Source: Actinomyces sp. zg-332
GTDB taxonomy: Bacteria; Actinomycetota; Actinomycetes; Actinomycetales; Actinomycetaceae
Assembly: GCF_011751945.2 (NCBI RefSeq)
Contig: NZ_CP064951.1
Span: 248,001-312,000, forward strand
Length of the DNA: 64,000 nt
Reading direction: 5' to 3'
The notes below the pieces were generated by a model. The model had not been told where the DNA came from. It saw only the letters and a list, made by a program, of their open reading frames with translations, and did not search any database. Position 1 is the first letter of the stretch; every line of letters begins with the position of its first letter. Shown here piece after piece: positions 1 through 64,000 of this stretch. Both the position numbers and the translations under genes were made by a program.

Positions 1-168
1 CTTAGTTTGCTTGCTGAGTATGGTTTTAAAGATGTAGAAACTCTTGAGTGTGCTGAAGAAAAAATGACTTTTTCTTTGCCTAAGAACTTACAGTCTGATT
101 TAAAAGCTGCAGGTAGTAATGATCCTAAATTATTCCGTAAGAGCTCTACACGGAATGTTTCACAGTAA
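1..168 (+). CDS. C-terminal end of an unidentified protein (truncated by the window edge)
   Basis: The first reading frame is open from base 1 to a TAA at 166-168 and gives the last 55 residues of a protein that starts outside the window. The tail is mixed charged and hydrophobic (it contains EYGFKDVETLE and ends in SSTRNVSQ). The GF-x-DVE-x-LE pattern is weakly reminiscent of the end of a Rossmann-fold methyltransferase, but this is only a guess and I do not recognise the family. It lies upstream of ychF on the same strand, 224 bp away, and no clear terminator was seen in between. Confidence 0.6.
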   Translation, partial: LSLLAEYGFKDVETLECAEEKMTFSLPKNLQSDLKAAGSNDPKLFRKSSTRNVSQ

Positions 169-392
169 ATGAGTGCGTTATTTACAGCTATCTAGATGCA
201 GGAAAAGTGGGTAAATTTTGATTCTAAGCATTTGAAATGTAAATATTTTGTTACTTTGTGAGAGCTATTTGATTATTTGAAAAGGTTTTTATTTCTTTAA
301 TACCATTTGTTTATACTACAATTGTTGATTTTTCTTGCCATAGTTTGTATCGTGTTTTAGTATCTATATTTATTTATATGTAAGTAGGAATT

Positions 393-1472
393 GTGTCTTT
401 AACTATTGGTATTGCTGGTTTGCCTAATGTTGGTAAATCCACTTTGTTTAACGCTTTGACTAGAGCTACTGTTTTGGCAGCTAACTATCCTTTTGCAACT
501 ATTGAACCAAATGTTGGTGTTGTGCCTTTGCCTGATGAACGATTGAATAAATTAGCTGAAATTTTTGGCTCTGAGCGTATTTTGCCTGCTACTGTGTCTT
601 TTGTCGATATTGCTGGTATTGTGCGTGGGGCTTCTGAAGGTGAAGGGCTTGGAAACCAGTTCTTAGCTAATATTCGTGAAGCTGATGCGATATGCCAAGT
701 TACGCGTGTTTTTTCTGACCCTGACGTTGTTCACGTTGATGGCCGCGTGAATCCTGAAGATGATATTGAAACTATTTCTACTGAGCTTGTTTTGGCAGAT
801 ATTCAGACTCTAGAAAAAGCTGTTGTAAGACTTGAAAAAGAAGTTCGTGGGAAAAAAGTTGAGCCTGCTGTTCTTGAAATGGCAAAGAAAGCTTTGTCTG
901 TTTTAGAAGAAGGTAAAATTTTATACACTAACCAACAAGGGTTAGATTTCGATATTTTGAAGCAGTTCCACCTTATGACCACTAAGCCTTTTATATATGT
1001 GTTTAATGTTGATGAAGATGGTCTAAACGATGAAGAGCTTAAAGCTAAACTCGGTGATTTAGTTTCTCCAGCAGAAGCTATTTTCTTAGATGCTAAGTTT
1101 GAAGCTGATTTGGTTGAACTTGATGAAGATGAAGCTTTAGAAATGCTGCATGAGGCTGGGCAAGATGAATCTGGTTTAGATAAGTTAGCCAGAGTTGGTT
1201 TTAATACTTTGGGATTACAAACTTATCTTACAGCTGGTCCAAAGGAGGCTCGTGCTTGGACTATTCGTAAGGGTGATACAGCTCCTGAAGCTGCTGGAGT
1301 TATTCATACTGATTTTCAGCGTGGCTTTATTAAAGCTGAGGTTGTTTCTTTTGAAGATTTAGTTTCATGCGGAGGAATGGCTGAAGCTAAGGCGGCAGGT
1401 AAGGTACGAATGGAAGGTAAAGACTACGTTATGGTAGATGGTGACGTAGTTGAGTTCCGTTTTAACGTTTAA
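393..1472 (+). CDS. ychF: Redox-regulated ATPase YchF (OBG-family P-loop protein)
   Basis: A 359-residue protein of full family length. The G1 loop GLPNVGKSTLFNALT starts at about residue 9, NYPFATIEPN forms the switch region, and DIAGIV carries the G3 aspartate. The NKxD position reads NVDE, as is usual in YchF, which explains the family's preference for ATP over GTP. The C-terminal TGS-like part includes HTDFQRGFIKAEV. YchF binds ribosomes and is linked to stress and redox control; that role is family knowledge. The start is a GTG with AGGA at 385-388. The gene is monocistronic, followed by a hairpin terminator. Confidence 0.95.
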   Translation: MSLTIGIAGLPNVGKSTLFNALTRATVLAANYPFATIEPNVGVVPLPDERLNKLAEIFGSERILPATVSFVDIAGIVRGASEGEGLGNQFLANIREADAICQVTRVFSDPDVVHVDGRVNPEDDIETISTELVLADIQTLEKAVVRLEKEVRGKKVEPAVLEMAKKALSVLEEGKILYTNQQGLDFDILKQFHLMTTKPFIYVFNVDEDGLNDEELKAKLGDLVSPAEAIFLDAKFEADLVELDEDEALEMLHEAGQDESGLDKLARVGFNTLGLQTYLTAGPKEARAWTIRKGDTAPEAAGVIHTDFQRGFIKAEVVSFEDLVSCGGMAEAKAAGKVRMEGKDYVMVDGDVVEFRFNV

Positions 1473-1516
1473 TAAGTTTATTTTGAGGTAGTATCACTTC
1501 TATAAAATTTTTCTGT

Positions 1517-1563
1517 ATGGGGTATCTCTCTAAATGGTATTTTTAGGAAGATATCCCATTTTT
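1517..1563 (+). terminator. Rho-independent terminator after ychF
   Basis: The arm ATGGGGTATC (1517-1526) pairs, with one G-T wobble, with GATATCCCAT ending at 1559, and a run of five T follows. It lies 45 bp after the ychF stop. Confidence 0.7.
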
Positions 1564-2064
1564 GATACCATTTTGTCATTTGTGTTTAGGTGTGAAAATT
1601 ATTTACTTAATGACTTATTTACCTTTTCTTCTGAAGAAAGTTATAAAAGATAATATATTTTATTTTGAGAAGATGAGAAATTTACTGCAGTTATTTATAA
1701 GACATCATGGTAAAGCTAGTGTCATAAAAATTATTAAGTGTTGTAATGTAAAAGTTGGTTATAAATATATGGCTTTGTGATACTTTTCTTTTTTTGGACT
1801 ATAAATACTAAAAAGTCTCATTATATAATCTTAAAATAAGTATTTTAATCTCATCATACGAGATTAAAAGGTAGTTTTTCTTCAAAAAATGACATTTATA
1901 TCATTTTTGTAAAGCTTTAATATTGAAATAATAAAATCCGATAAGTATACTCTTGATTTACAAATATTGGAATATTTATATTTTGCTGTTATCTATGCTT
2001 TATAAAACGTTCTGATGTTGGTTATTCGTGATTGTTAGCGATGTTTTTATTTTAGGGGGTATAT
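1564..2064. other. Intergenic region before the first peptide-binding gene
   Basis: About 500 bp of AT-rich sequence. A 72-codon open frame at 1562-1780 has no ribosome binding site and unconvincing composition, so I do not call it. The region presumably holds the promoter of the binding-protein gene at 2065, but no box is clear enough to name. Confidence 0.5.
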
Positions 2065-3666
2065 ATGAAAAATAAACGCATTGCTTTAGTAGCTTCAGTA
2101 GCTACTTTGGGCTTGGCGCTAGCTGGTTGTTCTAGCAGCGGTTCAAATGAATCATCAGGCTCTGGTTCTTCAGATTATGTAGTCAAGGTTGATAGTGTTG
2201 AACCACAGGGTGGTTTAGTTCCAGCTAATATTAACGACGTCGGTGGCGGTTATGTTGTAACTTATATCTTCTCAACTCTTGCATATGCCGATGAAAACGG
2301 TGAGATTAAGCTAGATGACGCTGAATCTATTGAGACAGATGATAATCAGACTTATACAATTAAATTGCGTAAAGGTTTGAAGTTCTCTGATGGTAGCCCT
2401 GTTACTGCTAAGTCATATGTTGACTCTTGGAACTGGGGTGCAAAGGCATCAAATGCTAACCTATCAGCAGGTTTCTTCTCTTCAATTGAAGGTTTTGACG
2501 AAGAAAAAGACTCTGAACTAAATCTTGAAATCGTAGATGATTTGACATTCAAGGTTAAGTTGTCACAGCCAGAATTTGCTTTCAAGTCAAGCTTGATTTA
2601 CCCAGCTTTTGCTCCACTACCAGAATCTTTCTTCAAAGATCCTAAAGCATTCGGTGAAAAACCAGTAACTAATGGACCTTATGTTCTAACAAACTGGGAA
2701 CACAATAAGGTAATTGAAGTTCGTCCAAACAAGCACTACGATGGTCCTCGCAAGGCACGTAATGGTGGTGTAGATTACCTTATCTACCAGCAGGAAGATG
2801 CAGCTTATAACGATTTGTTGGCAAATAACCTAGACGTAATTAAGCAGGTTCCATCCAACCAGTTGGCAAACTTCAAAGCTGACTTGGGTGAGCGTGCAGT
2901 TATGAAACCATTCGCAGGTGCACAGTACTTTACTATTCCAGGTTACCTAGAACACTTTGGTTGGGATGAAGAAGGTCAGTTGCGTCGTAAGGCTATCTCA
3001 ATGGCTATCGACCGCGAAACAATTATTGACAAGATTTTCAAGGGAACACGTAAGGCTGCTGTTGACTTCACTTCACCAGCTGTAGCAGGTTACGACGATA
3101 AAGTTCCTGGTAATGAAGTATTCAAATATAACCCAGAAGAAGCTAAGAAAGCTTGGGAAAAGGCTAATGCTATCAAGCCATGGTCAGGTTCATTCGAACT
3201 AGCTTACAATGCTGATTCTTCACACCGTGACTGGGTTGAAGCTGCTACAAACTCAATCAAGGAAGTCCTAGGTATTGATGCTAAGGGTAAGCCATACCCA
3301 CAGTTCTCAGAACTTCGCAAAGAAGCTACAGAGAAGAAGCTTACTTCAGCTACTCGTTCAGGTTGGCAGGCAGACTACCCATGGGGTGGTAACTTCCTAA
3401 AGCCAATTTATATAACTGGAGTTGGTGGTAATGATGCTGTTTATTCAAACCCAGAATTTGACGCTCTAATTAAGAAGTCAGATGGTGAAGCAAATGAAGA
3501 AGCAGCTGCTAAAGACCTAAGCAAGGCACAGGAAATCCTAATGCGTGACTTGCCAACAATTCAGCTATGGTACCCACAGGTCGCAGCTGGTTACTCAGAA
3601 AACGTCAAGAATGTAAATTACTCTTGGAACTCTATGCCAATTCTATGGTTGATAGAAAAGAAGTAG
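2065..3666 (+). CDS. Peptide ABC transporter substrate-binding lipoprotein (copy 1)
   Basis: A 533-residue OppA/DppA-type (SBP family 5) extracellular binding protein. The N-terminus MKNKRIALVAS and hydrophobic stretch end in the lipobox LALAGC, so Cys22 would be lipidated and anchor the protein outside the membrane. Downstream are the family patterns TIKLRKGLKFSDGSPVTAKSYVDSW (split over residues 98-123) and RRKAISMAIDR (around residue 310). It delivers oligopeptides to the permease encoded at 6183-9749. The start has GGGGGT four bases ahead. A close paralogue follows at 4406; the two are nearly identical over long stretches of DNA, especially in the 3' half. Family assignment is firm; the exact peptide preference is unknown. 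Confidence 0.92.
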   Translation: MKNKRIALVASVATLGLALAGCSSSGSNESSGSGSSDYVVKVDSVEPQGGLVPANINDVGGGYVVTYIFSTLAYADENGEIKLDDAESIETDDNQTYTIKLRKGLKFSDGSPVTAKSYVDSWNWGAKASNANLSAGFFSSIEGFDEEKDSELNLEIVDDLTFKVKLSQPEFAFKSSLIYPAFAPLPESFFKDPKAFGEKPVTNGPYVLTNWEHNKVIEVRPNKHYDGPRKARNGGVDYLIYQQEDAAYNDLLANNLDVIKQVPSNQLANFKADLGERAVMKPFAGAQYFTIPGYLEHFGWDEEGQLRRKAISMAIDRETIIDKIFKGTRKAAVDFTSPAVAGYDDKVPGNEVFKYNPEEAKKAWEKANAIKPWSGSFELAYNADSSHRDWVEAATNSIKEVLGIDAKGKPYPQFSELRKEATEKKLTSATRSGWQADYPWGGNFLKPIYITGVGGNDAVYSNPEFDALIKKSDGEANEEAAAKDLSKAQEILMRDLPTIQLWYPQVAAGYSENVKNVNYSWNSMPILWLIEKK

Positions 3667-3710
3667 ATTTTCTCGAAGTTTTGAGAAATATTTACATATT
3701 GAATACAGGA

Positions 3711-3737
3711 AAAGGGACATGCTATATGTCCCTTTTT
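3711..3737 (+). terminator. Terminator after binding-protein copy 1
   Basis: Perfect ten-base-pair stem AAAGGGACAT / ATGTCCCTTT with loop GCTAT, ending in T residues, 44 bp after the stop codon. Confidence 0.85.
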
Positions 3738-4405
3738 CATTTTAATAATACTGTTGTTTGTTTTATATTGTTTTTTACATAAAGCATATCTTGCTTTAAT
3801 TGTTGTCTAATTTGAATAATGTAATTTGTTATATTTGTATTTTATTGTTTTTTTCTTTTGTTACGTTGTTGTATAACTTGGTGAAATTGGATAACTTTAG
3901 CATGCGAAAGTATTAATTGTGTGTATATCTTTTGATTAAAAGACATATTACAATTTGATATTTGTTCAAAATGTGAGATTTTACGTTCATGTTTCGATAG
4001 TGACGTTCTGTATGTGATATGAGACCACTTGTTACTTATTTAAGGTTGTTTATTTTACCTTATCTTTACCATCCTTTACCTAATTGTTATTATTTCTCAA
4101 TTTAGAATGAGTTTATGTTTTAGTTTTTGTCGTGTATTTACTGTTTAGTTTTTCCTTATTTTTCAAGGGTTTTCTATGCTTGTTCTAAGTGCGTGGAGAT
4201 TTTCTTTATTTTTGAGACAAAAACTATTTATGTATTTGGCAAAAATAATATCTTGAAATATTAAAATTAAAGTAATAAAATTAGCTCAAACAATAACAAT
4301 TATTTTTTGTGTACAATTGTTCAATACTGCACAGATTGTGTATGTATAGTCAGTGTCTAAAGTGTCTTCGGATATTTAGATACCTTGTCGTATTTTGGAG
4401 GTATT
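3738..4405. other. Intergenic region between the two binding-protein genes
   Basis: About 670 bp, very AT-rich, with no convincing gene. It separates the two paralogues and, because a strong terminator precedes it, should contain an independent promoter for the second copy. An imperfect dyad TAAGGT-N10-ACCTTA lies around 4042-4063; its meaning is unknown. Confidence 0.45.
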
Positions 4406-6004
4406 GTGAAGAATAAGCGCATTGCTTTGGTAGCACCAGTTGCTGTTCTAGCACTCACACTAGCAGGATGCTCTGCTGGTGGTTCAAACTCAGAAGGATC
4501 TGGTTCTTCAGATTATGTAGTTAAAGTTGACAACGTAGAACCACAGAGTGGGTTAATCCCAGCAAACGTTAACGAAGTCGGCGGTGGTCTTGTTCTAGAC
4601 GCTATCACTTCAAACCTTGTCTACTGTGATGAGAACGGTGAAGTTAAACTAGAAGATGCTGAATCAATTAAGACAGACGATAACCAGACTTATACAATTA
4701 AATTGCGTAAAGGTTTGAAGTTCTCTGATGGTAGCCCTATTACTGCTAAGTCATATGTAGATGCATGGAACTGGGCCGCAAAAGCATCAAATGCTAACCT
4801 ATCAGCAAGCTTCTTTGAACCAATTGAAGGTTTCGATGCCCAAAAAGATTCTGAACTAAATCTTAAAGTTGTAGATGATTTGACATTCAAGGTTAAGTTG
4901 TCACAGCCAGAATTCGCTTTCCAGAAGAGCTTGGTTTATTCAGCTTTTGCTCCACTACCAGAATCTTTCTATAAAGATCCTAAAGCTTATGGACAGAAGC
5001 CAGTTGGAAGCGGTCCTTATGTTCTAACAAAGTGGGAACACAACAAGAGAATTGAAGTTCGTCCAAACAAGAACTATAACGGTCCTCGTAAGGCACACAA
5101 TGGTGGTATTGACTATGTTCTATACCAGCAGGAAGATGCAGCTTACAATGACTTGTTGTCAAACAACCTAGATGTTATCAAGTCTGTTCCATCTAGCCAG
5201 TTGGCAAACTTCAAGTCAGACTTGGGCGATCGTGCAGTTATGAAACCATACGCAGGTACTCAGGCTTTGACAATTCCAAGCTATCTAGAACACTTTGGTT
5301 GGGATGAAGAAGGTCAGTTGCGTCGTAAGGCTATCTCAATGGCTATCGACCGTCAGACAATCATTGACAAGATTTTCAAGGGAACACGTAAGGCTGCTGT
5401 TGACTTCACTTCACCAGCTGTAGCAGGTTACGACGGCAAGGTTCCTGGCAATGAAGTACTAAAGTACAACCCAGAAGAAGCTAAGAAAGCTTGGGAAAAG
5501 GCTAATGCTATCAAGCCATGGTCAGGTTCATTCGAACTAGCTTACAATGCTGATTCTTCACACCGTGACTGGGTTGAAGCTGCTACAAACTCAATCAAGG
5601 AAGTTCTAAAGATTGATGCTAAGGGTAAGCCATACGCACAGTTCTCAGAAATGCGTAAAGATGCTACAGAGAAGAAGCTTACTTCAGCTGTTCGTTCAGG
5701 TTGGCAGGCAGACTACCCATGGGGTGGTAACTTCCTAAGGCCAATTCACTCAACAGGTGCAGGATCTAACGATGCTGTTTACGCAAATCCAGAATTTGAC
5801 GCTTTGTTAAAGAAGTCAGACGGTGAAGTAAACGAAGAAGCAGCTATCAAGGCTCTAAGCAAGGCACAGGAAATCCTAATGCGTGACTTGCCAACAATTC
5901 AGCTATGGTATGCTCAGGTTTCAGCTGGTTATTCAGAAAATGTTAAGAATGTTAAGTTCGGTTGGAACTCAACACCACTTCTATGGGCTGTAGAAAAGAA
6001 GTAA
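4406..6004 (+). CDS. Peptide ABC transporter substrate-binding lipoprotein (copy 2)
   Basis: A 532-residue paralogue of the protein at 2065 with lipobox LTLAGC. I place the start at the GTG at 4406, which matches the start of copy 1 (VKNKRIALVA against MKNKRIALVA) and follows GGAGGT at 4397-4402; the frame is open to a TTG at 4385, but that would run through the ribosome binding site. The two proteins align without large gaps. Differences concentrate in the N-terminal half (for example VLDAITSNLVYCDENG against VVTYIFSTLAYADENG), while residues around 305-410 are almost unchanged even in the DNA. This suggests recent duplication or gene conversion with divergence of the ligand-facing part. It lies directly upstream of the permease genes. 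Confidence 0.92.
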   Translation: MKNKRIALVAPVAVLALTLAGCSAGGSNSEGSGSSDYVVKVDNVEPQSGLIPANVNEVGGGLVLDAITSNLVYCDENGEVKLEDAESIKTDDNQTYTIKLRKGLKFSDGSPITAKSYVDAWNWAAKASNANLSASFFEPIEGFDAQKDSELNLKVVDDLTFKVKLSQPEFAFQKSLVYSAFAPLPESFYKDPKAYGQKPVGSGPYVLTKWEHNKRIEVRPNKNYNGPRKAHNGGIDYVLYQQEDAAYNDLLSNNLDVIKSVPSSQLANFKSDLGDRAVMKPYAGTQALTIPSYLEHFGWDEEGQLRRKAISMAIDRQTIIDKIFKGTRKAAVDFTSPAVAGYDGKVPGNEVLKYNPEEAKKAWEKANAIKPWSGSFELAYNADSSHRDWVEAATNSIKEVLKIDAKGKPYAQFSEMRKDATEKKLTSAVRSGWQADYPWGGNFLRPIHSTGAGSNDAVYANPEFDALLKKSDGEVNEEAAIKALSKAQEILMRDLPTIQLWYAQVSAGYSENVKNVKFGWNSTPLLWAVEKK

Positions 6005-6052
6005 AATACTTTACTTAACTGGCTACTTTCTAATAGAATAGTGACTATGAAT

Positions 6053-6092
6053 TTTTAGGCGAGTGAAGCGTAAAAGTTTCACTCGCCTAAAA
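6053..6092 (+). promoter_or_regulatory. Strong intercistronic stem-loop between binding protein and permease genes
   Basis: A long perfect stem whose core is TTAGGCGAGTGAA pairing with TTTCACTCGCCTAA around a nine-base loop. It is not followed by a T run (AAAATG follows), so it is a poor terminator. In transport operons such a structure between the binding-protein gene and permease genes often protects the upstream mRNA and makes the binding protein more abundant; that role is inferred here. Confidence 0.6.
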
Positions 6093-6182
6093 TGTAAGTA
6101 TTAATAAAAATATGTGTACAAAAAAGTATACATATCCGTCGATTTAGAAAAAGTTCTTATAAAGGACTCTGTGGAGGGACCG

Positions 6183-7109
6183 ATGCTCCGTTACATCGGA
6201 CGTAGATTATTACAGTTAATCCCAGTTTTCTTGGGTGCAACGTTTTTGATTTATTTGATGGTATTTGCCTTACCAGGTGACCCAATTTTGGCGTTAGCTG
6301 GCGAAAAAGGTTTATCACCAGCAGTAGAAAAAGCTTTAAAAGCTCAATACAATTTGGACAAACCATTTATTGTACAGTACTTGTTGTACTTGAAAGGTAT
6401 TTTGTCACTTGACTTTGGAACTGACTTCTCAGGTCGTGCAGTATCTGAAGTTATGGCAGGTGCTTTCCCAGTAACAATAAAGTTGGCTTTTATGGCTTTA
6501 GCCTTTGAAACAATATTCGGTATTGCCTTTGGTCTTATCGCTGGTTTGCGCAAAGGTTCATTCTTTGATGCAACATTGCTAGTTGTTTCTCTATTTGTTA
6601 TAGCAGTTCCAACATTCGTTATTGGTTTCGTATTGCAGTTCTTAATGGGTGTAAAATGGGGACTCTTGCCTGTTACCGCAGGTAGTAATCCAACCTTTAC
6701 TTCATTGTTGATGCCTGCTATGGTGCTTGGTGCAGTATCTTTTGCTTATGTATTGCGTTTGACAAGGACAACTGTTTCTGAAAGCACAAAGGCTGATTAC
6801 GTTCGCACAGCAACTGCTAAAGGTTTGACTAGACGTCGAGTAATTGGTGTACACGTTTTACGTAACTCATTGATTCCTGTTGCAACATATATCGGTGGTG
6901 ACTTGGGTTCCCTAATGGGTGGTGCGATTGTTACTGAAGGTATATTCAACATTAATGGTGTTGGTGGAACGATGTATAAGGCTATTCTTCAAGGTCAAGC
7001 TCCTACAGTGGTTTCATTTACGACTGTCTTAGTTGTTGTTTATTTGCTAGCTAACTTGCTAGTTGACTTGTTGTATGCAACTCTAGACCCAAGGATTCGT
7101 TATGAGTAA
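6183..7109 (+). CDS. Peptide ABC transporter permease, OppB/DppB type
   Basis: A 308-residue inner membrane permease with about six transmembrane segments. The frame is open from 6114, but the ATG at 6183 is preceded by GGAGGG (6173-6178) and gives the normal family start MLRYIGRRLLQLIPVFLG. The BPD_transp_1 signature and EAA loop are visible (DYVRTATAKGLTRRRVIGVHVLRNSLIPV), which is where the ATPase couples. The end overlaps the next permease gene by eight bases, indicating translational coupling. Confidence 0.93.
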   Translation: MLRYIGRRLLQLIPVFLGATFLIYLMVFALPGDPILALAGEKGLSPAVEKALKAQYNLDKPFIVQYLLYLKGILSLDFGTDFSGRAVSEVMAGAFPVTIKLAFMALAFETIFGIAFGLIAGLRKGSFFDATLLVVSLFVIAVPTFVIGFVLQFLMGVKWGLLPVTAGSNPTFTSLLMPAMVLGAVSFAYVLRLTRTTVSESTKADYVRTATAKGLTRRRVIGVHVLRNSLIPVATYIGGDLGSLMGGAIVTEGIFNINGVGGTMYKAILQGQAPTVVSFTTVLVVVYLLANLLVDLLYATLDPRIRYE

Positions 7110-8049
7110 GAATATAGGTTATAAAGGACAAGAGCACTATGTTTCTGAAATTGATGAAACAGGTCTAGGTGCTGTAGATGCAGTTCGTGATGAATCAGCT
7201 CCACGTTCTATGTGGGGAGAAGCATGGCATACAATGTCACGTAGGCCATTGTTCTGGTTTTCAGCAGTCGTTATTGTATTAGCTTTACTGCTCGCCATAT
7301 TCCCATGGTTATTTACATCTGTTAATCCGAATACATGTTTGTTAAAGGATTCATTAAAACTACCAACTGCTGGTCATATTTTTGGTTTTGATTTACAAGG
7401 TTGCGATATCTTTGCACGTACAATTTATGGTGCAAGATCATCTGTAACTGTGGGTATTCTAGCTACACTTATTGTTACATTGATCGGTACGGTCGTAGGC
7501 GCCTTGGCAGGTTTCTATGGCGGTATTTGGGATTCATTGTTATCTCGTGTAACAGATATTTTCTTTGCTATTCCATTCGTTCTAGCTGCTATTGTTGTTA
7601 TGCAGATGTTCAAATCACATCGCACAATTTGGACTGTTGTTTTGATTTTGGCTGTATTCGGTTGGCCACAGATCGCTCGTATTACTCGTGGTGAAGTAAT
7701 GTCTATCAAAAACGAAGAATTTGTTACTGCATCACGTTCTCTAGGAGCTAAGAAAATATCAACATTAGTAAGCCACATTTTACCTAACGCTGCAGCTCCG
7801 ATTATTGTTTATGCAACAGTTGCGCTAGGTTCATTTATTGTTGCTGAAGCAACACTATCTTTCCTAGGTTTAGGCTTGCCAGTAGATGTTGTTTCATGGG
7901 GCGCTGATATTTCTCGCGCTCAAGTTTCATTGCGTAACCAGCCGTCAGTGCTATTCTATCCAGCTGGTGCATTAGCAGTGACAGTACTTGGTTTTATCAT
8001 GATGGGTGACGTTGTACGCGATGCCCTTGATCCGAAGGCACGTAAGTAA
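7102..8049 (+). CDS. Peptide ABC transporter permease, OppC/DppC type
   Basis: A 315-residue partner permease. It has a cytoplasmic N-terminal segment of about 45 residues, then the first transmembrane helix (PLFWFSAVVIVLALLLAIFP), a periplasmic-side loop and further helices. The EAA loop reads EEFVTASRSLGAKKISTLVSHILPN. It heterodimerises with the protein at 6183. The ATG lies inside the end of that gene, and its own TAA shares one base with the ATG of the ATPase gene at 8049. Confidence 0.93.
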   Translation: MSKNIGYKGQEHYVSEIDETGLGAVDAVRDESAPRSMWGEAWHTMSRRPLFWFSAVVIVLALLLAIFPWLFTSVNPNTCLLKDSLKLPTAGHIFGFDLQGCDIFARTIYGARSSVTVGILATLIVTLIGTVVGALAGFYGGIWDSLLSRVTDIFFAIPFVLAAIVVMQMFKSHRTIWTVVLILAVFGWPQIARITRGEVMSIKNEEFVTASRSLGAKKISTLVSHILPNAAAPIIVYATVALGSFIVAEATLSFLGLGLPVDVVSWGADISRAQVSLRNQPSVLFYPAGALAVTVLGFIMMGDVVRDALDPKARK

Positions 8050-9749
8050 TGAGTGAAGAAAAAGTAAATAGTACAGAGGAACTAAAGCCTCTAATTGAAA
8101 TTCGTGATCTTGAAGTAGCCTTTAAATCATCAACTGGTACTGTTCCAGCAGTCCGTGGGGCTAACTTGACAATCTACCCAGGACAGACAGTTGCTATTGT
8201 GGGTGAATCAGGTTCAGGTAAATCTACAACCGCACATGCAATTATCGGTCTACTTCCAGGCACTGGTAAGGTTACCGGTGGACAAATTATTTTTGATGGT
8301 AAAGACATTACTAATCTACCGTCTAAAGAAATGGTTGCTTTACGTGGTAGTGAAATCGGTATGGTTCCTCAGGATCCAATGTCTAACCTAAACCCTGTTT
8401 GGAAGATTGGTTATCAGGTCCGTGAAGCACTCGTTGCAAACAACATTTGTGATAAAAAAGACCTAGATAAAGAAGTTGTAAAAGTTCTCGAACAGGCAGG
8501 TTTGCCAGATGCTGAACGTAGAGCAAAGCAGTATCCACACGAATTCTCAGGTGGTATGCGTCAGCGCGCTTTGATTGCTATTGGTTTGGCTGCTAACCCA
8601 AGACTTCTAATTGCCGATGAACCTACGTCAGCATTGGACGTTACTGTACAACGTACAATTTTGGATCACCTAGACAAGATGACCAAAGAGTCAAACACAG
8701 CAGTATTGTTCATTACACACGACTTAGGTTTGGCCGCAGAACGTGCAGAACATCTAGTAGTTATGCACCGAGGACGTATTGTTGAATCAGGTCCAGCTTT
8801 GGAAATTCTACGTCATCCAAAGCATCCATATACAAAACGTCTAGTTTCTTCAGCTCCTTCTTTGGCTTCAGCTCGTATCGAAACAGCTCGTGAACTTGGA
8901 ATAGAATCAAAAGATCTATTGCACCAAGTCTCAGAGGAAGACACTTCTGAAGTAATTCGTGTTGAAAACTTATCTAAAGAGTTCCATATTCGTGGTGCTA
9001 AGAGAGGCGATAAGAAGAATTTCTTAGCTGTTGATGATGTTTCGTTTTCTTTGAAACGTGGACATACACTTGCATTAGTGGGTGAATCAGGTTCAGGTAA
9101 ATCTACAGTTGCCAATATCATTTTGAACCTTTTGGAACCTACTAAAGGTAAGGTATTTTACGAAGGAACTGATTTATCAACTTTGTCTCCTAAACAACTA
9201 TTTGATATGCGTCGTAAGATGCAAGTTGTTTTCCAGAACCCATATGGTTCCTTGGATCCAATGTACTCAATCTATCGTTGTATTGAAGAACCGTTGCGTA
9301 TCCATGGCATTGGTACAAAGGAAGAACGTAAACAACGTGTTGCTGAACTACTAGATTTGGTAGCTCTTCCACGATCCACAATGCGTCGTTATCCTAATGA
9401 ACTTTCTGGTGGTCAGCGTCAGCGTGTAGCTATTGCTCGTGCTTTGGCTTTGAAACCAGAGGTAGTTGTTTTGGACGAAGCTGTTTCAGCTCTTGACGTT
9501 TTGGTTCAAGACCAGATTCTAAAGCTTCTAACCAAGCTACAAGAAGAACTAGGTTTGTCATACTTGTTCATTACACACGACTTGGCTGTTGTACGTGAAG
9601 TCGCTGACGACGTAGTTGTTATGCAAAATGGTAAGCTAATTGAACAAGGTACAGTAGATGATATCTTCGATAATCCTAAAGAAGATTACACAAGGAACTT
9701 GATTGAAGCAGTTCCAGGACGCGATATCATTCTTGGACTTGACGATTAG
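8049..9749 (+). CDS. Peptide ABC transporter ATPase, fused OppD-OppF type double module
   Basis: A 566-residue protein with two complete ABC nucleotide-binding domains, replacing the usual separate OppD and OppF. Domain 1 has Walker A GESGSGKST (about residue 53), signature SGGMRQR and Walker B LLIADEPTSALD. Domain 2 repeats GESGSGKST (about residue 346), has signature LSGGQRQRVAIARAL and Walker B VVVLDEAVSALD. Each domain has a conserved switch histidine in FITHDL, and the oligopeptide-type extension (HPKHPYTKRLVSSAPSL) follows domain 1. It powers the permease pair encoded just upstream and overlaps oppC by one base. Fused double ATPases of this kind are known in dipeptide and glutathione importers. 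Confidence 0.94.
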   Translation: MSEEKVNSTEELKPLIEIRDLEVAFKSSTGTVPAVRGANLTIYPGQTVAIVGESGSGKSTTAHAIIGLLPGTGKVTGGQIIFDGKDITNLPSKEMVALRGSEIGMVPQDPMSNLNPVWKIGYQVREALVANNICDKKDLDKEVVKVLEQAGLPDAERRAKQYPHEFSGGMRQRALIAIGLAANPRLLIADEPTSALDVTVQRTILDHLDKMTKESNTAVLFITHDLGLAAERAEHLVVMHRGRIVESGPALEILRHPKHPYTKRLVSSAPSLASARIETARELGIESKDLLHQVSEEDTSEVIRVENLSKEFHIRGAKRGDKKNFLAVDDVSFSLKRGHTLALVGESGSGKSTVANIILNLLEPTKGKVFYEGTDLSTLSPKQLFDMRRKMQVVFQNPYGSLDPMYSIYRCIEEPLRIHGIGTKEERKQRVAELLDLVALPRSTMRRYPNELSGGQRQRVAIARALALKPEVVVLDEAVSALDVLVQDQILKLLTKLQEELGLSYLFITHDLAVVREVADDVVVMQNGKLIEQGTVDDIFDNPKEDYTRNLIEAVPGRDIILGLDD

Positions 9750-9761
9750 TAAAAATCTTCT

Positions 9762-9799
9762 AAGTATTGGCTATCTTTCTAGATGGCCAATACTTTTTT
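9762..9799 (+). terminator. Terminator of the peptide transporter operon
   Basis: Stem AAGTATTGGC / GCCAATACTT (with one extra G) closing TATCTTTCTAGATG and followed by a T run, 12 bp after the stop. Confidence 0.85.
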
Positions 9800-11099
9800 A
9801 AAAAACTTGAAGCTCTGTCTTTCTCTTTTGAACTTTATCCTTCCTATAATTTCCCTCTTAAATTCCCCTGACACTTTTTCAATCAATATTTTATGAAATC
9901 ACTAAGATACAATGCGTTCTAATTTCCTAGTTTTAAAATTGTGAAATATTGTGATAAACAAATTAATTGACACTTTACGCGGGAAAAAGAGAAGAGAAAA
10001 GTAGTGGCAAAGTAATACTTACTCATATGAGATAGTGAGTAAAATATTTGTTCAAGTAAAAGTTGTACAGTTTTTATGTAAAACAAAGCGACTATGGGAT
10101 AAAGAATATATAAATACTAATAACTAGGATTTGTTAAACCGCTTATTAATTACTAGATAAGTGTTTAGAAAATAATTATAAAGTACTAAAAATAATGGTA
10201 GGAATAAATAAAATCGTCGGGTAAACGTTAATTGGAGTATTCATATAAATAGTTACTTATATCAATAAAATATCTAGATAGTAAAGGATATGTTTACTGT
10301 TAAATACGAATAAGCACTAGTAAAGTGAAGCTAATCTAAAGCAAACATGAAATAAGAGACTCTATGAATAAAATACGAAAAGTATTCTCGAAAGTGAGCA
10401 GAATACATAAACTGTTTTGTAACTAGGCTGAGATATAAAAGCACTTATGCCTAAAGTTGAAGGGAAGCTGTTTTCAAAAGTATAGATAATATAGGCGATT
10501 AAGGTTTTATATCAAAATGTTTACCAGCACAAGGAAAGATAAAGTGTTAGAAAGTAAGTAAACTATTGCTTACTAAAATACGGAAAATAAGATTCTTTTA
10601 CTGAGGGAATGTGAGGATAATCTCTTTTTTAGTTTTTTTGGATTTTAGTGCGACGAATAAATAGTAAGTAGAGATGAATAAATTTTCAGATAATACTTTT
10701 GAATAAATAAGTAAACTTTTACATCAAAATACCTGATATATAGGAAAATAAGCCTTGCCTAAATACCAAAATAGAATAAAGTGACACAAATTTCTTTGTC
10801 TGAAATATTTGTTTACATAAAAGTCTATAAATAAAACATATAAGATAAAACACCTCTTAAATGAACCATTTTATAACCTGCTTTATAAAATCAATAAACC
10901 AAGAGCGCAGATTAAAAGAATTTATCAATAAAAATAATACTCGAGTATATTTTATTTAAATAATTTGATGAATATCACATTTAAATAATGCTTGAAAAGA
11001 AGTATTAGTGTAACTTTAAAATGCTCGTATCTTTATGAGCGAAGAATGTAATAGTATACAAGTGCTTAACATTTATTTTTTAGAAAGCAAGGTGGCTTT
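9800..11099. other. Large gene-free region upstream of glyA
   Basis: About 1.3 kb without an open frame worth calling. From roughly 9960 onward the plus strand is markedly purine-rich and C-poor, with frequent AGTAAA-like words. Small inverted repeats exist (GTATTCT at 10382-10388 with AGAATAC at 10400-10406; GCTCGTA with TATGAGC around 11023-11040). I recognise no riboswitch, RNA gene or gene remnant. Confidence 0.5.
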
Positions 11100-12377
11100 A
11101 TGTCAAGTGAACTAACACAGTCCATATACGATTTGGATCCAGAAATTGCTGGTGTTTTAGATAATGAATTAAGTAGGCAACGCGATACGCTAGAAATGAT
11201 TGCTTCAGAAAATTTTGTTCCTAGAGCTGTATTACAAGCACAAGGATCAGTTTTAACTAATAAGTATGCTGAGGGATATCCTGGTAAAAGATATTATGGT
11301 GGCTGTGAATATGTTGATGTTGCTGAAAGTCTTGCCATAGAGCGTGCGAAAAAAGTATTCAACGCCGAATACGCTAATGTTCAGCCGCACTCAGGTGCAT
11401 CTGCTAATGCTGCTGTATTGCATGCTATTGCTAAACCGGGAGATAAAATTTTAGGTTTAGGCTTGGCTCACGGTGGACACCTTACACATGGCATGAAAAT
11501 TAATTTCTCGGGATTAGTATATGAAGCATCTGCTTACACATTGAGTGAAAAAACTCACCGAGTCGATATGGATATGGTACGCGATATGGCTTTGAAAGAA
11601 AGGCCTAAAGTTATAATTGCTGGTTGGAGTGCTTATCCACGTCATTTGGACTTTGAAGCTTTCCGTAGTATAGCTGATGAAGTTGGAGCATATTTGTGGA
11701 CTGATATGGCTCATTTTGCTGGTTTAGTGGCTGCTGGTTTACACCCTAGCCCGATTAAAGACTCACATGTTGTTTCAACTACCATTCATAAAACTATTGG
11801 TGGTCCTCGCTCTGGAATGATTTTATCCGGCACAACTGACTTGGAGAAAAAGCTAAATTCTGCTGTATTCCCAGGACAACAAGGTGGACCTTTAATGCAC
11901 GTTATTGCTGGTAAAGCGGTAGCAATGAAAATTGCTATGACTGATGGATTCGTAGACCGCCAAAAACGTACACTAGAGGGTGCAAAAATTCTTGCTGATC
12001 GTTTGCTACAAGACGATGTACGTGAATGTGGCATTGATATTGTTACTGGTGGTACAGATGTACACCTAGTACTAATAGATTTACGTAATAGCGTTTTAGA
12101 CGGTAAACAAGCAGAAAACTTAATGCACGATATTTCTATTACAGTAAACCGTAACTCTGTTCCTTTTGATCCAAGACCAGCAACTGTAACATCAGGTCTA
12201 CGCATCGGTACACCAGCACTAGCTACACGTGGATTTGGCGCTAAGGAATTTACTGAAGTTGCTGATATTATTGCCACTGCTTTAATACAAGGTTGCAAAG
12301 GTGAGGTTGACTACACATCTTTGAAAGGCCGTGTTAAAGACTTAGCTGACGCATTCCCTCTATACGACTATCTATAA
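11100..12377 (+). CDS. glyA: Serine hydroxymethyltransferase
   Basis: A 425-residue PLP enzyme converting serine and tetrahydrofolate to glycine and 5,10-methylene-THF in the cytoplasm. The family signature is clear: [19 protein letters not shown] (residues about 32-50), [17 protein letters not shown], and the lysine loop [15 protein letters not shown] (about residue 227) whose Lys carries the cofactor. Length is normal. The ATG has AAGGTGG upstream. folD follows after 18 bp, so the two one-carbon enzymes are probably co-transcribed. Confidence 0.97.
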
Positions 12378-12395
12378 ATATCGATAAGGAATAAA

Positions 12396-13274
12396 ATGAC
12401 AGCTATTATTTTAGATGGTAAAAAAGTCGCTAGTGATATTAAACTTCAGTTAAAAGAAGAAGTTAAAAACTTAAACGATAAAGGTGTTTTTCCAGCATTA
12501 GCAACTGTATTAGTAGGATCTGATCCGGCTAGTATATCTTACGTTAATGGTAAACATCGTGACTGTTTAGAAGTCGGTATTAAATCTATACGAGTAGAAT
12601 TAGATGAAAATACCTCTCAGGCTGAATTACTAGAAACTATCCATGAGCTAAATTCTAATCCTGAGTGTACGGGGTATATTGTCCAGTTACCACTGCCTAA
12701 ACATATAGATACTAATGAAATTCTATTAGCTATTAGTCCTGAAAAAGATGCTGATGGCTTACATCCAGTGAATTTAGGTAAGAGTGTGTTATCTGTTGCT
12801 GGAGATATAGATTTTCCTTTATCTTGTACTCCTTACGGTGTATTAGAGTTATTAGATCATTACGATATAGATTTAAATGGTAAAACAGTTTGTGTAGTTG
12901 GTAGAGGGACTACAGTAGGACGTGGATTACCAGCTCTACTTACTCGTAAAAATATAAATGCTACAGCAATCCTTACCCATACAGGAACTAAAGATTTACC
13001 TGCACATACTCGTGAAGCTGATATTATTATTGCCGCAGCGGGTGTTAAACATCTTATAAAACCTCAAGATATCAAAGATGGAGCCATTTTATTAGATGTC
13101 GGTGTAAGTCGTAGTTTTGATGAAGATAAAGGCAAATATGTCTTATGTGGCGACATTGATCCTGCTTGCTACGAAAAGGCTGCTTTTGTATCTCCTAACC
13201 CTGGTGGTGTTGGTCCAATGACAAGAGCAATGCTATTATCTAACATTGTATCTATTGCAAAAGGTTATAAGTAA
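12396..13274 (+). CDS. folD: Methylenetetrahydrofolate dehydrogenase / methenyl-THF cyclohydrolase
   Basis: A 292-residue bifunctional enzyme oxidising methylene-THF to methenyl-THF and hydrolysing it to 10-formyl-THF. Visible motifs are SYVNGKHRDCLEVGI with the catalytic Lys (about residue 56), QLPLPKHID, DADGLHPVNLG, and the nucleotide-binding VVGRGTTVGRGLPALL (residues about 168-183). The ATG follows AAGGA with five bases between. It acts directly on the product of glyA. Confidence 0.96.
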   Translation: MTAIILDGKKVASDIKLQLKEEVKNLNDKGVFPALATVLVGSDPASISYVNGKHRDCLEVGIKSIRVELDENTSQAELLETIHELNSNPECTGYIVQLPLPKHIDTNEILLAISPEKDADGLHPVNLGKSVLSVAGDIDFPLSCTPYGVLELLDHYDIDLNGKTVCVVGRGTTVGRGLPALLTRKNINATAILTHTGTKDLPAHTREADIIIAAAGVKHLIKPQDIKDGAILLDVGVSRSFDEDKGKYVLCGDIDPACYEKAAFVSPNPGGVGPMTRAMLLSNIVSIAKGYK

Positions 13275-13288
13275 TAAGGATATAGATT

Positions 13289-14092
13289 TTGAAAATTACG
13301 TCTTTAAACTTGAATGGTATCCGTGCGGCTTATCGTAAAGGTATGACTCAATGGTTGGCTTACGAAAACCCTGATATTGTGCTAATGCAAGAAGTTCGTG
13401 CTAACGATAAAGTGCTAGAAGAACTCATTGAATCTGACTGGCATTTGGTGGCAAGACACTGTGATATTAAGGGACGTGCCGGAGTTGCTATAATGTCTCG
13501 TTTTCCTTTAAAAGATGTCTCACTGTCTTTAGACGATGAAGAGCCTGTGGACACTGGTCGTTGGATAGAGGCTAGTGTTGAAACACCTAAAGGAAATGAA
13601 TTACGTTTAGCTTGCGCTTATTTACATGCAGGTGAAATAAATACAATTAAAATGGATCAAAAGTATGCTCACCTGGAAAAAGTAACTAAGCGTTTAGAAT
13701 CTCTAAAGGAATACAGCCAACAAACAGGTAATTCAGTTGTTGTATGTGGAGATTTTAATGTTGTGCGTACTGAAAAAGACATTAAAAACTGGAAACCAAA
13801 TCACAATAAATCAGCTGGTGTATTAGATGAAGAAATCGCTTACCTAGAAAAGTGGTTTTCATCTGGCTGGCATGATGTAACTCGTGAGTTTTACCCAGAT
13901 ACGCAAGGTCCATACACTTGGTGGTCTTGGCGTGGAAATGCATATAATAATGATGCTGGGTGGCGTATTGATTACCACATTACTCATGGAGACATCACAG
14001 ATAGTGTGAAAGACGTTCAAGTTTGGCGAGCTCAGGAATATGTAGAGCGTTTTTCTGATCATTCACCTATTACTATTACATACGATTTCTAA
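13289..14092 (+). CDS. xth: Exodeoxyribonuclease III family AP endonuclease
   Basis: A 267-residue Mg-dependent endonuclease/exonuclease/phosphatase-fold enzyme that cuts at abasic sites in base excision repair. Active-site landmarks are NLNGIRAA at the N-terminus, QEVR (metal-binding Glu), GDFNVV (Asp/Asn), GWRIDYH and FSDHSPI (catalytic Asp-His). The start is a TTG with AAGGA at 13276-13280, just after the folD stop, so it is probably the third gene of the glyA-folD operon. Confidence 0.93.
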   Translation: MKITSLNLNGIRAAYRKGMTQWLAYENPDIVLMQEVRANDKVLEELIESDWHLVARHCDIKGRAGVAIMSRFPLKDVSLSLDDEEPVDTGRWIEASVETPKGNELRLACAYLHAGEINTIKMDQKYAHLEKVTKRLESLKEYSQQTGNSVVVCGDFNVVRTEKDIKNWKPNHNKSAGVLDEEIAYLEKWFSSGWHDVTREFYPDTQGPYTWWSWRGNAYNNDAGWRIDYHITHGDITDSVKDVQVWRAQEYVERFSDHSPITITYDF

Positions 14093-14105
14093 AAGTAATT
14101 GTTTA

Positions 14106-14144
14106 AAATAGCTTACTATCTGCAAAGTTAGTAAGCTATTTTTA
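14106..14144 (+). terminator. Terminator after xth
   Basis: Twelve-base stem AAATAGCTTACT / AGTAAGCTATTT with a twelve-base loop and trailing T residues. Confidence 0.85.
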
Positions 14145-14150
14145 TTTGGT

Positions 14151-14210
14151 TACTTACTTATCTGCCTGCTTATCTATCTATCTATCTGCTTATTTATTTA
14201 TTTACTCAGT
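14151..14210. repeat. Imperfect tetranucleotide repeat tract
   Basis: About 60 bp with a four-base period: TACT, TATC, TGCT and TATT units, including four consecutive TATC and three consecutive TATT. It lies between the convergent xth and WXG100 genes and is not inside a called gene. Confidence 0.8.
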
Positions 14211-14290
14211 CACTATTAATTATTTAGCTAGTTTATAGTGTTTATAGCTAATAAACTAAAATATTTTTGTGTACAAATTTCACATAAACT

Positions 14291-14581
14291 TTAGAAATTA
14301 AACAGTGCAGTAGCTTCTTGCTCAGCTTGTGAATAAGTATTTGCCGCATTATTCAACTGGTGTGAAATTTGCAACAAACAATCTTCAACATTTATTTGTG
14401 CTTTATGCCAATTATCAGCTAAATCATGAAATTGCATACTAGCTTGCCCTGACCAAGAGTTTTCTAATTGATGTAAATAACTAAGCATAGTTTGTACTTG
14501 AGAGCGAATATTATCTGCGCAATTATTTACTAACACTGAGGTATTAGATAATTCGTTACTATCTACAGTAAAAACTGTCAT
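14291..14581 (-). CDS. WXG100 (ESAT-6-like) small protein
   Basis: A 96-residue helical-hairpin protein of typical WXG100 length. The central turn is W-S-G (ENSWSGQAS, around residue 43), with amphipathic helices on both sides (ADNIRSQVQTMLSYLHQL and later QISHQLNNAANTYSQAE). These proteins are exported by type VII (ESX/Yuk) systems, usually as dimers. AAGGAG precedes the ATG. No EccC-type ATPase, partner toxin or other secretion gene lies in the window, so it is an orphan here. The only neighbour on the strand is the gene at 14747. Confidence 0.85.
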   Translation of the reverse strand: MTVFTVDSNELSNTSVLVNNCADNIRSQVQTMLSYLHQLENSWSGQASMQFHDLADNWHKAQINVEDCLLQISHQLNNAANTYSQAEQEATALFNF

Positions 14582-14746
14582 TTTTCTCCTTAAATAGATG
14601 ATTATTTAAAGAGTAACCTCAAAATTATGCTATGTTTTTAGAAAAAGTAAAATTGTGGATAACTCTATGTATTGTGTGTATTTGCATATACCACCAGAAT
14701 AATACTTCAAATATAGTTAATACGCATAAGCGGTAGCTAAAAATAA

Positions 14747-15730
14747 CTACTCAAATTCGATTTCTTTGACTGACTTATCAACTGGAGTTTCTTTAGAATC
14801 GAAGCAATCTTCTATCATTTCCATAGAGGAAGATAAATCATTAATCTTAGTTATACTTTGAGTATTGGAATTTGAATTATTAAAACTCAAGCTATTAGTC
14901 AAAGAAGTAGGTACTGAAGAAACACTATGCTTAACTTTGGAAAGCTTATCAGCTACTGACACTCTTCTAATCATTACAGTGTCTTTCAAAGTACATTCTG
15001 GGGAATCAGTATCGTTTTCTGCTTGTTCTAAAGCCAATATATCTTGAGTAGGAATATTAGCTATTTCTGCTTCCAATCTAACTAACTCTGCTTCTAAATT
15101 TTGTCTTGCTGGAATTTCCCAGCTTTGTCCAAGTGGCGATAAGAAAAGCTTAGGACGGGCAAGTAAACGTTTAATAAACCGCTTGCGTGTATACAAAACA
15201 AAACACATAGAAACATCGGAATATTCAGTTTGAGCAAGCTTCAAATAGTGCTTATATTCTTGAGGAGTAGTTGCGAAGACAGATATACTGCAATCGAAAA
15301 GTATTTGAATATCAATATCGTCACTATTGCTAACAGAATTACTTCTAGCGCCATCAACGATAGTACATATGTGCTGACAAATTTCTTCATCTACGCCCAC
15401 AGATAATAAATCGTCCTTTAACAAATCTGAGGGATTTTCATTAGACAATGCTGGACAGAATCCGCCTAAATAAGAGTTATAAAAAACTCCATAGTACCAA
15501 GTAGCTATTCTCAAACAATCAGAACTATGAGCTGAATCAGCCAACTCATCAATCTTATTTAACACGAAAGAAAGGTAATTAACATTATGATATTGGCTTG
15601 ATCTATTTTCCAGCTTACCTATCAGTTTAATAGCAAGTGCTTCAATGTTATGAGCAGGTGCTTGTGCTCCAATGTTTGTAACACTTCGTACAAACGAAGA
15701 AATTAGCCAACTTGGCAATCGGGCGTTCAT
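14747..15730 (-). CDS. Degenerate HD-superfamily phosphohydrolase-like protein (COG4339-like)
   Basis: A 327-residue protein. The N-terminal 220 residues resemble the actinobacterial COG4339 predicted HD phosphohydrolases: LPSWLISSFVRSV, then YHNVNYL, IATWYYGVFYN, and finally the typical RLLARPKLFLSPLGQSW and PARQNLEAELVRLEAEI. From memory, the family has histidines at YH-x-x-x-H and WYHG/D. Here the second His of the first motif and the His of WYHG are replaced (by Tyr), and the later His motif is absent, so metal binding is probably lost. The last 90 residues are Ser/Asn-rich and look disordered. It is divergent from the PH-domain gene at 15912. Confidence 0.65.
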   Translation of the reverse strand: MNARLPSWLISSFVRSVTNIGAQAPAHNIEALAIKLIGKLENRSSQYHNVNYLSFVLNKIDELADSAHSSDCLRIATWYYGVFYNSYLGGFCPALSNENPSDLLKDDLLSVGVDEEICQHICTIVDGARSNSVSNSDDIDIQILFDCSISVFATTPQEYKHYLKLAQTEYSDVSMCFVLYTRKRFIKRLLARPKLFLSPLGQSWEIPARQNLEAELVRLEAEIANIPTQDILALEQAENDTDSPECTLKDTVMIRRVSVADKLSKVKHSVSSVPTSLTNSLSFNNSNSNTQSITKINDLSSSMEMIEDCFDSKETPVDKSVKEIEFE

Positions 15731-15911
15731 ATAAACCTTCTCTTTGTTAAAATAGACAAATAGTATATTAGAACTTAAAAATGTAATAGTCTAGTGATGG
15801 AATAAGTTATAGAGGACATATTGACTTAATAGCTCAGTTATAACACGCTTATGAATAAAAAATTATTGTATAATTGATAAACATTATACAGTTTAAATAA
15901 ATGGATGCAAA

Positions 15912-16430
15912 ATGAGTAAAAATTTTAACCTCAATATTGATGGATTGGACTATAAAAAAGTAGATCCTAAACTAAAGAAAGTAAGAAGGATAATACTGGC
16001 AGTATTTATATTAATAGGTATTATAGCCAACACTGCTTTCAACATTTCCATATTTTTTATAGACTCTTTTGGATTCTCAGTACTTATTGCTCCGATTGTG
16101 GTTTATATCCTATTAGTAGTATTTTTCATTTGGATGTGGTGGCTAATAGGTAGACAAGTAGATAACTACAAATATGCTAAAGCTGAAAAAGACATCGTCA
16201 TATCTAAAGGTGTTTTATTTCGTAGAGTAGAAGTTATACCTTATGGACGTATGCAATTTGTTGATGTTCAGCAAGGACCACTGCTTAGATACTATGGTTT
16301 AGCTAGTGTCACTTTACATACGGCTTCTTCTGAATCATTGATGCCGATTATTGGTATGAAAGAACCAGACGCTAAAGCTTTGCGTCAAGAACTCATAGAG
16401 CTTGGTGAATCTAACTTGGCAGGTATATAA
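15912..16430 (+). CDS. Small membrane protein with bacterial PH domain (YdbS-like)
   Basis: A 172-residue protein: a short cytoplasmic start, two transmembrane helices (about residues 27-48 and 53-80), then one bPH2 domain (VISKGVLFRRVEVIPYGRMQFVDVQQGPLLRYYGLASVTLHTAS). YdbS/YdbT pairs are membrane proteins of poorly known function; in Bacillus they have been linked to bacteriocin resistance. A TATAAT box at 15869-15874 is a plausible -10 element. The large PH protein follows after 48 bp. Confidence 0.85.
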   Translation: MSKNFNLNIDGLDYKKVDPKLKKVRRIILAVFILIGIIANTAFNISIFFIDSFGFSVLIAPIVVYILLVVFFIWMWWLIGRQVDNYKYAKAEKDIVISKGVLFRRVEVIPYGRMQFVDVQQGPLLRYYGLASVTLHTASSESLMPIIGMKEPDAKALRQELIELGESNLAGI

Positions 16431-16478
16431 AAGATACGTGGATAACAAAAATATTTCTTTACAGCATAAGGATTAGGA

Positions 16479-18107
16479 ATGGAAAATCAAGATAACGATA
16501 TTTCACAACGAGATGCTAAAGACATTAGATGGAATAGAGTCCATTTTCTGACCCCTCTAATTATGCTTTGGAAAGCAATCTTAGCTATACTTGCCATTGT
16601 AAGTTATAGCACTATACAAGACCCTAACTTTTGGGCTAATTACAACCAATACGAAAGTGGGTTAAGTTTCTTCAAAGCCTACTTACTCATATTTGCTTTA
16701 GGGCTGTTGGGAATACTTTTACTTGCAATTTTATATTGTTACTTTGCTTGGACTCGTATTGGTTATAGTCTGGATGACTTAAATGTTTATTACAAGCAGG
16801 GAATATTTTTCAAAAATCAAAGATACATACGTTTATCTAGAATCCAAACTGTTGATATAGTTTATCCGCTAGTGGGAAGAATCTTTGGCTTAGGGCAAAT
16901 AAAAATTGAGTCCGCTGGTTCTAGTGAATCGCACATAACTATTGCTTTTATGAAAGAAAAACAACTAGATGATTTGCGAAACACTATTTTAGCTTTAATG
17001 GCTGGTGTGAGCGTACAAAAAGCTGACTCTAATGAAGAGAATGTATTTAGCGAAAACGAAACTGATGATTCGAGCGCTAAAGAAAAACTAGGTATACACG
17101 ATTTAGAATTTCAAGCTAGTAGAGCTCCTGAAAAAGTAGTTTATGAAATTGACTATAAAAAATTTATAGTAGCAATAGTAATTCATGCACTATATTCAGT
17201 TTTTCTATTTCTATTTTTTGCTCTACTATTCTTGACGGCTGTCTTCTGTATTGTAGTATATTTTCATGGTGCTCCAAAAACTTTAAGTGAAGTAACGGCA
17301 CCATTCATGGAAGAATCACTTGTAACTAAACTACAAATGTTAGCTCTGCCTATCTTAGCTATCGGTGGAATAATTACAAAAGCTGGACGAGATGCATTAG
17401 ATAAATTTGGTTATACTCTGAAAATAAGCCCAGATGGATTTAGAACTAGAAGTGGACTTACATCTTTAGTACATGAAACTATTCCTCCAAATAGAATACA
17501 CGCACTAGTAATAAAACAATCACTAATGTGGAGATTGCTAAAGATTTGGGAAATAGAAACTGTAAAAGCTGCAGTTTCACAAGCTGACGCAGATAGTTCA
17601 AAGAGTGAATCTTTTGCTCCTTTAGTTGAAATAGATGAAATAGATAGCTTAGTGCATTTAGTGTACAAGAAACTATCAGACGTTACATCTCAAGAAATAG
17701 ATAGAGAAATAATTATTGAAGGTTTGACTGGCACTAAAGAAGGAAAATACTTTAAACGAGTATCACCGGTAGCAAAATTCTTACATCCTTTCCAATATTC
17801 AAGAATGGCATACTGCGTAACAGAAAATGTAGTTCTTGTAAGACGAGGATTTTTATCTAGAAAACTAGCAATTATTCCTCACGAAAGAGCACAGTCATTA
17901 GGAATAAAACAGTCTTTCATCGGATATAAGTTAAAAGTAGCTACATTATCGCTACATCTAGTTAAGATAAATCACATGATGAATTTGGCATGTTTGCCAA
18001 TTAGTGTAGCGAAAACTACTTTGCAAGAATTATCTGATATGTCAGGAGTAAAACGTCTAGCTGAGCCAAATGAAGAATGGATGAAGCGAGTATATAAGAG
18101 TGAGTAG
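16479..18107 (+). CDS. Large membrane protein with several bacterial PH domains (YdbT-like)
   Basis: A 542-residue protein with two N-terminal transmembrane helices (about residues 25-43 and 66-88), a first PH domain (YYKQGIFFKNQRYIRLSRIQTVDIVYPLVGRIFGLGQIKIESAG), a charged linker near residues 185-205, two more helices (about 228-260 and 285-300) and at least two further PH-like modules (RSGLTSLVHETIPPNRIHAL and VRRGFLSRKLAIIPHERAQSLGI). It pairs with the protein at 15912, as YdbS and YdbT do. AAGGATTAGGA precedes the ATG. Its end overlaps the next gene by eight bases. Function at the membrane is inferred from family only. Confidence 0.85.
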   Translation: MENQDNDISQRDAKDIRWNRVHFLTPLIMLWKAILAILAIVSYSTIQDPNFWANYNQYESGLSFFKAYLLIFALGLLGILLLAILYCYFAWTRIGYSLDDLNVYYKQGIFFKNQRYIRLSRIQTVDIVYPLVGRIFGLGQIKIESAGSSESHITIAFMKEKQLDDLRNTILALMAGVSVQKADSNEENVFSENETDDSSAKEKLGIHDLEFQASRAPEKVVYEIDYKKFIVAIVIHALYSVFLFLFFALLFLTAVFCIVVYFHGAPKTLSEVTAPFMEESLVTKLQMLALPILAIGGIITKAGRDALDKFGYTLKISPDGFRTRSGLTSLVHETIPPNRIHALVIKQSLMWRLLKIWEIETVKAAVSQADADSSKSESFAPLVEIDEIDSLVHLVYKKLSDVTSQEIDREIIIEGLTGTKEGKYFKRVSPVAKFLHPFQYSRMAYCVTENVVLVRRGFLSRKLAIIPHERAQSLGIKQSFIGYKLKVATLSLHLVKINHMMNLACLPISVAKTTLQELSDMSGVKRLAEPNEEWMKRVYKSE

Positions 18108-18969
18108 TAAATTCAATATAGGTATAGTTGGTGCTGGAAAAGTAGGGTCAATTCTTGGCAATGCTTATAGGAATTGTGGGCATAATATAACATCCATATA
18201 TACGGCTGATAAAGAAAATATTGAGCGTAATGAAATACTATTACCAGGTGTGCCGGTATGTTCTATTGAAGAAGTGATAGCGAAAAGTGAAATAGTTTTC
18301 TTTACAATTCCAGATGATGAATTAGCTCCCACCATAGCAGGTCTAGCTAAGCTCAATGTGTTTAAAAAAGGACAAATTCTAGTACATACAAGTGGTCGAT
18401 GTAAACTAGATGTATTTGAACCAGCAGTCGATACAATAGGGATGAGCATACACCCAGTAATGACATTTACTGGAACAAGTTTGGATTTACCTAAACTAAA
18501 AAATGCTGCTTTTGCTATAAATGCTCCAAAGCTTATGCTCCCTATTGCTCAAGCTTTAGTTATGGAGTTGGAAGCAAACCCGATAATAGTTGATGATGAT
18601 AACAGAGATCTTTACCATCTTGCTTTATCACATGGAGCAAACCACTTGAGTCTGATAGTTAATCAAAGCTTGAAAATGCTTGATAAATCTGGAATACAAA
18701 ATCCTCAAGATATCGCAAAACCACTATTTGAAGCAGCCCTTGAAAGAACTTTTATGCAAAGAAATAAAGGTATAAGTGGTCCGGTACCAAGAGGTGATGT
18801 ACAAACAATTCAAAAACACTTCCAAGCCTTAAAAGAAGCACAAATGTATGAGATGATACAGATATACGCTCTTTTGAACAAATCTACAGTTCAAGCATGT
18901 TTGGAAGAAAAAATAATAAACGAAAATACTGCTAATAAAATTTTGAAAGTAGTGGAATCATATTTGTAA
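18100..18969 (+). CDS. DUF2520 Rossmann-fold oxidoreductase-like protein
   Basis: A 289-residue protein. The N-terminus IGIVGAGKVGSILGNAYRNCGH is a dinucleotide-binding loop (GAGKVG); VFFTIPDDELAPTIAGL and VHTSGRCKLDVFE are typical of the DUF2520 family, followed by a helical C-terminal domain (DDNRDLYHLALSHGANHL and VPRGDVQTIQKHFQAL). In many actinobacteria this gene sits immediately upstream of panC, as here, and a role as ketopantoate reductase or another pantothenate-related reductase has been proposed. The GTG start lies inside the end of the PH-domain gene. Confidence 0.85.
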   Translation: MSSKFNIGIVGAGKVGSILGNAYRNCGHNITSIYTADKENIERNEILLPGVPVCSIEEVIAKSEIVFFTIPDDELAPTIAGLAKLNVFKKGQILVHTSGRCKLDVFEPAVDTIGMSIHPVMTFTGTSLDLPKLKNAAFAINAPKLMLPIAQALVMELEANPIIVDDDNRDLYHLALSHGANHLSLIVNQSLKMLDKSGIQNPQDIAKPLFEAALERTFMQRNKGISGPVPRGDVQTIQKHFQALKEAQMYEMIQIYALLNKSTVQACLEEKIINENTANKILKVVESYL

Positions 18970-19154
18970 TAAAAATTATAAAGTGTATTACTCTTCTAGA
19001 ATTATTTCTTTTGTTAAATACTATTGGAAAGAGTGTACTTTCTAAAATATAGCTAAATAGGGCATTCGAACCCTAAATTTCCAGACTCTTTATATAAGGA
19101 CAAAAGGTCAGAAATATTTTCACAACATGTAAGTGATGGTAGAGATAGGTTGAA

Positions 19155-19979
19155 ATGAAAATAGTAAAAACTAAAGAAGAGCTAAAGTCAAATATTGATA
19201 GATCAAAGACAATAGCACTAGTAATGACGATGGGTGCATTGCATGATGGACATATGCATTTAGTTAAAGCAGCCAAAGAAAAAGCAGAGCAAGTAATAGT
19301 TTCAATCTATGTTAACCCATTACAGTTCGGTAAAAATGAGGATTATAGTAAATATCCACGCACCTTAGATAAAGATATTCAAAAATGTGAAGAACACGGT
19401 GTAGATGTGGTTTTTGCTCCTAGTGATGAACAAATGTATGGTGATACTAGGCAGATAAGTTTAAAAGTAGGAGTATTAGCTGAAATATTTGAAGGAAAAA
19501 CTAGGCCTGGGCATTTTGACGGTGTCTGTCAGATAGTTTGTAAAGTGTTCAATCTTGTAAGACCTGATTACGCTTTCTTCGGTCAAAAAGATGCTCAGCA
19601 GTTAGCTGTGATTAAAAACATGGTGCAAGATTTAGATATGGGAATACAAATTTGTGCTGTGCCTATCGTACGTGAACCATCAGGGCTAGCTATGTCCAGT
19701 AGAAATACTTTTTTGAGCAATGATGGGAAAAGAACTGCTAGCCAAATTTACAAGGTTTTGAACTTTGCTAGAAATAATGTGATATGCGGAATGCCCCCAG
19801 AAGAAGCTTCAGAGTTTTACTATAACAAGTTGAACAGCATTGAGGGGATAGAAGTAGATTACTTTGAGATAGTTGATCCTTACACATTTTCAGTTCCTAA
19901 TCCGTCAAAGCAAATGTTAATTATTTGTGCTGTAAAAGTAGAAGGTGTGCGTCTTTTGGATAATTTGCTGATAGGGTAG
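19155..19979 (+). CDS. panC: Pantothenate synthetase (pantoate-beta-alanine ligase)
   Basis: A 274-residue cytoplasmic enzyme joining pantoate and beta-alanine with ATP. Motifs are TMGALHDGHMHLVKAA (HIGH-type, residues about 25-40), SIYVNPLQFGKNEDY, RPGHFDGVCQIVCKVF, FFGQKDAQQLAVI and REPSGLAMSSRN (KMSKS-type region). The start ATG has only a weak ribosome binding site. panD and coaX, which often follow in actinobacteria, are absent here; lysS follows on the opposite strand. Confidence 0.96.
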   Translation: MKIVKTKEELKSNIDRSKTIALVMTMGALHDGHMHLVKAAKEKAEQVIVSIYVNPLQFGKNEDYSKYPRTLDKDIQKCEEHGVDVVFAPSDEQMYGDTRQISLKVGVLAEIFEGKTRPGHFDGVCQIVCKVFNLVRPDYAFFGQKDAQQLAVIKNMVQDLDMGIQICAVPIVREPSGLAMSSRNTFLSNDGKRTASQIYKVLNFARNNVICGMPPEEASEFYYNKLNSIEGIEVDYFEIVDPYTFSVPNPSKQMLIICAVKVEGVRLLDNLLIG

Positions 19980-20280
19980 TAGGATAAGAGATAAAGTAGC
20001 TCAAAATATTATATAGTGCTTGTATAAGTGTTATATGTGAATGTACTAGCTTTGTTACGTTGTGGGTTATTCGTACATCTGTCTAGTGGCTTTGTTGTTT
20101 AACTTCTTGCTCTCAAAATATTATTTTCTTTTAAAGCCAATAAGTATGCTTACTTATATTTGCAGTCTTTTGAATTGGCGAAACATAAAGTTTTTATCAG
20201 AATATAAAATAATTCCTTAGCATAAAGTTTTATTATATAAGCAAAATCTATTTCAAAGCCTTAGTCAGACTACGCTTAAA
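19980..20280. other. Gap between convergent panC and lysS
   Basis: About 300 bp of AT-rich sequence. I see no gene or RNA structure apart from the lysS terminator at its right edge. Confidence 0.5.
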
Positions 20281-20323
20281 AACAAAACAGGCATCCTAAT
20301 GTTTAATACGGATACCTGTTTTA
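20281..20323 (-). terminator. Terminator of lysS
   Basis: On the minus strand, AAAACAGGTATCC pairs with GGATGCCTGTTTT (one wobble) and is followed by a T-rich stretch. Confidence 0.8.
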
Positions 20324-20367
20324 TATGAAACACCATACAAGGTGTATATCACAAAGATAACATCACT

Positions 20368-21936
20368 TTATTCTTCAATGTTATCTTCGGATTTGTGAGA
20401 TTGTTTCACTTCACGTTTTACTAGAGGGAAGGTAATAGTTTCACGTATACCATAGCCTGTTAGAGCCATTAGTAAGCGGTCAAGTCCCATTCCCATACCA
20501 CCAGCTGGAGGCATTCCTTGTTCCATAGCTTCTAAGAAATCTTCATCTAATACCATGGCTTCAGGATCGCCCTTAGCGGCTGCTAAGGCTTGAGATTCAA
20601 AGCGTTCACGCTGTACAACAGGGTCAACTAGTTCTGAGTAAGCTGTTGCTAGTTCGAAACCACGTACGTATAAATCCCATTTTTCAACGATACCTGGTTT
20701 TGAGCGATGTGCTCGAGTTAGTGGTGAAGTATCGACAGGGAAATCACGAACGAATGTTGGCTTATACAATTTATGTCCAACTAGTTCTTCCCAAATTTCT
20801 TCAACAATTTTACCTGGTAGGGCGTGATCTGCTATTTCAATTTCTAAGCGAGATGCTAAAGCACGTAGATGTTCTTCAGAGGTTTCAGGAGTAATTGTCT
20901 CTCCAACCGCTTCTGACAGAGACTCATACAAACTCAAATTATCCCATTCACCGCTTAAATCATATTCAGAACCATCATTTAGAGTCACTATTTCAGACCC
21001 AAAGACGTCACGAGCAACTTTTTGTATGAAATTGCGTGTCAAATCAGCCATGGTGTTGTAATCACCGTATGCTTCATAGGCTTCTAGCATTGTAAATTCT
21101 GGTGAATGAGATGAGTCTGCACCTTCGTTGCGGAAGTTACGGTTAATTTCAAAGACCTTATCAATACCACCAACTACTGCTCGCTTTAGATATAGTTCTG
21201 GAGCAATACGTAAGTATAGTTCAGTGTCGTAAGCGTTTATGTGAGTTACGAATGGTCTAGCAGCAGCACCACCATGCAAGTTTTGTAACATAGGTGTTTC
21301 GATTTCAATGAAATCTTTGCTGTGGAAGAAATCACGTAGAGAACGCACTACTGCTGAACGAATACGTACAGTTTTACGTGCCTGCTCACGCATAATTAAG
21401 TCTAGGTGACGGCGACGTATACGGCTTTCCTCTGATAAAGATACGCTTTCGCCTTTTTCATTGACGTATGTCTTAGGTAAAGGTAATAGAGATTTAGCTG
21501 CAATTTGCCACTGTGAAGTAAATACTGACAGTTCTCCACGTTTTGAAGCAATAACTTTGCCATGTACGAATAAATGATCACCTAGATCAACAAAAGTTTT
21601 AAAATCGCTAAGTGAGTCAGCACCAACTTCTCCAGCTGATAACATAGCTTGTAGTTTATTTCCTTCACCATCTTGCAAAGTAACGAAACAAAGTTTGCCT
21701 GTATTTCGTAGGAATACTACGCGTCCAGCTAAACCTACAATATCATTAGTTTCTTCGCCAGCAGCTAGTCCTTCATGCTTTCGTCTAACTTCTTTAATTG
21801 TTGAAGTTATAGGTAAAACTACTGGATATGGGTCTATCCCATTATCTAGCATTGTTTGACGTTTATTTGCACGAATGCGTACTTGTTCGGGTGTGTCGTC
21901 AATAAGAATATTTTCTGCACTAGTTTCTTGACTCAC
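20368..21936 (-). CDS. lysS: Lysyl-tRNA synthetase, class II
   Basis: A 522-residue enzyme charging tRNA-Lys. An OB-fold anticodon-binding domain occupies about residues 60-160 ([24 protein letters not shown]). Catalytic motifs follow: [22 protein letters not shown] (motif 1 region, split), [20 protein letters not shown] (motif 2, around residue 269), and [15 protein letters not shown] (motif 3, near residue 490). The GTG start has AAAGG upstream. It is convergent with panC, in keeping with the common actinobacterial pan-lysS neighbourhood. I see no T-box leader upstream. Confidence 0.97.
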
Positions 21937-22728
21937 TGCTAACCTTTCATTTTTAGACGAGTATATCTATTCTAATAGAAATAAGTATTTTTGGGGATAG
22001 TAATACGTTATTTAATTACGTTTTTATTCATTTTTTCTATAGTTAGGTTATGGATTATACTGGTTTAAAATGATTGATTTTACTGTAATTAAAGTTTAGT
22101 TTAGCAATATTATTGTCGTTTACGTGTTAAATACATTTTGTATTGGAACTATTTATATTAGTAATGTTATATACAGTGATGCATTTACAAAATTATTTAT
22201 ATGAATATTTTTACGATTTTATATTCGAGTACTCTTATAAGTTGATTTTTTACTATAAAAAAAGAGCAGTTTAGTATTTTGGGGAAATAAATATTTGCCA
22301 AAAGTCTTAACTAAAAAAGACGGGAGCAAGTTGCTCCCATCTTCTGACTGTACAGGTGGAAACTTTAGTTTCCACCTAACATTTTATACTATAGATTTTC
22401 ATATCTAAAATATTTTTTTGAAAAAAAATTTGATTTTGTAAATAAAAATTTTCTATAAGAGTTTTTTCGTAGTAAATGTGTTGTATTCCTGTTGTTGATG
22501 TTCTGATATTAGTAAATAGTCATTGTTGACTGCTTAATAATATTTATAAAACTAAAAGATATTTATATTGAATTGTTATATTCGAATATAATCATGCTTA
22601 TAAATATTATAGAAATTTTCAAAAAATATAATCTAGCTAAGATTCAATCTTTAATGATATGGTGTATGGGTAGGTATATGTATACGTAAAGAATTTTATC
22701 TATTTTGTATGTATAAGAGGGAAAGTAA
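21937..22728. other. Intergenic region between lysS and the glycosyltransferase cluster
   Basis: About 790 bp, divergent arrangement. It must hold promoters for lysS (leftward) and the glycan cluster (rightward). The only strong structure is the pair of hairpins at 22317-22377, described separately. Confidence 0.5.
22317..22377 (-). ncRNA. Two adjacent strong hairpins, possible small RNA or terminator facing lysS
   Basis: Read on the minus strand, a ten-base-pair stem AGGTGGAAAC with tetraloop TAAA comes first, then after 16 bases a stem AAGATGGGAGC... with an AAGAT/GTCTT-like extension (core GGGAGC-AACTT-GCTCCC) followed by TCTTTTTTAG. That is a good intrinsic terminator for a minus-strand transcript. 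No gene on that strand lies upstream between 22378 and 22728, so a short RNA made from that interval is one explanation. The class is unrecognised. Confidence 0.4.
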
Positions 22729-23904
22729 ATGACAAAGGTGTCTGTGGTAGTACCCGTATATAATGCTGAAGATTTTTTAAGTGATAGTTTAAATAGTATT
22801 GTAAACCAAACATTAAAAGATATTGAGATTATTTGTGTAAATGATGGGTCAACTGATAACTCGTTACAAATATTGCAAGAATATGCTCGTAAAGATGATA
22901 GATTGATTGTTATTAATCAAGATAACAAAGGTGCCGGATATTCACGTAATGTAGGTCTAAAAATTGCTAAAGGTAAGTATTTATCTTTCTTAGACGCAGA
23001 TGACATATTTGATGAAACAATGCTTGAAAAAGCCTACGCTACAGCTGAAGAATATGATGCTGAAATAACAGTATTTAAATGTGATATATTTGATTCTAAT
23101 ACACGTAAAAAATTTAATTTTGATTTATCATTTAGAGAAGATTTAATGCCAGAGGGTCCTTGCTTTTCTTCAAAACATCCAGATGCTAAAGACAATATAT
23201 TCCATATGTTCGTAGGGTGGGCTTGGGATAAATTATTTTTGAAGGAATTTATTGTAAGAGAAAATATTACTTTCCAAGAACTACGCACAACAAACGATAT
23301 GTTTTTTGTGCACTATGCTTTATCTAGGGCTGAAAGAATTGCAAAATTACCAGAAGTTTTAGTGCATCAAAGAATAAATAATTCACAATCTTTGTCAAAT
23401 ACTCGTGAGAAATCATGGGATTGTTTCTATAAAGCTTTGTTGCTTTTAAAACAACGGCTAGAGGAATCCTCAGAATTTGAAACTTATAAACAAGCTTATA
23501 CAAACTGGGCTTTAAATTTATCTCTTTGGCATTTAGCTACGATTGGGGAAACTCGTTGTTTAAATGTTTTACATTTATTTAAAACAGGAGTTTGTTATGA
23601 ACTAGGAGTGTTAGGTCATAACAAAGACTATTATTATGACGAGAATGAATACAACGATTTACAAAAATTGATTAATATTAGTGATGAAGATTATTTATTG
23701 GAAAAAATCTTTGCTCTAAAAAATCGTGTTGCTGTACTTGAAAGAGAAAAAGAAAGTGTTATTCAAGAAAGAGATAATACGGTACAACGTTTAACTAATA
23801 AAATAAATAGCATTTATGAGTCTAAAACTTTCAAAGCTGGTTTAACAGTTTTATATGTACCTAAGCTATTAGCTAAACTTATAGGATGTAAAAAGAAAAA
23901 GTAA
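22729..23904 (+). CDS. Family 2 glycosyltransferase
   Basis: A 391-residue GT-A enzyme. SVVVPVYNAEDFLSDSLNSI opens the fold, VNDGSTDNSLQILQEY binds the nucleotide sugar, and FLDADD (about residues 87-92) is the metal-binding DxD motif. Residues from about 325 form a charged coiled-coil-like segment (ALKNRVAVLEREKESVIQERD) before a short basic tail. There is no membrane segment, so it probably acts at the inner face of the membrane. GAGGGAAAG precedes the ATG. It is the first of three related tandem transferases followed by a UDP-glucose dehydrogenase; substrates are unknown. Confidence 0.9.
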   Translation: MTKVSVVVPVYNAEDFLSDSLNSIVNQTLKDIEIICVNDGSTDNSLQILQEYARKDDRLIVINQDNKGAGYSRNVGLKIAKGKYLSFLDADDIFDETMLEKAYATAEEYDAEITVFKCDIFDSNTRKKFNFDLSFREDLMPEGPCFSSKHPDAKDNIFHMFVGWAWDKLFLKEFIVRENITFQELRTTNDMFFVHYALSRAERIAKLPEVLVHQRINNSQSLSNTREKSWDCFYKALLLLKQRLEESSEFETYKQAYTNWALNLSLWHLATIGETRCLNVLHLFKTGVCYELGVLGHNKDYYYDENEYNDLQKLINISDEDYLLEKIFALKNRVAVLEREKESVIQERDNTVQRLTNKINSIYESKTFKAGLTVLYVPKLLAKLIGCKKKK

Positions 23905-23908
23905 AGAT

Positions 23909-24994
23909 ATGGCTAAAGTTTCAGTAGTTATACCAGTATGCGATGTTGAACATTATTTAAGACAATGTTTGGAAAGCATTATTAATCAAACTTTGTCTGA
24001 TATAGAAATTATATGTGTAAATGATGGTTCAACTGATAACTCGCTGAATATTCTAGAAGAATACGTAGAAAAAGATAGTCGCATAAAGGTATTCAACCAA
24101 ACAAGCTGTAACCTGTCAATCGCTAGAAATAACGGCTTTAAAAGAGCTAATGGTAAATATACTATTTTTCTTAACGGGTATGACTTTATTGACACTAGTG
24201 CTTTGGAGAGGCTGTATACATTTTCTGAAGAAAAAACTTTGGATATATTATTTTTTTCAGCAGGTATTCTACCAGGTCAATACCAGTTAAACGATACGCT
24301 CACTTTCTCTTACAGAAACCACGTTTGCAAAGGCGAACGTGAAGAGGTAAAGACTGGTAAAGAAATGCTAGTTGATTTGTGCTCTCAAAGAGATTTTTTA
24401 TTTGCCACTCACTTAGCCTTTTTTAGAACATCTTTTATGAAAGAAAATAACATTGCTTTTCTACCTGATGTTTACAAAGAGGATACCTCCTTTAATTTTA
24501 CTTGTCTAATGAAAGCTCAAAGAACTTATCGTATAAAAGATGTTTTATATTACAGCCATATATATGAACATTTTGTTAAAGACAATGACCAAACTTATAT
24601 AGATTTACTAGGACACTACAGATGCTTTATAACTGTATATGATGTCTTACTTAAAGAAGAGTTAAGCGATGAACAATACCAAGTTGTAAACGAAATTACT
24701 TTAGTTTTACTCCGAGATATATACAAAACATATACATTATTGAATGAAAAAGAACGCAGTTTATTTTTTAGTAAATTACAATATCGAGATAAATATTTGT
24801 TTACGATGTTACTGAACTCACATATTCATGGTGTAAATACTAGCTATCTTTATTTACAAGAAGAACAAGATTATTTGAAAAATGCAATAAAGAGCAAAAA
24901 AGAATCGAAATCATATAAGATAGGTGAAAAAATAGCTAAAATTTTTAATAAAAAAGTTACACTATCTGGTTCGAGAAACACTATTGATAAGTGA
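23909..24994 (+). CDS. Family 2 glycosyltransferase-like protein with altered DxD motif
   Basis: A 361-residue homologue of its neighbours: VSVVIPVCDVEHYLRQCLESI, VNDGSTDNSLNILEEY and RNNGFKRANGKYTIF are all conserved. At the DxD position, however, it reads FLNGYD (Asn89-Gly-Tyr-Asp92) in place of the FLDADD and FLDSDD of the genes either side. Loss of two of the acidic residues suggests it is inactive, uses another metal site, or assists a partner. It starts four bases after the previous stop. The frame is intact along its whole length, so this is not a decayed gene. Confidence 0.85.
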   Translation: MAKVSVVIPVCDVEHYLRQCLESIINQTLSDIEIICVNDGSTDNSLNILEEYVEKDSRIKVFNQTSCNLSIARNNGFKRANGKYTIFLNGYDFIDTSALERLYTFSEEKTLDILFFSAGILPGQYQLNDTLTFSYRNHVCKGEREEVKTGKEMLVDLCSQRDFLFATHLAFFRTSFMKENNIAFLPDVYKEDTSFNFTCLMKAQRTYRIKDVLYYSHIYEHFVKDNDQTYIDLLGHYRCFITVYDVLLKEELSDEQYQVVNEITLVLLRDIYKTYTLLNEKERSLFFSKLQYRDKYLFTMLLNSHIHGVNTSYLYLQEEQDYLKNAIKSKKESKSYKIGEKIAKIFNKKVTLSGSRNTIDK

Positions 24995-25004
24995 GTTATA
25001 CAAA

Positions 25005-26147
25005 ATGTACAAAGTTTCAGTTATTATTCCTGTTTACAATAGTGAAAAGTTCTTAGCGCAATGCCTAGACAGTGTAGTTACCCAGAGTTTATCTGACATA
25101 CAAATTATATGTATAAATGATGGATCAACAGATAAATCGGCTGATATTTTAGACAACTATACGCGTAACTACCCAAATGTAAGCGTAATTACTCAAGAAA
25201 ATGAAGGTCCATCTTCAAGAAACAAAGCTATAGATAAGGCTGAGGGAAAGTACATATATTTCCTTGATAGTGATGATATTATTACGGTGAATGCTCTTGA
25301 AAAACTATATGAAATATGTGAACAAAAGGAATTAGACATATTGTTTTTCTCAGCAGATACTTTCTTTGAACAAAATAAATTGAAAAAAACTCATATTGAT
25401 TTTAAAGGTAGATATCTACGACAGGGAAAATATCAAGAAGTTAAAAGTGGTGTTGATCTACTAGTTGAGTTAATATCAAATAAAAAAGCTGATGGTGCTA
25501 GTAGTGACTACATAGTTTCAGCTTGTTTAATGTTTGTTCGTGCAGACTTGTTAAACACTCATAATATACGATTTATGAGCGGAGTTTACCATGAAGATAA
25601 TTTATTTTGCTTTGCTTGTTTAATGAAGGCTGAAAAAGCTTATTGTGTAAACGATATTTTCTATTTTAGGCGGATAAGATCTGGGTCAATCATGACAAAT
25701 GATGAAACTCATATTAACTTGCTTGGATATTATAAGTGTTTTATTAACCAGTACGATATAGCTTATGACAAGAAGTTAAGGTTACAACAGCAAGAAGCTG
25801 TGCAGGAAATATTGAGCGTATTATGTTTTCACATCAGTCGAATATATAAACTTCTTGACGTAAGTGAAAGGGAAAAATTCTTAGATAAGTTAACTAAAAA
25901 AGAAAAATATTTCTTTACAACATTCTTTGAAGCAAATGTATTATTTGAGCTTGAAATAAGGGAAAAATTTTCCAGGGAGAATGCTATTTTACGCGCTGAA
26001 CTAAAAGAGATAGATGACAATATATTCTTTAGGATTGGTAGAGTAATAACTTTTCCTATGCGTAAGCTCAGAACTACAGTCAAGGTTCTAAAAACTCGTG
26101 GAATAAGTGGGATTGTGCAAGTTATAGTATACAAGTTCAAAAGGTAG
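25005..26147 (+). CDS. Family 2 glycosyltransferase
   Basis: A 380-residue GT-A enzyme with VSVIIPVYNSEKFLAQCLDS at the start, INDGSTDKSADILDNY and an intact FLDSDD motif. I place the start at the ATG at 25005, giving MYKVSVIIP like its neighbours; the frame is open to a TTG at 24984, but that would overlap the previous gene without a better ribosome site. It ends in a basic stretch (RKLRTTVKVLKTR). With the genes at 22729 and 23909 it looks like a family expanded by tandem duplication. Confidence 0.9.
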   Translation: MYKVSVIIPVYNSEKFLAQCLDSVVTQSLSDIQIICINDGSTDKSADILDNYTRNYPNVSVITQENEGPSSRNKAIDKAEGKYIYFLDSDDIITVNALEKLYEICEQKELDILFFSADTFFEQNKLKKTHIDFKGRYLRQGKYQEVKSGVDLLVELISNKKADGASSDYIVSACLMFVRADLLNTHNIRFMSGVYHEDNLFCFACLMKAEKAYCVNDIFYFRRIRSGSIMTNDETHINLLGYYKCFINQYDIAYDKKLRLQQQEAVQEILSVLCFHISRIYKLLDVSEREKFLDKLTKKEKYFFTTFFEANVLFELEIREKFSRENAILRAELKEIDDNIFFRIGRVITFPMRKLRTTVKVLKTRGISGIVQVIVYKFKR

Positions 26148-26193
26148 TTTTGCTGTTAAAACTTGTGTATAAAAGTTTAATAATGGAGGAAAG

Positions 26194-27420
26194 ATGAAAA
26201 TTACAGTTGTTGGTACAGGTTATGTGGGGCTGTCAAACGCTGTTTTATTAGCTCAAAATAATGAAGTTGTTGCAATCGATATTGACAAAAATAAAGTGTT
26301 GAAAATAAATGAAAAAATTTCTCCTATTGTAGATAACGAAATACAAGATTTTCTATCTAATCGTGAATTGAATCTTGTCGCTACTACTGAATATGAAGAT
26401 GCATATAAAAATTCAGATTTGGTTATAATTTCAACACCTACTAATTACGACACAGATAAAAATTATTTTGACACGTCTTCTGTAGATGCTGTAATAGAAA
26501 AACTTATCGAATTAAAGTCCAAGGCTACTATTGTAATCAAATCTACTATTCCAGTGGGATATACCGAATCAATTGCTCAAAAGTACGGTTTGGATAATAT
26601 TCTATTTGTTCCAGAATTCTTACGTGAGGGTAAGGCTTTATACGACAACCTATATCCTTCAAGAATAATAGTTGGCATACCTAAAGGGAAAGATAATTTG
26701 CGTCCATGGGCTGAAAAATTTGTTGAATTGGCTGTTGAAGGAGCTGCAAGCAAAAATATTCCTGTTTTATATATGGATTCAACTGAGGCTGAAGCTGTGA
26801 AACTTTTCTCTAATACCTACCTTGCGATGAGGGTTGCCTTTTTCAATGAACTAGATACGTACGCAGAACTTAGAAACTTAGATACGAAAAACATTATTGA
26901 TGGTGTAGGGCTAGACCCGCGTATTGGGTCACATTATAATAATCCTTCTTTTGGATATGGAGGATACTGCTTACCTAAAGACACTAAGCAATTACTAGCA
27001 AACTATGATAATGTTCCTAACGAAATAATGAGAGCTATTGTTTTAGCTAATGCTACGAGGAAAGATTTCGTATCTGAAAGAATAATAGATAAAGTTAAAA
27101 TTAATTATGCTAATAGGAGCGATAATTCTAAGGGCTCTAGACCAGTAGTTGGAGTATACAGGCTAGTTATGAAAGCATCTTCAGATAACTTTAGGCAAAG
27201 CTCAATTCAAGGTGTAATGAAGAGAATAGCTAAAGAAGATGTCGATATAGTTGTGTATGAACCTACTCTAGCTGAGGAAAGTTTCTGTGGTTTTAAAGTG
27301 ATAAAAAACTTAGAACATTTTAAAGAAATATCAGATATTGTAGTGGCTAACCGCTTAGATTCTAATATTAAAGATGCTGAATCCAAAGTTTATACTCGAG
27401 ATATTTTTGGTAGAGACTAA
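26194..27420 (+). CDS. ugd: UDP-glucose 6-dehydrogenase
   Basis: A 408-residue NAD-dependent nucleotide-sugar dehydrogenase oxidising UDP-glucose to UDP-glucuronate. The N-terminus MKITVVGTGYVGLSNAVLLA binds NAD; VIISTPTNYD, KSTIPVGYTE and FVPEFLREGKALYDNLYPSR follow; and GYGGYCLPKDTKQL (around residue 255) contains the catalytic Cys. GGAGGAAAG precedes the ATG. As last gene of the glycosyltransferase cluster it implies a glucuronate-containing surface glycan. UDP-glucose can come from galU at 62992. Confidence 0.93.
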   Translation: MKITVVGTGYVGLSNAVLLAQNNEVVAIDIDKNKVLKINEKISPIVDNEIQDFLSNRELNLVATTEYEDAYKNSDLVIISTPTNYDTDKNYFDTSSVDAVIEKLIELKSKATIVIKSTIPVGYTESIAQKYGLDNILFVPEFLREGKALYDNLYPSRIIVGIPKGKDNLRPWAEKFVELAVEGAASKNIPVLYMDSTEAEAVKLFSNTYLAMRVAFFNELDTYAELRNLDTKNIIDGVGLDPRIGSHYNNPSFGYGGYCLPKDTKQLLANYDNVPNEIMRAIVLANATRKDFVSERIIDKVKINYANRSDNSKGSRPVVGVYRLVMKASSDNFRQSSIQGVMKRIAKEDVDIVVYEPTLAEESFCGFKVIKNLEHFKEISDIVVANRLDSNIKDAESKVYTRDIFGRD

Positions 27421-27439
27421 GAAGCTGTTGTAGAAAAAT

Positions 27440-27474
27440 TTAAGTTGGGCTGTGGAGTATTTAGTCCAACTTAA
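27440..27474 (+). terminator. Stem-loop after ugd
   Basis: Stem TTAAGTTGG / CCAACTTAA with a 17-base loop. It is not followed by a clear T run, so termination here is uncertain; it could equally lie at the 3' end of the opposite-strand transcript. Confidence 0.5.
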
Positions 27475-27667
27475 GCTGATATTGATTTATGTACTTTGGA
27501 GTATTTTGAATAACACCATTGCTTAGCCGTATCGAATATTGAGTGTTGCTGTGTGTCTTATAAAGATGTCTAAAAAATATACAAGTCAGAGGAAAGGTTA
27601 GCCAAACAAACTCTAGGGTTTTAGCTCCTAACGCTTAGATAAGTAAGTGTTAGATTTTGTGTGATAA

Positions 27668-28210
27668 TTACTGTGGGTTAGATTCTTCTTCGACTAGCTC
27701 TTTCAAATTATTCAAATGCTCAATCTGCTGTATACGTAGCTCTTGTAGCTCTTCAATCAAATCTCGTATCTCACTGCGAACAAAATCTCGAGTAGCTAAC
27801 TCAGAAACGCTTGCTCTTAGGCTAGCAATTTCTCGTGTTAGATATTCTGTGTCAGCTAGGTTTTGTTCAGCACGCTGTCTGTCTTGTTCAGCTGTAACCC
27901 TGTCACGGTCGTCTTGCCTATTTTGAGCTAACAAGATGAGTGGAGCTGCATAAGAAGCTTGAGTGGAAAAAGCAAGATTCAGCAAAATAAACGGGTATGG
28001 GTCAAACTTATAACCGTAAATACCTATTAAATTTATGGCAATCCAAATTACAACGAATACAGTCATGTATAGAATGAAAACGGGTGTTCCCATGAAAGTA
28101 GCAAATCTTTCAGAGAAACGACCAAAAGTCTCAGTAAAAGAATTATGAGAATTAAACTGTGGAAGCCATTTACGACGATTTGTTACTGGTGTGTCTAAAC
28201 GATCAGCCAT
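27668..28210 (-). CDS. DUF1003 membrane protein
   Basis: A 180-residue protein with two transmembrane helices (PVFILYMTVFVVIWIAINLI and PFILLNLAFSTQASYAAPLILL, residues about 43-95), preceded by the family motif FGRFSERFATFMGTP, and a C-terminal coiled coil (residues about 105-165, rich in Glu, Arg and Leu). The frame opens at a GTG at 28216, but the ATG at 28210 has AAGGAG at proper distance and is preferred; it overlaps the end of the CBS gene by eight bases (ATGGCTGA). DUF1003 genes commonly follow MgtE-N/CBS genes in actinobacteria. Role unknown. Confidence 0.9.
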   Translation of the reverse strand: MADRLDTPVTNRRKWLPQFNSHNSFTETFGRFSERFATFMGTPVFILYMTVFVVIWIAINLIGIYGYKFDPYPFILLNLAFSTQASYAAPLILLAQNRQDDRDRVTAEQDRQRAEQNLADTEYLTREIASLRASVSELATRDFVRSEIRDLIEELQELRIQQIEHLNNLKELVEEESNPQ

Positions 28211-29507
28211 TTGCACTCCTTGTCACTGCTTCATCAGTAATTTCATCTTCTGCGCTACGCCAGTCATCAGGCATTAGGTTGTCTAACACGTCGTCAACAG
28301 AAACAGCACCTAGTAAGTGGTTATCTTCATCTACCACGGGGATAGCTGTAAGGTTATAAGTTGCCAATAGACGAGTTACAGTACCAATCTGAGCGTCAGG
28401 ATAAATACCATCAAGATCTGTATCAATTATATTTCCGAGCATAGTTTGAGGTGGTTCACGCAATGCTCTTTGGGTGTGTACAACCCCTAAAAATTTGCCA
28501 GTAGGTGTTTCTAGAGGAGGACGTACAACACATACTATCGCAGCTAGTGCTGGTGGTATGTCTTGTCTGCGTACGCTGGCTAAAAGAGTTGCAACGGTTG
28601 CATCTGGAGGAAGAATAACTGGTTCTGTGGTCATCAAACCACCAGCTGTATACTCTTCGTAAGCAAGCAAACGGCGTACGTCTTCAGCTTCCTCAGGTTG
28701 CATAAGATCGAGCAAATGTTCAGCTTGAGCTTGCGGTAATTCACTAACCAAGTCTGCCGCATCATCAGGTTGCATAACGTCTAGAATATCAGCAGCACGA
28801 TCTACATCAAGAGATGACAAAATATCTACTCGGTCATCTTCACCCAGTTCTTCAAGCACGTCAGCTAAGCGTTCATCAGCTAGTTGATGAGCAACCTCAA
28901 TACGCCTTGTCGGTGTAAGCTCATGCATCATATCAGCGATGTCAGCTGGTTTCATATCCTCATAAGCAGCCAGCAAACTAGCAGCATTATTAGGCAAAGT
29001 ATTTTCACGCAGATTGGCCACTTCTTTTGGTGAAAGCATGAGCGATTCTCCAGTGCGGCGTATCCCTAACGCAGTCACTCTTGAGCGAAGTAGGGCTAGC
29101 TGTGTTACTTCCCATTCTTTAGCTTTATTCTGTTCAATAGCGACATCAACAATTACTGCTTGTCCGCTACCGTCTTTTAAAGTAACGACTCGATCAAGTA
29201 AATCAGCTACACCTAAGATTTCTACATTTCTTTGCGTGAATCTACGGATGTTTACTATTCCTGTGGTTATTACAGCTCCCGGTTCAATTGCTGTAACTTT
29301 GGATAAAGGTAGAAATACACGTTTTTTACCAGGAACTTCAACTACGAGACCTATTGCTTTTATAGGGGCTGATCCATAAGAAAAGTGTAAAACTATATCG
29401 CTTACAAATCCAACTTTGTCGCCTATGGGGTCAAATACAGTTGTTCCTGCTAATTTTGCAATAAACACCTTGCTAGGCACGTTTTTAATGGTACGGTTTT
29501 TAAACAT
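28203..29507 (-). CDS. Cytoplasmic MgtE N-terminal / CBS domain protein
   Basis: A 434-residue protein with two PRC-barrel-like segments in the first 150 residues (TTVFDPIGDKVGFVSDIVLH and VVTLKDGSGQAVIVDVAI), an MgtE N-terminal superhelix (repeats such as ADIADMMHELTPTRR, VDRAADILDVMQPDDAADL; residues about 190-275) and a CBS pair (GLMTTEPVILPPDATVATL and AIPVVDEDNHLLGAVSVDDVLD). Unlike true MgtE magnesium channels it lacks the C-terminal membrane domain, so it is likely a soluble Mg- or nucleotide-sensing partner, perhaps of the overlapping DUF1003 protein. Confidence 0.9.
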   Translation of the reverse strand: MFKNRTIKNVPSKVFIAKLAGTTVFDPIGDKVGFVSDIVLHFSYGSAPIKAIGLVVEVPGKKRVFLPLSKVTAIEPGAVITTGIVNIRRFTQRNVEILGVADLLDRVVTLKDGSGQAVIVDVAIEQNKAKEWEVTQLALLRSRVTALGIRRTGESLMLSPKEVANLRENTLPNNAASLLAAYEDMKPADIADMMHELTPTRRIEVAHQLADERLADVLEELGEDDRVDILSSLDVDRAADILDVMQPDDAADLVSELPQAQAEHLLDLMQPEEAEDVRRLLAYEEYTAGGLMTTEPVILPPDATVATLLASVRRQDIPPALAAIVCVVRPPLETPTGKFLGVVHTQRALREPPQTMLGNIIDTDLDGIYPDAQIGTVTRLLATYNLTAIPVVDEDNHLLGAVSVDDVLDNLMPDDWRSAEDEITDEAVTRSANG

Positions 29508-29679
29508 ATATTTCCCGTCTCAGTCTAGTTTTGGATTTACAGCCTAATCTATTATACAAAATATATTTTTATTACATCGTATAAAATATGATAAAGCTTT
29601 AAGTTTGTGTTGTATGTATTCATTTTTATGCTTAAGAAGTAGAATATTTAAAGTATACGATTTTATTGAGAAGGTCGTT

Positions 29680-31152
29680 ATGGGTAAGGATAAAAAAGTT
29701 ATAAACACGCATTGCCATAGTAAAATGTGCGATATTGATGAGCATGAGATTAACGCTATTTACGAAAATACCACGTTGAATAAAGGTAAGAGTGCTTTGC
29801 ATTCCCATAAGACCAGTAATGTTAGAGATGATGAGAATTTAGAAAATTTAGCTTTTTGTAATTCTGATAATGGTATCGAGGCTAAGGATGAGGCTGAGCT
29901 GGTTTTAAACGGCGCTAGAGGGGAAGAAAATACTACAGAGAATTCTCGTGGTAAAGCTGATTCTTTGTTAGCCCATGCGCAAAATACAGGAGATGATTTT
30001 TCTTATTCTTCTAAAGATTCCGAGTGTACTGGCGAGGAAAGAAAATCTGATGTTGCTGTTCCCGTGAACGGTAAACACCATTTGTCTGCTCGATTTGATC
30101 ATTCAGATACTTTGGAAGATTCTTACTCTCACGAATATTCTAGCCATAATCACTCACATGGAGAAAATTCTCATACCCACTCACACAGAGTAAGTTCTCA
30201 TAACCATTCGCATGGATTAGTAGGGCATGACCATTCACATGAGAGTATTGAATTTGTAAAGCATAACAAAAATAAGCTACGTTTGACTTTAGTTTTACTG
30301 CTTACTTTTGGTGTAGGAATTGCTCAAATAGTTGTCAGTTTTTACTCTGGATCTTTAGCGTTGCTAGCTGATTCTGCTCATATGTTTGCAGATAGCGTAG
30401 GTTTGCTGTTTGCTTTGGGGATAGCTCACGTTATGACTATTCCTAGTAACGAGAAGCATACTTGGGGCTATGCTCGTGCTGAAATTTTAGGGGCTTTAGG
30501 TCAGGCAATTATATTGTCTGTTATAAGTGTTTATATACTTATTTCAGCTGTTGGACGAATTTTTGACCCTACGCAAATTGAAGCACAATCTATGGGAGTG
30601 ATGGGGCTTGTAGGTTTACTTGCAAATGCTATTTCTATTCTGATTCTAATGTCTAGTCGCAACGAAAATATGAATATGAGTGCAGCATTTTTAGAGGTTT
30701 TGGCTGATACATTGGGCTCTGTTGGCGTAATTGTTGCTGCTTTGTTTATTTATTTTAAAGGAATAGTTGTTATTGATGTTATTGTTTCGTCAACAATAGC
30801 TATTTTTATTATTTTTAGAGCTTTTTCTATGGGAAATAAGTCGATAAAAATTTTGCTGGAGTCTGTGCCTGATGGTATAGATTTACAGAGCATAAATGAA
30901 CATGTTCGTTCAATTGATCACGTTGTTGGTATACATGATGTGCACGTGTCTATGATTGCTACGGGATTATATGTTTTAAGCGCTCATATAGTAGTAGAAG
31001 AAGAGTGTTTTAGTGACAATCATTCTAGGGAAATTTTAGATCAGGTTCAGCATTGCTTGGCTAACCATTTTAATATTCCTATTAAGCACGTAACGATTCA
31101 GCTAGAGTCACCAAACCATATAGTTCATGAATATGATCCGTGTAATAAGTAA
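29680..31152 (+). CDS. Cation diffusion facilitator (CzcD-like zinc exporter) with long His-rich N-terminus
   Basis: A 490-residue protein. The last 290 residues are a CDF transporter with six transmembrane helices; metal-site motifs are LLADSAHMFADSVGL (HxxxD) and, in TM5, a second Asp-containing segment (EVLADTLGSVGVI), followed by a cytoplasmic domain (DHVVGIHDVHVSMIATGLYVLSAHIVV). The first 195 residues are an acidic extension ending in a very His-rich tract (HSHEYSSHNHSHGENSHTHS and HNHSHGLVGHDHSHE). The frame is open from 29605, but the ATG at 29680 has GAGAAGG upstream. It probably exports Zn, Co or Cd. It lies between otherwise syntenic mgtE-N/DUF1003 and mrp genes. Confidence 0.93.
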   Translation: MGKDKKVINTHCHSKMCDIDEHEINAIYENTTLNKGKSALHSHKTSNVRDDENLENLAFCNSDNGIEAKDEAELVLNGARGEENTTENSRGKADSLLAHAQNTGDDFSYSSKDSECTGEERKSDVAVPVNGKHHLSARFDHSDTLEDSYSHEYSSHNHSHGENSHTHSHRVSSHNHSHGLVGHDHSHESIEFVKHNKNKLRLTLVLLLTFGVGIAQIVVSFYSGSLALLADSAHMFADSVGLLFALGIAHVMTIPSNEKHTWGYARAEILGALGQAIILSVISVYILISAVGRIFDPTQIEAQSMGVMGLVGLLANAISILILMSSRNENMNMSAAFLEVLADTLGSVGVIVAALFIYFKGIVVIDVIVSSTIAIFIIFRAFSMGNKSIKILLESVPDGIDLQSINEHVRSIDHVVGIHDVHVSMIATGLYVLSAHIVVEEECFSDNHSREILDQVQHCLANHFNIPIKHVTIQLESPNHIVHEYDPCNK

Positions 31153-31704
31153 ACTGTCATTGAATGTAATGTTATAGTTTCGATTTCTTTTTGTGTGCTG
31201 GGTATTTACCTTACTAGATAGCGCTCTCTCATTCAGAAATAATGTTTAGGGTGCTTACAACTAGATTGAAGCTTTTATCTTTTGGTGTATGAGCATAAGC
31301 TATGCTTTGCTGGTAAAGAAGGCGCTCATTAAACTGTAGTTATTTCCTTGTAAGATGAATAGCTATATGAGGAATTTGTTGGGTAAAGTTACGATATACA
31401 CTTTTTCTTTGGTTTTTAGGAAGAAATAGGTTACTGGATAAAATTTAAAGTGATTTTATCTTTAGAAGTTTTATGTTGAAATTATAGGGTTTAAAGAAAA
31501 TATGTGAAAGTGGTATTTCTTACCCTATTGCTATTATAGTGTTTACTTTGAGTAACTTATAAAGTATGTGTACCTAAAAATGCTATATGTTTTAAGGTGT
31601 TAGTAATCGATGTATAATATAACAAAATGTAACAGTATTATATAAGTGTTAGCAATGGGGCTTAATTGATATTGTACATAGCTATATTGGTAAGGGTGGT
31701 AGCT
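31153..31704. other. Intergenic region after the CDF gene
   Basis: About 550 bp. No gene. Around 31289-31329 there is a nested inverted repeat (ATGAGC ... GCTCAT enclosing AGCATA-AGC-TATGCT) and the segment is less AT-rich than its surroundings; it could be a structured RNA, but I do not recognise one. Confidence 0.4.
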
Positions 31705-31989
31705 ATGGAAAACAAGGTCGAAAAGTTTTTGATATTTTGGTTGTTTTTAGGATGCGTATTAATATTGATATCTTTCTTCTTTAGAAACAATTCTTATGAA
31801 AGCATACTAGATAATTTTACGATAGTGGAGTTCACTACAATTATTATTTCTCCAATTATGGGGTTTGTAGGAGCTGTTATTAGTATAACTATTAAAAAGT
31901 ACTTTTATCTAATTCCTAGTTTTTGTTTGATACTGGCTTTTCCTACTGTTTGGTTAGTAATTTATATACTAGAATACTTTGGTATTTAG
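31705..31989 (+). CDS. Small membrane protein of unknown function
   Basis: A 94-residue protein with three predicted transmembrane helices (FLIFWLFLGCVLILISFFF; TTIIISPIMGFVGAVISITI; FYLIPSFCLILAFPTVWLVIYIL). I choose the ATG at 31705, which has GGGTGG at 31693-31698, over an upstream TTG at 31666. I do not recognise a family. It stands alone between a CDF gene and the terminator it shares with mrp. Confidence 0.65.
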   Translation: MENKVEKFLIFWLFLGCVLILISFFFRNNSYESILDNFTIVEFTTIIISPIMGFVGAVISITIKKYFYLIPSFCLILAFPTVWLVIYILEYFGI

Positions 31990-31996
31990 TAATAAA

Positions 31997-32035
31997 AAAG
32001 TTAGCTAGTGTTTATAGAGATTCTAGCTAACTTTT
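31997..32035. terminator. Bidirectional terminator between small membrane gene and mrp
   Basis: Perfect thirteen-base stem AAAAGTTAGCTAG / CTAGCTAACTTTT with a thirteen-base loop. T runs follow on both strands (CTTTTG on plus, CTTTTTTA on minus), so it can serve both convergent genes. Confidence 0.8.
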
Positions 32036-32139
32036 GTAAGTTTATACGTGCCATATATTCAAGTGAAGAAAGCAAGTTTTAAGAAAATGTTATCTTGGTT
32101 ATCTTGCAAAAATGTGCATACCTTTTGAAAGTTGCAGAA

Positions 32140-33321
32140 TTACTTTATGCTTACCCCTAGGCTCATACCAGCTAATCCACGTTTTTTCTCAGCAAGCTTA
32201 TTGGCAACTTTCTTTAACTCAGAAATAACTTTAGATTCTTCCTCTTGGGTAGTTTGAACTTGGTGAGTATTCAAATCATTAGATGTGGAGTTGTTTTCAG
32301 CATCAAATACGATAGGTTCACCTTTATCAGAAGCTATGCGTAAGTTTATATCCAAAGGTATTTGCGCCAGTAGTGGAACTTCATATCCTAGTAGCTCAGT
32401 TAGTTGCTTACTGACGTGTTTTCCTCCACCTTTGCCGAATAAGTCAATTTTTACTCCAGCGGTGTCAATTAGGTAAGACATATTTTCTATAACACCTACA
32501 ACACGCTGTTTTGTTTGTAAACCGATAGCTCCAGTTCTGCCTGAGACTTCAGCTGCAGCAATTTGTGGCGTAGTTACAACTATTAGTTCGCTGTGAGGCA
32601 GTAGCTGTGCTATAGAAATAGCGATATCGCCAGTTCCGGGTGGTAAATCTATCAGTAGAATGTCTATGTCTCCCCAGAAAACGTCTCCTAAAAATTGTTG
32701 TAAAGCTCTATGTAACATTGGTCCACGCCAAACAACAGCTTGAGATGGAGAAACAAACATACCTATAGAAATTACTTTTACACCTTTAGCTATTGGGGGA
32801 ATAATCATTGAGTCTACAGTTGTTGGCTCGTGATCTACGCCCAGCATTCTAGGTATGGAAAAACCATATATATCAGCGTCCATTACGCCGACTTTCAAGC
32901 CTTTTTGAGCTAATGCAACAGCAAGATTGGCTGTTATGGAAGATTTACCGACTCCACCTTTGCCAGAAGAAATAGCATATATTTTAGTTGTATTGCCAAC
33001 CTTAGTGAAAGGAATTTCGCTTTCTACTGTTCCTGATAGTTTTTCACGCAGAGCTTTTCTTTGCTCAGCTGACATAACTCCCATTACAACTTCTACTTTA
33101 GAGACATTTTCGACAGCAGAAACAGCTTTAATAGTGTCAGCTTTAATGGTGTCTTTTAACGGGCAGGTAGCCACTGTTAAATCGATGTGAATTTCTACAG
33201 TATTATTTTCTTTATATACTACTTCTCGAACCATTCCTAATTCAGTTATGGGCCTTCGTATTTCAGGGTCAATAACTGTTTCTAGAGCTTGTAAAATTGC
33301 TTTATTATCAATGGTTTCCAT
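32140..33321 (-). CDS. mrp: Mrp/NBP35-type iron-sulfur carrier ATPase
   Basis: A 393-residue protein: an N-terminal MIP18/DUF59 domain (TVIDPEIRRPITELGMV, TVATCPLKDTI) followed by a ParA/MinD-like ATPase with deviant Walker A SSGKGGVGKSSITANLA (about residue 120), VMDADIYGFSIPRMLG and LIDLPPGTGDIAISI. The CxxC cluster-binding motif of most Mrp proteins is missing (ENMSYLIDTAGVKIDLFGKGGG); from memory this is normal for actinobacterial members. ATG at 33321 has AGGTGAG upstream and is preferred over a GTG at 33333. The C-terminus has a 40-residue acidic low-complexity insertion. Confidence 0.93.
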   Translation of the reverse strand: METIDNKAILQALETVIDPEIRRPITELGMVREVVYKENNTVEIHIDLTVATCPLKDTIKADTIKAVSAVENVSKVEVVMGVMSAEQRKALREKLSGTVESEIPFTKVGNTTKIYAISSGKGGVGKSSITANLAVALAQKGLKVGVMDADIYGFSIPRMLGVDHEPTTVDSMIIPPIAKGVKVISIGMFVSPSQAVVWRGPMLHRALQQFLGDVFWGDIDILLIDLPPGTGDIAISIAQLLPHSELIVVTTPQIAAAEVSGRTGAIGLQTKQRVVGVIENMSYLIDTAGVKIDLFGKGGGKHVSKQLTELLGYEVPLLAQIPLDINLRIASDKGEPIVFDAENNSTSNDLNTHQVQTTQEEESKVISELKKVANKLAEKKRGLAGMSLGVSIK

Positions 33322-33534
33322 GGAATTTCTCACCTATGTATTTTTTCTAACTGTTGCATTTGAAACAGGTTTTTATTTTAGATAATTATATTCTTATATT
33401 CTTAATTATACTAATAGTTTTAAGAATATTTTTTAATGCTATTTTTAAGCTAAATTTGATGTTAATTTTCATTGTATTTGTTGCCTGCGAATGCTAGAAT
33501 TTTTTCTTGTGTGATAGAGAGTAGGTCGAGTGAA

Positions 33535-35499
33535 TTGTCGTCTGAAAATTTTGTAAATCTTGCCACTTCAAAAACTAATATTTCAACTGTAAGTGATATG
33601 AAACATAAACCTAAAAAATACAGGGTTCGTGGCTTTGATGGCATACGTGCTTTAGCATGTATAGCTGTTCTTATTTATCACTTTATACCAGGTAAACTTG
33701 TAGGTGGATTTTTAGGTGTAGATGTCTTTTTTGTGTTATCTGGGTTTTTGATTACAGCTATCCTGATAAAAGAACTAAATCGCAAAAACACCATAGATTT
33801 TAAAAAGTTTTGGATAAGACGTACTCGTCGTTTGTTGCCTGCTGTTTTTGCGGCAGTGCTGTTTATAATGCCTATTGCTTCTTTACTAGGAGGCGATGCA
33901 TTAGTAGGTATAAGACGCCAAGTTATAGGAGCTGTTACTTTTAGCTATAACTGGGTACAAATTTTTTTCGGTAGTAGTTATTTTGCTCAACAAAGTCCAG
34001 AAATTTTCACGAATATTTGGTCTCTTGCAGTTGAACAACAATTTTATATTATCTGGCCTTTAATACTACTTATAATTTGGAAACTACCTCGGAAAATTCA
34101 GCCTTATACTGCTCTTACGCTGGCATGTTTGTCTGCAGTAGGAATGTATGTTTTGTATGATCCGACCGTTGATCCTTCTCGTGTTTACATGGGTACTGAC
34201 GTACATTCATTTGGAATCATGCTTGGTGCTACAATGGCTTTGATAATGCCTAACGCCTTAGATTATGCTAAAACTGGTTCTAAAATTGCTGATCTTCGAG
34301 CAGTAATTGGTTGGCTGGGAATAGTTATAATAGCTATCTGTTTTGTCTTTATTCATGACAAGAGTGCATTTACTTATCCTGTGGGAATGTTAATAGCATC
34401 TTTTGGTTCACTTATGGTCATGCAAGCTTTGCAAGACGATGTTGTTTCGTATTCTAAAACGGGTAGTGTATTAGCGGACATACTTGACTGGAAACCTCTT
34501 GTTTGGTTTGGTGAACGTTCTTATGGAATTTACTTGTGGCATTGGCCTTTATGGGTTCTAACTATTTATGCTTTCCCTAGATCAAATATCTACGTAGTAG
34601 GTGTAGTGGTTACAATAGTTACAATTGTTGTTTCTGAACTCTCATATAGGTATATTGAGACTCCTATGCGTGATAAAGGTATTTTTAATACCATATCTGT
34701 ATGGATATATGTTGATAAGAAAACTGGGATAATAGGAGCTTCAGAAGCTAGTTTCTTCAAAAAGCTAGTTCCGTTGATTGTAAGTGGTATATTAGTGTCC
34801 TCTACATCATATGCTTTTTATAAGGAACCGGCTCAAAGTAGTGCGCAAAAGTTATTGACTGATACACAAAAAGCCCTGTCTGATAAAGATAAAAATAAAG
34901 ATAAGCAAGCTGATAATAGTGTTAACTCAGACAAGAAACACAAAAATGAAGTTAAGAATGAAATAGTTGAATCTATAGATGGGTCACAAATAATAGTCAT
35001 AGGGGATTCAGTTACTTTAGCTTCAAAGCTATCGTTTGAAAAAGTAATACCTAATGCGCTCGTAGATGGTGAAGTTAGCAGATCTATATTAGTAGCAACG
35101 GGGATTATAAATAAATATGCTCAAGAGGGAGCTTTACGTAAAATCGTTGTTATTTCTTTAGCTACAAATACAGCTTTGATTGAGAAGAACCTTGATGATG
35201 TACTAGAATCCATTGGCCCTGACAGATTGCTTGTATTAGTAACAGCATTTGGACCAGCACATCTAACTAATATTACTAGTTCAAACCAAGTAATTAGGGA
35301 CTTTGCTCAAAAACATGAAGATAGAGTAAGGGTAGCTAATTGGGACAAAGCTATTTCTACGCATACTGAGAACTTGGCTGGTGACTTAGTCCATCCTGAC
35401 GGTATTGGCGGTGAAATATACGCTAATGAAGTTTTGGAAGCTGTGAAATCTTTTGGTGTTAAGAAACTTGGAAACGTTGCAATAACACAAAAACGCTAA
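33535..35499 (+). CDS. Acyltransferase 3 / SGNH O-acetyltransferase (OatA/OafA-like)
   Basis: A membrane protein of about 650 residues. After a short leader, RGFDGIRALACIAVLIYHF begins the acyltransferase-3 domain (ten or so transmembrane helices, with RRTRRLLPA and EQQFYIIWP motifs). A linker rich in Lys and Asp near residues 450-490 leads to a C-terminal extracellular SGNH domain with VIGDSVTLASKL (Ser nucleophile), SLATNT and DLVHPDGIG (Asp-x-x-His). Such proteins O-acetylate peptidoglycan or surface glycans. The start is unclear: candidates are TTG 33472, TTG 33535 (GAGTAGG upstream) and ATG 33598 (weak site). It is divergent from mrp. Confidence 0.9.
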   Translation: MSSENFVNLATSKTNISTVSDMKHKPKKYRVRGFDGIRALACIAVLIYHFIPGKLVGGFLGVDVFFVLSGFLITAILIKELNRKNTIDFKKFWIRRTRRLLPAVFAAVLFIMPIASLLGGDALVGIRRQVIGAVTFSYNWVQIFFGSSYFAQQSPEIFTNIWSLAVEQQFYIIWPLILLIIWKLPRKIQPYTALTLACLSAVGMYVLYDPTVDPSRVYMGTDVHSFGIMLGATMALIMPNALDYAKTGSKIADLRAVIGWLGIVIIAICFVFIHDKSAFTYPVGMLIASFGSLMVMQALQDDVVSYSKTGSVLADILDWKPLVWFGERSYGIYLWHWPLWVLTIYAFPRSNIYVVGVVVTIVTIVVSELSYRYIETPMRDKGIFNTISVWIYVDKKTGIIGASEASFFKKLVPLIVSGILVSSTSYAFYKEPAQSSAQKLLTDTQKALSDKDKNKDKQADNSVNSDKKHKNEVKNEIVESIDGSQIIVIGDSVTLASKLSFEKVIPNALVDGEVSRSILVATGIINKYAQEGALRKIVVISLATNTALIEKNLDDVLESIGPDRLLVLVTAFGPAHLTNITSSNQVIRDFAQKHEDRVRVANWDKAISTHTENLAGDLVHPDGIGGEIYANEVLEAVKSFGVKKLGNVAITQKR

Positions 35500-35884
35500 T
35501 TGCCTCGAGAAAGTTTTATCCTAAAGTTACCGCTATAGATTTTTACTTTTATAAAATATGAGTTTTTATTTAGGTGAAATATTTTATATTGTATATTTGT
35601 TATAGTAGATAGAAGAAGTTGACCAAGGTAGATGATGCTCATGTACCTTATAATTTTAGGTGATGATATGAGACGCAAAGTATATGATGTTTACGCTGGT
35701 GGATGAGCACAATCTGTGAATAGTTTAATATTTTACGGGTTGTATATAAAATCATAATTATTAGGTACAATTAGTTTTTCTCTCAGAGAAAAATATACGT
35801 TAATATCGTGAAAAATATTTTTATTTGCTATATTTATCTGATAGATGAATATATTTATTTGTCGTTTTATTTAAGGAGAAAAAA
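35500..35884. other. Intergenic region before the cold-shock gene
   Basis: About 385 bp, AT-rich. A small palindrome TTTTTCTCTCAGAGAAAAA lies around 35775-35793. It probably contains the 5' leader of the cold-shock gene; no known thermosensor is recognised. Confidence 0.45.
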
Positions 35885-36262
35885 GTGCCAAGCGGTAAAG
35901 TGAAATGGTATGACGGTGAACGTGGTTTTGGCTTTATCACATCTGATGAAGGCGGCGAGGTTTTCTTGCATGCTTCTGCTTTGCCTAAAGATGTGCCTAA
36001 TCCTAAACCTGGTGCAAAATGTGAGTATTCAATTGTTGAAAGCTATAAAGGTCCTTCAGCGATGAATGTTACTTTTTCATCTGATCTACCTTCAGTTGCT
36101 CTGAACCAACGTATGAGTGCTGAAAACATGGTAGTTGTAGTTGAGGATTTAATTAAAATGCTCGATGTGGCTTCTAATAGTTTGCGTCGTGGCCGTTATC
36201 CAGAAAATGGTAAAAAACTTGCTCAAGTAATGCGTGTAGTTGCTGATAACTTTGAAGCATAA
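35885..36262 (+). CDS. Cold-shock domain protein with C-terminal extension
   Basis: A 125-residue protein. Residues 1-65 form the cold-shock OB fold with RNP1 GFGFIT and RNP2 VFLHASAL, binding single-stranded nucleic acid. The remaining 60 residues form a conserved helical extension typical of the longer actinobacterial CspB-like proteins (MVVVVEDLIKMLDVASNSLRR). GTG start after AAGGAG. The DUF3027 gene follows after 45 bp, an association I know from other actinobacteria. Confidence 0.92.
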   Translation: MPSGKVKWYDGERGFGFITSDEGGEVFLHASALPKDVPNPKPGAKCEYSIVESYKGPSAMNVTFSSDLPSVALNQRMSAENMVVVVEDLIKMLDVASNSLRRGRYPENGKKLAQVMRVVADNFEA

Positions 36263-36307
36263 GGTAACTACTGATATTTGAACATAGTAATTAAAATAGA
36301 GAGTAAA

Positions 36308-36904
36308 ATGCAGTCTGTAACAAGTATTCAAAATATGCATTTCACGGATATCTTATCCATGGAAGCTGTAGAGGTAGAATATAAAAATATTTGTAAATGT
36401 GATGACTGCATTTTCGCTTTTAATAAGATGCGTTTACTTATAGAACAAGAGTTTAATACACGTAAAGCTAACATAAATGCTTCTATAGAAACGATGAAAG
36501 ATGCTTTTGATATAGCTATTGAAGTTTTACGCGAGTATAAAAATGATGAAATCGGCAACTATATTGGTAATGAATTAACTGACGATTTTGTAGTAAATCA
36601 CTATTATGAATGTTTGAAAAAAGGGTATAAAGGCTGGAAATGGGCTGTTAGTGTTGCATGCGTGGAAGATCAAGATACAGCCACTGTGTGCGAAATTGAT
36701 TTATTGCCTGGCGAAGATGCATTGCTAGCCCCTGAGTGGATTCCTTGGGAAAAACGCTTATTGGTAAGTGATTTTGCTCCTGGAGAATATGTACCTGAAG
36801 AAATCGTTGAAAGAACTAAGAATTTAATCGAGAAAAGAAAGGCAGAAAATCTGCCACCAAAATTAGTTGAAGGAAAAGGTATTTTTTCAGCTAATTGGGA
36901 ATAA
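36308..36904 (+). CDS. DUF3027 protein
   Basis: A 198-residue protein with the clear DUF3027 core KGYKGWKWAVSVACVEDQDTATVCEIDLLPGEDALLAPEWIPWEKRL (interrupted here only for description) at about residues 105-150, including the hallmark LLPGEDALLAPEWIPW. The family is confined to actinobacteria and its function is unknown. I choose ATG 36308 over a TTG at 36278. N-terminal CKCDDC (Cys pair pairs) near residue 28 is not something I recall as typical and might bind metal. Confidence 0.88.
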   Translation: MQSVTSIQNMHFTDILSMEAVEVEYKNICKCDDCIFAFNKMRLLIEQEFNTRKANINASIETMKDAFDIAIEVLREYKNDEIGNYIGNELTDDFVVNHYYECLKKGYKGWKWAVSVACVEDQDTATVCEIDLLPGEDALLAPEWIPWEKRLLVSDFAPGEYVPEEIVERTKNLIEKRKAENLPPKLVEGKGIFSANWE

Positions 36905-36925
36905 AACAATTGGGGTGAATAAACA

Positions 36926-38530
36926 ATGAGTAGGGTTTTTTACAAAAATGCCCGAGTTTTCACTGGTGAGAGCGAAACAGACTTTGTTACAGCTTTCGCA
37001 ATAGAAAATGGTAAGTTCGTCTGGGTTGGGGACTCTAGTGAAGTTGATTGCGAAGATGCAATTGATATGCATGGAGAATTGATATTACCTGGTTTTATTG
37101 ATGCACATACACATCCAACTTATATTTCTATGTTGGTTGATGCTATTCCTTGCACAGTTCCTGTAGTTAATAGTATTGAAGAAATGATAGCTGCTTTGCG
37201 CAAGCATCCAAACTTCGGTAAAGGCGAAAATGCTTGGATTGAAGGCTGGGGATATGACGAGTCAAAGCTAGCTGAAGGTCGTACTCCAACTACTGAAGAC
37301 TTAGATAAAGTATCGACAACTCAGCCAGTATATGTTTTGCGTTCTGACTGTCACTCAGGTATTTGTAATTCTAGAGCTCTAGAAATAGCTGGTATTACTA
37401 AGGATACTCCTAACCCTCCAGGTGCAGAATACGGTCGTTATCCAGATGGTCGCCCTAATGGTATTCTGATTGAGCATGGCGCTAATCAAACTGTTATGCA
37501 GGCTAAAGGCTCTTCTGGTTTTGAAGCTGAAGTTGAGAAACTAGTACGTACTTCTGAGCATTTATCTGAACGTGGTATCGTCGCTTGTGCTGATATGTTT
37601 TGTATACCAGCAGAGTTTGAGCATTTAGATTTGTACCGTGAAGCTGAAAAACTTGGATATAAGCAGCTAACTCAAGTATTCTACGATTTTGCTTCACTAG
37701 AACAGTATCCAATTAAAGAATTGAGCCAAGACCGTAAAAATGGGCGCACATTTGTTGGTGGGTTGAAGTTATTTATGGACGGTTCAATGTCTAACCGTAC
37801 AGCATATATGCACGAGCCTTATCCTGATACCACTGATAACTTTGGTATGCGTACTGCTTCAGATAAGATTATGCAAGAAGCCCTAGATTTTGCTCGTGAA
37901 AATCAAATACAGATAGCTTTCCATGGTATGGGAGATGCGGCTATTGAGACTATTATCGATTTCTATGGTGATGTTGAACCATGGATGGGGCAGTATCCAT
38001 CTGTTCGTATTGAGCATGCAACTTTGCTTGATCCTCGTTTGATTGAGAAGATGAACTCTAAGCGAATGAAATTCGGTGTTGTTTCTAATATTGATTTCTT
38101 CTTCGCTGAGTGGGATTCGTATTCTGTGAACTTATCTCCTGAGCAGTATGCTCGTACCTATATGGTTAAAGAGATTTATAGAGGAATTGAAGCGAGTGCG
38201 ATGAGTTCAGATTGCCCAGCAACGACTTGGGCAGACCCTGACAATGTATTTATGTCTATAAAAGCAGCTGTCACACGCCGTGCATATAATGGCGAAGATA
38301 TTGTACAAGACCAAAAAATTACTGTTCCTCAAGCATTGTTGATGTATACAGGAAAAGCACATTTAGTTGGAATTATGCCTACTGTGGGTAAAATTGCAGT
38401 GGGCTACGAAGCTAGCTTTATTACTTTATCTCACGATATATTTAGTGTTGACCCAGATTTTATTGACCAGATTAAAGTCGCTAAGACTTGGATTCAAGGT
38501 GAATTAGTTTGGGAAAAAGATAAAAAATAA
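36926..38530 (+). CDS. Amidohydrolase family protein (YtcJ-like, Amidohydro_3)
   Basis: A 534-residue predicted metal-dependent hydrolase. FIDAHTHPTYISML carries the HxH motif (around residue 55), followed by GWGYDESKLAEGRTPT, FVGGLKLFMDGSMSNRTAYM, AFHGMGDAAIETII (His) and RIEHATLLDP (His), then SSDCPATTWADP with the catalytic Asp. The substrate of the YtcJ group is generally unknown (N-acyl amino acid or similar amide). GGGGTGA precedes the ATG. Likely co-transcribed with the cold-shock and DUF3027 genes, although the functional link is unclear. Confidence 0.9.
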   Translation: MSRVFYKNARVFTGESETDFVTAFAIENGKFVWVGDSSEVDCEDAIDMHGELILPGFIDAHTHPTYISMLVDAIPCTVPVVNSIEEMIAALRKHPNFGKGENAWIEGWGYDESKLAEGRTPTTEDLDKVSTTQPVYVLRSDCHSGICNSRALEIAGITKDTPNPPGAEYGRYPDGRPNGILIEHGANQTVMQAKGSSGFEAEVEKLVRTSEHLSERGIVACADMFCIPAEFEHLDLYREAEKLGYKQLTQVFYDFASLEQYPIKELSQDRKNGRTFVGGLKLFMDGSMSNRTAYMHEPYPDTTDNFGMRTASDKIMQEALDFARENQIQIAFHGMGDAAIETIIDFYGDVEPWMGQYPSVRIEHATLLDPRLIEKMNSKRMKFGVVSNIDFFFAEWDSYSVNLSPEQYARTYMVKEIYRGIEASAMSSDCPATTWADPDNVFMSIKAAVTRRAYNGEDIVQDQKITVPQALLMYTGKAHLVGIMPTVGKIAVGYEASFITLSHDIFSVDPDFIDQIKVAKTWIQGELVWEKDKK

Positions 38531-38540
38531 GTTTTAGTAT

Positions 38541-38586
38541 AAGAGTTGTTATGGTGATAGTTTTGCCATAGCAACTCTTTTTTTTT
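38541..38586 (+). terminator. Terminator after the amidohydrolase gene
   Basis: Stem AAGAGTTGTTATGG pairs with CCATAGCAACTCTT (one wobble), loop about 14 bases, then a run of T longer than eight. Confidence 0.9.
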
Positions 38587-38654
38587 GTGATAAACATTAT
38601 GGATATAGTGTGGATTTTTATAAATAAATAGCCATAATTGTTTAGAATGGTTTT

Positions 38655-38678
38655 TACCAATACCAATACCAATACCAA
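38655..38678. repeat. Hexanucleotide tandem repeat (TACCAA)4
   Basis: Four exact consecutive copies of TACCAA, then a degenerate copy TATTAA. It lies between the amidohydrolase terminator and the purine permease gene, about 325 bp before the latter. Confidence 0.9.
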
Positions 38679-38991
38679 TATTAATGACAATATCAGTAAA
38701 ATTTTACAATTTGTAGAGGTTTAAATATCTATTGTTCGATACGTGAACTGCATATTTTAAGTGTAGAAAAGTTTAAAACAATCTTGCTTGAATTTTACTT
38801 ACTTTTTGTTACGCATAATAAAGGTAATGCTTATCTCTAAAATAATAGGGTATTTATTTCAAAATATGGTTTTTAGTCTCATAGAATGAGAATTTGTGTG
38901 TAATTTTAATTTTTTCTGAAACTCTTTTGAAAAATTATTAAGTTTTTGTAATAAAATATGTAATTTTTATTACTTTTACAATACATTCATG

Positions 38992-38997
38992 TAGAAT
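38992..38997 (+). promoter_or_regulatory. Probable -10 element for a leaderless purine permease transcript
   Basis: TAGAAT at 38992-38997 stands six bases before the GTG at 39004, where transcription would begin. No ribosome binding site is visible before that GTG. A -35 box is not clear. Confidence 0.5.
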
Positions 38998-39003
38998 TTT
39001 TCT

Positions 39004-40470
39004 GTGAGTACTACATCCCCAATCGCTATGAGCGAAAAAACAGGTATTATGGGTCGTATCGACCGTTATTTTGAGATTACAAAACGCGGCTCAACATTTG
39101 GTCGTGAAATCCGCGGCGGTATAGTAACTTTCTTTGCAATGAGCTATATCCTCGTGTTGAATCCTATTATTTTGTCCGCCGGTAAAGATTCCACTGGTTC
39201 TTTCCTAGGTGGAGGTAGCGCACCTAATATTGCTGCAATTTCTGCTTCAACAGCATTAGTTGCTGGAATTATGACAATACTTATGGGCGTGATTGCTAAT
39301 TTCCCTCTAGCTTTAGCTGCTGGCATGGGTATTAATGCAATGGTTTCCTTCTCCTTAGTTCTAGGTTCAGGTTTAACTTGGCAAGAAGCAATGGGTATCA
39401 TTGTTCTTGAAGGTGTCTTTATCTTATTCCTAGTTTTAGTTGGTCTTCGAGAGGCTGTTTTTAGGGCAGTGCCAAGTCAGTTAAAAATGGCTATTTCTGT
39501 TGGTATTGGTCTATTTATTACTCTAATTGGTTTGATCGACGCTGGTATTATTCGCCCAGGTGGAACACCAATTCAGTTAGGTATCAACGGCTCCTTGGCT
39601 GGTTGGCCAGCATTAGTGTTCGTATTTGGTCTATTTGTGACCATTATTTTGTTCGTACGTAAAGTAAGTGGTTCCATATTAATTGGTATCATTTCTTCTA
39701 CAGTCTTAGCTATGGTAATTCAATACTTTGCTGGATTACCTACAAAATCTGATAAAGTCCCTACTGGTTGGGGTTTGAATATTCCTGAATTCAAGGAATC
39801 ACTCATCCAGCTTCCAGATTTTTCAACTTTGGGACAGTTCGATATTGTTGGGCCATTTACCCGTCTAGGCGTTCTAGCAGTAATTCTTATTGTATTCTCT
39901 TTGATGTTGGCTGACTTCTTCGACACTATGGGCACAATGGTTGCTGTTGGTGCTGAAGCTGGTTTGCTAGGCAAAGATGATGCTCCTCCAAGGACAACTA
40001 GAATTTTGATTATTGACTCTTTAGCTGCTGTAGCTGGTGGTGCTTCAGGTACTTCTTCTGCAACTTCCTATGTTGAATCTTCAGCTGGTGTTGCTGATGG
40101 TGCTCGTACTGGTCTAGCATCAGTTACTACAGGGCTTATGTTCTTGTTGGCTACTTTCTTTGCTCCACTTGTTGAAGTTATTCCTAGTGAAGCAGCATCA
40201 ACAGCTCTTGTAGCTGTAGGCTTCTTGATGATGACTCAGATTGCTGAAATTGATTGGAAGAATTGGGAATACGCTATTCCAGCTTTCATGACTATAGCAA
40301 TGATGCCTTTTGCTTACTCAATTACAGTTGGTATTGGTGCAGGATTTATCACTTACACCATTATTCAATTGGCAAAGGGAAATTGGAAGCAACACTATTT
40401 AATCTGGTTCACAACAGTACTATTTATTTTGTACTTCGTAATAGGTCCTATTCAAGGTTTATTCCAATAA
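39004..40470 (+). CDS. NCS2 family purine permease (AzgA/PbuG-like)
   Basis: A 488-residue membrane protein with 12-14 transmembrane helices. Family motifs are RGGIVTFFAMSYILVLNP (residues about 38-55), GMGINAMVSF, and LADFFDTMGTMVAVGAEAG with SATSYVESSAGVADGARTGL, typical of the adenine/guanine/hypoxanthine branch. It imports purine bases by proton symport. The GTG start gives MSTTSPIAMSEK; an internal ATG at 39028 is an alternative, but neither has a ribosome binding site, and a -10-like TAGAAT just upstream suggests leaderless initiation at 39004. No purine riboswitch is visible. Confidence 0.93.
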   Translation: MSTTSPIAMSEKTGIMGRIDRYFEITKRGSTFGREIRGGIVTFFAMSYILVLNPIILSAGKDSTGSFLGGGSAPNIAAISASTALVAGIMTILMGVIANFPLALAAGMGINAMVSFSLVLGSGLTWQEAMGIIVLEGVFILFLVLVGLREAVFRAVPSQLKMAISVGIGLFITLIGLIDAGIIRPGGTPIQLGINGSLAGWPALVFVFGLFVTIILFVRKVSGSILIGIISSTVLAMVIQYFAGLPTKSDKVPTGWGLNIPEFKESLIQLPDFSTLGQFDIVGPFTRLGVLAVILIVFSLMLADFFDTMGTMVAVGAEAGLLGKDDAPPRTTRILIIDSLAAVAGGASGTSSATSYVESSAGVADGARTGLASVTTGLMFLLATFFAPLVEVIPSEAASTALVAVGFLMMTQIAEIDWKNWEYAIPAFMTIAMMPFAYSITVGIGAGFITYTIIQLAKGNWKQHYLIWFTTVLFILYFVIGPIQGLFQ

Positions 40471-40483
40471 CATTCAAAATTTT

Positions 40484-40520
40484 ACAGTGGACGGTATTTC
40501 TAATATCGTCCACTGTTTAT
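40484..40520 (+). terminator. Terminator after the purine permease gene
   Basis: Long stem ACAGTGGACGGTATT / AATATCGTCCACTGT with a three-base loop, followed by TTATTTG. Confidence 0.85.
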
Positions 40521-40570
40521 TTGTATTAAAGTTATGTCGAAAGAAAAAGAAATATATAAGAAGTATAAAA

Positions 40571-41296
40571 ATGAATAAAATATTAACTTTAATACCGGCT
40601 TATAATGAAGAACAAAACATTGCTAAGGTTATTACGGAATTGAAAGCTGATTTTTCAGACAGTGATGTTCTTGTAATCAATGATTGTTCAAAAGATAATA
40701 CTCTTAAAGTTCTTCAAGAAATAGATGCTAATTATATTTCTACTTCTTATAACTCAGGGTATGCCGGAGCTTTGCAACTAGGTTTTAAATATGCTGTTGC
40801 AAAAGGATATAGCTATGTTATTCAGTTCGATGGTGATGGACAACATGTAGCTAATCAAGCAAAGAAATTATACGAGGCAGCCAAAGATACTGATAGCGAC
40901 ATAATTATTGGTTCTAGGTTTCTAAAAAAGACTAATTATAAGCATAGCTTTTTCCGTAAAGTTGGTACTAAGCTTTTCTCACTTCTAATAAGGATGATTA
41001 ATCGAGTAAAGATTTCTGATCCTACTTCAGGTTTTCAAATCCTAAACAGAAAGACTTTCACTCACTACTCAAAGATGGGTAACTTTCCAGAATATCCAGA
41101 TGCTAACTTGCTTATAGCTATGCTTTTGGATGGTTATAAAGTAAGTGAGGTCTCTGTTCAAATGCGTGAACGAGAGTTTGGCGAAAGTATGCATGGTGGA
41201 ATAATAAAGCCAATAAAGTACATGATAAAGATGATTTATAGCATCTTTGTTATTTTGTTTATTAGATTCATGAAGATTTTCCAAATAAGAAAGTAA
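40571..41296 (+). CDS. Family 2 glycosyltransferase, dolichyl-phosphate mannose synthase-like
   Basis: A 241-residue GT-A enzyme: ILTLIPAYNEEQNIAKVI, VINDCSKDNTLKVL, then QFDGDGQHVANQ (DxDGQH metal site, about residue 94) and the DPM1-type PTSGFQILNRKTF. A C-terminal hydrophobic segment may bind the membrane. It probably transfers a sugar to a polyprenyl phosphate. I choose ATG 40571 over a frame-open upstream codon at 40487. The DUF2304 gene follows after seven bases, the usual partner of this type. Confidence 0.9.
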   Translation: MNKILTLIPAYNEEQNIAKVITELKADFSDSDVLVINDCSKDNTLKVLQEIDANYISTSYNSGYAGALQLGFKYAVAKGYSYVIQFDGDGQHVANQAKKLYEAAKDTDSDIIIGSRFLKKTNYKHSFFRKVGTKLFSLLIRMINRVKISDPTSGFQILNRKTFTHYSKMGNFPEYPDANLLIAMLLDGYKVSEVSVQMREREFGESMHGGIIKPIKYMIKMIYSIFVILFIRFMKIFQIRK

Positions 41297-41303
41297 AAGG
41301 GCT

Positions 41304-41663
41304 ATGAAGAATTTGTTATTTGTTTTTATCGGATTACTATTTTTCATAACTACTTATCGGAGTGTGAAAAAGAATATCTTCTCAGAAAAAGAAAGTTTCT
41401 TCTGGATTATTCTTAGCTGTCTCTTGATAATTTCTCCAGTTTTTGTGCCAGTTGTAGATTATGTTGCTCATAAAATAGGTATTGATTATCCACCTGCATT
41501 GCTATTTCTGTTGATTTTTGCTTTTTGTTTGTTGCTGATATTCAGATTGAGTAAGCATGTTTATATTCAAAATGAGAAGTTACAGGAATTGTCACAAATT
41601 GTAAGTTTGTTACGTAAAGATTTTGATGACAAAAATAATGCTGATAAAAACACTGAGTCATAA
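41304..41663 (+). CDS. DUF2304 small membrane protein
   Basis: A 119-residue protein with three transmembrane helices (residues about 3-18, 32-52 and 61-84) and a C-terminal coiled-coil tail (KLQELSQIVSLLRKDFDDK). The motif IDYPPALLFLL is typical of DUF2304. These proteins are commonly encoded directly after a DPM1-like transferase and are thought to be its membrane partner. AAGGGC precedes the ATG. Confidence 0.85.
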   Translation: MKNLLFVFIGLLFFITTYRSVKKNIFSEKESFFWIILSCLLIISPVFVPVVDYVAHKIGIDYPPALLFLLIFAFCLLLIFRLSKHVYIQNEKLQELSQIVSLLRKDFDDKNNADKNTES

Positions 41664-41871
41664 CACTTAACTAAAGTAACTGTATTTAAGTAAGGTATGC
41701 ATTTCCTTATTAATCCTATATTAGTTAATAATAAAGAATTTATAAATATTTAATTACCTTTAAATACTGTTGATAAATCAAAGTTTTTCTTTTGTATTTA
41801 TAATATTTCAATTTTTTATTTATATTCTCTGATACCTTATATTCAACGCAATTATTAAGGAAAGTGGGCAG

Positions 41872-42531
41872 ATGTCAGATATTGTAGATACTACTGAGAT
41901 GTATATTAAAGTCATTTATGAGCTAATGGAAGATGACGTTGTGGCAATGCGAGCTCGTATTGTTGAACGTTTACATCATTCGGGGCCGACAGTATCTCAA
42001 ACAGTTGCAAGACTAGAACGTGACGGTTTGCTATATATCGATTTTGATAGACAACTTAAATTGACTGACGAAGGAATGAAACTAGCACGAAATATTATGA
42101 CTAAGCATAGGTATGTGGAACGTCTGTTAGTTGATGTTCTTAAATATCCTTGGGAGTTAGCTCATGAAGAGGCATGTAAATGGGAACATGTAATTGGAGA
42201 TGAAGTGCTGGAATATTTGAGGAATTTTCTAGGTAAAATTGATACAGACCCTTATGGTAATTTAATTCCTATTACAAGTGAAGCTCTAAAACATGGAAAA
42301 TCTCTTGTTAGTATCATTTTAGATGAGGAAAAAGAAGTCGAAATTTTGCGTATAGGTGAGCCTGTTCAAGTTCATGTTGATCTACTGAAACAGTTTTTAC
42401 AAAATAATATTCTTCCAAACACTAAAGTTAATGTGAGTGTTCAAGGAGAAGAATATATATTATCGAGTGAAGATTCTTTGCAATCTCTTAGTATAAGTAA
42501 AACATTGGCGCGACATATTTTTGTGAAATAG
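41872..42531 (+). CDS. ideR: Iron-dependent repressor of the DtxR/IdeR family
   Basis: A 219-residue metalloregulator: an N-terminal winged helix (SGPTVSQTVARLERDGLL), a dimerisation and metal-binding domain, and a C-terminal SH3-like domain. In IdeR/DtxR numbering every ligand is present at its own number: Met10, His79, Glu83, His98, Cys102, Glu105 and His106. Cys102 rather than Asp favours iron over manganese sensing. AAGGAAAGTGGG lies upstream of the ATG. It would repress iron uptake genes when Fe(II) is ample; I found no clear TTAGGTTAGSCTAACCTAA-type box in the window. Confidence 0.93.
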   Translation: MSDIVDTTEMYIKVIYELMEDDVVAMRARIVERLHHSGPTVSQTVARLERDGLLYIDFDRQLKLTDEGMKLARNIMTKHRYVERLLVDVLKYPWELAHEEACKWEHVIGDEVLEYLRNFLGKIDTDPYGNLIPITSEALKHGKSLVSIILDEEKEVEILRIGEPVQVHVDLLKQFLQNNILPNTKVNVSVQGEEYILSSEDSLQSLSISKTLARHIFVK

Positions 42532-42536
42532 TGTCT

Positions 42537-42565
42537 AATATTCAGCTATATTGCTGAATATTTCG
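42537..42565 (+). terminator. Hairpin after the ideR-like gene
   Basis: Stem AATATTCAGC / GCTGAATATT with a six-base loop, followed by TTCG; a T-rich stretch comes about ten bases later. Moderately convincing. Confidence 0.6.
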
Positions 42566-42639
42566 TAATATTTTTTCTTCGTGTGACTTTTTTCTAAAAA
42601 TTATGTACAATGTAAGGTAGCTTCGATTAGAAAGATGTT

Positions 42640-42800
42640 GAAGCTGGTAAATAGTTATCCAACCTCATCGCTATTTATCAAAGAAAACAATAGATGAGGG
42701 CGGGGAAACCAAATATGAACTCATTTGAGTTCTTGGGGTGAAAACAAGCTTTGCTTGTTAGGTAAGTCTCTACCGAATCCGACAGCTAACCTCGTAGATA
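42640..42800 (+). promoter_or_regulatory. Cyclic di-AMP riboswitch (ydaO/yuaA class)
   Basis: The leader shows the class hallmarks in order: a hairpin CCTCATC / GATGAGG (42664-42699), GGGGAAACC, TTGGGGTGAA, a variable hairpin (ACAAGC / GCTTGT), GGTAAG...CTCTACC and the invariant 3' block GAATCCGACAGCTAACCTCG (42775-42794). It ends just before the ribosome binding site AGGAGA of the NlpC/P60 gene. In actinobacteria this riboswitch controls cell-wall hydrolase genes and typically turns them off when c-di-AMP is bound. Boundaries are approximate. Confidence 0.92.
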
Positions 42801-42815
42801 ATATAGGAGACAAAA

Positions 42816-43523
42816 TTGGCTAATTCTAAAAGACGCGGTCGCCATCGTGCGTCTGCTCGTCCGGTAACTCCATTCACTGGGTTGGGTGAATCTATTTCAA
42901 AGCAAGCTCGTCGTAACGTTGCAGCAGTTGCTTCAACAGGTTTGGCTGTTACGATTATGGCTATTCCAGGAGCTAACGCTACTCCTACTCCAGTAGATGC
43001 AAAGTCTGACTTCGAAAAAGCCGAGATAAAGGCAAATCCTAATGTATCTGTAACTGATGATACAAAGTGGGATATGGACGCAATTGCGGTAGATCGTATT
43101 GAATCTAGAGAAGTTACTCGAAACGCTACTGATGATTTGCGTAATCAAGGTCGTAATGGACAAGGAGTCGATTCATCACTTCTACCAGCAGCACCAGCTG
43201 GTTCTATTATGGGTGAAGCTACGCGTTATATCGGCGTACCTTATGTATATGGTGGAACAACTCCGGCAGGTTTTGACTGTTCAGGTTTTGTCCAGTATGT
43301 ATATCGTCAAAATGGTATTGAGCTTCCACGTACTTCGGGAGCACAGGCATCTGTTGGTGTCCCTGTATCACTAGCAAATGCTCGTCCAGGCGATATTGTA
43401 TCTTGGGGATATCACTCAGGTATTTATGCTGGAAACGGCACAGTTCTACACGCTTCATCTCCAGGAGCTCCATTGGGATATTCACCTATGTGGGGCGGAT
43501 ATACAATTCGTCGTGTAGGATAG
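42816..43523 (+). CDS. Secreted NlpC/P60 peptidoglycan endopeptidase
   Basis: A 235-residue protein. A basic N-terminus (SKRRGRHRASARP) and hydrophobic segment (NVAAVASTGLAVTIMAIPGANA) form a signal peptide of about 56 residues. After a 70-residue linker comes the NlpC/P60 domain with catalytic GFDCSGFVQYVY (Cys), YHSGIYAG (His) and VLHASS (His). It cuts stem-peptide bonds during cell separation. TTG start with AGGAGA five bases ahead. It is placed directly under a c-di-AMP riboswitch. Confidence 0.93.
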   Translation: MANSKRRGRHRASARPVTPFTGLGESISKQARRNVAAVASTGLAVTIMAIPGANATPTPVDAKSDFEKAEIKANPNVSVTDDTKWDMDAIAVDRIESREVTRNATDDLRNQGRNGQGVDSSLLPAAPAGSIMGEATRYIGVPYVYGGTTPAGFDCSGFVQYVYRQNGIELPRTSGAQASVGVPVSLANARPGDIVSWGYHSGIYAGNGTVLHASSPGAPLGYSPMWGGYTIRRVG

Positions 43524-43536
43524 ATAAGATTTCATG

Positions 43537-43569
43537 TGAGGGAGTATCAATTGGATGCTCTCTCATTTT
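43537..43569 (+). terminator. Terminator after the NlpC/P60 gene
   Basis: Stem TGAGGGAGTATC / GATGCTCTCTCA with two G-T wobbles, loop AATTG, then four T residues. Confidence 0.75.
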
Positions 43570-43899
43570 GTTTAAACGCTTATTTTGTAGCTACCTTTCT
43601 AATTTTTGTATAGCCTATATTTTTTATTTACCTTATACCTGTTTTAAAATACACAATATTGTTTTCTTTGTGTTTTTATTTGTAGGATTCTGTCTTTTAC
43701 TACAATTAAATACTTAGTTTTTTTGTTTTTATAGTGATGTTATATTTAATACATACTTTGTAAAAACCTTATAAAATCAAGGGTTTTGTAAAAGTGTAAT
43801 TGTAAAGTAAGTATTGGTTATCGAGAATCTTTTTTAAATAATAGCTTTAGTGTCTTATAATTATAGTAAGTATTAAATAGCCCCCTTTAGGAGAGTGTG
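43570..43899. other. Intergenic region before the stress-protein gene
   Basis: About 330 bp, very AT-rich. No gene; it presumably contains the promoter of the universal stress protein gene. Confidence 0.5.
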
Positions 43900-44793
43900 A
43901 TGAGTAAAAAAGAAATTATTTTGGTTGGGGTTGATGGCTCAAAGGAGAGCTTAAACGCAGTTAAATGGGCTGCTAGCCGAGTAAAAAAAGCTGATGCAAG
44001 GATGCATATAATATGTGCTTATTCTTTGCCGAGCTTTACTCCTTCATCGCTTGAAGGTGGATATGCAACAATTGATGATGTATCCATAAAAGAAGGTGCT
44101 CAAATTGTAGTGGATGAGGCAGTAAAATTAGCAACTGAAGAAGGTGTTGAAGTAACATCAAGTATTGAAGTTGGTGATCCTGCTAGAATTCTTGTTGAAT
44201 TGAGCAATGAAGTTTCAATGATTGTGGTCGGTAAATCTGGTACAGGTGGTGGAATTGCTGATAGGCTTTTGGGATCAGTTTCTTCTGCACTAGCTTGCCA
44301 CTCATGTTGTACTGTTGTAATTGTTCCTTTTGCTGACGAAGATAAAGATTATTCTGAGATAAATGAAATTGTTGTTGGTGTTGATGGTTCTGAATCTTCA
44401 CGTCTAGCTTTTAAAGCTGCTATTTACGAAACAAAAATGGACAATGCTCATCTAACAGCAGTTATGACTGTACCAATGACTAATAGTCTAGGAATGTTTA
44501 CTTGGCTTCCTTTTACAGTTGAAAAAGAAGTTATATTGGAAGATGTTTCAAACAGTCTAAATGAAGTTATTGAGACTGAATTAGCTGGAGAAGAACTAGA
44601 AGTAACTCGTTATGCTTTAGAAGGACATCCAACAAAAGTTTTGACTGAATTTTCATCTCGAAGTGATTTATTGGTAGTTGGGACTCGTGGTCGTGGTGGT
44701 TTTACAGGATTACTATTGGGATCTACTTCTCAAAGTTTGTTAAACTATTCTGAATGTCCAATAATGATTGTTCCGTCTACTTACGAGGGATAG
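43900..44793 (+). CDS. Tandem-domain universal stress protein
   Basis: A 297-residue cytoplasmic protein with two UspA folds. Domain 1 starts IILVGVDGSKESLNAVKWAA and ends with the ATP-binding VVGKSGTGGGIADRLLGSVS. Domain 2 starts IVVGVDGSESSRLAFKAA and ends with VVGTRGRGGFTGLLLGSTS. Both loops match G-x2-G-x9-G-S/T, so both domains probably bind ATP. Two-domain USPs are characteristic of actinobacteria and linked to dormancy and low-oxygen stress. AGGAG precedes the ATG at 43900 (a GTG directly before it is less likely). Confidence 0.92.
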   Translation: MSKKEIILVGVDGSKESLNAVKWAASRVKKADARMHIICAYSLPSFTPSSLEGGYATIDDVSIKEGAQIVVDEAVKLATEEGVEVTSSIEVGDPARILVELSNEVSMIVVGKSGTGGGIADRLLGSVSSALACHSCCTVVIVPFADEDKDYSEINEIVVGVDGSESSRLAFKAAIYETKMDNAHLTAVMTVPMTNSLGMFTWLPFTVEKEVILEDVSNSLNEVIETELAGEELEVTRYALEGHPTKVLTEFSSRSDLLVVGTRGRGGFTGLLLGSTSQSLLNYSECPIMIVPSTYEG

Positions 44794-44824
44794 AATTATT
44801 TACTGAGCGAATATTAAAATGTAC

Positions 44825-44872
44825 ATGAAGGGTGTGTGTCTATTACAGGGTATACACCTTTCATTATTTTAA
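44825..44872 (+). terminator. Terminator after the universal stress protein gene
   Basis: Stem TGAAGGGTGTGT with ATACACCTTTCA, including G-T wobbles, a loop of about 14 bases and TTATTTTAAT after it. Confidence 0.65.
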
Positions 44873-44932
44873 TATTACAAAATAGACATACTTATTTTAT
44901 ATATTTTTTGTTTGTGGTACACTTCATTTATT

Positions 44933-45005
44933 GCCCTCGTAGCTCAGGGGATAGAGCACCGCTCTCCTAAAGCGGGTGTCGGACGTTCGAATCGTCTCGG
45001 GGGCA
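44933..45005 (+). tRNA. tRNA-Arg (anticodon CCU)
   Basis: A 73-base cloverleaf without an encoded CCA. Acceptor arm GCCCTCG pairs with CGGGGGC; the D arm contains AGCTCAGGGGATAGAGC; anticodon stem CCGCT/AGCGG encloses loop CTCCTAA, so the anticodon is CCT, reading AGG; the T arm is GGACG-TTCGAAT-CGTCT. A TACACT -10 element lies about ten bases upstream. Confidence 0.96.
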
Positions 45006-45552
45006 CTTTTTATTGTCTTACTTTATTTGTTTTTAGAATGAAATCGTATTTATATATAACTTTGGGTATATGATTTGAATATATTTGTAAGTACATTGCT
45101 TAACTATAGTTAATACACGGGTGAGGTAAACGTAGCATAAAACTTTATGTGCTTTTGATATTTGTAACTATTTTAAGAAAAATATCTAGTATATAATTCT
45201 TATTATTTGTTGATAGGAGAAAGTTTAAATAGTTGAACTTTTAGAAAATTCTTTAGTATTTTTTACTTCTATAATATTATTTTTACTAGCTTTACTATAA
45301 TTATTGAAAACTAGGTGTGAAGTAAAAATTTAAGTATTGTTTTTACTTCTAAGAATAAAGGATGATTTTACTCTTATTGATAAGAATAGTAATAATATTT
45401 CGAATTTGTAGTAATATTCTTATAAAATCTTACGGTATTGAGTTTAGTAGATTTTAGGATTTACCTATTAGACAAATATATTGTATATATGTAATTGTTT
45501 ATTTTTAATTTTTATTTATAGTCAATTTTGATAATTTTGAAATTTACTCGTT
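45006..45552. other. AT-rich region between tRNA-Arg and surface protein gene
   Basis: About 550 bp. No gene, repeat or RNA structure recognised. No direct repeat of the tRNA 3' end was seen, so there is no sign of an integrated element. Confidence 0.5.
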
Positions 45553-45600
45553 AAAAAGTTTTTGCTTGCATTTACTATTAAATACAAGCAAAAACTTTAG
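45553..45600 (-). terminator. Terminator of the surface protein gene
   Basis: On the minus strand, AAAGTTTTTGCTTGTATTT pairs with AAATGCAAGCAAAAACTTT (one mismatch) around AATAGT, followed by TTAAC; 19 bp after the stop. Confidence 0.85.
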
Positions 45601-45618
45601 CGTCTGTACGTATTGGTA

Positions 45619-47217
45619 TTACATTGTTTTCTTACTTCTACGTGAGATAAGAATTATAGCCACACCTGGTATAGCTGCAAGTCCTACCATTGATAAAGCA
45701 TAAGAATTTAGACCAGTTTCAGCTAGAGGGCTAGATTTCTTTTTCAAGACTGGTTTTAGAGCCTGCTTATTGTCATTTTTATCTTTACTTTCTGTCTTAG
45801 CGGCTTGTTCTTTAGATTTTACAACTACCTTCACATCTTTAGTCGCAACTGTGAAATCATTTTGTTTGAAAGTGTAACGTACTTTATATATTCCAGGTTT
45901 GGAAGTATCTACGTTTGAATCTATACTTACTCGTGGATCAGTTAGATCTACAGAAGTTGGAGTTTTTACATTGTACTCATGGATTGAGTCTAAAGTATCA
46001 GCTGGTGTGTATTTATCTCCAACTGTAAGTTCAGTATCATGAGCTTTTATATACTGGAATAGTTCTACATATAAGGTGCCTAGCGTATTTCCGTTAGAAT
46101 CTGTTGTTTCTCTAGGAATAGGATTACCGTTAGCATCTGTTAGTTCAGCGCCTTCTCTGGTTGTGTAAGTATAATAAGGTAATCCATTAGTTGTGTAGCC
46201 TGTTCCCTCTAAAGAAGCACGAATGCGTTCTAGCTTTATTCTATAGAAACCGCCCTGATATAGGGTTGGATCTGTTGTCGCATCGGTCCAAGGTAAAGTG
46301 CACTTTTTGAAGAATTTTTCAGCACAGAAGAAGTCGTTAGCAATTGTGTAGTCAGACAAATCTTGGTGTGGAAGAACTTTTTGTATATCAGCTGGAACTG
46401 CTGAATATTTTTTGGCTCCAGGTTCAGTCATGACTGTGCCAATATACTGTCCTTTATTACTTAAAATAGGATTACCTGACTTATCTTTTACAGCTTGTGT
46501 AAAACGTATATCTATGGCAACGTTTGGTCCTTTTGCAGATCCAAATACTAAGTTTATTATGCTGAAATAATGACCATCAGTCATTTTCATTTTATCAGCA
46601 TTTATAAGCTTTAGAGGAAGCCGAGCGGTTAGTTTAGTGCCAGGAGGAATTGGAGCTTTGCCTATAAAATGAACTTGTTCGACATTGCTGTACTCAACAG
46701 CTTTGCCAGGACCAACTTCATTTGCTTGTTTGCCGTTGTATGTTGAATTTGTAGCAATATCGGAATTTGGATCTGAGAAAATCATCTCTCCAGCCATTTG
46801 AATTTGTGCTGGGTAGCTTTTGTTTGCCTGAGTTGGGTAGCGTCCTGGTAAATAATATAAATCACTTACTGTGATAGGTGAGGAAGAAGTATTTTCTAGT
46901 TCAAACACCATGGATAGAGATTGCATGTTACTCAAGTCAATCAAAGAACGGCCAATTCCATCTAATCCAGCAGCATTTGTGCGGTAAGTTTTTCCGTCTT
47001 TGCCAACTACTTCGTAGTAAATTGTTCGTTTGTATCCATCATTAGATACTACACCCTGAGTATTCACGTTTTGATCATTGCCGTTAATAACTACAGGATT
47101 ATCAGCAGTTTGAGCAAAAGTTGGGGTTTGAAACCCTAAGATTAAGAGTGTAAATGCTAGGAAAAAGTATAGTGTCCTAGACTTTGTATTTTCGATATTA
47201 TACTTCATTTTAAACAT
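45619..47217 (-). CDS. Sortase-anchored surface protein with LAETG signal
   Basis: A 532-residue exported protein. Signal peptide: basic start, hydrophobic TLYFFLAFTLLILGF and probable cleavage after TFAQ or nearby. The large extracellular region has no catalytic motif I recognise. Around residues 410-468 is a DUF5011-like immunoglobulin-type domain (SVDLTDPRVSIDSNVDTSKP, then YKVRYTFKQND). A Lys/Asp-rich linker leads to the sorting signal: LAETG, hydrophobic ALSMVGLAAIPGVAIILI and tail RRSKK. LAxTG sites are used by class E-type sortases. The ATG lacks a clear ribosome binding site. Adhesin or pilin-like role is possible; no sortase gene is nearby. Confidence 0.85.
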   Translation of the reverse strand: MFKMKYNIENTKSRTLYFFLAFTLLILGFQTPTFAQTADNPVVINGNDQNVNTQGVVSNDGYKRTIYYEVVGKDGKTYRTNAAGLDGIGRSLIDLSNMQSLSMVFELENTSSSPITVSDLYYLPGRYPTQANKSYPAQIQMAGEMIFSDPNSDIATNSTYNGKQANEVGPGKAVEYSNVEQVHFIGKAPIPPGTKLTARLPLKLINADKMKMTDGHYFSIINLVFGSAKGPNVAIDIRFTQAVKDKSGNPILSNKGQYIGTVMTEPGAKKYSAVPADIQKVLPHQDLSDYTIANDFFCAEKFFKKCTLPWTDATTDPTLYQGGFYRIKLERIRASLEGTGYTTNGLPYYTYTTREGAELTDANGNPIPRETTDSNGNTLGTLYVELFQYIKAHDTELTVGDKYTPADTLDSIHEYNVKTPTSVDLTDPRVSIDSNVDTSKPGIYKVRYTFKQNDFTVATKDVKVVVKSKEQAAKTESKDKNDNKQALKPVLKKKSSPLAETGLNSYALSMVGLAAIPGVAIILISRRSKKTM

Positions 47218-47986
47218 GGGTATGATTAAAACATATAATGTAATTGTTAGCTATATTGTGAGTTTCTATAATAGGATACTTTATAATAATGTAATGTTTA
47301 ACTTTATTTTTCTTTTGAACTTTAATATATATTGCTAGACTTTTTGATTTGCTGTGGAATGTGTATTTTGCGTTAGTTTGAATATTTATTTTTTCAAGGT
47401 TGGAATTTTACTTGCGACTAAAAGATTAAAGAAAATTTAAATTGACTTTTATAAAGGTGCAAGGTGGTTGTTTGACTTAGTTAGTTATGTAGGGGCTAGT
47501 CTTGTATGAGACTATGGAATGTGTTGTACTTGCATTGTAAAGAAATTTTGGTACATATAAGTTACGTAAATAAAATTTTATAAATCTTTTAGCGTATTTG
47601 AAACGCCTTTTGTGAGGTGAAAATTTTCTATTCTTTAAGATTGTAATGATAATTTTATTATATTTAGAATTCATAAAGATTTAGTAATTAAAATATTGCT
47701 ACTGGTAAAGATGTATAATGTATGAGAATAGTGTTTGTGATATGTAACTAATAGTTGAAATCATTGACTTTGCTAGATAAAGACAAGGGTTTTATGTATA
47801 TCACTTTGCTATGTTGAATTATTCGATTAACATGTAAAACCAATAAACAAAAAAAGAATTATTACATAGTAAGGTTAACTATTGAATGAATAACTTTATA
47901 TTTAGTTAATATTAAACTACTCATTCTAATCTGTGTCACCTTATATTAGTATAGTTTTTGAAAAAAATGTTTTACAATTGTCGCAA
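47218..47986. other. Intergenic region between surface protein and alcohol dehydrogenase genes
   Basis: About 770 bp, divergent arrangement, holding promoters for both genes. A 65-codon minus-strand frame (47477-47674) has no ribosome binding site and is not called. TACAAT at 47973-47978 is a plausible -10 for the dehydrogenase gene, placing the operators at 47987-48036 just downstream of the transcription start. Confidence 0.45.
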
Positions 47987-48036
47987 CAGTGCATAGGGGC
48001 ACTGCCATCAGTAATTAACAGTGCATAGGCGCACTG
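47987..48036 (+). promoter_or_regulatory. Tandem operator: two dyads 32 bp apart upstream of the alcohol dehydrogenase
   Basis: Two copies of CAGTGC-ATAGGS-GCACTG, at 47987-48004 and 48019-48036. Each has perfect six-base inverted arms around a six-base spacer, and both are followed by YATCAGTAA as part of a 32-bp direct repeat. The spacing is about three helical turns, so two dimers would bind the same face. Location between a probable -10 and the start codon suits a repressor. The regulator is unknown. Confidence 0.75.
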
Positions 48037-48063
48037 TTATCAGTAACACATGAGGGGGAAGCT

Positions 48064-49122
48064 ATGAAAGCTTATACCTATATTAAACCAGGCGAAGCAA
48101 AGTTTGTTGATGTTGACAAACCAAAGATAATCAAGTCGTCAGATGCTGTTGTTCGTATGGTGAAAACAACTATTTGTGGTACCGATTTGCATATTCTTAA
48201 AGGTGATTGCCCTGAAGTTGATAGCAACCGTATTCTAGGACATGAAGGTGTTGCTGTCGTCGAGGAAGTTGGTGAAGGTGTTACCAATTTTAAGAAAGGT
48301 GATAAAGTACTAGTCTCATGCGTATGCGCATGTAGTAAGTGTGATTTCTGTAAGAAAGGTATCTACGCTCACTGCGAAGACGAGGGCGGTTGGATTTTTG
48401 GTTATATGATTGATGGAACTCAGGCAGAATATGTACGTGTTCCTCATGCTGATAATACTTTGTACCATGTTCCAGAAGGCGTATCTGATGAAGCTCTTAC
48501 AATGTTGTCAGATATTCTTCCAACAGGTTATGAAATTGGTGTTATAAAGGGTAAAGTAGAGCCAGGTTGTAATGTTGCAATTGTTGGTTCCGGCCCTGTA
48601 GGTTTGGCAGCATTGGTAGCTGCTCAGTTCTACTCACCAGCAAAAATCATTATGGTTGACTTGGATGATAACCGTTTGGAAACTGCTTTGGACTTTGGTG
48701 CTACTCATAAAGTTAATTCAAGAGATGCAGAAAAAGCAATTGAAGAAGTTTACAACTTGACAGATGGCCGTGGTGTAGATGTTGCTATCGAAGCAGTAGG
48801 TATTCCTGCTACATTTGAATTCTGCCAGAAAGTTGTTGGTGTTGACGGTACAATTGCTAATGTCGGTGTTCATGGAAAGCCAGTCGAATTTGCTTTGGAT
48901 AAGTTGTGGATTCGTAACGTTAACGTTACTACTGGTTTGGTATCCACAAATACAACACCTCAATTGTTGAAGTCTCTTGTGGCTGGAAAGATTAATCCAG
49001 AGAAATTTGTTACACATCATTTCAAACTAAGTGAAATTGAAAAAGCGTACGAAGTATTCTCTAAAGCTGCAGAACATAACGCTATTAAGGTAATTATTGA
49101 AAACGATATTACAGTAGAATAA
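48064..49122 (+). CDS. Zinc-dependent alcohol dehydrogenase (MDR family)
   Basis: A 352-residue medium-chain dehydrogenase. Catalytic zinc ligands are Cys in TTICGTDLHILKGDCPEV (about residue 38) and GHEGVAVVEEVGEGV (His-Glu); structural zinc cysteines lie in CVCACSKCDFCKKGIYAHC (about residues 80-98). The NAD(P) loop is IVGSGPVGLAALVAAQFY. The long active-site loop (GWIFGYMIDGTQAEYVRVP) resembles bacterial secondary-alcohol/2,3-butanediol-type enzymes. GGGGGAA precedes the ATG. Its expression is probably controlled through the tandem dyads immediately upstream. Confidence 0.93.
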   Translation: MKAYTYIKPGEAKFVDVDKPKIIKSSDAVVRMVKTTICGTDLHILKGDCPEVDSNRILGHEGVAVVEEVGEGVTNFKKGDKVLVSCVCACSKCDFCKKGIYAHCEDEGGWIFGYMIDGTQAEYVRVPHADNTLYHVPEGVSDEALTMLSDILPTGYEIGVIKGKVEPGCNVAIVGSGPVGLAALVAAQFYSPAKIIMVDLDDNRLETALDFGATHKVNSRDAEKAIEEVYNLTDGRGVDVAIEAVGIPATFEFCQKVVGVDGTIANVGVHGKPVEFALDKLWIRNVNVTTGLVSTNTTPQLLKSLVAGKINPEKFVTHHFKLSEIEKAYEVFSKAAEHNAIKVIIENDITVE

Positions 49123-49129
49123 AGCATTC

Positions 49130-49169
49130 TAATTAGGGTGGAAAGTTAGAAAACTTTCCACCCTAATTA
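49130..49169 (+). terminator. Terminator after the alcohol dehydrogenase gene
   Basis: Perfect 18-base stem TAATTAGGGTGGAAAGTT with its complement ending at 49169, four-base loop, eight bases after the stop codon. Confidence 0.85.
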
Positions 49170-49388
49170 TAAAAATCTTTTAGTTGTATAAACATTTTAT
49201 AATCAAAGTAGTTTTTCTGACGTTCATTAAAAATTTTCTAGTTTATTTGTATTTCAGTTGATGTTTTACGTGTTAATAGGTATGTATAAAATAAGAAATT
49301 CTCTGAATTGTTGTAATAGTGTTAGTACATCTAAAAGTTATTGTTGTTGGTTTTGTGATCTAAGATAGAGTTCGCAAGGTGTCGTATT

Positions 49389-49823
49389 ATGCAAATTTCA
49401 AGTCGTTTTACAATTGCTGTTCATATTTTTGTGTGTATAAATACTTTTGAATGTAATGAAAAAGTTACAAGTAAGTTTTTAGCAGGTAGTATAAATACAA
49501 ATCCTGTCATTGTGAGACAAATTGTTTCTATGCTCAAATTAAAAGGATTAGTTAATTCTAGTAGAGGTAGTTCTGGTATTACTATTGCTAAAGATCCGTC
49601 AGAAATTACTTTATTGGATATTTTTCAAGCAGTAGATCTTATCGATAATGGTGAGTTATTTAATTTTCATGATAATCCTTCTCAAGAATGTCCAGTTGGA
49701 AAAAATATTCACAGTATATTGGATGATAAGTTGTGCTGTTTTCAAAAGGCATTAGAAAAGAAGCTAGAAAGTGTTACTTTAGACGATTTATTCGAAAGTG
49801 CTAAGACATATATAGACCTTTAG
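49389..49823 (+). CDS. Rrf2 family transcriptional regulator (YwnA-like)
   Basis: A 144-residue winged-helix regulator. MQISSRFTIAVHIFVCI is the standard Rrf2 start, SINTNPVIVRQIVSMLKLKGLV is the recognition helix region and SSRGSSGITIAKDPSEITLLDIFQAVD the wing and linker. The C-terminal part carries Cys in QECPVGKNI and LCC, but not the three-Cys IscR arrangement, so it may sense thiols or nitrogen oxides without a cluster. No good ribosome site; AAGGT lies 13 bases before the ATG. As the nearest regulator it is a candidate to bind the dyads before the dehydrogenase gene. Confidence 0.88.
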   Translation: MQISSRFTIAVHIFVCINTFECNEKVTSKFLAGSINTNPVIVRQIVSMLKLKGLVNSSRGSSGITIAKDPSEITLLDIFQAVDLIDNGELFNFHDNPSQECPVGKNIHSILDDKLCCFQKALEKKLESVTLDDLFESAKTYIDL

Positions 49824-51998
49824 TTTTGTATAAATGTATAAAATAAAAGTTGTAGTATTCAATATTGTAACTTTTGTGTCTTTTTATCATAGTTACTAAA
49901 ACTTATGGTTACTAGAATTTATTAAGAGATATATAACGGAAATAAAGAATTCATAAGTGTGTTTGTATATGGAAATGTGTGAAAGTTAGAGAACTTTTAT
50001 ACAAGAATTTATATTTTTATACTCAACATAATCTTGCTCTTGTAATCGTTAAATATACTTATTACGAAGACTGTTTAATGTTTGGTATTCCCTGCAAAAT
50101 GTAGAGATTGTAGGGTATTCCAAGATTACGAGAAAGTTTTTGCGTAATGGTATACATGCTTTGTCAGACAAAGTGACCAAGTAGCATTTTATATTCTAAG
50201 CTTTGGATATGAAAAAATCATTTATTATTGGAATAATGTTGAAGTATTTTTTTCGTAGATTTGGCAAAATGAAGACAGAAATTTTAGTTAAGATTACTAG
50301 TAACTGCTTGGTTTATGTTGGTTATTTTCCTATATTATGCAATGTGAAAAACTAAAAGGAATAAATTAGATTTCATTTGTAACATTATATAATAAAGTGA
50401 TTTTGGGGTTGTTAGAAAATCTGAACTATTGTCTTTAGCGCAAGAAGACAAACGAGACAAAGTGAAAAACCGTATTTCTTAATTACTTACCTATTCAAGG
50501 AAGGAAAAATTTGAATATATAGCCATATCCCCCCCCGAAAAAAGAATACAAACCAAACTTTTAAAGACTAACTAATATAAGTATTTTGGGAAAAGTGAGC
50601 CAGAATTTATAGAGATTCAAAACCTATTTTTACAGCAAAAATTGATAAAAAGAATAGTTGATAGTCAGATTATACAGGATACTAGTCTAATATATTTTTG
50701 TGAAGAGGCTGTAAACAAAGTCTTAAGTTGAAGCAATTGTAAATTCGGTAAATTCGACGTTGTTGAAGTGTTGTGCTCCTAACCAATATTGTTTTGATAC
50801 TGCACTCACTCATTTGTCGGTACTCAACTGTATTTTAAGCGTAACAAGAACATGCTGCATAAAGGTGCAATAAAATCGGCAGGGAAAGTTGGAATATATT
50901 TGTATATAACTTATCTAGTGATTATGTAGTATATACACTAGGCTCAATAAGTGTTGATGTATTTTTCTAAGAAGAATAATTACTAGAATCTTGCTATTTT
51001 TTATCAAAAATGGTTGATGAAAAGAAAACTGACTTTATTGTTTTATATAAATGTCAACAGACAAATTTTACTTTTTAATGAGAAAACTCATAAATTTTGT
51101 TATATGAATTGTTATAAGAAATATTCACAAGATAGCTAATAGTTAAATAAGGTAACATTTAGTGTTTTAAAAGACAAAATAAGAACATATAATAAAGGTA
51201 CATAAGTAACGTAAAACACTTCTAAGTGTGTGTAAAAAGTTGAGTTTGGCAAGAAACGTTAATACAGGTTCATTATAGATTAATCCAATGTGGTTACCCA
51301 TGTCATCAGAAAACTTATATAAATGAGCTAGAAATAAAAGAGATAATTCCTCCTAAAAAGCATGAAAATATCAGCCTAACATACTTATATTCTGATTTAT
51401 AAAATTTTAATTACTATGAAAATACGTATAGATAATAAGTTGTATTGAAAATAGAGAAATAATAAAAGTTGGAGAGTATAATACTTGTTTTTTTAGAAGA
51501 AAACATAGGGATAGTAACTGTGTTTTTTGGAACTAGATGTTGAGTGGAATATTTATGGAAATATTTAAATATTCATTTTATAAAAATGACTTATGGTAAT
51601 GAAAATTAATTTGTGAAAACAATGTTTCTCTTTAAATAGAGTGTTAAACCACTAGTGTAATAGTGAATAATGACAACGTTATTAGAAGAAGTATTTAATA
51701 GTTTTGATAACTAATAAGTAACAAAATAATTAATTATTGAAAAATTTATAACAAGAGATACTAGTTCGTGTAGACTAGAATGGTAAATTTACAACAATAG
51801 TAAGGATTGTATATAGTAACTGGCAAGTCTGTGTAATAGGAATACTACAGTTTGTAAGACTAGTATTTTATGTGAATATTACGAAGTAATTTTTACATGC
51901 AACTAATATTTAATATTATTTATTTCTATCTTGAGTGCCTATTTTAAACGTACTGTATGCTTTCTTTCTTATTATTTTGTTTTTAAAGGAGATACTGT
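49824..51998. other. Large gene-free region (2.2 kb)
   Basis: Very AT-rich and full of stop codons in all frames. It contains a run of eight C at 50529-50536, exceptional for this composition, and a less AT-rich patch around 50740-50880 that reads as a short coding-like fragment on the minus strand (ending ... FTEFTIAST then stop), which might be a gene remnant. I recognise no transposase, RNA gene or terminal repeats. Confidence 0.5.
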
Positions 51999-53297
51999 AT
52001 GGGTAAAATGAAGAGGAAACTCAGTTTCAAATATTTTATGGGATTTTTTCTTGCATTCTTAACAATGGGAATGGTTTTTCCCACTATGGCTAATGCCGAA
52101 GATGGTGTTGGAGTAACTGTTTCTATTTTATATCAAGGAAATTTGCTTACAGTTCCTAAAGGAACAGAAGCAGCTGATAAAGTAGCCATTCCTGAAGGAT
52201 TACGCGATATACGTTTTACTTTGACAAATACAAAAGATCCTAGTAAAACTTACACTACTACACTAAATAGGGGTAATGCTGGTTTCCCATATACAGGTGC
52301 ATTCACAGAGTATCCTAAAACAGTTCCATTTGGCGACTATACTTTGAGAGCAGATAACTATGATGCTGATAAGTATGAAGTTTATGGTCTAGGTAGACCA
52401 CAAGTTAGAGACTTTAGAGTAAAAGTTGGGAAAAATACTCCTAACCAGCTAGTAGGTATTTGGGCAAAAAAGACTATTCAAGGAATAGTTAGCGTTGATG
52501 GTAAAGAAATAGTTACAAAAGATCCTTCTGTAATTCCAGAATCTGCACTTCCTAAAGAACTAATAGGAACTACTGTAACATTGACTAAAGGTTCCGAATC
52601 ATGGACAGGAACTTTAAATAAAGCTACAGCTGATGGAAAATTGTCTTTAGATTTTGGTAATACACTATTTTCTTCAGGTAAATATGATGTAAAAATCAAT
52701 TTCCCTAAGAATGTTACCCAAATATATAAGTACACAGGACCTACTTCTCTTTTAGCATCATATGACAAAGACACCTGGGATATACCTATGACATTTGAAA
52801 AAATTGATTCAGAAAAGTATAACCCAACTTACCCTAGCGAAGGTGTAAAGGCTGAGAAAGAAAGTACAACAGAAGCTGATGTTTCAGTTCCTGAAGGACA
52901 ACAATTACCTGATGGAACTACCTTTACTCCTGCTGGTAACGTTCCTGGCTGGGTAAATATTGATAAAAAAACTGGAAAAGTTACCCTAACTCCTGGACGT
53001 GATGTAGAAGTTGGTGAACATCCTGTTACTGTTACTGTCACATATCCAGATGGCTCAACTAAAGATATTGTTCTAAAAGTAAAAGTTGTTGAAAAACCAA
53101 AGGCTGATGAAAAATCAAATGCTGATGAAAAATCAAAGACACAAATAGATTCTTCAAAATCTGGTGTTAAAAAAGTTAAGCTTCAGAAACGAAGCGCTTT
53201 GGCAAGCACAGGTATCAACGACTTATTCATGCTACTTACCCTAGGAGCTGGTACTCTAGCTGCAGGAATGTACTTGAAAAAGACTGTTAAGAAGTAA
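51999..53297 (+). CDS. Sortase-anchored surface protein with Rib-type domain and LASTG signal
   Basis: A 432-residue exported protein. Signal peptide: MGKMKRKLSFKYFMGFFLAF with cleavage after MANA (residue about 34). The middle resembles Cna-B-like folds (FTLTNTKDPSKTYTTTLNRG and GTTVTLTKGSESWTGTLNKA look like two repeats of the same module). Residues about 285-370 form a Rib/alpha-like domain (VSVPEGQQLPDGTTFTPAGN and VTVTVTYPDGSTKDIVLKV). A charged linker with repeated KADEKSNADEKS precedes LASTG, a hydrophobic stretch and KKTVKK. AAGGAG precedes the ATG. Probably an adhesin. Confidence 0.88.
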   Translation: MGKMKRKLSFKYFMGFFLAFLTMGMVFPTMANAEDGVGVTVSILYQGNLLTVPKGTEAADKVAIPEGLRDIRFTLTNTKDPSKTYTTTLNRGNAGFPYTGAFTEYPKTVPFGDYTLRADNYDADKYEVYGLGRPQVRDFRVKVGKNTPNQLVGIWAKKTIQGIVSVDGKEIVTKDPSVIPESALPKELIGTTVTLTKGSESWTGTLNKATADGKLSLDFGNTLFSSGKYDVKINFPKNVTQIYKYTGPTSLLASYDKDTWDIPMTFEKIDSEKYNPTYPSEGVKAEKESTTEADVSVPEGQQLPDGTTFTPAGNVPGWVNIDKKTGKVTLTPGRDVEVGEHPVTVTVTYPDGSTKDIVLKVKVVEKPKADEKSNADEKSKTQIDSSKSGVKKVKLQKRSALASTGINDLFMLLTLGAGTLAAGMYLKKTVKK

Positions 53298-53312
53298 TAT
53301 TAACTAAGTTAT

Positions 53313-53367
53313 ATAGATGGTGAGATATCATTTTGGTATTTCACCATCTATCTATTTAAATAGATAG
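53313..53367 (+). terminator. Overlapping hairpins after the Rib-type surface protein gene
   Basis: First stem ATAGATGGTGA / TCACCATCTAT with a loop of about 17 bases. Its 3' arm overlaps a second, perfect palindrome CTATCTATTTAAATAGATAG (53348-53367), so two mutually exclusive structures are possible. No long T run follows. Confidence 0.65.
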
Positions 53368-53566
53368 TAGGTAAAACGAACTGCTGGCGAAAATAAAGAA
53401 TAATCCACCGACCATAAACTGAACTAACTTATTTGCAAAATATGGCTAATATATTAAATATTATTAGAAGTTATTCCTCACGCATTCCTTATTCTAATCA
53501 AAACATGAAAGTGTTAAAATACAGATACTTAAATAATGCTTAGACACACAAACACTAAGGAAAATG

Positions 53567-54202
53567 ATGAACGTTGAAAACTTATTAAAACAAGGATTAG
53601 TTGATTACTTAGAAGTTGATACGTTGCAAAGAAAAATTCATCAAGAAGTTTTAGAAGGTACTAGAAAAAGCACATTGATAGTATCCCAGTTCAATAATGT
53701 TTACACAGCTGGTAGCAAAACTAAAGAAGAGCATTTATGTGGACTAGATAACTATGTTAAAGTTGACCGAGGTGGATCAATAACATGGCATGGACAGGGG
53801 CAACTTGTTATTTATCCAGTAGTTAAGCTGAAAAATCCCTCTGATGTGATTTTGTACATTCGCACAGTTGAAAAAGCTGTTTTAGCTGCAATTCGTGAAG
53901 AATACGGTTTGAATGTGGAAACTATTGAAGGCAAAGCAGGGGTGTGGCTACGAAACCCTGATCGCAAAATTTGTGCAATTGGTTTAAAAGTGGCTAATGG
54001 TGTTACTTTGCATGGTTTGGCATTAAACGTGAACCCAAATCTTGACCATTTCTCTAGAGTAGTTCCTTGTGGGTTATATGATTGCGGTGTCTCATCATTA
54101 GAAAGTGAAGGTATCTGCGATAGTTTGGATAACTGTGCTGAAATATTACTGCGATATTTATCTGAGCACTTAGAAGCGATTTTAGACCATGCTTCAAAAT
54201 AA
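53567..54202 (+). CDS. lipB: Octanoyltransferase (lipoate biosynthesis)
   Basis: A 211-residue enzyme transferring octanoate from acyl carrier protein to lipoyl domains. Motifs are VDRGGSITWHGQGQLVIYPVV (residues about 66-86), GKAGVWLRNPDRKICAIGLKV with the catalytic Lys, and VTLHGLALNVNPNLDHFSRVVPCGL with the catalytic Cys. Of two adjacent ATGs (53564 and 53567) the second is better spaced from AAGG at 53557-53560. lipA follows about 400 bp downstream. Confidence 0.95.
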   Translation: MNVENLLKQGLVDYLEVDTLQRKIHQEVLEGTRKSTLIVSQFNNVYTAGSKTKEEHLCGLDNYVKVDRGGSITWHGQGQLVIYPVVKLKNPSDVILYIRTVEKAVLAAIREEYGLNVETIEGKAGVWLRNPDRKICAIGLKVANGVTLHGLALNVNPNLDHFSRVVPCGLYDCGVSSLESEGICDSLDNCAEILLRYLSEHLEAILDHASK

Positions 54203-54607
54203 AATTTAATGTATTTTTAGATTTGATTTGTGTGGTTTCCTTTTTTTTGAATGAAGTAAAATAGATGCTTCATTCAAAAGATGTTTGATGAAAAACTATA
54301 TATAGATTTAGAAATCTAACAGAAAATGTATTTATTTTTTACAATATTGATATTTTGTATTTATAGACTAATGAATTTTGTATTTTAAATATAGAAAATA
54401 TATACAATATTAATAAAAATAAAGTTATTTCGAAGTGAAAGCTTTAGCGGTTGAAATAAGTTAAAAAGTAGTTTAAGGCTTTATATAAAGAAATAAAATA
54501 TAAGATATCTGTGTTTAAAAATAGTCTATAATTAAAACACTTTTATGATTACATTTATATATGAACGGTTGAAAACAATAGGCTAAGCGTAACAGAAAGT
54601 TGACAAA
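54203..54607. other. Intergenic region between lipB and lipA
   Basis: About 400 bp, AT-rich. A stem TTTGAATGAAG / CTTCATTCAAA (54246-54278) may mark the 3' end of the lipB transcript, although the T run is on its 5' side. lipA may therefore have its own promoter here. Confidence 0.5.
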
Positions 54608-55636
54608 ATGAGTACTATTCCAAGTCCGCAGGGTAGGAAACTTTTGCGTATAGAAACACGTAATGCTCAAACGCCTATTGAGAAAAAACCTGAGTGGATT
54701 AAAACCAAAGCTGTATCTGGTGAAGAATATATGCAAATGCGTTCTTTGGTCTCAAAGGGCAACTTGCATACTGTATGTGGAGAAGCTGGTTGTCCTAATA
54801 TTTATGAATGCTGGCAAGATCGAGAAGCAACATTTTTGCTCGGAGGGGCTTTTTGTACTAGACGCTGTGACTTTTGCGACATAGCCACTGGCAAACCTAC
54901 TGAATACGATAAAGATGAGCCTAATCGTATCGCGCAGTCCGTAAAAGAACTAGACTTACGCTATGCAACTATCACAGGTGTTGCTCGTGATGATTTACCT
55001 GATGGTGCTGCTTGGTTATATGCCCAAACTTGTAAAAAAATTCACGAATTATGCCCTAGTACTGGTGTTGAATTGCTTGTGGACGACATAAAAGGGGAAA
55101 AGAAATCCTTAGATTTGATTTTTGACTCGTCTCCAGAAGTATTTGCTCATAACTTAGAAACGGTTCCTCGTATTTTTAAGAAAATACGTCCAGCTTTTAA
55201 CTATGATCGCTCTTTATCTGTAATATCAATGGGACGTGAAGCTGGAATGGTAACTAAATCTAATCTTATTTTAGGTATGGGAGAAACCAGAGAAGAAATT
55301 GAGTCTGCTATGCGAGATTTACATTCAGCAGGATGCGATATTCTCACGATTACACAGTATTTACGTCCTTCTAAGCTACACCATCCCATAGATCGTTGGG
55401 TTCATCCTAAAGAGTTTGTTGAGCTTAGTGACTATGCTAAAGAAATTGGGTTTTCAGCTGTTATGGCTGGACCACTTGTGAGGTCTTCATATCGTGCAGG
55501 CTTTTTGTGGGGTAAAGTCATGAAAATGCGTGGGGTTGAGGTGAATCCGAATTTAGGGCATTTGCTAGAAGATAAATCTTTGCGACAAGAAGCTAAGACA
55601 ATACTGGAGACTAAACCATCTTTATGTCACAAATAA
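54608..55636 (+). CDS. lipA: Lipoyl synthase (radical SAM)
   Basis: A 342-residue radical SAM enzyme inserting two sulfurs into octanoyl groups. The auxiliary cluster cysteines are in [14 protein letters not shown] (residues about 57-68), the SAM cluster CxxxCxxC is in [14 protein letters not shown] (about 83-89), and the C-terminal RSSYRAG serine motif is present. It completes the pathway begun by lipB. A weak ribosome binding site precedes the ATG. Convergent with the acyl-CoA synthetase gene. Confidence 0.97.
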
Positions 55637-55696
55637 CCTTATAGGTACATACTGGGGTAAACAGTAGTATATTTAGCATAAGTCTGTGTTTAAGCT

Positions 55697-57409
55697 CTAA
55701 ATATAGCGGGTATAAATTTCTGTAAGTCTATTGGTATCAATTTTCCCATTAGGTAGCAAAGGCATAGAACCCAAAATAATTATTTCCTTAGGTATCTTGT
55801 ATTTACTTAGGGTAGTTTTTAGATAATTTTTGATACACAAATAACTTTCACTATCGTCTTTTAGTAAGCATGTTTTTTTATTTATGAAACTTTTATATTC
55901 TTGTTCAGTAAGTTTGTTTATGAAACTTGTATTTTGCAAGTTGTTACTTTTAGTTATAGTAAAGTTGTTTTCCTTATCTAGATTTTTATGCTTAACGGAA
56001 GAGATGTTGTCTTGTAAAACGTAATCGTCTTGAGAAGGGATTGTAGGTACTATTGCTGAAATTATTTTTTCTCCCCAATATTTGTCAGGCACTGAAAAAG
56101 TTTTGGACATTGTTATTTCTGTATGAGATTGTAAGATTTCGTCTATTTCATTTGGAAAAACGTGTTCACCGCCACTTATGATTAGCTCACTTTTTCTTCC
56201 TGTTATTTGTACAAATTTATCTTCAAACCAACAGCCTAAATCCTTAGTTAAAAGAAAACCGTTGTGAAAATGCTCTTCGTCGTGTTCAGTGTGGTTTAAA
56301 TAGCCGCTAGATACTGACGGACCTTTTACTGCTATTTCGCCGATTTTACTATTTGTAGTTATTGGTTTTTTATCCTCTAAGGAAAGTATTTGTATATCGA
56401 CATGGGGGAAAGGTAAACCAACATTATTAGGTTTTTCAGTGACTAAATTTTGAGGCAAGTAAGTCCCAGAAGCAGAAATCTCAGTCATACCCCATACCGG
56501 TAATAAGTTTAAACCGTGATTTTTAGCTTTTGAAATCAAAGTTTTAGGTACAGGACTACCTCCAGTTAAGGGTAAACTCAAATTTGATAAATCCTGTGAA
56601 GTATGAGCTAGTAAGATTTTTTCATATAAGGTTGGTACTGCAAACATCAGTGTAACTTTTTCTTTTTCTAAAATATCTAATAAGTAATCTGCTTGCAAAT
56701 TTTCAGCTATGACTACTGTTCCTCCATTTATAAGCAAGTCAATCGTACAACCATTAAAGCCCCCTATATGAGACATCGGGGCAACCACTAGCGCGATATC
56801 TTCATAAGTGTATTTGAAGCCTAAACGCAAATTTTTTGTGCCCCACCATAAATTTTTATAAGTTAGTTTTACTCCTTTAGGTTTACCTGAGCTGCCAGAA
56901 GTATACAATATTGCCCCAATATTATTTACTTTCCTCTCAGAAGGATTTTTTATCTTTGTAACTGTGTCATCTATTGAGGTAGTGTGATTTATACTTTCAA
57001 AACACTTGCTGTAATACTCATCTAAATTTTGGTCAGTGATGTGTAACAAAGGTTGTAACTCATTGAAAATATTACTTTTATCTCTTTTTGATAACAAAGG
57101 ATTTATCGGAGAAAAACTTAATCCTAAATATGCGCAGGATAAATAAGAAATTAATAATAGAGGATGATTTTTAGCGCTATATAACACATTGTTACTTAAA
57201 TGCATGTTTTGATTTTGAATAAAGTAAATGAAATTATGTACGAGTTGTAAAACTTCTTTAGCAGTATAAGACTCTTCTTTGTAAACTAATGCTTTTTTAT
57301 CAGATGAAACACTACATGTGTCTTTAAAAATGTAGTAGGGGTTATATTGAGTATATTCCAAGTCGTATGAGCTATTTTTACTCATATCATTTGTTATATT
57401 TTCACCCAT
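55697..57409 (-). CDS. Acyl-CoA synthetase / AMP-dependent ligase with C-terminal insertion
   Basis: A 570-residue ANL-superfamily enzyme activating a carboxylic acid, probably a fatty acid, as its adenylate and CoA ester. Motifs: AILYTSGSSGKPKGVKLTYKN (A3, about residue 168), PVWGMTEISASGTY (A5), KDLGCWFEDKFVQITGRKSELIISGG (A7-A8, in two parts) and LPNGKID (A10 Lys near the C-terminus). Between A8 and A10 lies an extra segment of about 65 residues rich in Asn, Lys and Ser that looks disordered. No menaquinone genes lie nearby, so MenE is not claimed. AGAAAGAGA precedes the ATG. Divergent from the gene at 57533. Confidence 0.88.
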   Translation of the reverse strand: MGENITNDMSKNSSYDLEYTQYNPYYIFKDTCSVSSDKKALVYKEESYTAKEVLQLVHNFIYFIQNQNMHLSNNVLYSAKNHPLLLISYLSCAYLGLSFSPINPLLSKRDKSNIFNELQPLLHITDQNLDEYYSKCFESINHTTSIDDTVTKIKNPSERKVNNIGAILYTSGSSGKPKGVKLTYKNLWWGTKNLRLGFKYTYEDIALVVAPMSHIGGFNGCTIDLLINGGTVVIAENLQADYLLDILEKEKVTLMFAVPTLYEKILLAHTSQDLSNLSLPLTGGSPVPKTLISKAKNHGLNLLPVWGMTEISASGTYLPQNLVTEKPNNVGLPFPHVDIQILSLEDKKPITTNSKIGEIAVKGPSVSSGYLNHTEHDEEHFHNGFLLTKDLGCWFEDKFVQITGRKSELIISGGEHVFPNEIDEILQSHTEITMSKTFSVPDKYWGEKIISAIVPTIPSQDDYVLQDNISSVKHKNLDKENNFTITKSNNLQNTSFINKLTEQEYKSFINKKTCLLKDDSESYLCIKNYLKTTLSKYKIPKEIIILGSMPLLPNGKIDTNRLTEIYTRYI

Positions 57410-57532
57410 ACACTATCTCTTTCTAAATTTAGTTTTAGGTTAAATAGTTTTAATCCATGTAATATTTTCTAATTATTTATATAATATAGTCTAGGATAAT
57501 TTTAGCTTTTAGTAGAGAGTTGGCGAGAATAA

Positions 57533-60500
57533 GTGTCACCATTATTGTTTTCAAGAGGTAATTCACGCAAACGTGAAGAAAATAACGAAGTAGAAACAGT
57601 AGAGCCAGTTTTTTCTCCTGAACAGCTCCGTGCTGAAAATATTAGTGCTGCCCTTGACAATTGGATAAGCAAGATCGAAAAATCTAGTTTAGGCAACGCT
57701 CTATCAAATATATCTATACTAGGTGAAAACATTATCGACATTACAATGGCTCATCCATCTGGTATTGCACAACTCTATAGTGATAGACCTACACCTTTAT
57801 CTAATATTATCCGTGAACATGATATGTTGGCTCGCACTCGCGTAAAAGCTCGTTTAGTACATAGTGAAGCTGACACGATTTCCCAAAAACATGGTGTATG
57901 CCCAACTTACTTAGCAATAGGTTTAGGGCGTTGGGTAGATAAAGCTGAAGAAGGTAAAGTAGTTAATAGATATGCACCTGTGTTATTGCGTCAAATTTCG
58001 TTAAACACTGGTAGTGGCGATGATATAGTATTTTCTTTAGAGGATTCTTTGGAAATAAATCCAGTACTACTTGAATCGTTTAGAAAAGCAGGGGTGGTAT
58101 TTGACCCTACAGAAATAATACGGTTAGCTTCTGTGAACCAAGGTTTTTCTCCTAAAAATGCACTAGATAGAATATCTCAAATAGCTAAAGAAACATTCGA
58201 TTATTTCGTTTTAGAAGATAAATTACTCGTAGCTTCTTTCACATCACCATCGCAAATACTTATAGATGATTTAAACGAACTGAGATCTAAAGCCATATCA
58301 TCAACTTTAGTTGGAGCTTTAGCTGGAAATGAAAGTGATATACAAGAGCTATCCAAACCTCTTTTAGATCCTAACCCACTTGACCGTAAACCAAACTTAG
58401 AACGTGGCATTGGAGACCTTGATCCAGTGCACCAAGATGTATTGGACAACGTTTCTAGAGGAACTTCAATGGTTGTTGACTGTCCGCCTGGTAGTGACAA
58501 ACTAAGCATGATTGTTTCTTTAATGGTTGACTCAGCATTACAAGGACGTACAGTCTTATATGTGCCAGGAACCTCGCGTATCGGTAAAGAAGTCGTCGAA
58601 GAGTTCAAAAAACACGAATTAGACGAGTTTGTGATGAATGCTGTTAGTGTTAATAAGTGGCGTAATAATATTGCTGACGGTTTGAAATATGCTCTATCAC
58701 GTCAAGAAAAAAGCTACGATAAAGCAGCTGTAAATGGTGTACGTTTAAGGCTAGAACAAGCTAGATCGCAACTGGGAGAATACACTGCTCGTCTACACAA
58801 AATTCGTAAACCATGGAATGTGTCTGCTTGGGAAGCTCTGCAAGCATTAACTGATTTAACATCAGCTAACCCAGGACCTCGCACTTGTGTTCGTTTTACA
58901 CCAGAAGTTTTGTCTCATTTGAGTGAAGATAGTTGCAAGTCAGCACGACAAATACTAGCTAAAGCTTGTGATTTACAGATATTCTCACAACGCAAAGTAG
59001 ATAATGCTTGGTATGGGGCTGTGCTAACTAATGATAACGCTGTTGAAGGTCTACTTGAATGCGTTGCTCGTCTATGTGAGGAGACTTTGCCTACTATCCA
59101 GCGTCATATTGCTATGGTTGCTGCTGATACGGGGTTAACGCCTGCTGACTCATTTGAAGCATGGGAACATCAACTTGAACTACTTCAAGGTGTTGCTTCT
59201 TGTCTTGAAATTTTCCAGCCTCAAATATTTGAAAATAGTGCTGCTGATATGGTTATTGCTACTTCTTCTAAGCAATGGCGTAAGGAACACTGCATAAATA
59301 TGAAACTAGGAGCTCGTCGTGCTTTGGTACGTCAAGCTAAAAGTTTAGTTCGTTCAGGTGTGAATGTGGTTGACTTAAATGCTGAGCTGATTCGTGTTCA
59401 AGAAAAACGTGAAATTTGGAAGAAATATGCTTCAAATGACACCAGCTATCCTCGACTACCAGTTGGGTTAGATAAAATCCAAGAAGTATTATCTAACGCA
59501 CGAGCAGATATGAATAAGCTAATTTCAGTTCTAGGCTCAGCCCATCATGATATCGAAATTATGCCTTTAAATGAACTTATATCTTTGCTAAATGACTTAA
59601 AGTCAGATCGCACAAATGCTTTCTTACTACCTGCTCGTGTACGTGTGTTGAAAGAGTTACATGACAATGGGTTGGACGAATTAGTAGAGGATTTACGTGC
59701 AAGAAATGTTAGTAATGACATTGTTGCCAGTGAACTAGAACTTGCTTGGTGGGCTTCTGTACTTGGAGCTATTTTGTTAGAAGATCCACAGCTAGCAGGT
59801 TACGATGGTCAATCTTTACAGACTTTGGCTTATCAACTTCGACAGCTAGATAAAGCGCAAGTTAACTCACTTACTATACATGCTCGAACAGAGCTAAATA
59901 ACCGTTCATGTGTATTTGTAAAAGACCGTCAAAACGAAGCTATACAGTTATTTGAAGCTTTAGATTTATCTGCTGGTTTGCAAACTGTTCGTGAATTGTT
60001 ATCAGCTTTTCCAATTACCAGAGTTTTGCAGCCAATGATTGTAAGCCCTCCTATGATTGTTCCACAAATAATGGGAGCGGATTACAACTTAGATTTATTA
60101 GTCTTAGACAGTACTAATTTTATGTCTATGGCTGAGCTTATTCCATTGATAGCTAGGGCAAAACAAGTTGTTATAGTCACAGACACTAAGACAAGTTCTG
60201 ACTGCGAAATTGCTGACTTGATTTCCTTATTGCCAAGTATTGTTTTGCCAAGTTCTCAAGGTAAATACAACGAGGACTTATTAGCCTTTATGTCTAAGTA
60301 CGGCTACGGGGATAAAATTCAGGCTGTACCTTTGCCACGTCCATCAAGCAATGTATCTTTACACATGGTTGATGCTGTAGGTATTCCTTCTTCTGGTAAA
60401 GGGGCTGTTGAAAGCTCATCACAAGAAGTAAATAGAGTAGTTGATTTAGTTATTGATCATGCTTTAGCTTATCCTGAAAAGTCTTTGGCAGTTGTTGCGC

Positions 60501-61579
60501 TGAACGAATCTCATGCAAATCGTATTCGTGAGAGTGTACGAGCAGTAGCTAAGGAAAATAGGGCAGTTGAAGCTTTCTTTGCTGAAGAAAAAGAAGAAGC
60601 TTTTGTCGTAACTGATATATCTTTGACTTCTGGTCTGCACCGAGACATCGTGATTTTAGCAGTTGGATATACTAAGACTCCTAACGGTAAGCTACTTCAC
60701 GAATTTGGAGTTATTTCTCAGCAAGGTGGACAGGTTCACTTGGTCTCAGCACTTGAATGCGCTATCGAAAGAGTGATAGTTGTTTCTAGTGTTACACCTG
60801 AAGAAATACTTTCAGGGTATGTTTCATCTGATGGTGGAACTATGCTTGCTGATGTTATAGCTTGGGCTGGAAATAGCGAAGAGTTCAAGAAAATGTCTGA
60901 TGAAGAGGCTGAGTTATCTCAAAAGCCTGATAGGTTACTTGTAGATTTGGCTGATAGATTGTGGCGTTTAGGACTTCGTGTAGAGGCGAACTTAGGCGGT
61001 AATTCTAGATTTAGGATTCCTCTAGCTATTGGACATCCTCAGTTACCAGATGAATACTTGGTTGCTTTGCTAACTGATGATAGTCGTTACGTGATGGAAT
61101 CTAGTATGCGTAGACGTGAGCGTCACTGGGTTGAGCGTTTACAAAATCGTGGTTGGAAAGTTAGTACTGTATTCTCCACAGCTGTATTTATGGATCCACA
61201 GGGACAAGCTGAGGAAATTTTAGAAATAGTTTTAGCTGCTCTAAAGACGCGTATAAGTGAAATAGAAAAGGCAAAAGCTAAGGTGCTGAATGCTAATAAA
61301 GCTATTTCGATTCCAGTTGAAGAGGTGCCTGCAGTTTCTACAGCTTCAATTGAAATAAACTTGAAGCGTGGACCGCGTCCACCAATTGCGCAGGGATTGC
61401 CTTTGGCTGCTTATGGAGACGATCAGCTTGATGATTTGTTGGCTTGGATTTTGTCAGATGGAGTTGAATACACGGAAGATGAAGTAGTTGAACAGTTGCG
61501 TAAAGCTTTAGCTTTGACTCGCAAGGGTGCTCAAGTTGATGCCGTACTGAGGCATGTTGTAAAACGTGGTATGAAGTAG
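57533..61579 (+). CDS. Giant DUF4011/SF1-helicase-like protein with eroded ATPase motifs
   Basis: A 1348-residue protein resembling large DUF4011 helicases (N-terminal DUF4011-like segment, residues about 30-270; split SF1 core; nuclease-like and small C-terminal domains). Every ATPase motif I can place is altered: Walker A is CPPGSDKLS (317-325) instead of GPPGTGKS; Walker B is VLDSTN (around 859) instead of DEAS/Q; the next motif reads VTDTKTSS (883) instead of GDxxQ; motif V is SGLHRD (1033-1038) where GDERD is expected; motif VI is VHLVSALECAIERVIVVSS (1068) where an RxxVAxTRA core is expected. A Vsr-like nuclease segment (1177-1225: LLTDDSRY, NRGWKVSTVFSTAVF) lacks the usual IECDG glutamate. 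The frame is intact. GTG start after GGCGAG. Role unknown. Confidence 0.75.
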   Translation: MSPLLFSRGNSRKREENNEVETVEPVFSPEQLRAENISAALDNWISKIEKSSLGNALSNISILGENIIDITMAHPSGIAQLYSDRPTPLSNIIREHDMLARTRVKARLVHSEADTISQKHGVCPTYLAIGLGRWVDKAEEGKVVNRYAPVLLRQISLNTGSGDDIVFSLEDSLEINPVLLESFRKAGVVFDPTEIIRLASVNQGFSPKNALDRISQIAKETFDYFVLEDKLLVASFTSPSQILIDDLNELRSKAISSTLVGALAGNESDIQELSKPLLDPNPLDRKPNLERGIGDLDPVHQDVLDNVSRGTSMVVDCPPGSDKLSMIVSLMVDSALQGRTVLYVPGTSRIGKEVVEEFKKHELDEFVMNAVSVNKWRNNIADGLKYALSRQEKSYDKAAVNGVRLRLEQARSQLGEYTARLHKIRKPWNVSAWEALQALTDLTSANPGPRTCVRFTPEVLSHLSEDSCKSARQILAKACDLQIFSQRKVDNAWYGAVLTNDNAVEGLLECVARLCEETLPTIQRHIAMVAADTGLTPADSFEAWEHQLELLQGVASCLEIFQPQIFENSAADMVIATSSKQWRKEHCINMKLGARRALVRQAKSLVRSGVNVVDLNAELIRVQEKREIWKKYASNDTSYPRLPVGLDKIQEVLSNARADMNKLISVLGSAHHDIEIMPLNELISLLNDLKSDRTNAFLLPARVRVLKELHDNGLDELVEDLRARNVSNDIVASELELAWWASVLGAILLEDPQLAGYDGQSLQTLAYQLRQLDKAQVNSLTIHARTELNNRSCVFVKDRQNEAIQLFEALDLSAGLQTVRELLSAFPITRVLQPMIVSPPMIVPQIMGADYNLDLLVLDSTNFMSMAELIPLIARAKQVVIVTDTKTSSDCEIADLISLLPSIVLPSSQGKYNEDLLAFMSKYGYGDKIQAVPLPRPSSNVSLHMVDAVGIPSSGKGAVESSSQEVNRVVDLVIDHALAYPEKSLAVVALNESHANRIRESVRAVAKENRAVEAFFAEEKEEAFVVTDISLTSGLHRDIVILAVGYTKTPNGKLLHEFGVISQQGGQVHLVSALECAIERVIVVSSVTPEEILSGYVSSDGGTMLADVIAWAGNSEEFKKMSDEEAELSQKPDRLLVDLADRLWRLGLRVEANLGGNSRFRIPLAIGHPQLPDEYLVALLTDDSRYVMESSMRRRERHWVERLQNRGWKVSTVFSTAVFMDPQGQAEEILEIVLAALKTRISEIEKAKAKVLNANKAISIPVEEVPAVSTASIEINLKRGPRPPIAQGLPLAAYGDDQLDDLLAWILSDGVEYTEDEVVEQLRKALALTRKGAQVDAVLRHVVKRGMK

Positions 61580-61587
61580 GAATTACG

Positions 61588-61956
61588 TTGAATAAGGCAA
61601 GAAAACACAAGAGAGTAATAGCTTTATCTAAAGTTGATCTTGCCTTAAAAGAATCTGTGAATAAAACTGAAGCTGATATTGTTGCGTGTAATTTATCGTC
61701 TGATACTAGTTTACGTAACTCTGTTTTAAAAGAAAAAACTTTGGAAATAGGGAAATCTGAATTAAGGTTTGGTAAAAATACTTCTGGAAAAGTAAAAAAT
61801 GATACTTCTAAAGTATGTGCTGATAATAAAATTATGAAAAGTAAAACTATCACGCATAGAAAAAGTGATAAAAATACTACTAAACCTAATAGGCAACTTA
61901 GTGAAAATGAAAAATTTATATTAGAACAATGTCCACCTCATTTCGGTAAGATTTAA
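61588..61956 (+). CDS. Small basic protein coupled to the helicase-like gene
   Basis: A 122-residue Lys/Ser/Asn-rich, mostly disordered protein with a distinctive C-terminus, SENEKFILEQCPPHFGKI. I recall actinobacterial small proteins ending in a similar E-W-I-L-x-Q-R-P-P-H-W/Y motif, which would make this the conserved part. The TTG start lies eight bases after the stop of the 1348-residue gene, and the ribosome binding site (TAGGA) overlaps that stop, so translation is coupled and a joint function is likely. Confidence 0.65.
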   Translation: MNKARKHKRVIALSKVDLALKESVNKTEADIVACNLSSDTSLRNSVLKEKTLEIGKSELRFGKNTSGKVKNDTSKVCADNKIMKSKTITHRKSDKNTTKPNRQLSENEKFILEQCPPHFGKI

Positions 61957-62310
61957 TCCATTTTGATATGTGTCTTTAACTGTTTTTAAAAATGTGTATA
62001 TAAAGTATTAATTGTTTATAAAGAATAAATAGTTGTGGATGTAGAATAAATAAAATATATAATGTAAAAAATATATAGAGATTTTATAACAAAAACACCA
62101 CGGCGAGTCTCGTGTGCTAAAAAGACATAGATAAACTACTTAAATTAGTAGAATACCTCCAAATTTTAAAATAGAATGTGTAAATTTTAAAAGTAATTTG
62201 TATATAAGATTTTCGCTAAAATACGATATAAAAATATTGCAAAAAAGGTAGCGCAAACGCCAGATACGTTTAACGTATATATAGATATTTAGTTTAATGA
62301 TGCTGTGTTC
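61957..62310. other. Intergenic region between convergent genes
   Basis: About 350 bp, AT-rich. Contains a short GC-richer inverted repeat (CACCACG ... CGTGTG around 62096-62119) and TACGTTTAACGTA near 62264; either may act as a terminator, but neither has a convincing T run. Confidence 0.4.
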
Positions 62311-62901
62311 TTAGAACCACTTAGTTTTCTTTAAAGAAATACCATCGTATATGTGTGTCATTTTTATGTCGTGACTTTCTTGAGGAATTATGCCTTGTTC
62401 AGGTACTTCCCAATCATATACGGTTGCTATAAGTGATATATTTTCCTGAGCATATAACAAAGCCTGATCGTACCAGCCTCCACCTTGGCCCAGACGTACT
62501 CCCTTGTTATCGCAGGCTAAAGCAGGAACTATAATTGCTTGGGCTTCTTCAATTGCCTCAGCGTCTAATATTTCAGTGTCACATACGGAAGGAACTTTGC
62601 CTGGACCGTTGCTTAGTAAAGCAGCTCCAGCTGTGTATTCACTCCATTTTGGATACTTACCATTAGAAATTGAAGGTACAATTATTTTTACGCCTTTATT
62701 AGATAAGAAATCTAGCAGTTGTACTGTAGGAGGTTCTATCCCGTATGATAAATAAGCTCCTACACACTTAAAATTTTTCAATTGTGTGCCAAGACTTTTT
62801 ATCATTGAACTACCATAAGAATAAGCTACATGTTGGGCATATTTTGCCCTTTTACTCTTATAATGTTGGCGTAGTTCAGCCTTAGTTTGTTGTACTGACA
62901 T
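62311..62901 (-). CDS. 5-formyltetrahydrofolate cyclo-ligase
   Basis: A 196-residue enzyme (MTHFS, YgfA family) converting 5-formyl-THF to 5,10-methenyl-THF with ATP. The N-terminal KAELRQHYKSKRAKY is typical; VGAYLSYGIEPPTVQLL and VPALACDNKGVRLGQGGGWYDQAL (residues about 125-148) form the substrate and ATP site. GGAGA precedes the ATG. It adds to the one-carbon genes glyA and folD elsewhere in the window and is divergent from galU, its usual actinobacterial neighbour. Confidence 0.95.
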   Translation of the reverse strand: MSVQQTKAELRQHYKSKRAKYAQHVAYSYGSSMIKSLGTQLKNFKCVGAYLSYGIEPPTVQLLDFLSNKGVKIIVPSISNGKYPKWSEYTAGAALLSNGPGKVPSVCDTEILDAEAIEEAQAIIVPALACDNKGVRLGQGGGWYDQALLYAQENISLIATVYDWEVPEQGIIPQESHDIKMTHIYDGISLKKTKWF

Positions 62902-62991
62902 ACACGTCTCCTTGATATTTTAAACAATATTTTAGCAAAATATAGTAATAAATGTTCGTATTATGTTATTTCCTACATTAACCTTAAGGGT

Positions 62992-63906
62992 ATGAATAGT
63001 AAGATTTCGAAAATTAAGCATGCAGTTATTCCAGCTGCTGGGCGTGGAACTAGGTTTTTACCAGCCACTAAAGTAATGCCTAAAGAGATGTTGCCTATAG
63101 TTGATAAACCAGGCATTCAGTACGTTATTGAAGAAGCATCTAGTTGTGGTATCAAAGACTTATTACTGATAACGCGCTATGGAAAAAACTCTATTGAAGA
63201 CCATTTTGACTCAATTTCTGATTTAGAAGACGCTTTACAAGCTAAAGGTGATTTTGCAACTCTGGAGAAAATAACTAATACTGCTGCTGGTATTAAAGTT
63301 GCATCTGTTAGACAGGGTAGGCCACTTGGATTAGGACACGCTGTTTTGCAAGCGGCAGGACACATTGGAGATAATCCTTTTGCTGTAATGTTGCCAGACG
63401 ATCTTATGCACCCAGAAGATCCTGTATTAGAGCTGATGACACGTGTACATGAACGCCTTGGGGGAAGCGTTGTAGCATTGCTTGAAGTTACTCCGCAAGA
63501 AGCTACTGCTTATGGAAATGCTGATGTTGAAATAATAGATTTTAGTGAAGATTCACTTAAAGATCGTGTATTTGAAATTTCAGACTTAGTTGAAAAACCA
63601 TCTATATCTGAAGTCCGTTCAAAATATGCTGTGGTAGGACGCTACATTTTAGATCCTTCGGTTTTCAAAATTCTAGAAACTTTGCCTCCTGGCTGTGGTG
63701 GAGAAATTCAACTCACAGATGCCTTGAGTGTTATGGCCTCTAGACCGAAAGAAGAAGGTGGCGGTTTATATGGTGTAGTAATACGCGGTCGTCGTTTTGA
63801 TACTGGAACACCATATGGTTACTTGCAAACTATTGTTTCTTTGGCAGTTGAGAATGAAAACTTTGGTGAATCTTTTAATGCATGGCTGAAAGATTTTGTG
63901 AGGTGA
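62992..63906 (+). CDS. galU: UTP-glucose-1-phosphate uridylyltransferase
   Basis: A 304-residue nucleotidyltransferase making UDP-glucose. The N-terminal HAVIPAAGRGTRFLPATKVMPKEMLPIVDKP (in one stretch in the protein, residues 9-39) is the nucleotide loop with catalytic Arg and Lys; FAVMLPDDLM binds metal and VVEKPS-type DLVEKPS contacts sugar. AAGGG precedes the ATG. UDP-glucose feeds the UDP-glucose dehydrogenase at 26194. The next gene begins five bases after the stop. Confidence 0.96.
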   Translation: MNSKISKIKHAVIPAAGRGTRFLPATKVMPKEMLPIVDKPGIQYVIEEASSCGIKDLLLITRYGKNSIEDHFDSISDLEDALQAKGDFATLEKITNTAAGIKVASVRQGRPLGLGHAVLQAAGHIGDNPFAVMLPDDLMHPEDPVLELMTRVHERLGGSVVALLEVTPQEATAYGNADVEIIDFSEDSLKDRVFEISDLVEKPSISEVRSKYAVVGRYILDPSVFKILETLPPGCGGEIQLTDALSVMASRPKEEGGGLYGVVIRGRRFDTGTPYGYLQTIVSLAVENENFGESFNAWLKDFVR

Positions 63907-63910
63907 TTTT

Positions 63911-64000
63911 GTGAAGTCTGTTGCTGAACATTTAGTTAATTGTTTAGATGCTGTTGGCCCACAGCCTGCTTTGGAGGTCTTACTTCCTGATGCTGCTGGC
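63911..64000 (+). CDS. moeA: Start of a molybdopterin molybdotransferase (MoeA) gene, truncated by window edge
   Basis: Thirty codons from a GTG at 63911 with AGGTGA upstream. The peptide begins MKSVAEHLVNCLDAVGPQPA, which matches the usual actinobacterial MoeA start (SVxEHLxxxLxxVGP). The gene order galU-moeA is standard in actinobacteria. The enzyme inserts molybdenum into molybdopterin. Only the N-terminal 30 residues are visible. Confidence 0.75.
   Translation, partial: MKSVAEHLVNCLDAVGPQPALEVLLPDAAG

Follow-up and report, generated by a model that had tools for sequence, protein, structure and literature searches.

The stretch of DNA analysed here, a window of 64,000 nucleotides from Actinomyces sp. 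zg-332, raises a simple question: what does a long helicase-like protein do for its host when the residues that define both a helicase and a nuclease have been replaced? The gene, its altered parts and its conserved neighbours are these:

57533..61579, + strand: complete gene, 1348 aa, for a pseudohelicase-pseudonuclease of the DUF4011 / MTES_1575 family (ORF listing, Pfam, relatives).
57716..58102, + strand: DUF4011-like N-terminal domain, about aa 62-190 (sub-cut-off Pfam DUF4011 match at aa 107-181; conserved block HPSGxAQLY).
58481..58507, + strand: degenerate Walker A, aa 317-325, CPPGSDKLS, with Gly322 to Asp and Ser/Thr324 to Leu (orthologue alignment).
60101..60118, + strand: degenerate motif II (Walker B), aa 857-862, VLDSTN, with the catalytic Glu replaced by Ser860 (orthologue alignment).
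60176..60193, + strand: degenerate motif III, aa 882-887, VTDTKT, with Gln replaced by Thr887 (orthologue alignment).
60629..60646, + strand: altered motif V, aa 1033-1038, SGLHRD, mostly QGDERD in intact orthologues (orthologue alignment).
60746..60775, + strand: degenerate motif VI, aa 1072-1081, SALECAIERV, with Arg replaced by Cys1076 (orthologue alignment).
60947..61225, + strand: Vsr-like REase-fold domain, aa 1139-1231, with Asp to Pro1163, Glu to Leu1180 and Asp1182 kept (Pfam, predicted model, alignment).
61379..61570, + strand: C-terminal three-helix domain, aa 1283-1346, where giant relatives have a wHTH/DUF3320 region (model, conservation; naming after PMC3710099).
62311..62901, - strand: 5-formyltetrahydrofolate cyclo-ligase, in the conserved neighbourhood (Pfam/NCBIfam, synteny).
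62992..63906, + strand: galU, with moeA and rimJ next, past the window end (Pfam/NCBIfam, synteny).

The frame starts with GTG, ends with TAG and has no internal stop in its 1348 codons, against about 93 in-frame stops expected for shuffled sequence of the same composition, so the intact frame reported in the initial annotation is confirmed. Its GC content by codon position, 0.55/0.39/0.25, is similar to that of galU and lipA.

The same annotation had seen in the protein a DUF4011/SF1 helicase with a Vsr-like nuclease domain, and profile matches and predicted folds agree. Pfam PF18741 (REase_MTES_1575) matches aa 1139-1231 at 41.4 bits, above the gathering cut-off of 38.2; PF13195 (DUF4011) reaches 20.6 bits, below its cut-off of 22.2, and gives 27.0 bits with L040, an orthologue with intact motifs. 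The model predicted for aa 62-1255 (pLDDT 89.2, pTM 0.78) aligns with the Upf1-RNA complex 2xzo_A (Z 16.3, 469 residues aligned, rmsd 5.0) and has the two RecA domains of a Upf1-like fold, while the model of aa 1120-1348 resembles 3hrl (Z 9.9, 91 aligned, rmsd 2.2) and Vsr itself (1vsr, Z 7.1). For the C-terminal model, a search with Foldseek alone yielded nothing at E<=0.001, and Foldseek's whole-model TM-scores stay low: by query length, none of the matches listed exceeds 0.29. The C-terminal model also has weak structural matches to YqeY (Z 6.0) and RecX (Z 4.9). In many orthologues the C-terminal domain is missing or unaligned. The closest solved folds are the SF1B helicases UPF1, SMUBP-2, DNA2, Sen1 and Aquarius, at about 8-17% identity among the matches listed; these are active ATPases not known to have a Vsr domain. 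By profile and predicted fold, then, the window protein combines a divergent helicase of the DUF4011 / Upf1-like SF1 type with a nuclease domain of the Vsr (MTES_1575) type.

How much of the helicase machinery is gone? All the motif strings quoted in the initial annotation are present, and alignment to intact orthologues places them at the motifs named. The motif columns were fixed by the orthologues with an intact Walker A, 18 of 223 sequences, a small set covering more lineages; the 223 were drawn from sources that overlap and do not stand for independent genomes. The claim that every ATPase motif is lost holds for the catalytic Glu (S860), the motif III Gln (T887), the motif VI Arg (C1076) and the two residues flanking the Walker A Lys (D322 before it, L324 after it), but that Lys itself (K323), the Walker B Asp (D859) and the Gly, Arg and Asp of motif V are retained. 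Where an active SF1 enzyme has GK[ST], DE, Q and R, the window protein reads DKL, DS, T and C. An alignment artefact, with intact motifs hidden elsewhere, would have told against the initial annotation by its own criterion; it was considered and rejected, since the pattern [AG]xxxxGK[ST] is absent from the entire window protein in a whole-sequence scan. Among 205 orthologue sequences with the loss, 12 carry this pattern somewhere and none has Gly-Lys at the motif columns.

The nuclease domain has fared similarly. The initial annotation had flagged the change at the nuclease Glu (LLTDDS), now L1180; the Asp is replaced as well (P1163), which leaves neither of these two conserved acidic residues of the PF18741 site. 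That Asp is kept in 18/18 intact orthologues and the Glu in 17/18, and in the group formed by families f1/f8/f13/f20 the Asp is Pro in 55/57 and the Glu is Leu in 51/57. The giant relatives, all with ATPase motifs in place, have the Asp in 12/12 and the Glu in only 6/12, so that loss of the Glu alone is no proof of a dead nuclease. A third acidic residue, D1182, is kept in the window protein and in 102 of the 103 orthologues of our tree, and the dead group strongly conserves the stretch RIPLAIGHPDLPGELLVAVLTDD. Erosion has gone furthest in f1/f8/f13/f20, where the dead nuclease domain is relatively more conserved and the ATPase core is relaxed: with intervals obtained by resampling related sequences, relative divergence of the nuclease domain is 0.80 (0.71-0.89), against 0.97 (0.92-1.02) in intact orthologues, while for aa 286-400, which include Walker A, it has risen to 1.00 from the 0.80 of intact orthologues. 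The nuclease domain is weakly tightened in f3/f9 (0.90) and not tightened (0.99) in a 50-sequence group without the Lys but with motif VI.

These losses are shared and old. The tree holds 103 orthologues, with a dead clade of 80 rows, or sampled genera, that includes the window protein. Left out of the underlying 239-row alignment were L018, L200, L201, L203, L205, L208, L218 and L224 (partial), L207 (low score) and duplicates; the motif-state table excludes families f12 and f16 (the sole f16 row was partial and was dropped), and several families are represented by one or a few rows. Walker A Gly-Lys is found in 0/80 rows of the dead clade and 13/103 of the whole tree, and the motif III Gln in 0/80 and 17/103; as remnants, the Walker A Ser/Thr survives in 38/80 and the motif VI Arg in 25/80, and some members of the clade might still bind nucleotide. 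One loss of Gly-Lys falls at the base of this 80-genus clade, and at least three others took place independently, with 5 changes by parsimony and 4 under a mixture model (3 and 2, respectively, within family f17). A single origin of all the losses inside the order is rejected by the AU test (p-AU 0.00056, for a group defined after the first tree was viewed). Decay peculiar to one lineage is rejected too: the same loss occurs in the 27 correctly framed relatives of 29 listed, and none of the 80 dead-clade rows has Gly-Lys. Orthologues share the motif losses, a point that the initial annotation had proposed to examine; that the loss is ancestral and extends over most of the order had escaped it. 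Loss of the nuclease residues is more patchy than that of Gly-Lys. Intact members at the same locus, together with the outgroups, indicate that the ancestor combined the ATPase motifs of a Upf1-like SF1 helicase with a Vsr-type nuclease.

Purifying selection acts on the dead orthologues. Their dN/dS, in 36 pairs, ranges from 0.046 to 0.302 (median 0.135), bearing out the low ratio that the initial annotation had suggested looking for, and is 0.132-0.251 in 4 pairs of intact orthologues; all pairs are of relatives, with the window protein in none. The rate in the window's own lineage is not raised: its distance ratio to MoeA plus RimJ is 1.24, compared with 1.49 +/- 0.25 among relatives, a low ratio that saturation could explain because the window marker distances exceed those of relatives (0.94 vs 0.69).

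Retention is nearly universal. The family matches at E<=1e-80 in 242/248 genomes of the order and 85/86 genera, a count of profile matches whose threshold a giant relative can approach (one scored 5e-93); two genomes of the order match at only 2e-88 and 3e-89. Three small genomes, of 0.8, 0.9 and 1.1 Mb, keep the gene. In a class-wide search 87/296 match at E<=0.001, giants included. The locus comprises mscL, a zinc-ribbon gene (by inference FmdB-like), a SAF-domain gene, penicillin amidase, 5FCL, galU, moeA and rimJ in conserved order, and a neighbourhood marker (mscL/fmdB/5FCL/galU/moeA/rimJ) lies beside 35/39 sampled loci of the order, 3/3 loci of f38 and 0/7 outside. Within f17, dead and intact members both occupy it. 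We sought a functional link among the conserved neighbours from mscL to rimJ and found none. The window genome has a single match to the family at E<=0.001 and no second member, which gives no support to the idea that the protein is the inactive partner of an intact paralogue within its own cell.

Several known systems invite comparison. Giants of the MTES_1575 type combine HEPN, transglutaminase, SF1 helicase, Vsr REase and two wHTH domains, according to PMC3710099. Like the anti-phage models ProA, Hhe and PDC-S37, they have helicase, Vsr nuclease and C-terminal region in the same order as the window protein, whose profile matches to those three cover the helicase C-half, the nuclease and the C-terminus. 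The 12 giants examined (L061-L072) are longer, their frames spanning 1731-2433 codons with one truncated where its locus ends, and differ in keeping the ATPase motifs in 12/12. Against NCBIfam ProA (NF058533) the window protein scores 292.8 bits and against Hhe (NF042953) 166, far below the equivalog cut-offs of 1500 and 2000; the PADLOC PDC-S37 profile matches it at 4.7e-96 and L040 at 1.1e-251. Intact orthologues of the same order (f4 and part of f17, for example L040 and L033) are alike in length, neighbourhood and, for L040, domains, and differ in having the ATPase and nuclease residues.

RecC and AddB, of the UvrD/Rep-like SF1A lineage, work in obligate complexes with RecB and AddA, where an inactive subunit of this type recognises ssDNA as part of an active helicase-nuclease, and PriA has a known partner in DnaB, belongs to a different helicase superfamily and is not known to carry a nuclease domain. 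The window protein, by contrast with RecC and AddB, pairs a Upf1-like helicase fold with a Vsr-like nuclease; the Foldseek matches listed include one AddAB chain (4cej_A; E 8.8e-5, TM 0.20). RecC has a dead nuclease domain (PMC1185551) and AddB/RecC a dead helicase domain (PMC4824097). As in the window protein, the catalytic folds are kept and the sites are gone, and in RecC and AddB those folds are used for recognition or guidance. Like RecC, the window protein would carry a dead SF1 helicase and a dead nuclease fold in one chain, an analogy of sequence and predicted fold rather than homology. PriA of Deinococcus radiodurans, a pseudohelicase that retains DNA binding (PMC4504706), offers a likeness: throughout a lineage, a bacterial protein that is conserved in other respects has lost its helicase motifs.

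Since the sites of both activities are lost and the gene is nevertheless retained nearly order-wide, usually at one address, the protein probably has a non-enzymatic job. The initial annotation's proposal of selection for something besides ATP-driven unwinding finds support in the purifying selection, the unraised rate and the order-wide retention. We propose, with a probability of roughly 0.5, that this pseudohelicase-pseudonuclease, kin to anti-phage enzymes, binds nucleic acid independently of ATP, as a scaffold or recognition protein comparable to RecC/AddB. The selected activity would never have required ATP hydrolysis or cleavage; the former helicase cleft and the surface of the dead nuclease would most likely bind nucleic acid, or a nucleic-acid complex, and the protein would serve another machine as scaffold or recognition subunit. 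As the window genome has no other family member, its working partner would come from another family.

Other explanations must be weighed. That the dead protein is domesticated immunity, an anti-phage sensor, guard or decoy that senses phage DNA or protein non-enzymatically, is unlikely, though its closest curated models are defence proteins or candidates (PADLOC PDC-S37 as above, PADLOC Hhe at 1.8e-31, NCBIfam antiphage_ProA at 4.9e-87). Defence genes are typically patchy and mobile, and this one sits mostly at a single locus adjoining housekeeping genes, is matched in nearly every genome of the order and persists in genomes of 0.8-1.1 Mb; the decoy role raised in the initial annotation is weakened by this fixed neighbourhood and by retention in those three small genomes. 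We give even less credit to a nucleotide switch, in which the site would bind nucleotide without hydrolysing it and change shape on binding. Lys323 and Asp859 occupy the Walker A Lys and Walker B Asp positions, and GTGxT and the motif VI Arg persist in many dead relatives, but Asp322 and Leu324 flank the Lys, Gly-Lys is absent throughout the dead clade and the relative divergence of the Walker A segment has risen in the eroded group.

The protein might still be an enzyme whose active site is non-canonical and lies, say, around Asp1182. In favour stand the near-invariance of that residue, the conserved stretch RIPLAIGHPDLPGELLVAVLTDD and the Glu that half of the giants have replaced; the reading is very improbable, given that the Asp of every intact orthologue and giant is Pro here and in nearly all of f1/f8/f13/f20, where Leu has mostly replaced the Glu. 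As for a decaying pseudogene or chance open frame, we found nothing in its favour beyond the motif loss itself, and the stop-free frame, the relatives' dN/dS well below 1, the unraised lineage rate and the retention across the order make it scarcely credible.

The scaffold or recognition reading can be extended, tentatively and with more doubt than belief. On this view an enzyme of the anti-phage type would have been recruited at the mscL-galU locus to become a core, perhaps essential, protein of the whole order. Since its housekeeping work never called for ATPase or nuclease activity, both would have been shed in several parallel events, and what is left would be a dedicated nucleic-acid recognition subunit, RecC-like or HelD-like, in a complex, so far undescribed, that maintains the chromosome or transcription.

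A literature search at listing level, on the family and on inactive helicases and pseudoenzymes among other topics, found no description of this dead subfamily. With both sites lost, near-universal retention in the order, mostly at one locus, points strongly to a housekeeping function that has gone unrecognised, and since intact and dead orthologues share the locus within f17, an ATP-independent role is directly testable there. Names derived from the family, such as 'helicase' or 'anti-phage', would mislead for its dead members, which would exemplify a defence-type enzyme turned core non-enzymatic protein.

The gene at 57533-61579 (+) is a single reading frame of 1348 uninterrupted codons, as the initial annotation had claimed; shuffled sequence carries about 93 stops per frame, and the base composition is coding-like and resembles that of the neighbouring genes. 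In Pfam, its product (the window protein) matches the MTES_1575 Vsr-type nuclease domain above the cut-off and DUF4011 slightly below it. The best NCBIfam and PADLOC matches are to anti-phage ProA, Hhe and the candidate PDC-S37, all of them under the cut-off or with no cut-off available.

The AlphaFold model of residues 62-1255 (pLDDT 89.2, pTM 0.78) aligns with Upf1-like SF1B helicases (2xzo_A, Z 16.3, 469 residues aligned, rmsd 5.0). Foldseek places Aquarius, Senataxin, Dna2 and Upf1 chains in its top rows, with E-values down to 2.5e-8 and low whole-model TM-scores. For the C-terminal model, residues 1120-1348 (pLDDT 87.3, pTM 0.58), Foldseek returned no match at E ≤ 0.001; the first half of this model, once realigned, matched nucleases of the REase fold, with Z 9.9 for 3hrl and 7.1 for Vsr. 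Together with the MTES_1575 match, these predicted structures agree with the SF1 helicase and Vsr-like nuclease architecture first proposed. The C-terminal three-helix domain is absent or unaligned in most orthologues of families f17, f19, f5, f3, f20 and others, intact and dead alike (intact orthologues keep the Walker A Gly-Lys, dead ones lack it).

Of the 239 aligned rows, 16 are giant or more distant relatives and 223 are orthologue sequences; of the latter, 18 keep the Walker A Gly-Lys at the same columns and 205 have lost it. Two intact orthologues that were scanned, L040 and L079, have strong Pfam AAA_11, AAA_12 and MTES_1575 matches. In the window protein, the GK[ST] position reads D322-K323-L324, the catalytic Glu is S860, the motif III Gln is T887, the motif VI Arg is C1076, and the nuclease Asp and Glu are P1163 and L1180. 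Of these positions, only that of the P-loop Lys, K323, keeps its residue, and it is isolated. The Walker A pattern, searched along the entire protein, was found nowhere, so an intact Walker A motif is not displaced to another part of it. Varibaculum L086 and L096 likewise have a Lys on this column (PPESEKTS) with the Gly residues gone, probably a chance reappearance. The nuclease reading calls for caution, since among the giants, longer MTES_1575-type relatives already described in PMC3710099, the Asp is present in 12/12 and the Glu missing in 6/12. Those six (L061-L065, L069) have intact ATPase motifs; their nuclease may be altered too, given the missing Glu.

Relatives were found at E ≤ 0.001 in 59/59 genomes of a first sample. 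At E ≤ 1e-80, the family is matched in 242/248 genomes, 85/86 genera and every one of the 20 sampled families of the order, Actinomycetales (230/233 near-complete genomes), and three small f3 genomes (0.8, 0.9 and 1.1 Mb) retain the gene. Of the 246 genomes in a phylum-wide sample, 19 match at E ≤ 1e-60; six of these belong to the order itself, and some match via other family members. A separate scan found relatives in Actinomycetaceae, Cellulomonas, Georgenia, Ruania, Mobiluncus and others. Among the family codes, f1 stands for Actinomycetaceae and f8 for Cellulomonadaceae. In one genome (L018), the orthologue is divided between a frame of 1089 codons and another of 554, by either a gene frameshift or an assembly error. 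Tissierella belongs to a different phylum; the orthologue in a record titled Tissierella sp. Marseille-P2918 (L083) is about 85% identical to L008 of Actinomycetaceae (f1), in an Actinomycetaceae-type neighbourhood, and that assembly is probably mislabelled or contaminated.

The chromosomal locus is mostly shared as well. At least one of mscL, a zinc-ribbon (FmdB-like) gene, SAF, 5-formyltetrahydrofolate cyclo-ligase, galU, moeA, rimJ or a penicillin amidase gene lies nearby at 35/39 sampled loci of the order (the exceptions being one of two f6 and all three f11 loci), at 3/3 f38 loci, and at 0/7 loci of f25, f36, f45, f59, f70, f79 and f89, where some contigs are short. The same locus is common to intact members (f4, six f17 genera) and dead ones (four f17 genera, other families). 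Directly downstream of the window gene are the cyclo-ligase gene and galU, followed by moeA and rimJ; neither mscL nor the zinc-ribbon gene was found at this locus. Two further features of the window are:

51999-53297 (+), protein of 432 aa whose Rib/YPDG repeat domain (Pfam/NCBIfam) is long, probably a surface protein
61588-61953 (+), 122-codon frame just downstream of the gene, with a weak match to FtsJ methyltransferase that falls below the threshold (2.7e-4; 21.4 against 24.1 bits)

In relatives, mscL often occupies the place of the latter frame, which may be a remnant.

The main tree, from which f12 and f16 are absent, has 109 rows, one per genus plus six giants, with motif columns removed. 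The window protein falls in an 80-row clade (support 100), no row of which keeps Gly-Lys. Parsimony gives five Walker A Gly-Lys changes: this clade accounts for one, f17 for three, and f38 together with f25 for the last, in which the Lys is mostly Arg. A mixture-model tree of 48 rows gives four. A single group of all lost rows within the order was rejected (p-AU 0.00056). Within the dead clade, the Walker A Ser/Thr survives in 38/80, the motif VI Arg in 25/80, the Walker B DE in 2/80, the nuclease Asp in 11/80 and the nuclease Glu/Asp in 17/80; on this pattern, the Gly-Lys of the ATPase and the Gln of motif III were the first to go, and the loss of nuclease residues was patchier. D1182 is retained in 102/103.

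The dead genes are under constraint. NG86 counting was applied to 40 non-overlapping pairs out of the 106 with 78-97% identity: 36 dead pairs have dN/dS of 0.046-0.302 (median 0.135), and four intact pairs 0.132-0.251; none of the pairs includes the window protein, and L086/L096 was tallied as dead, despite its Lys, because the Gly is lost. The distance ratio of the window protein to MoeA and RimJ is 1.24 (12 pairs) against 1.49 ± 0.25 among relatives (66 pairs), so that it is not accelerated, with the proviso that saturation may depress its ratio. The ATPase part is relaxed, the divergence of the 1A C-part rising from 0.72 in intact members to 1.00 in the f1/f8/f13/f20 group. The nuclease domain is tightened, from 0.97 (0.92-1.02) in intact members to 0.80 (0.71-0.89) in that group; the effect is weaker in f3/f9 (0.90) and absent from the group keeping motif VI (0.99). 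This tightening in the most eroded group points to a binding role for the dead nuclease face.

No description of a dead, order-wide subfamily was found in the literature searched, whose coverage mostly leaves out subscription journals. In Pseudomonas aeruginosa, PMC10250203 describes a large DUF4011 gene as a core gene flanking a defence hotspot in every isolate. Precedents for dead enzymes appear in three papers: SF1 helicase domains of RecC and AddB able to recognise DNA (PMC4824097), a nuclease domain of RecC able to guide DNA (PMC1185551), and the pseudohelicase PriA of D. radiodurans, able to retain DNA binding (PMC4504706). That the ATPase was lost several times at one locus while the gene was retained suggests that the selected activity there would have been ATP-independent already in the ancestor. 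By analogy with those proteins, the window protein is best read as a putative nucleic-acid-binding scaffold or recognition subunit.
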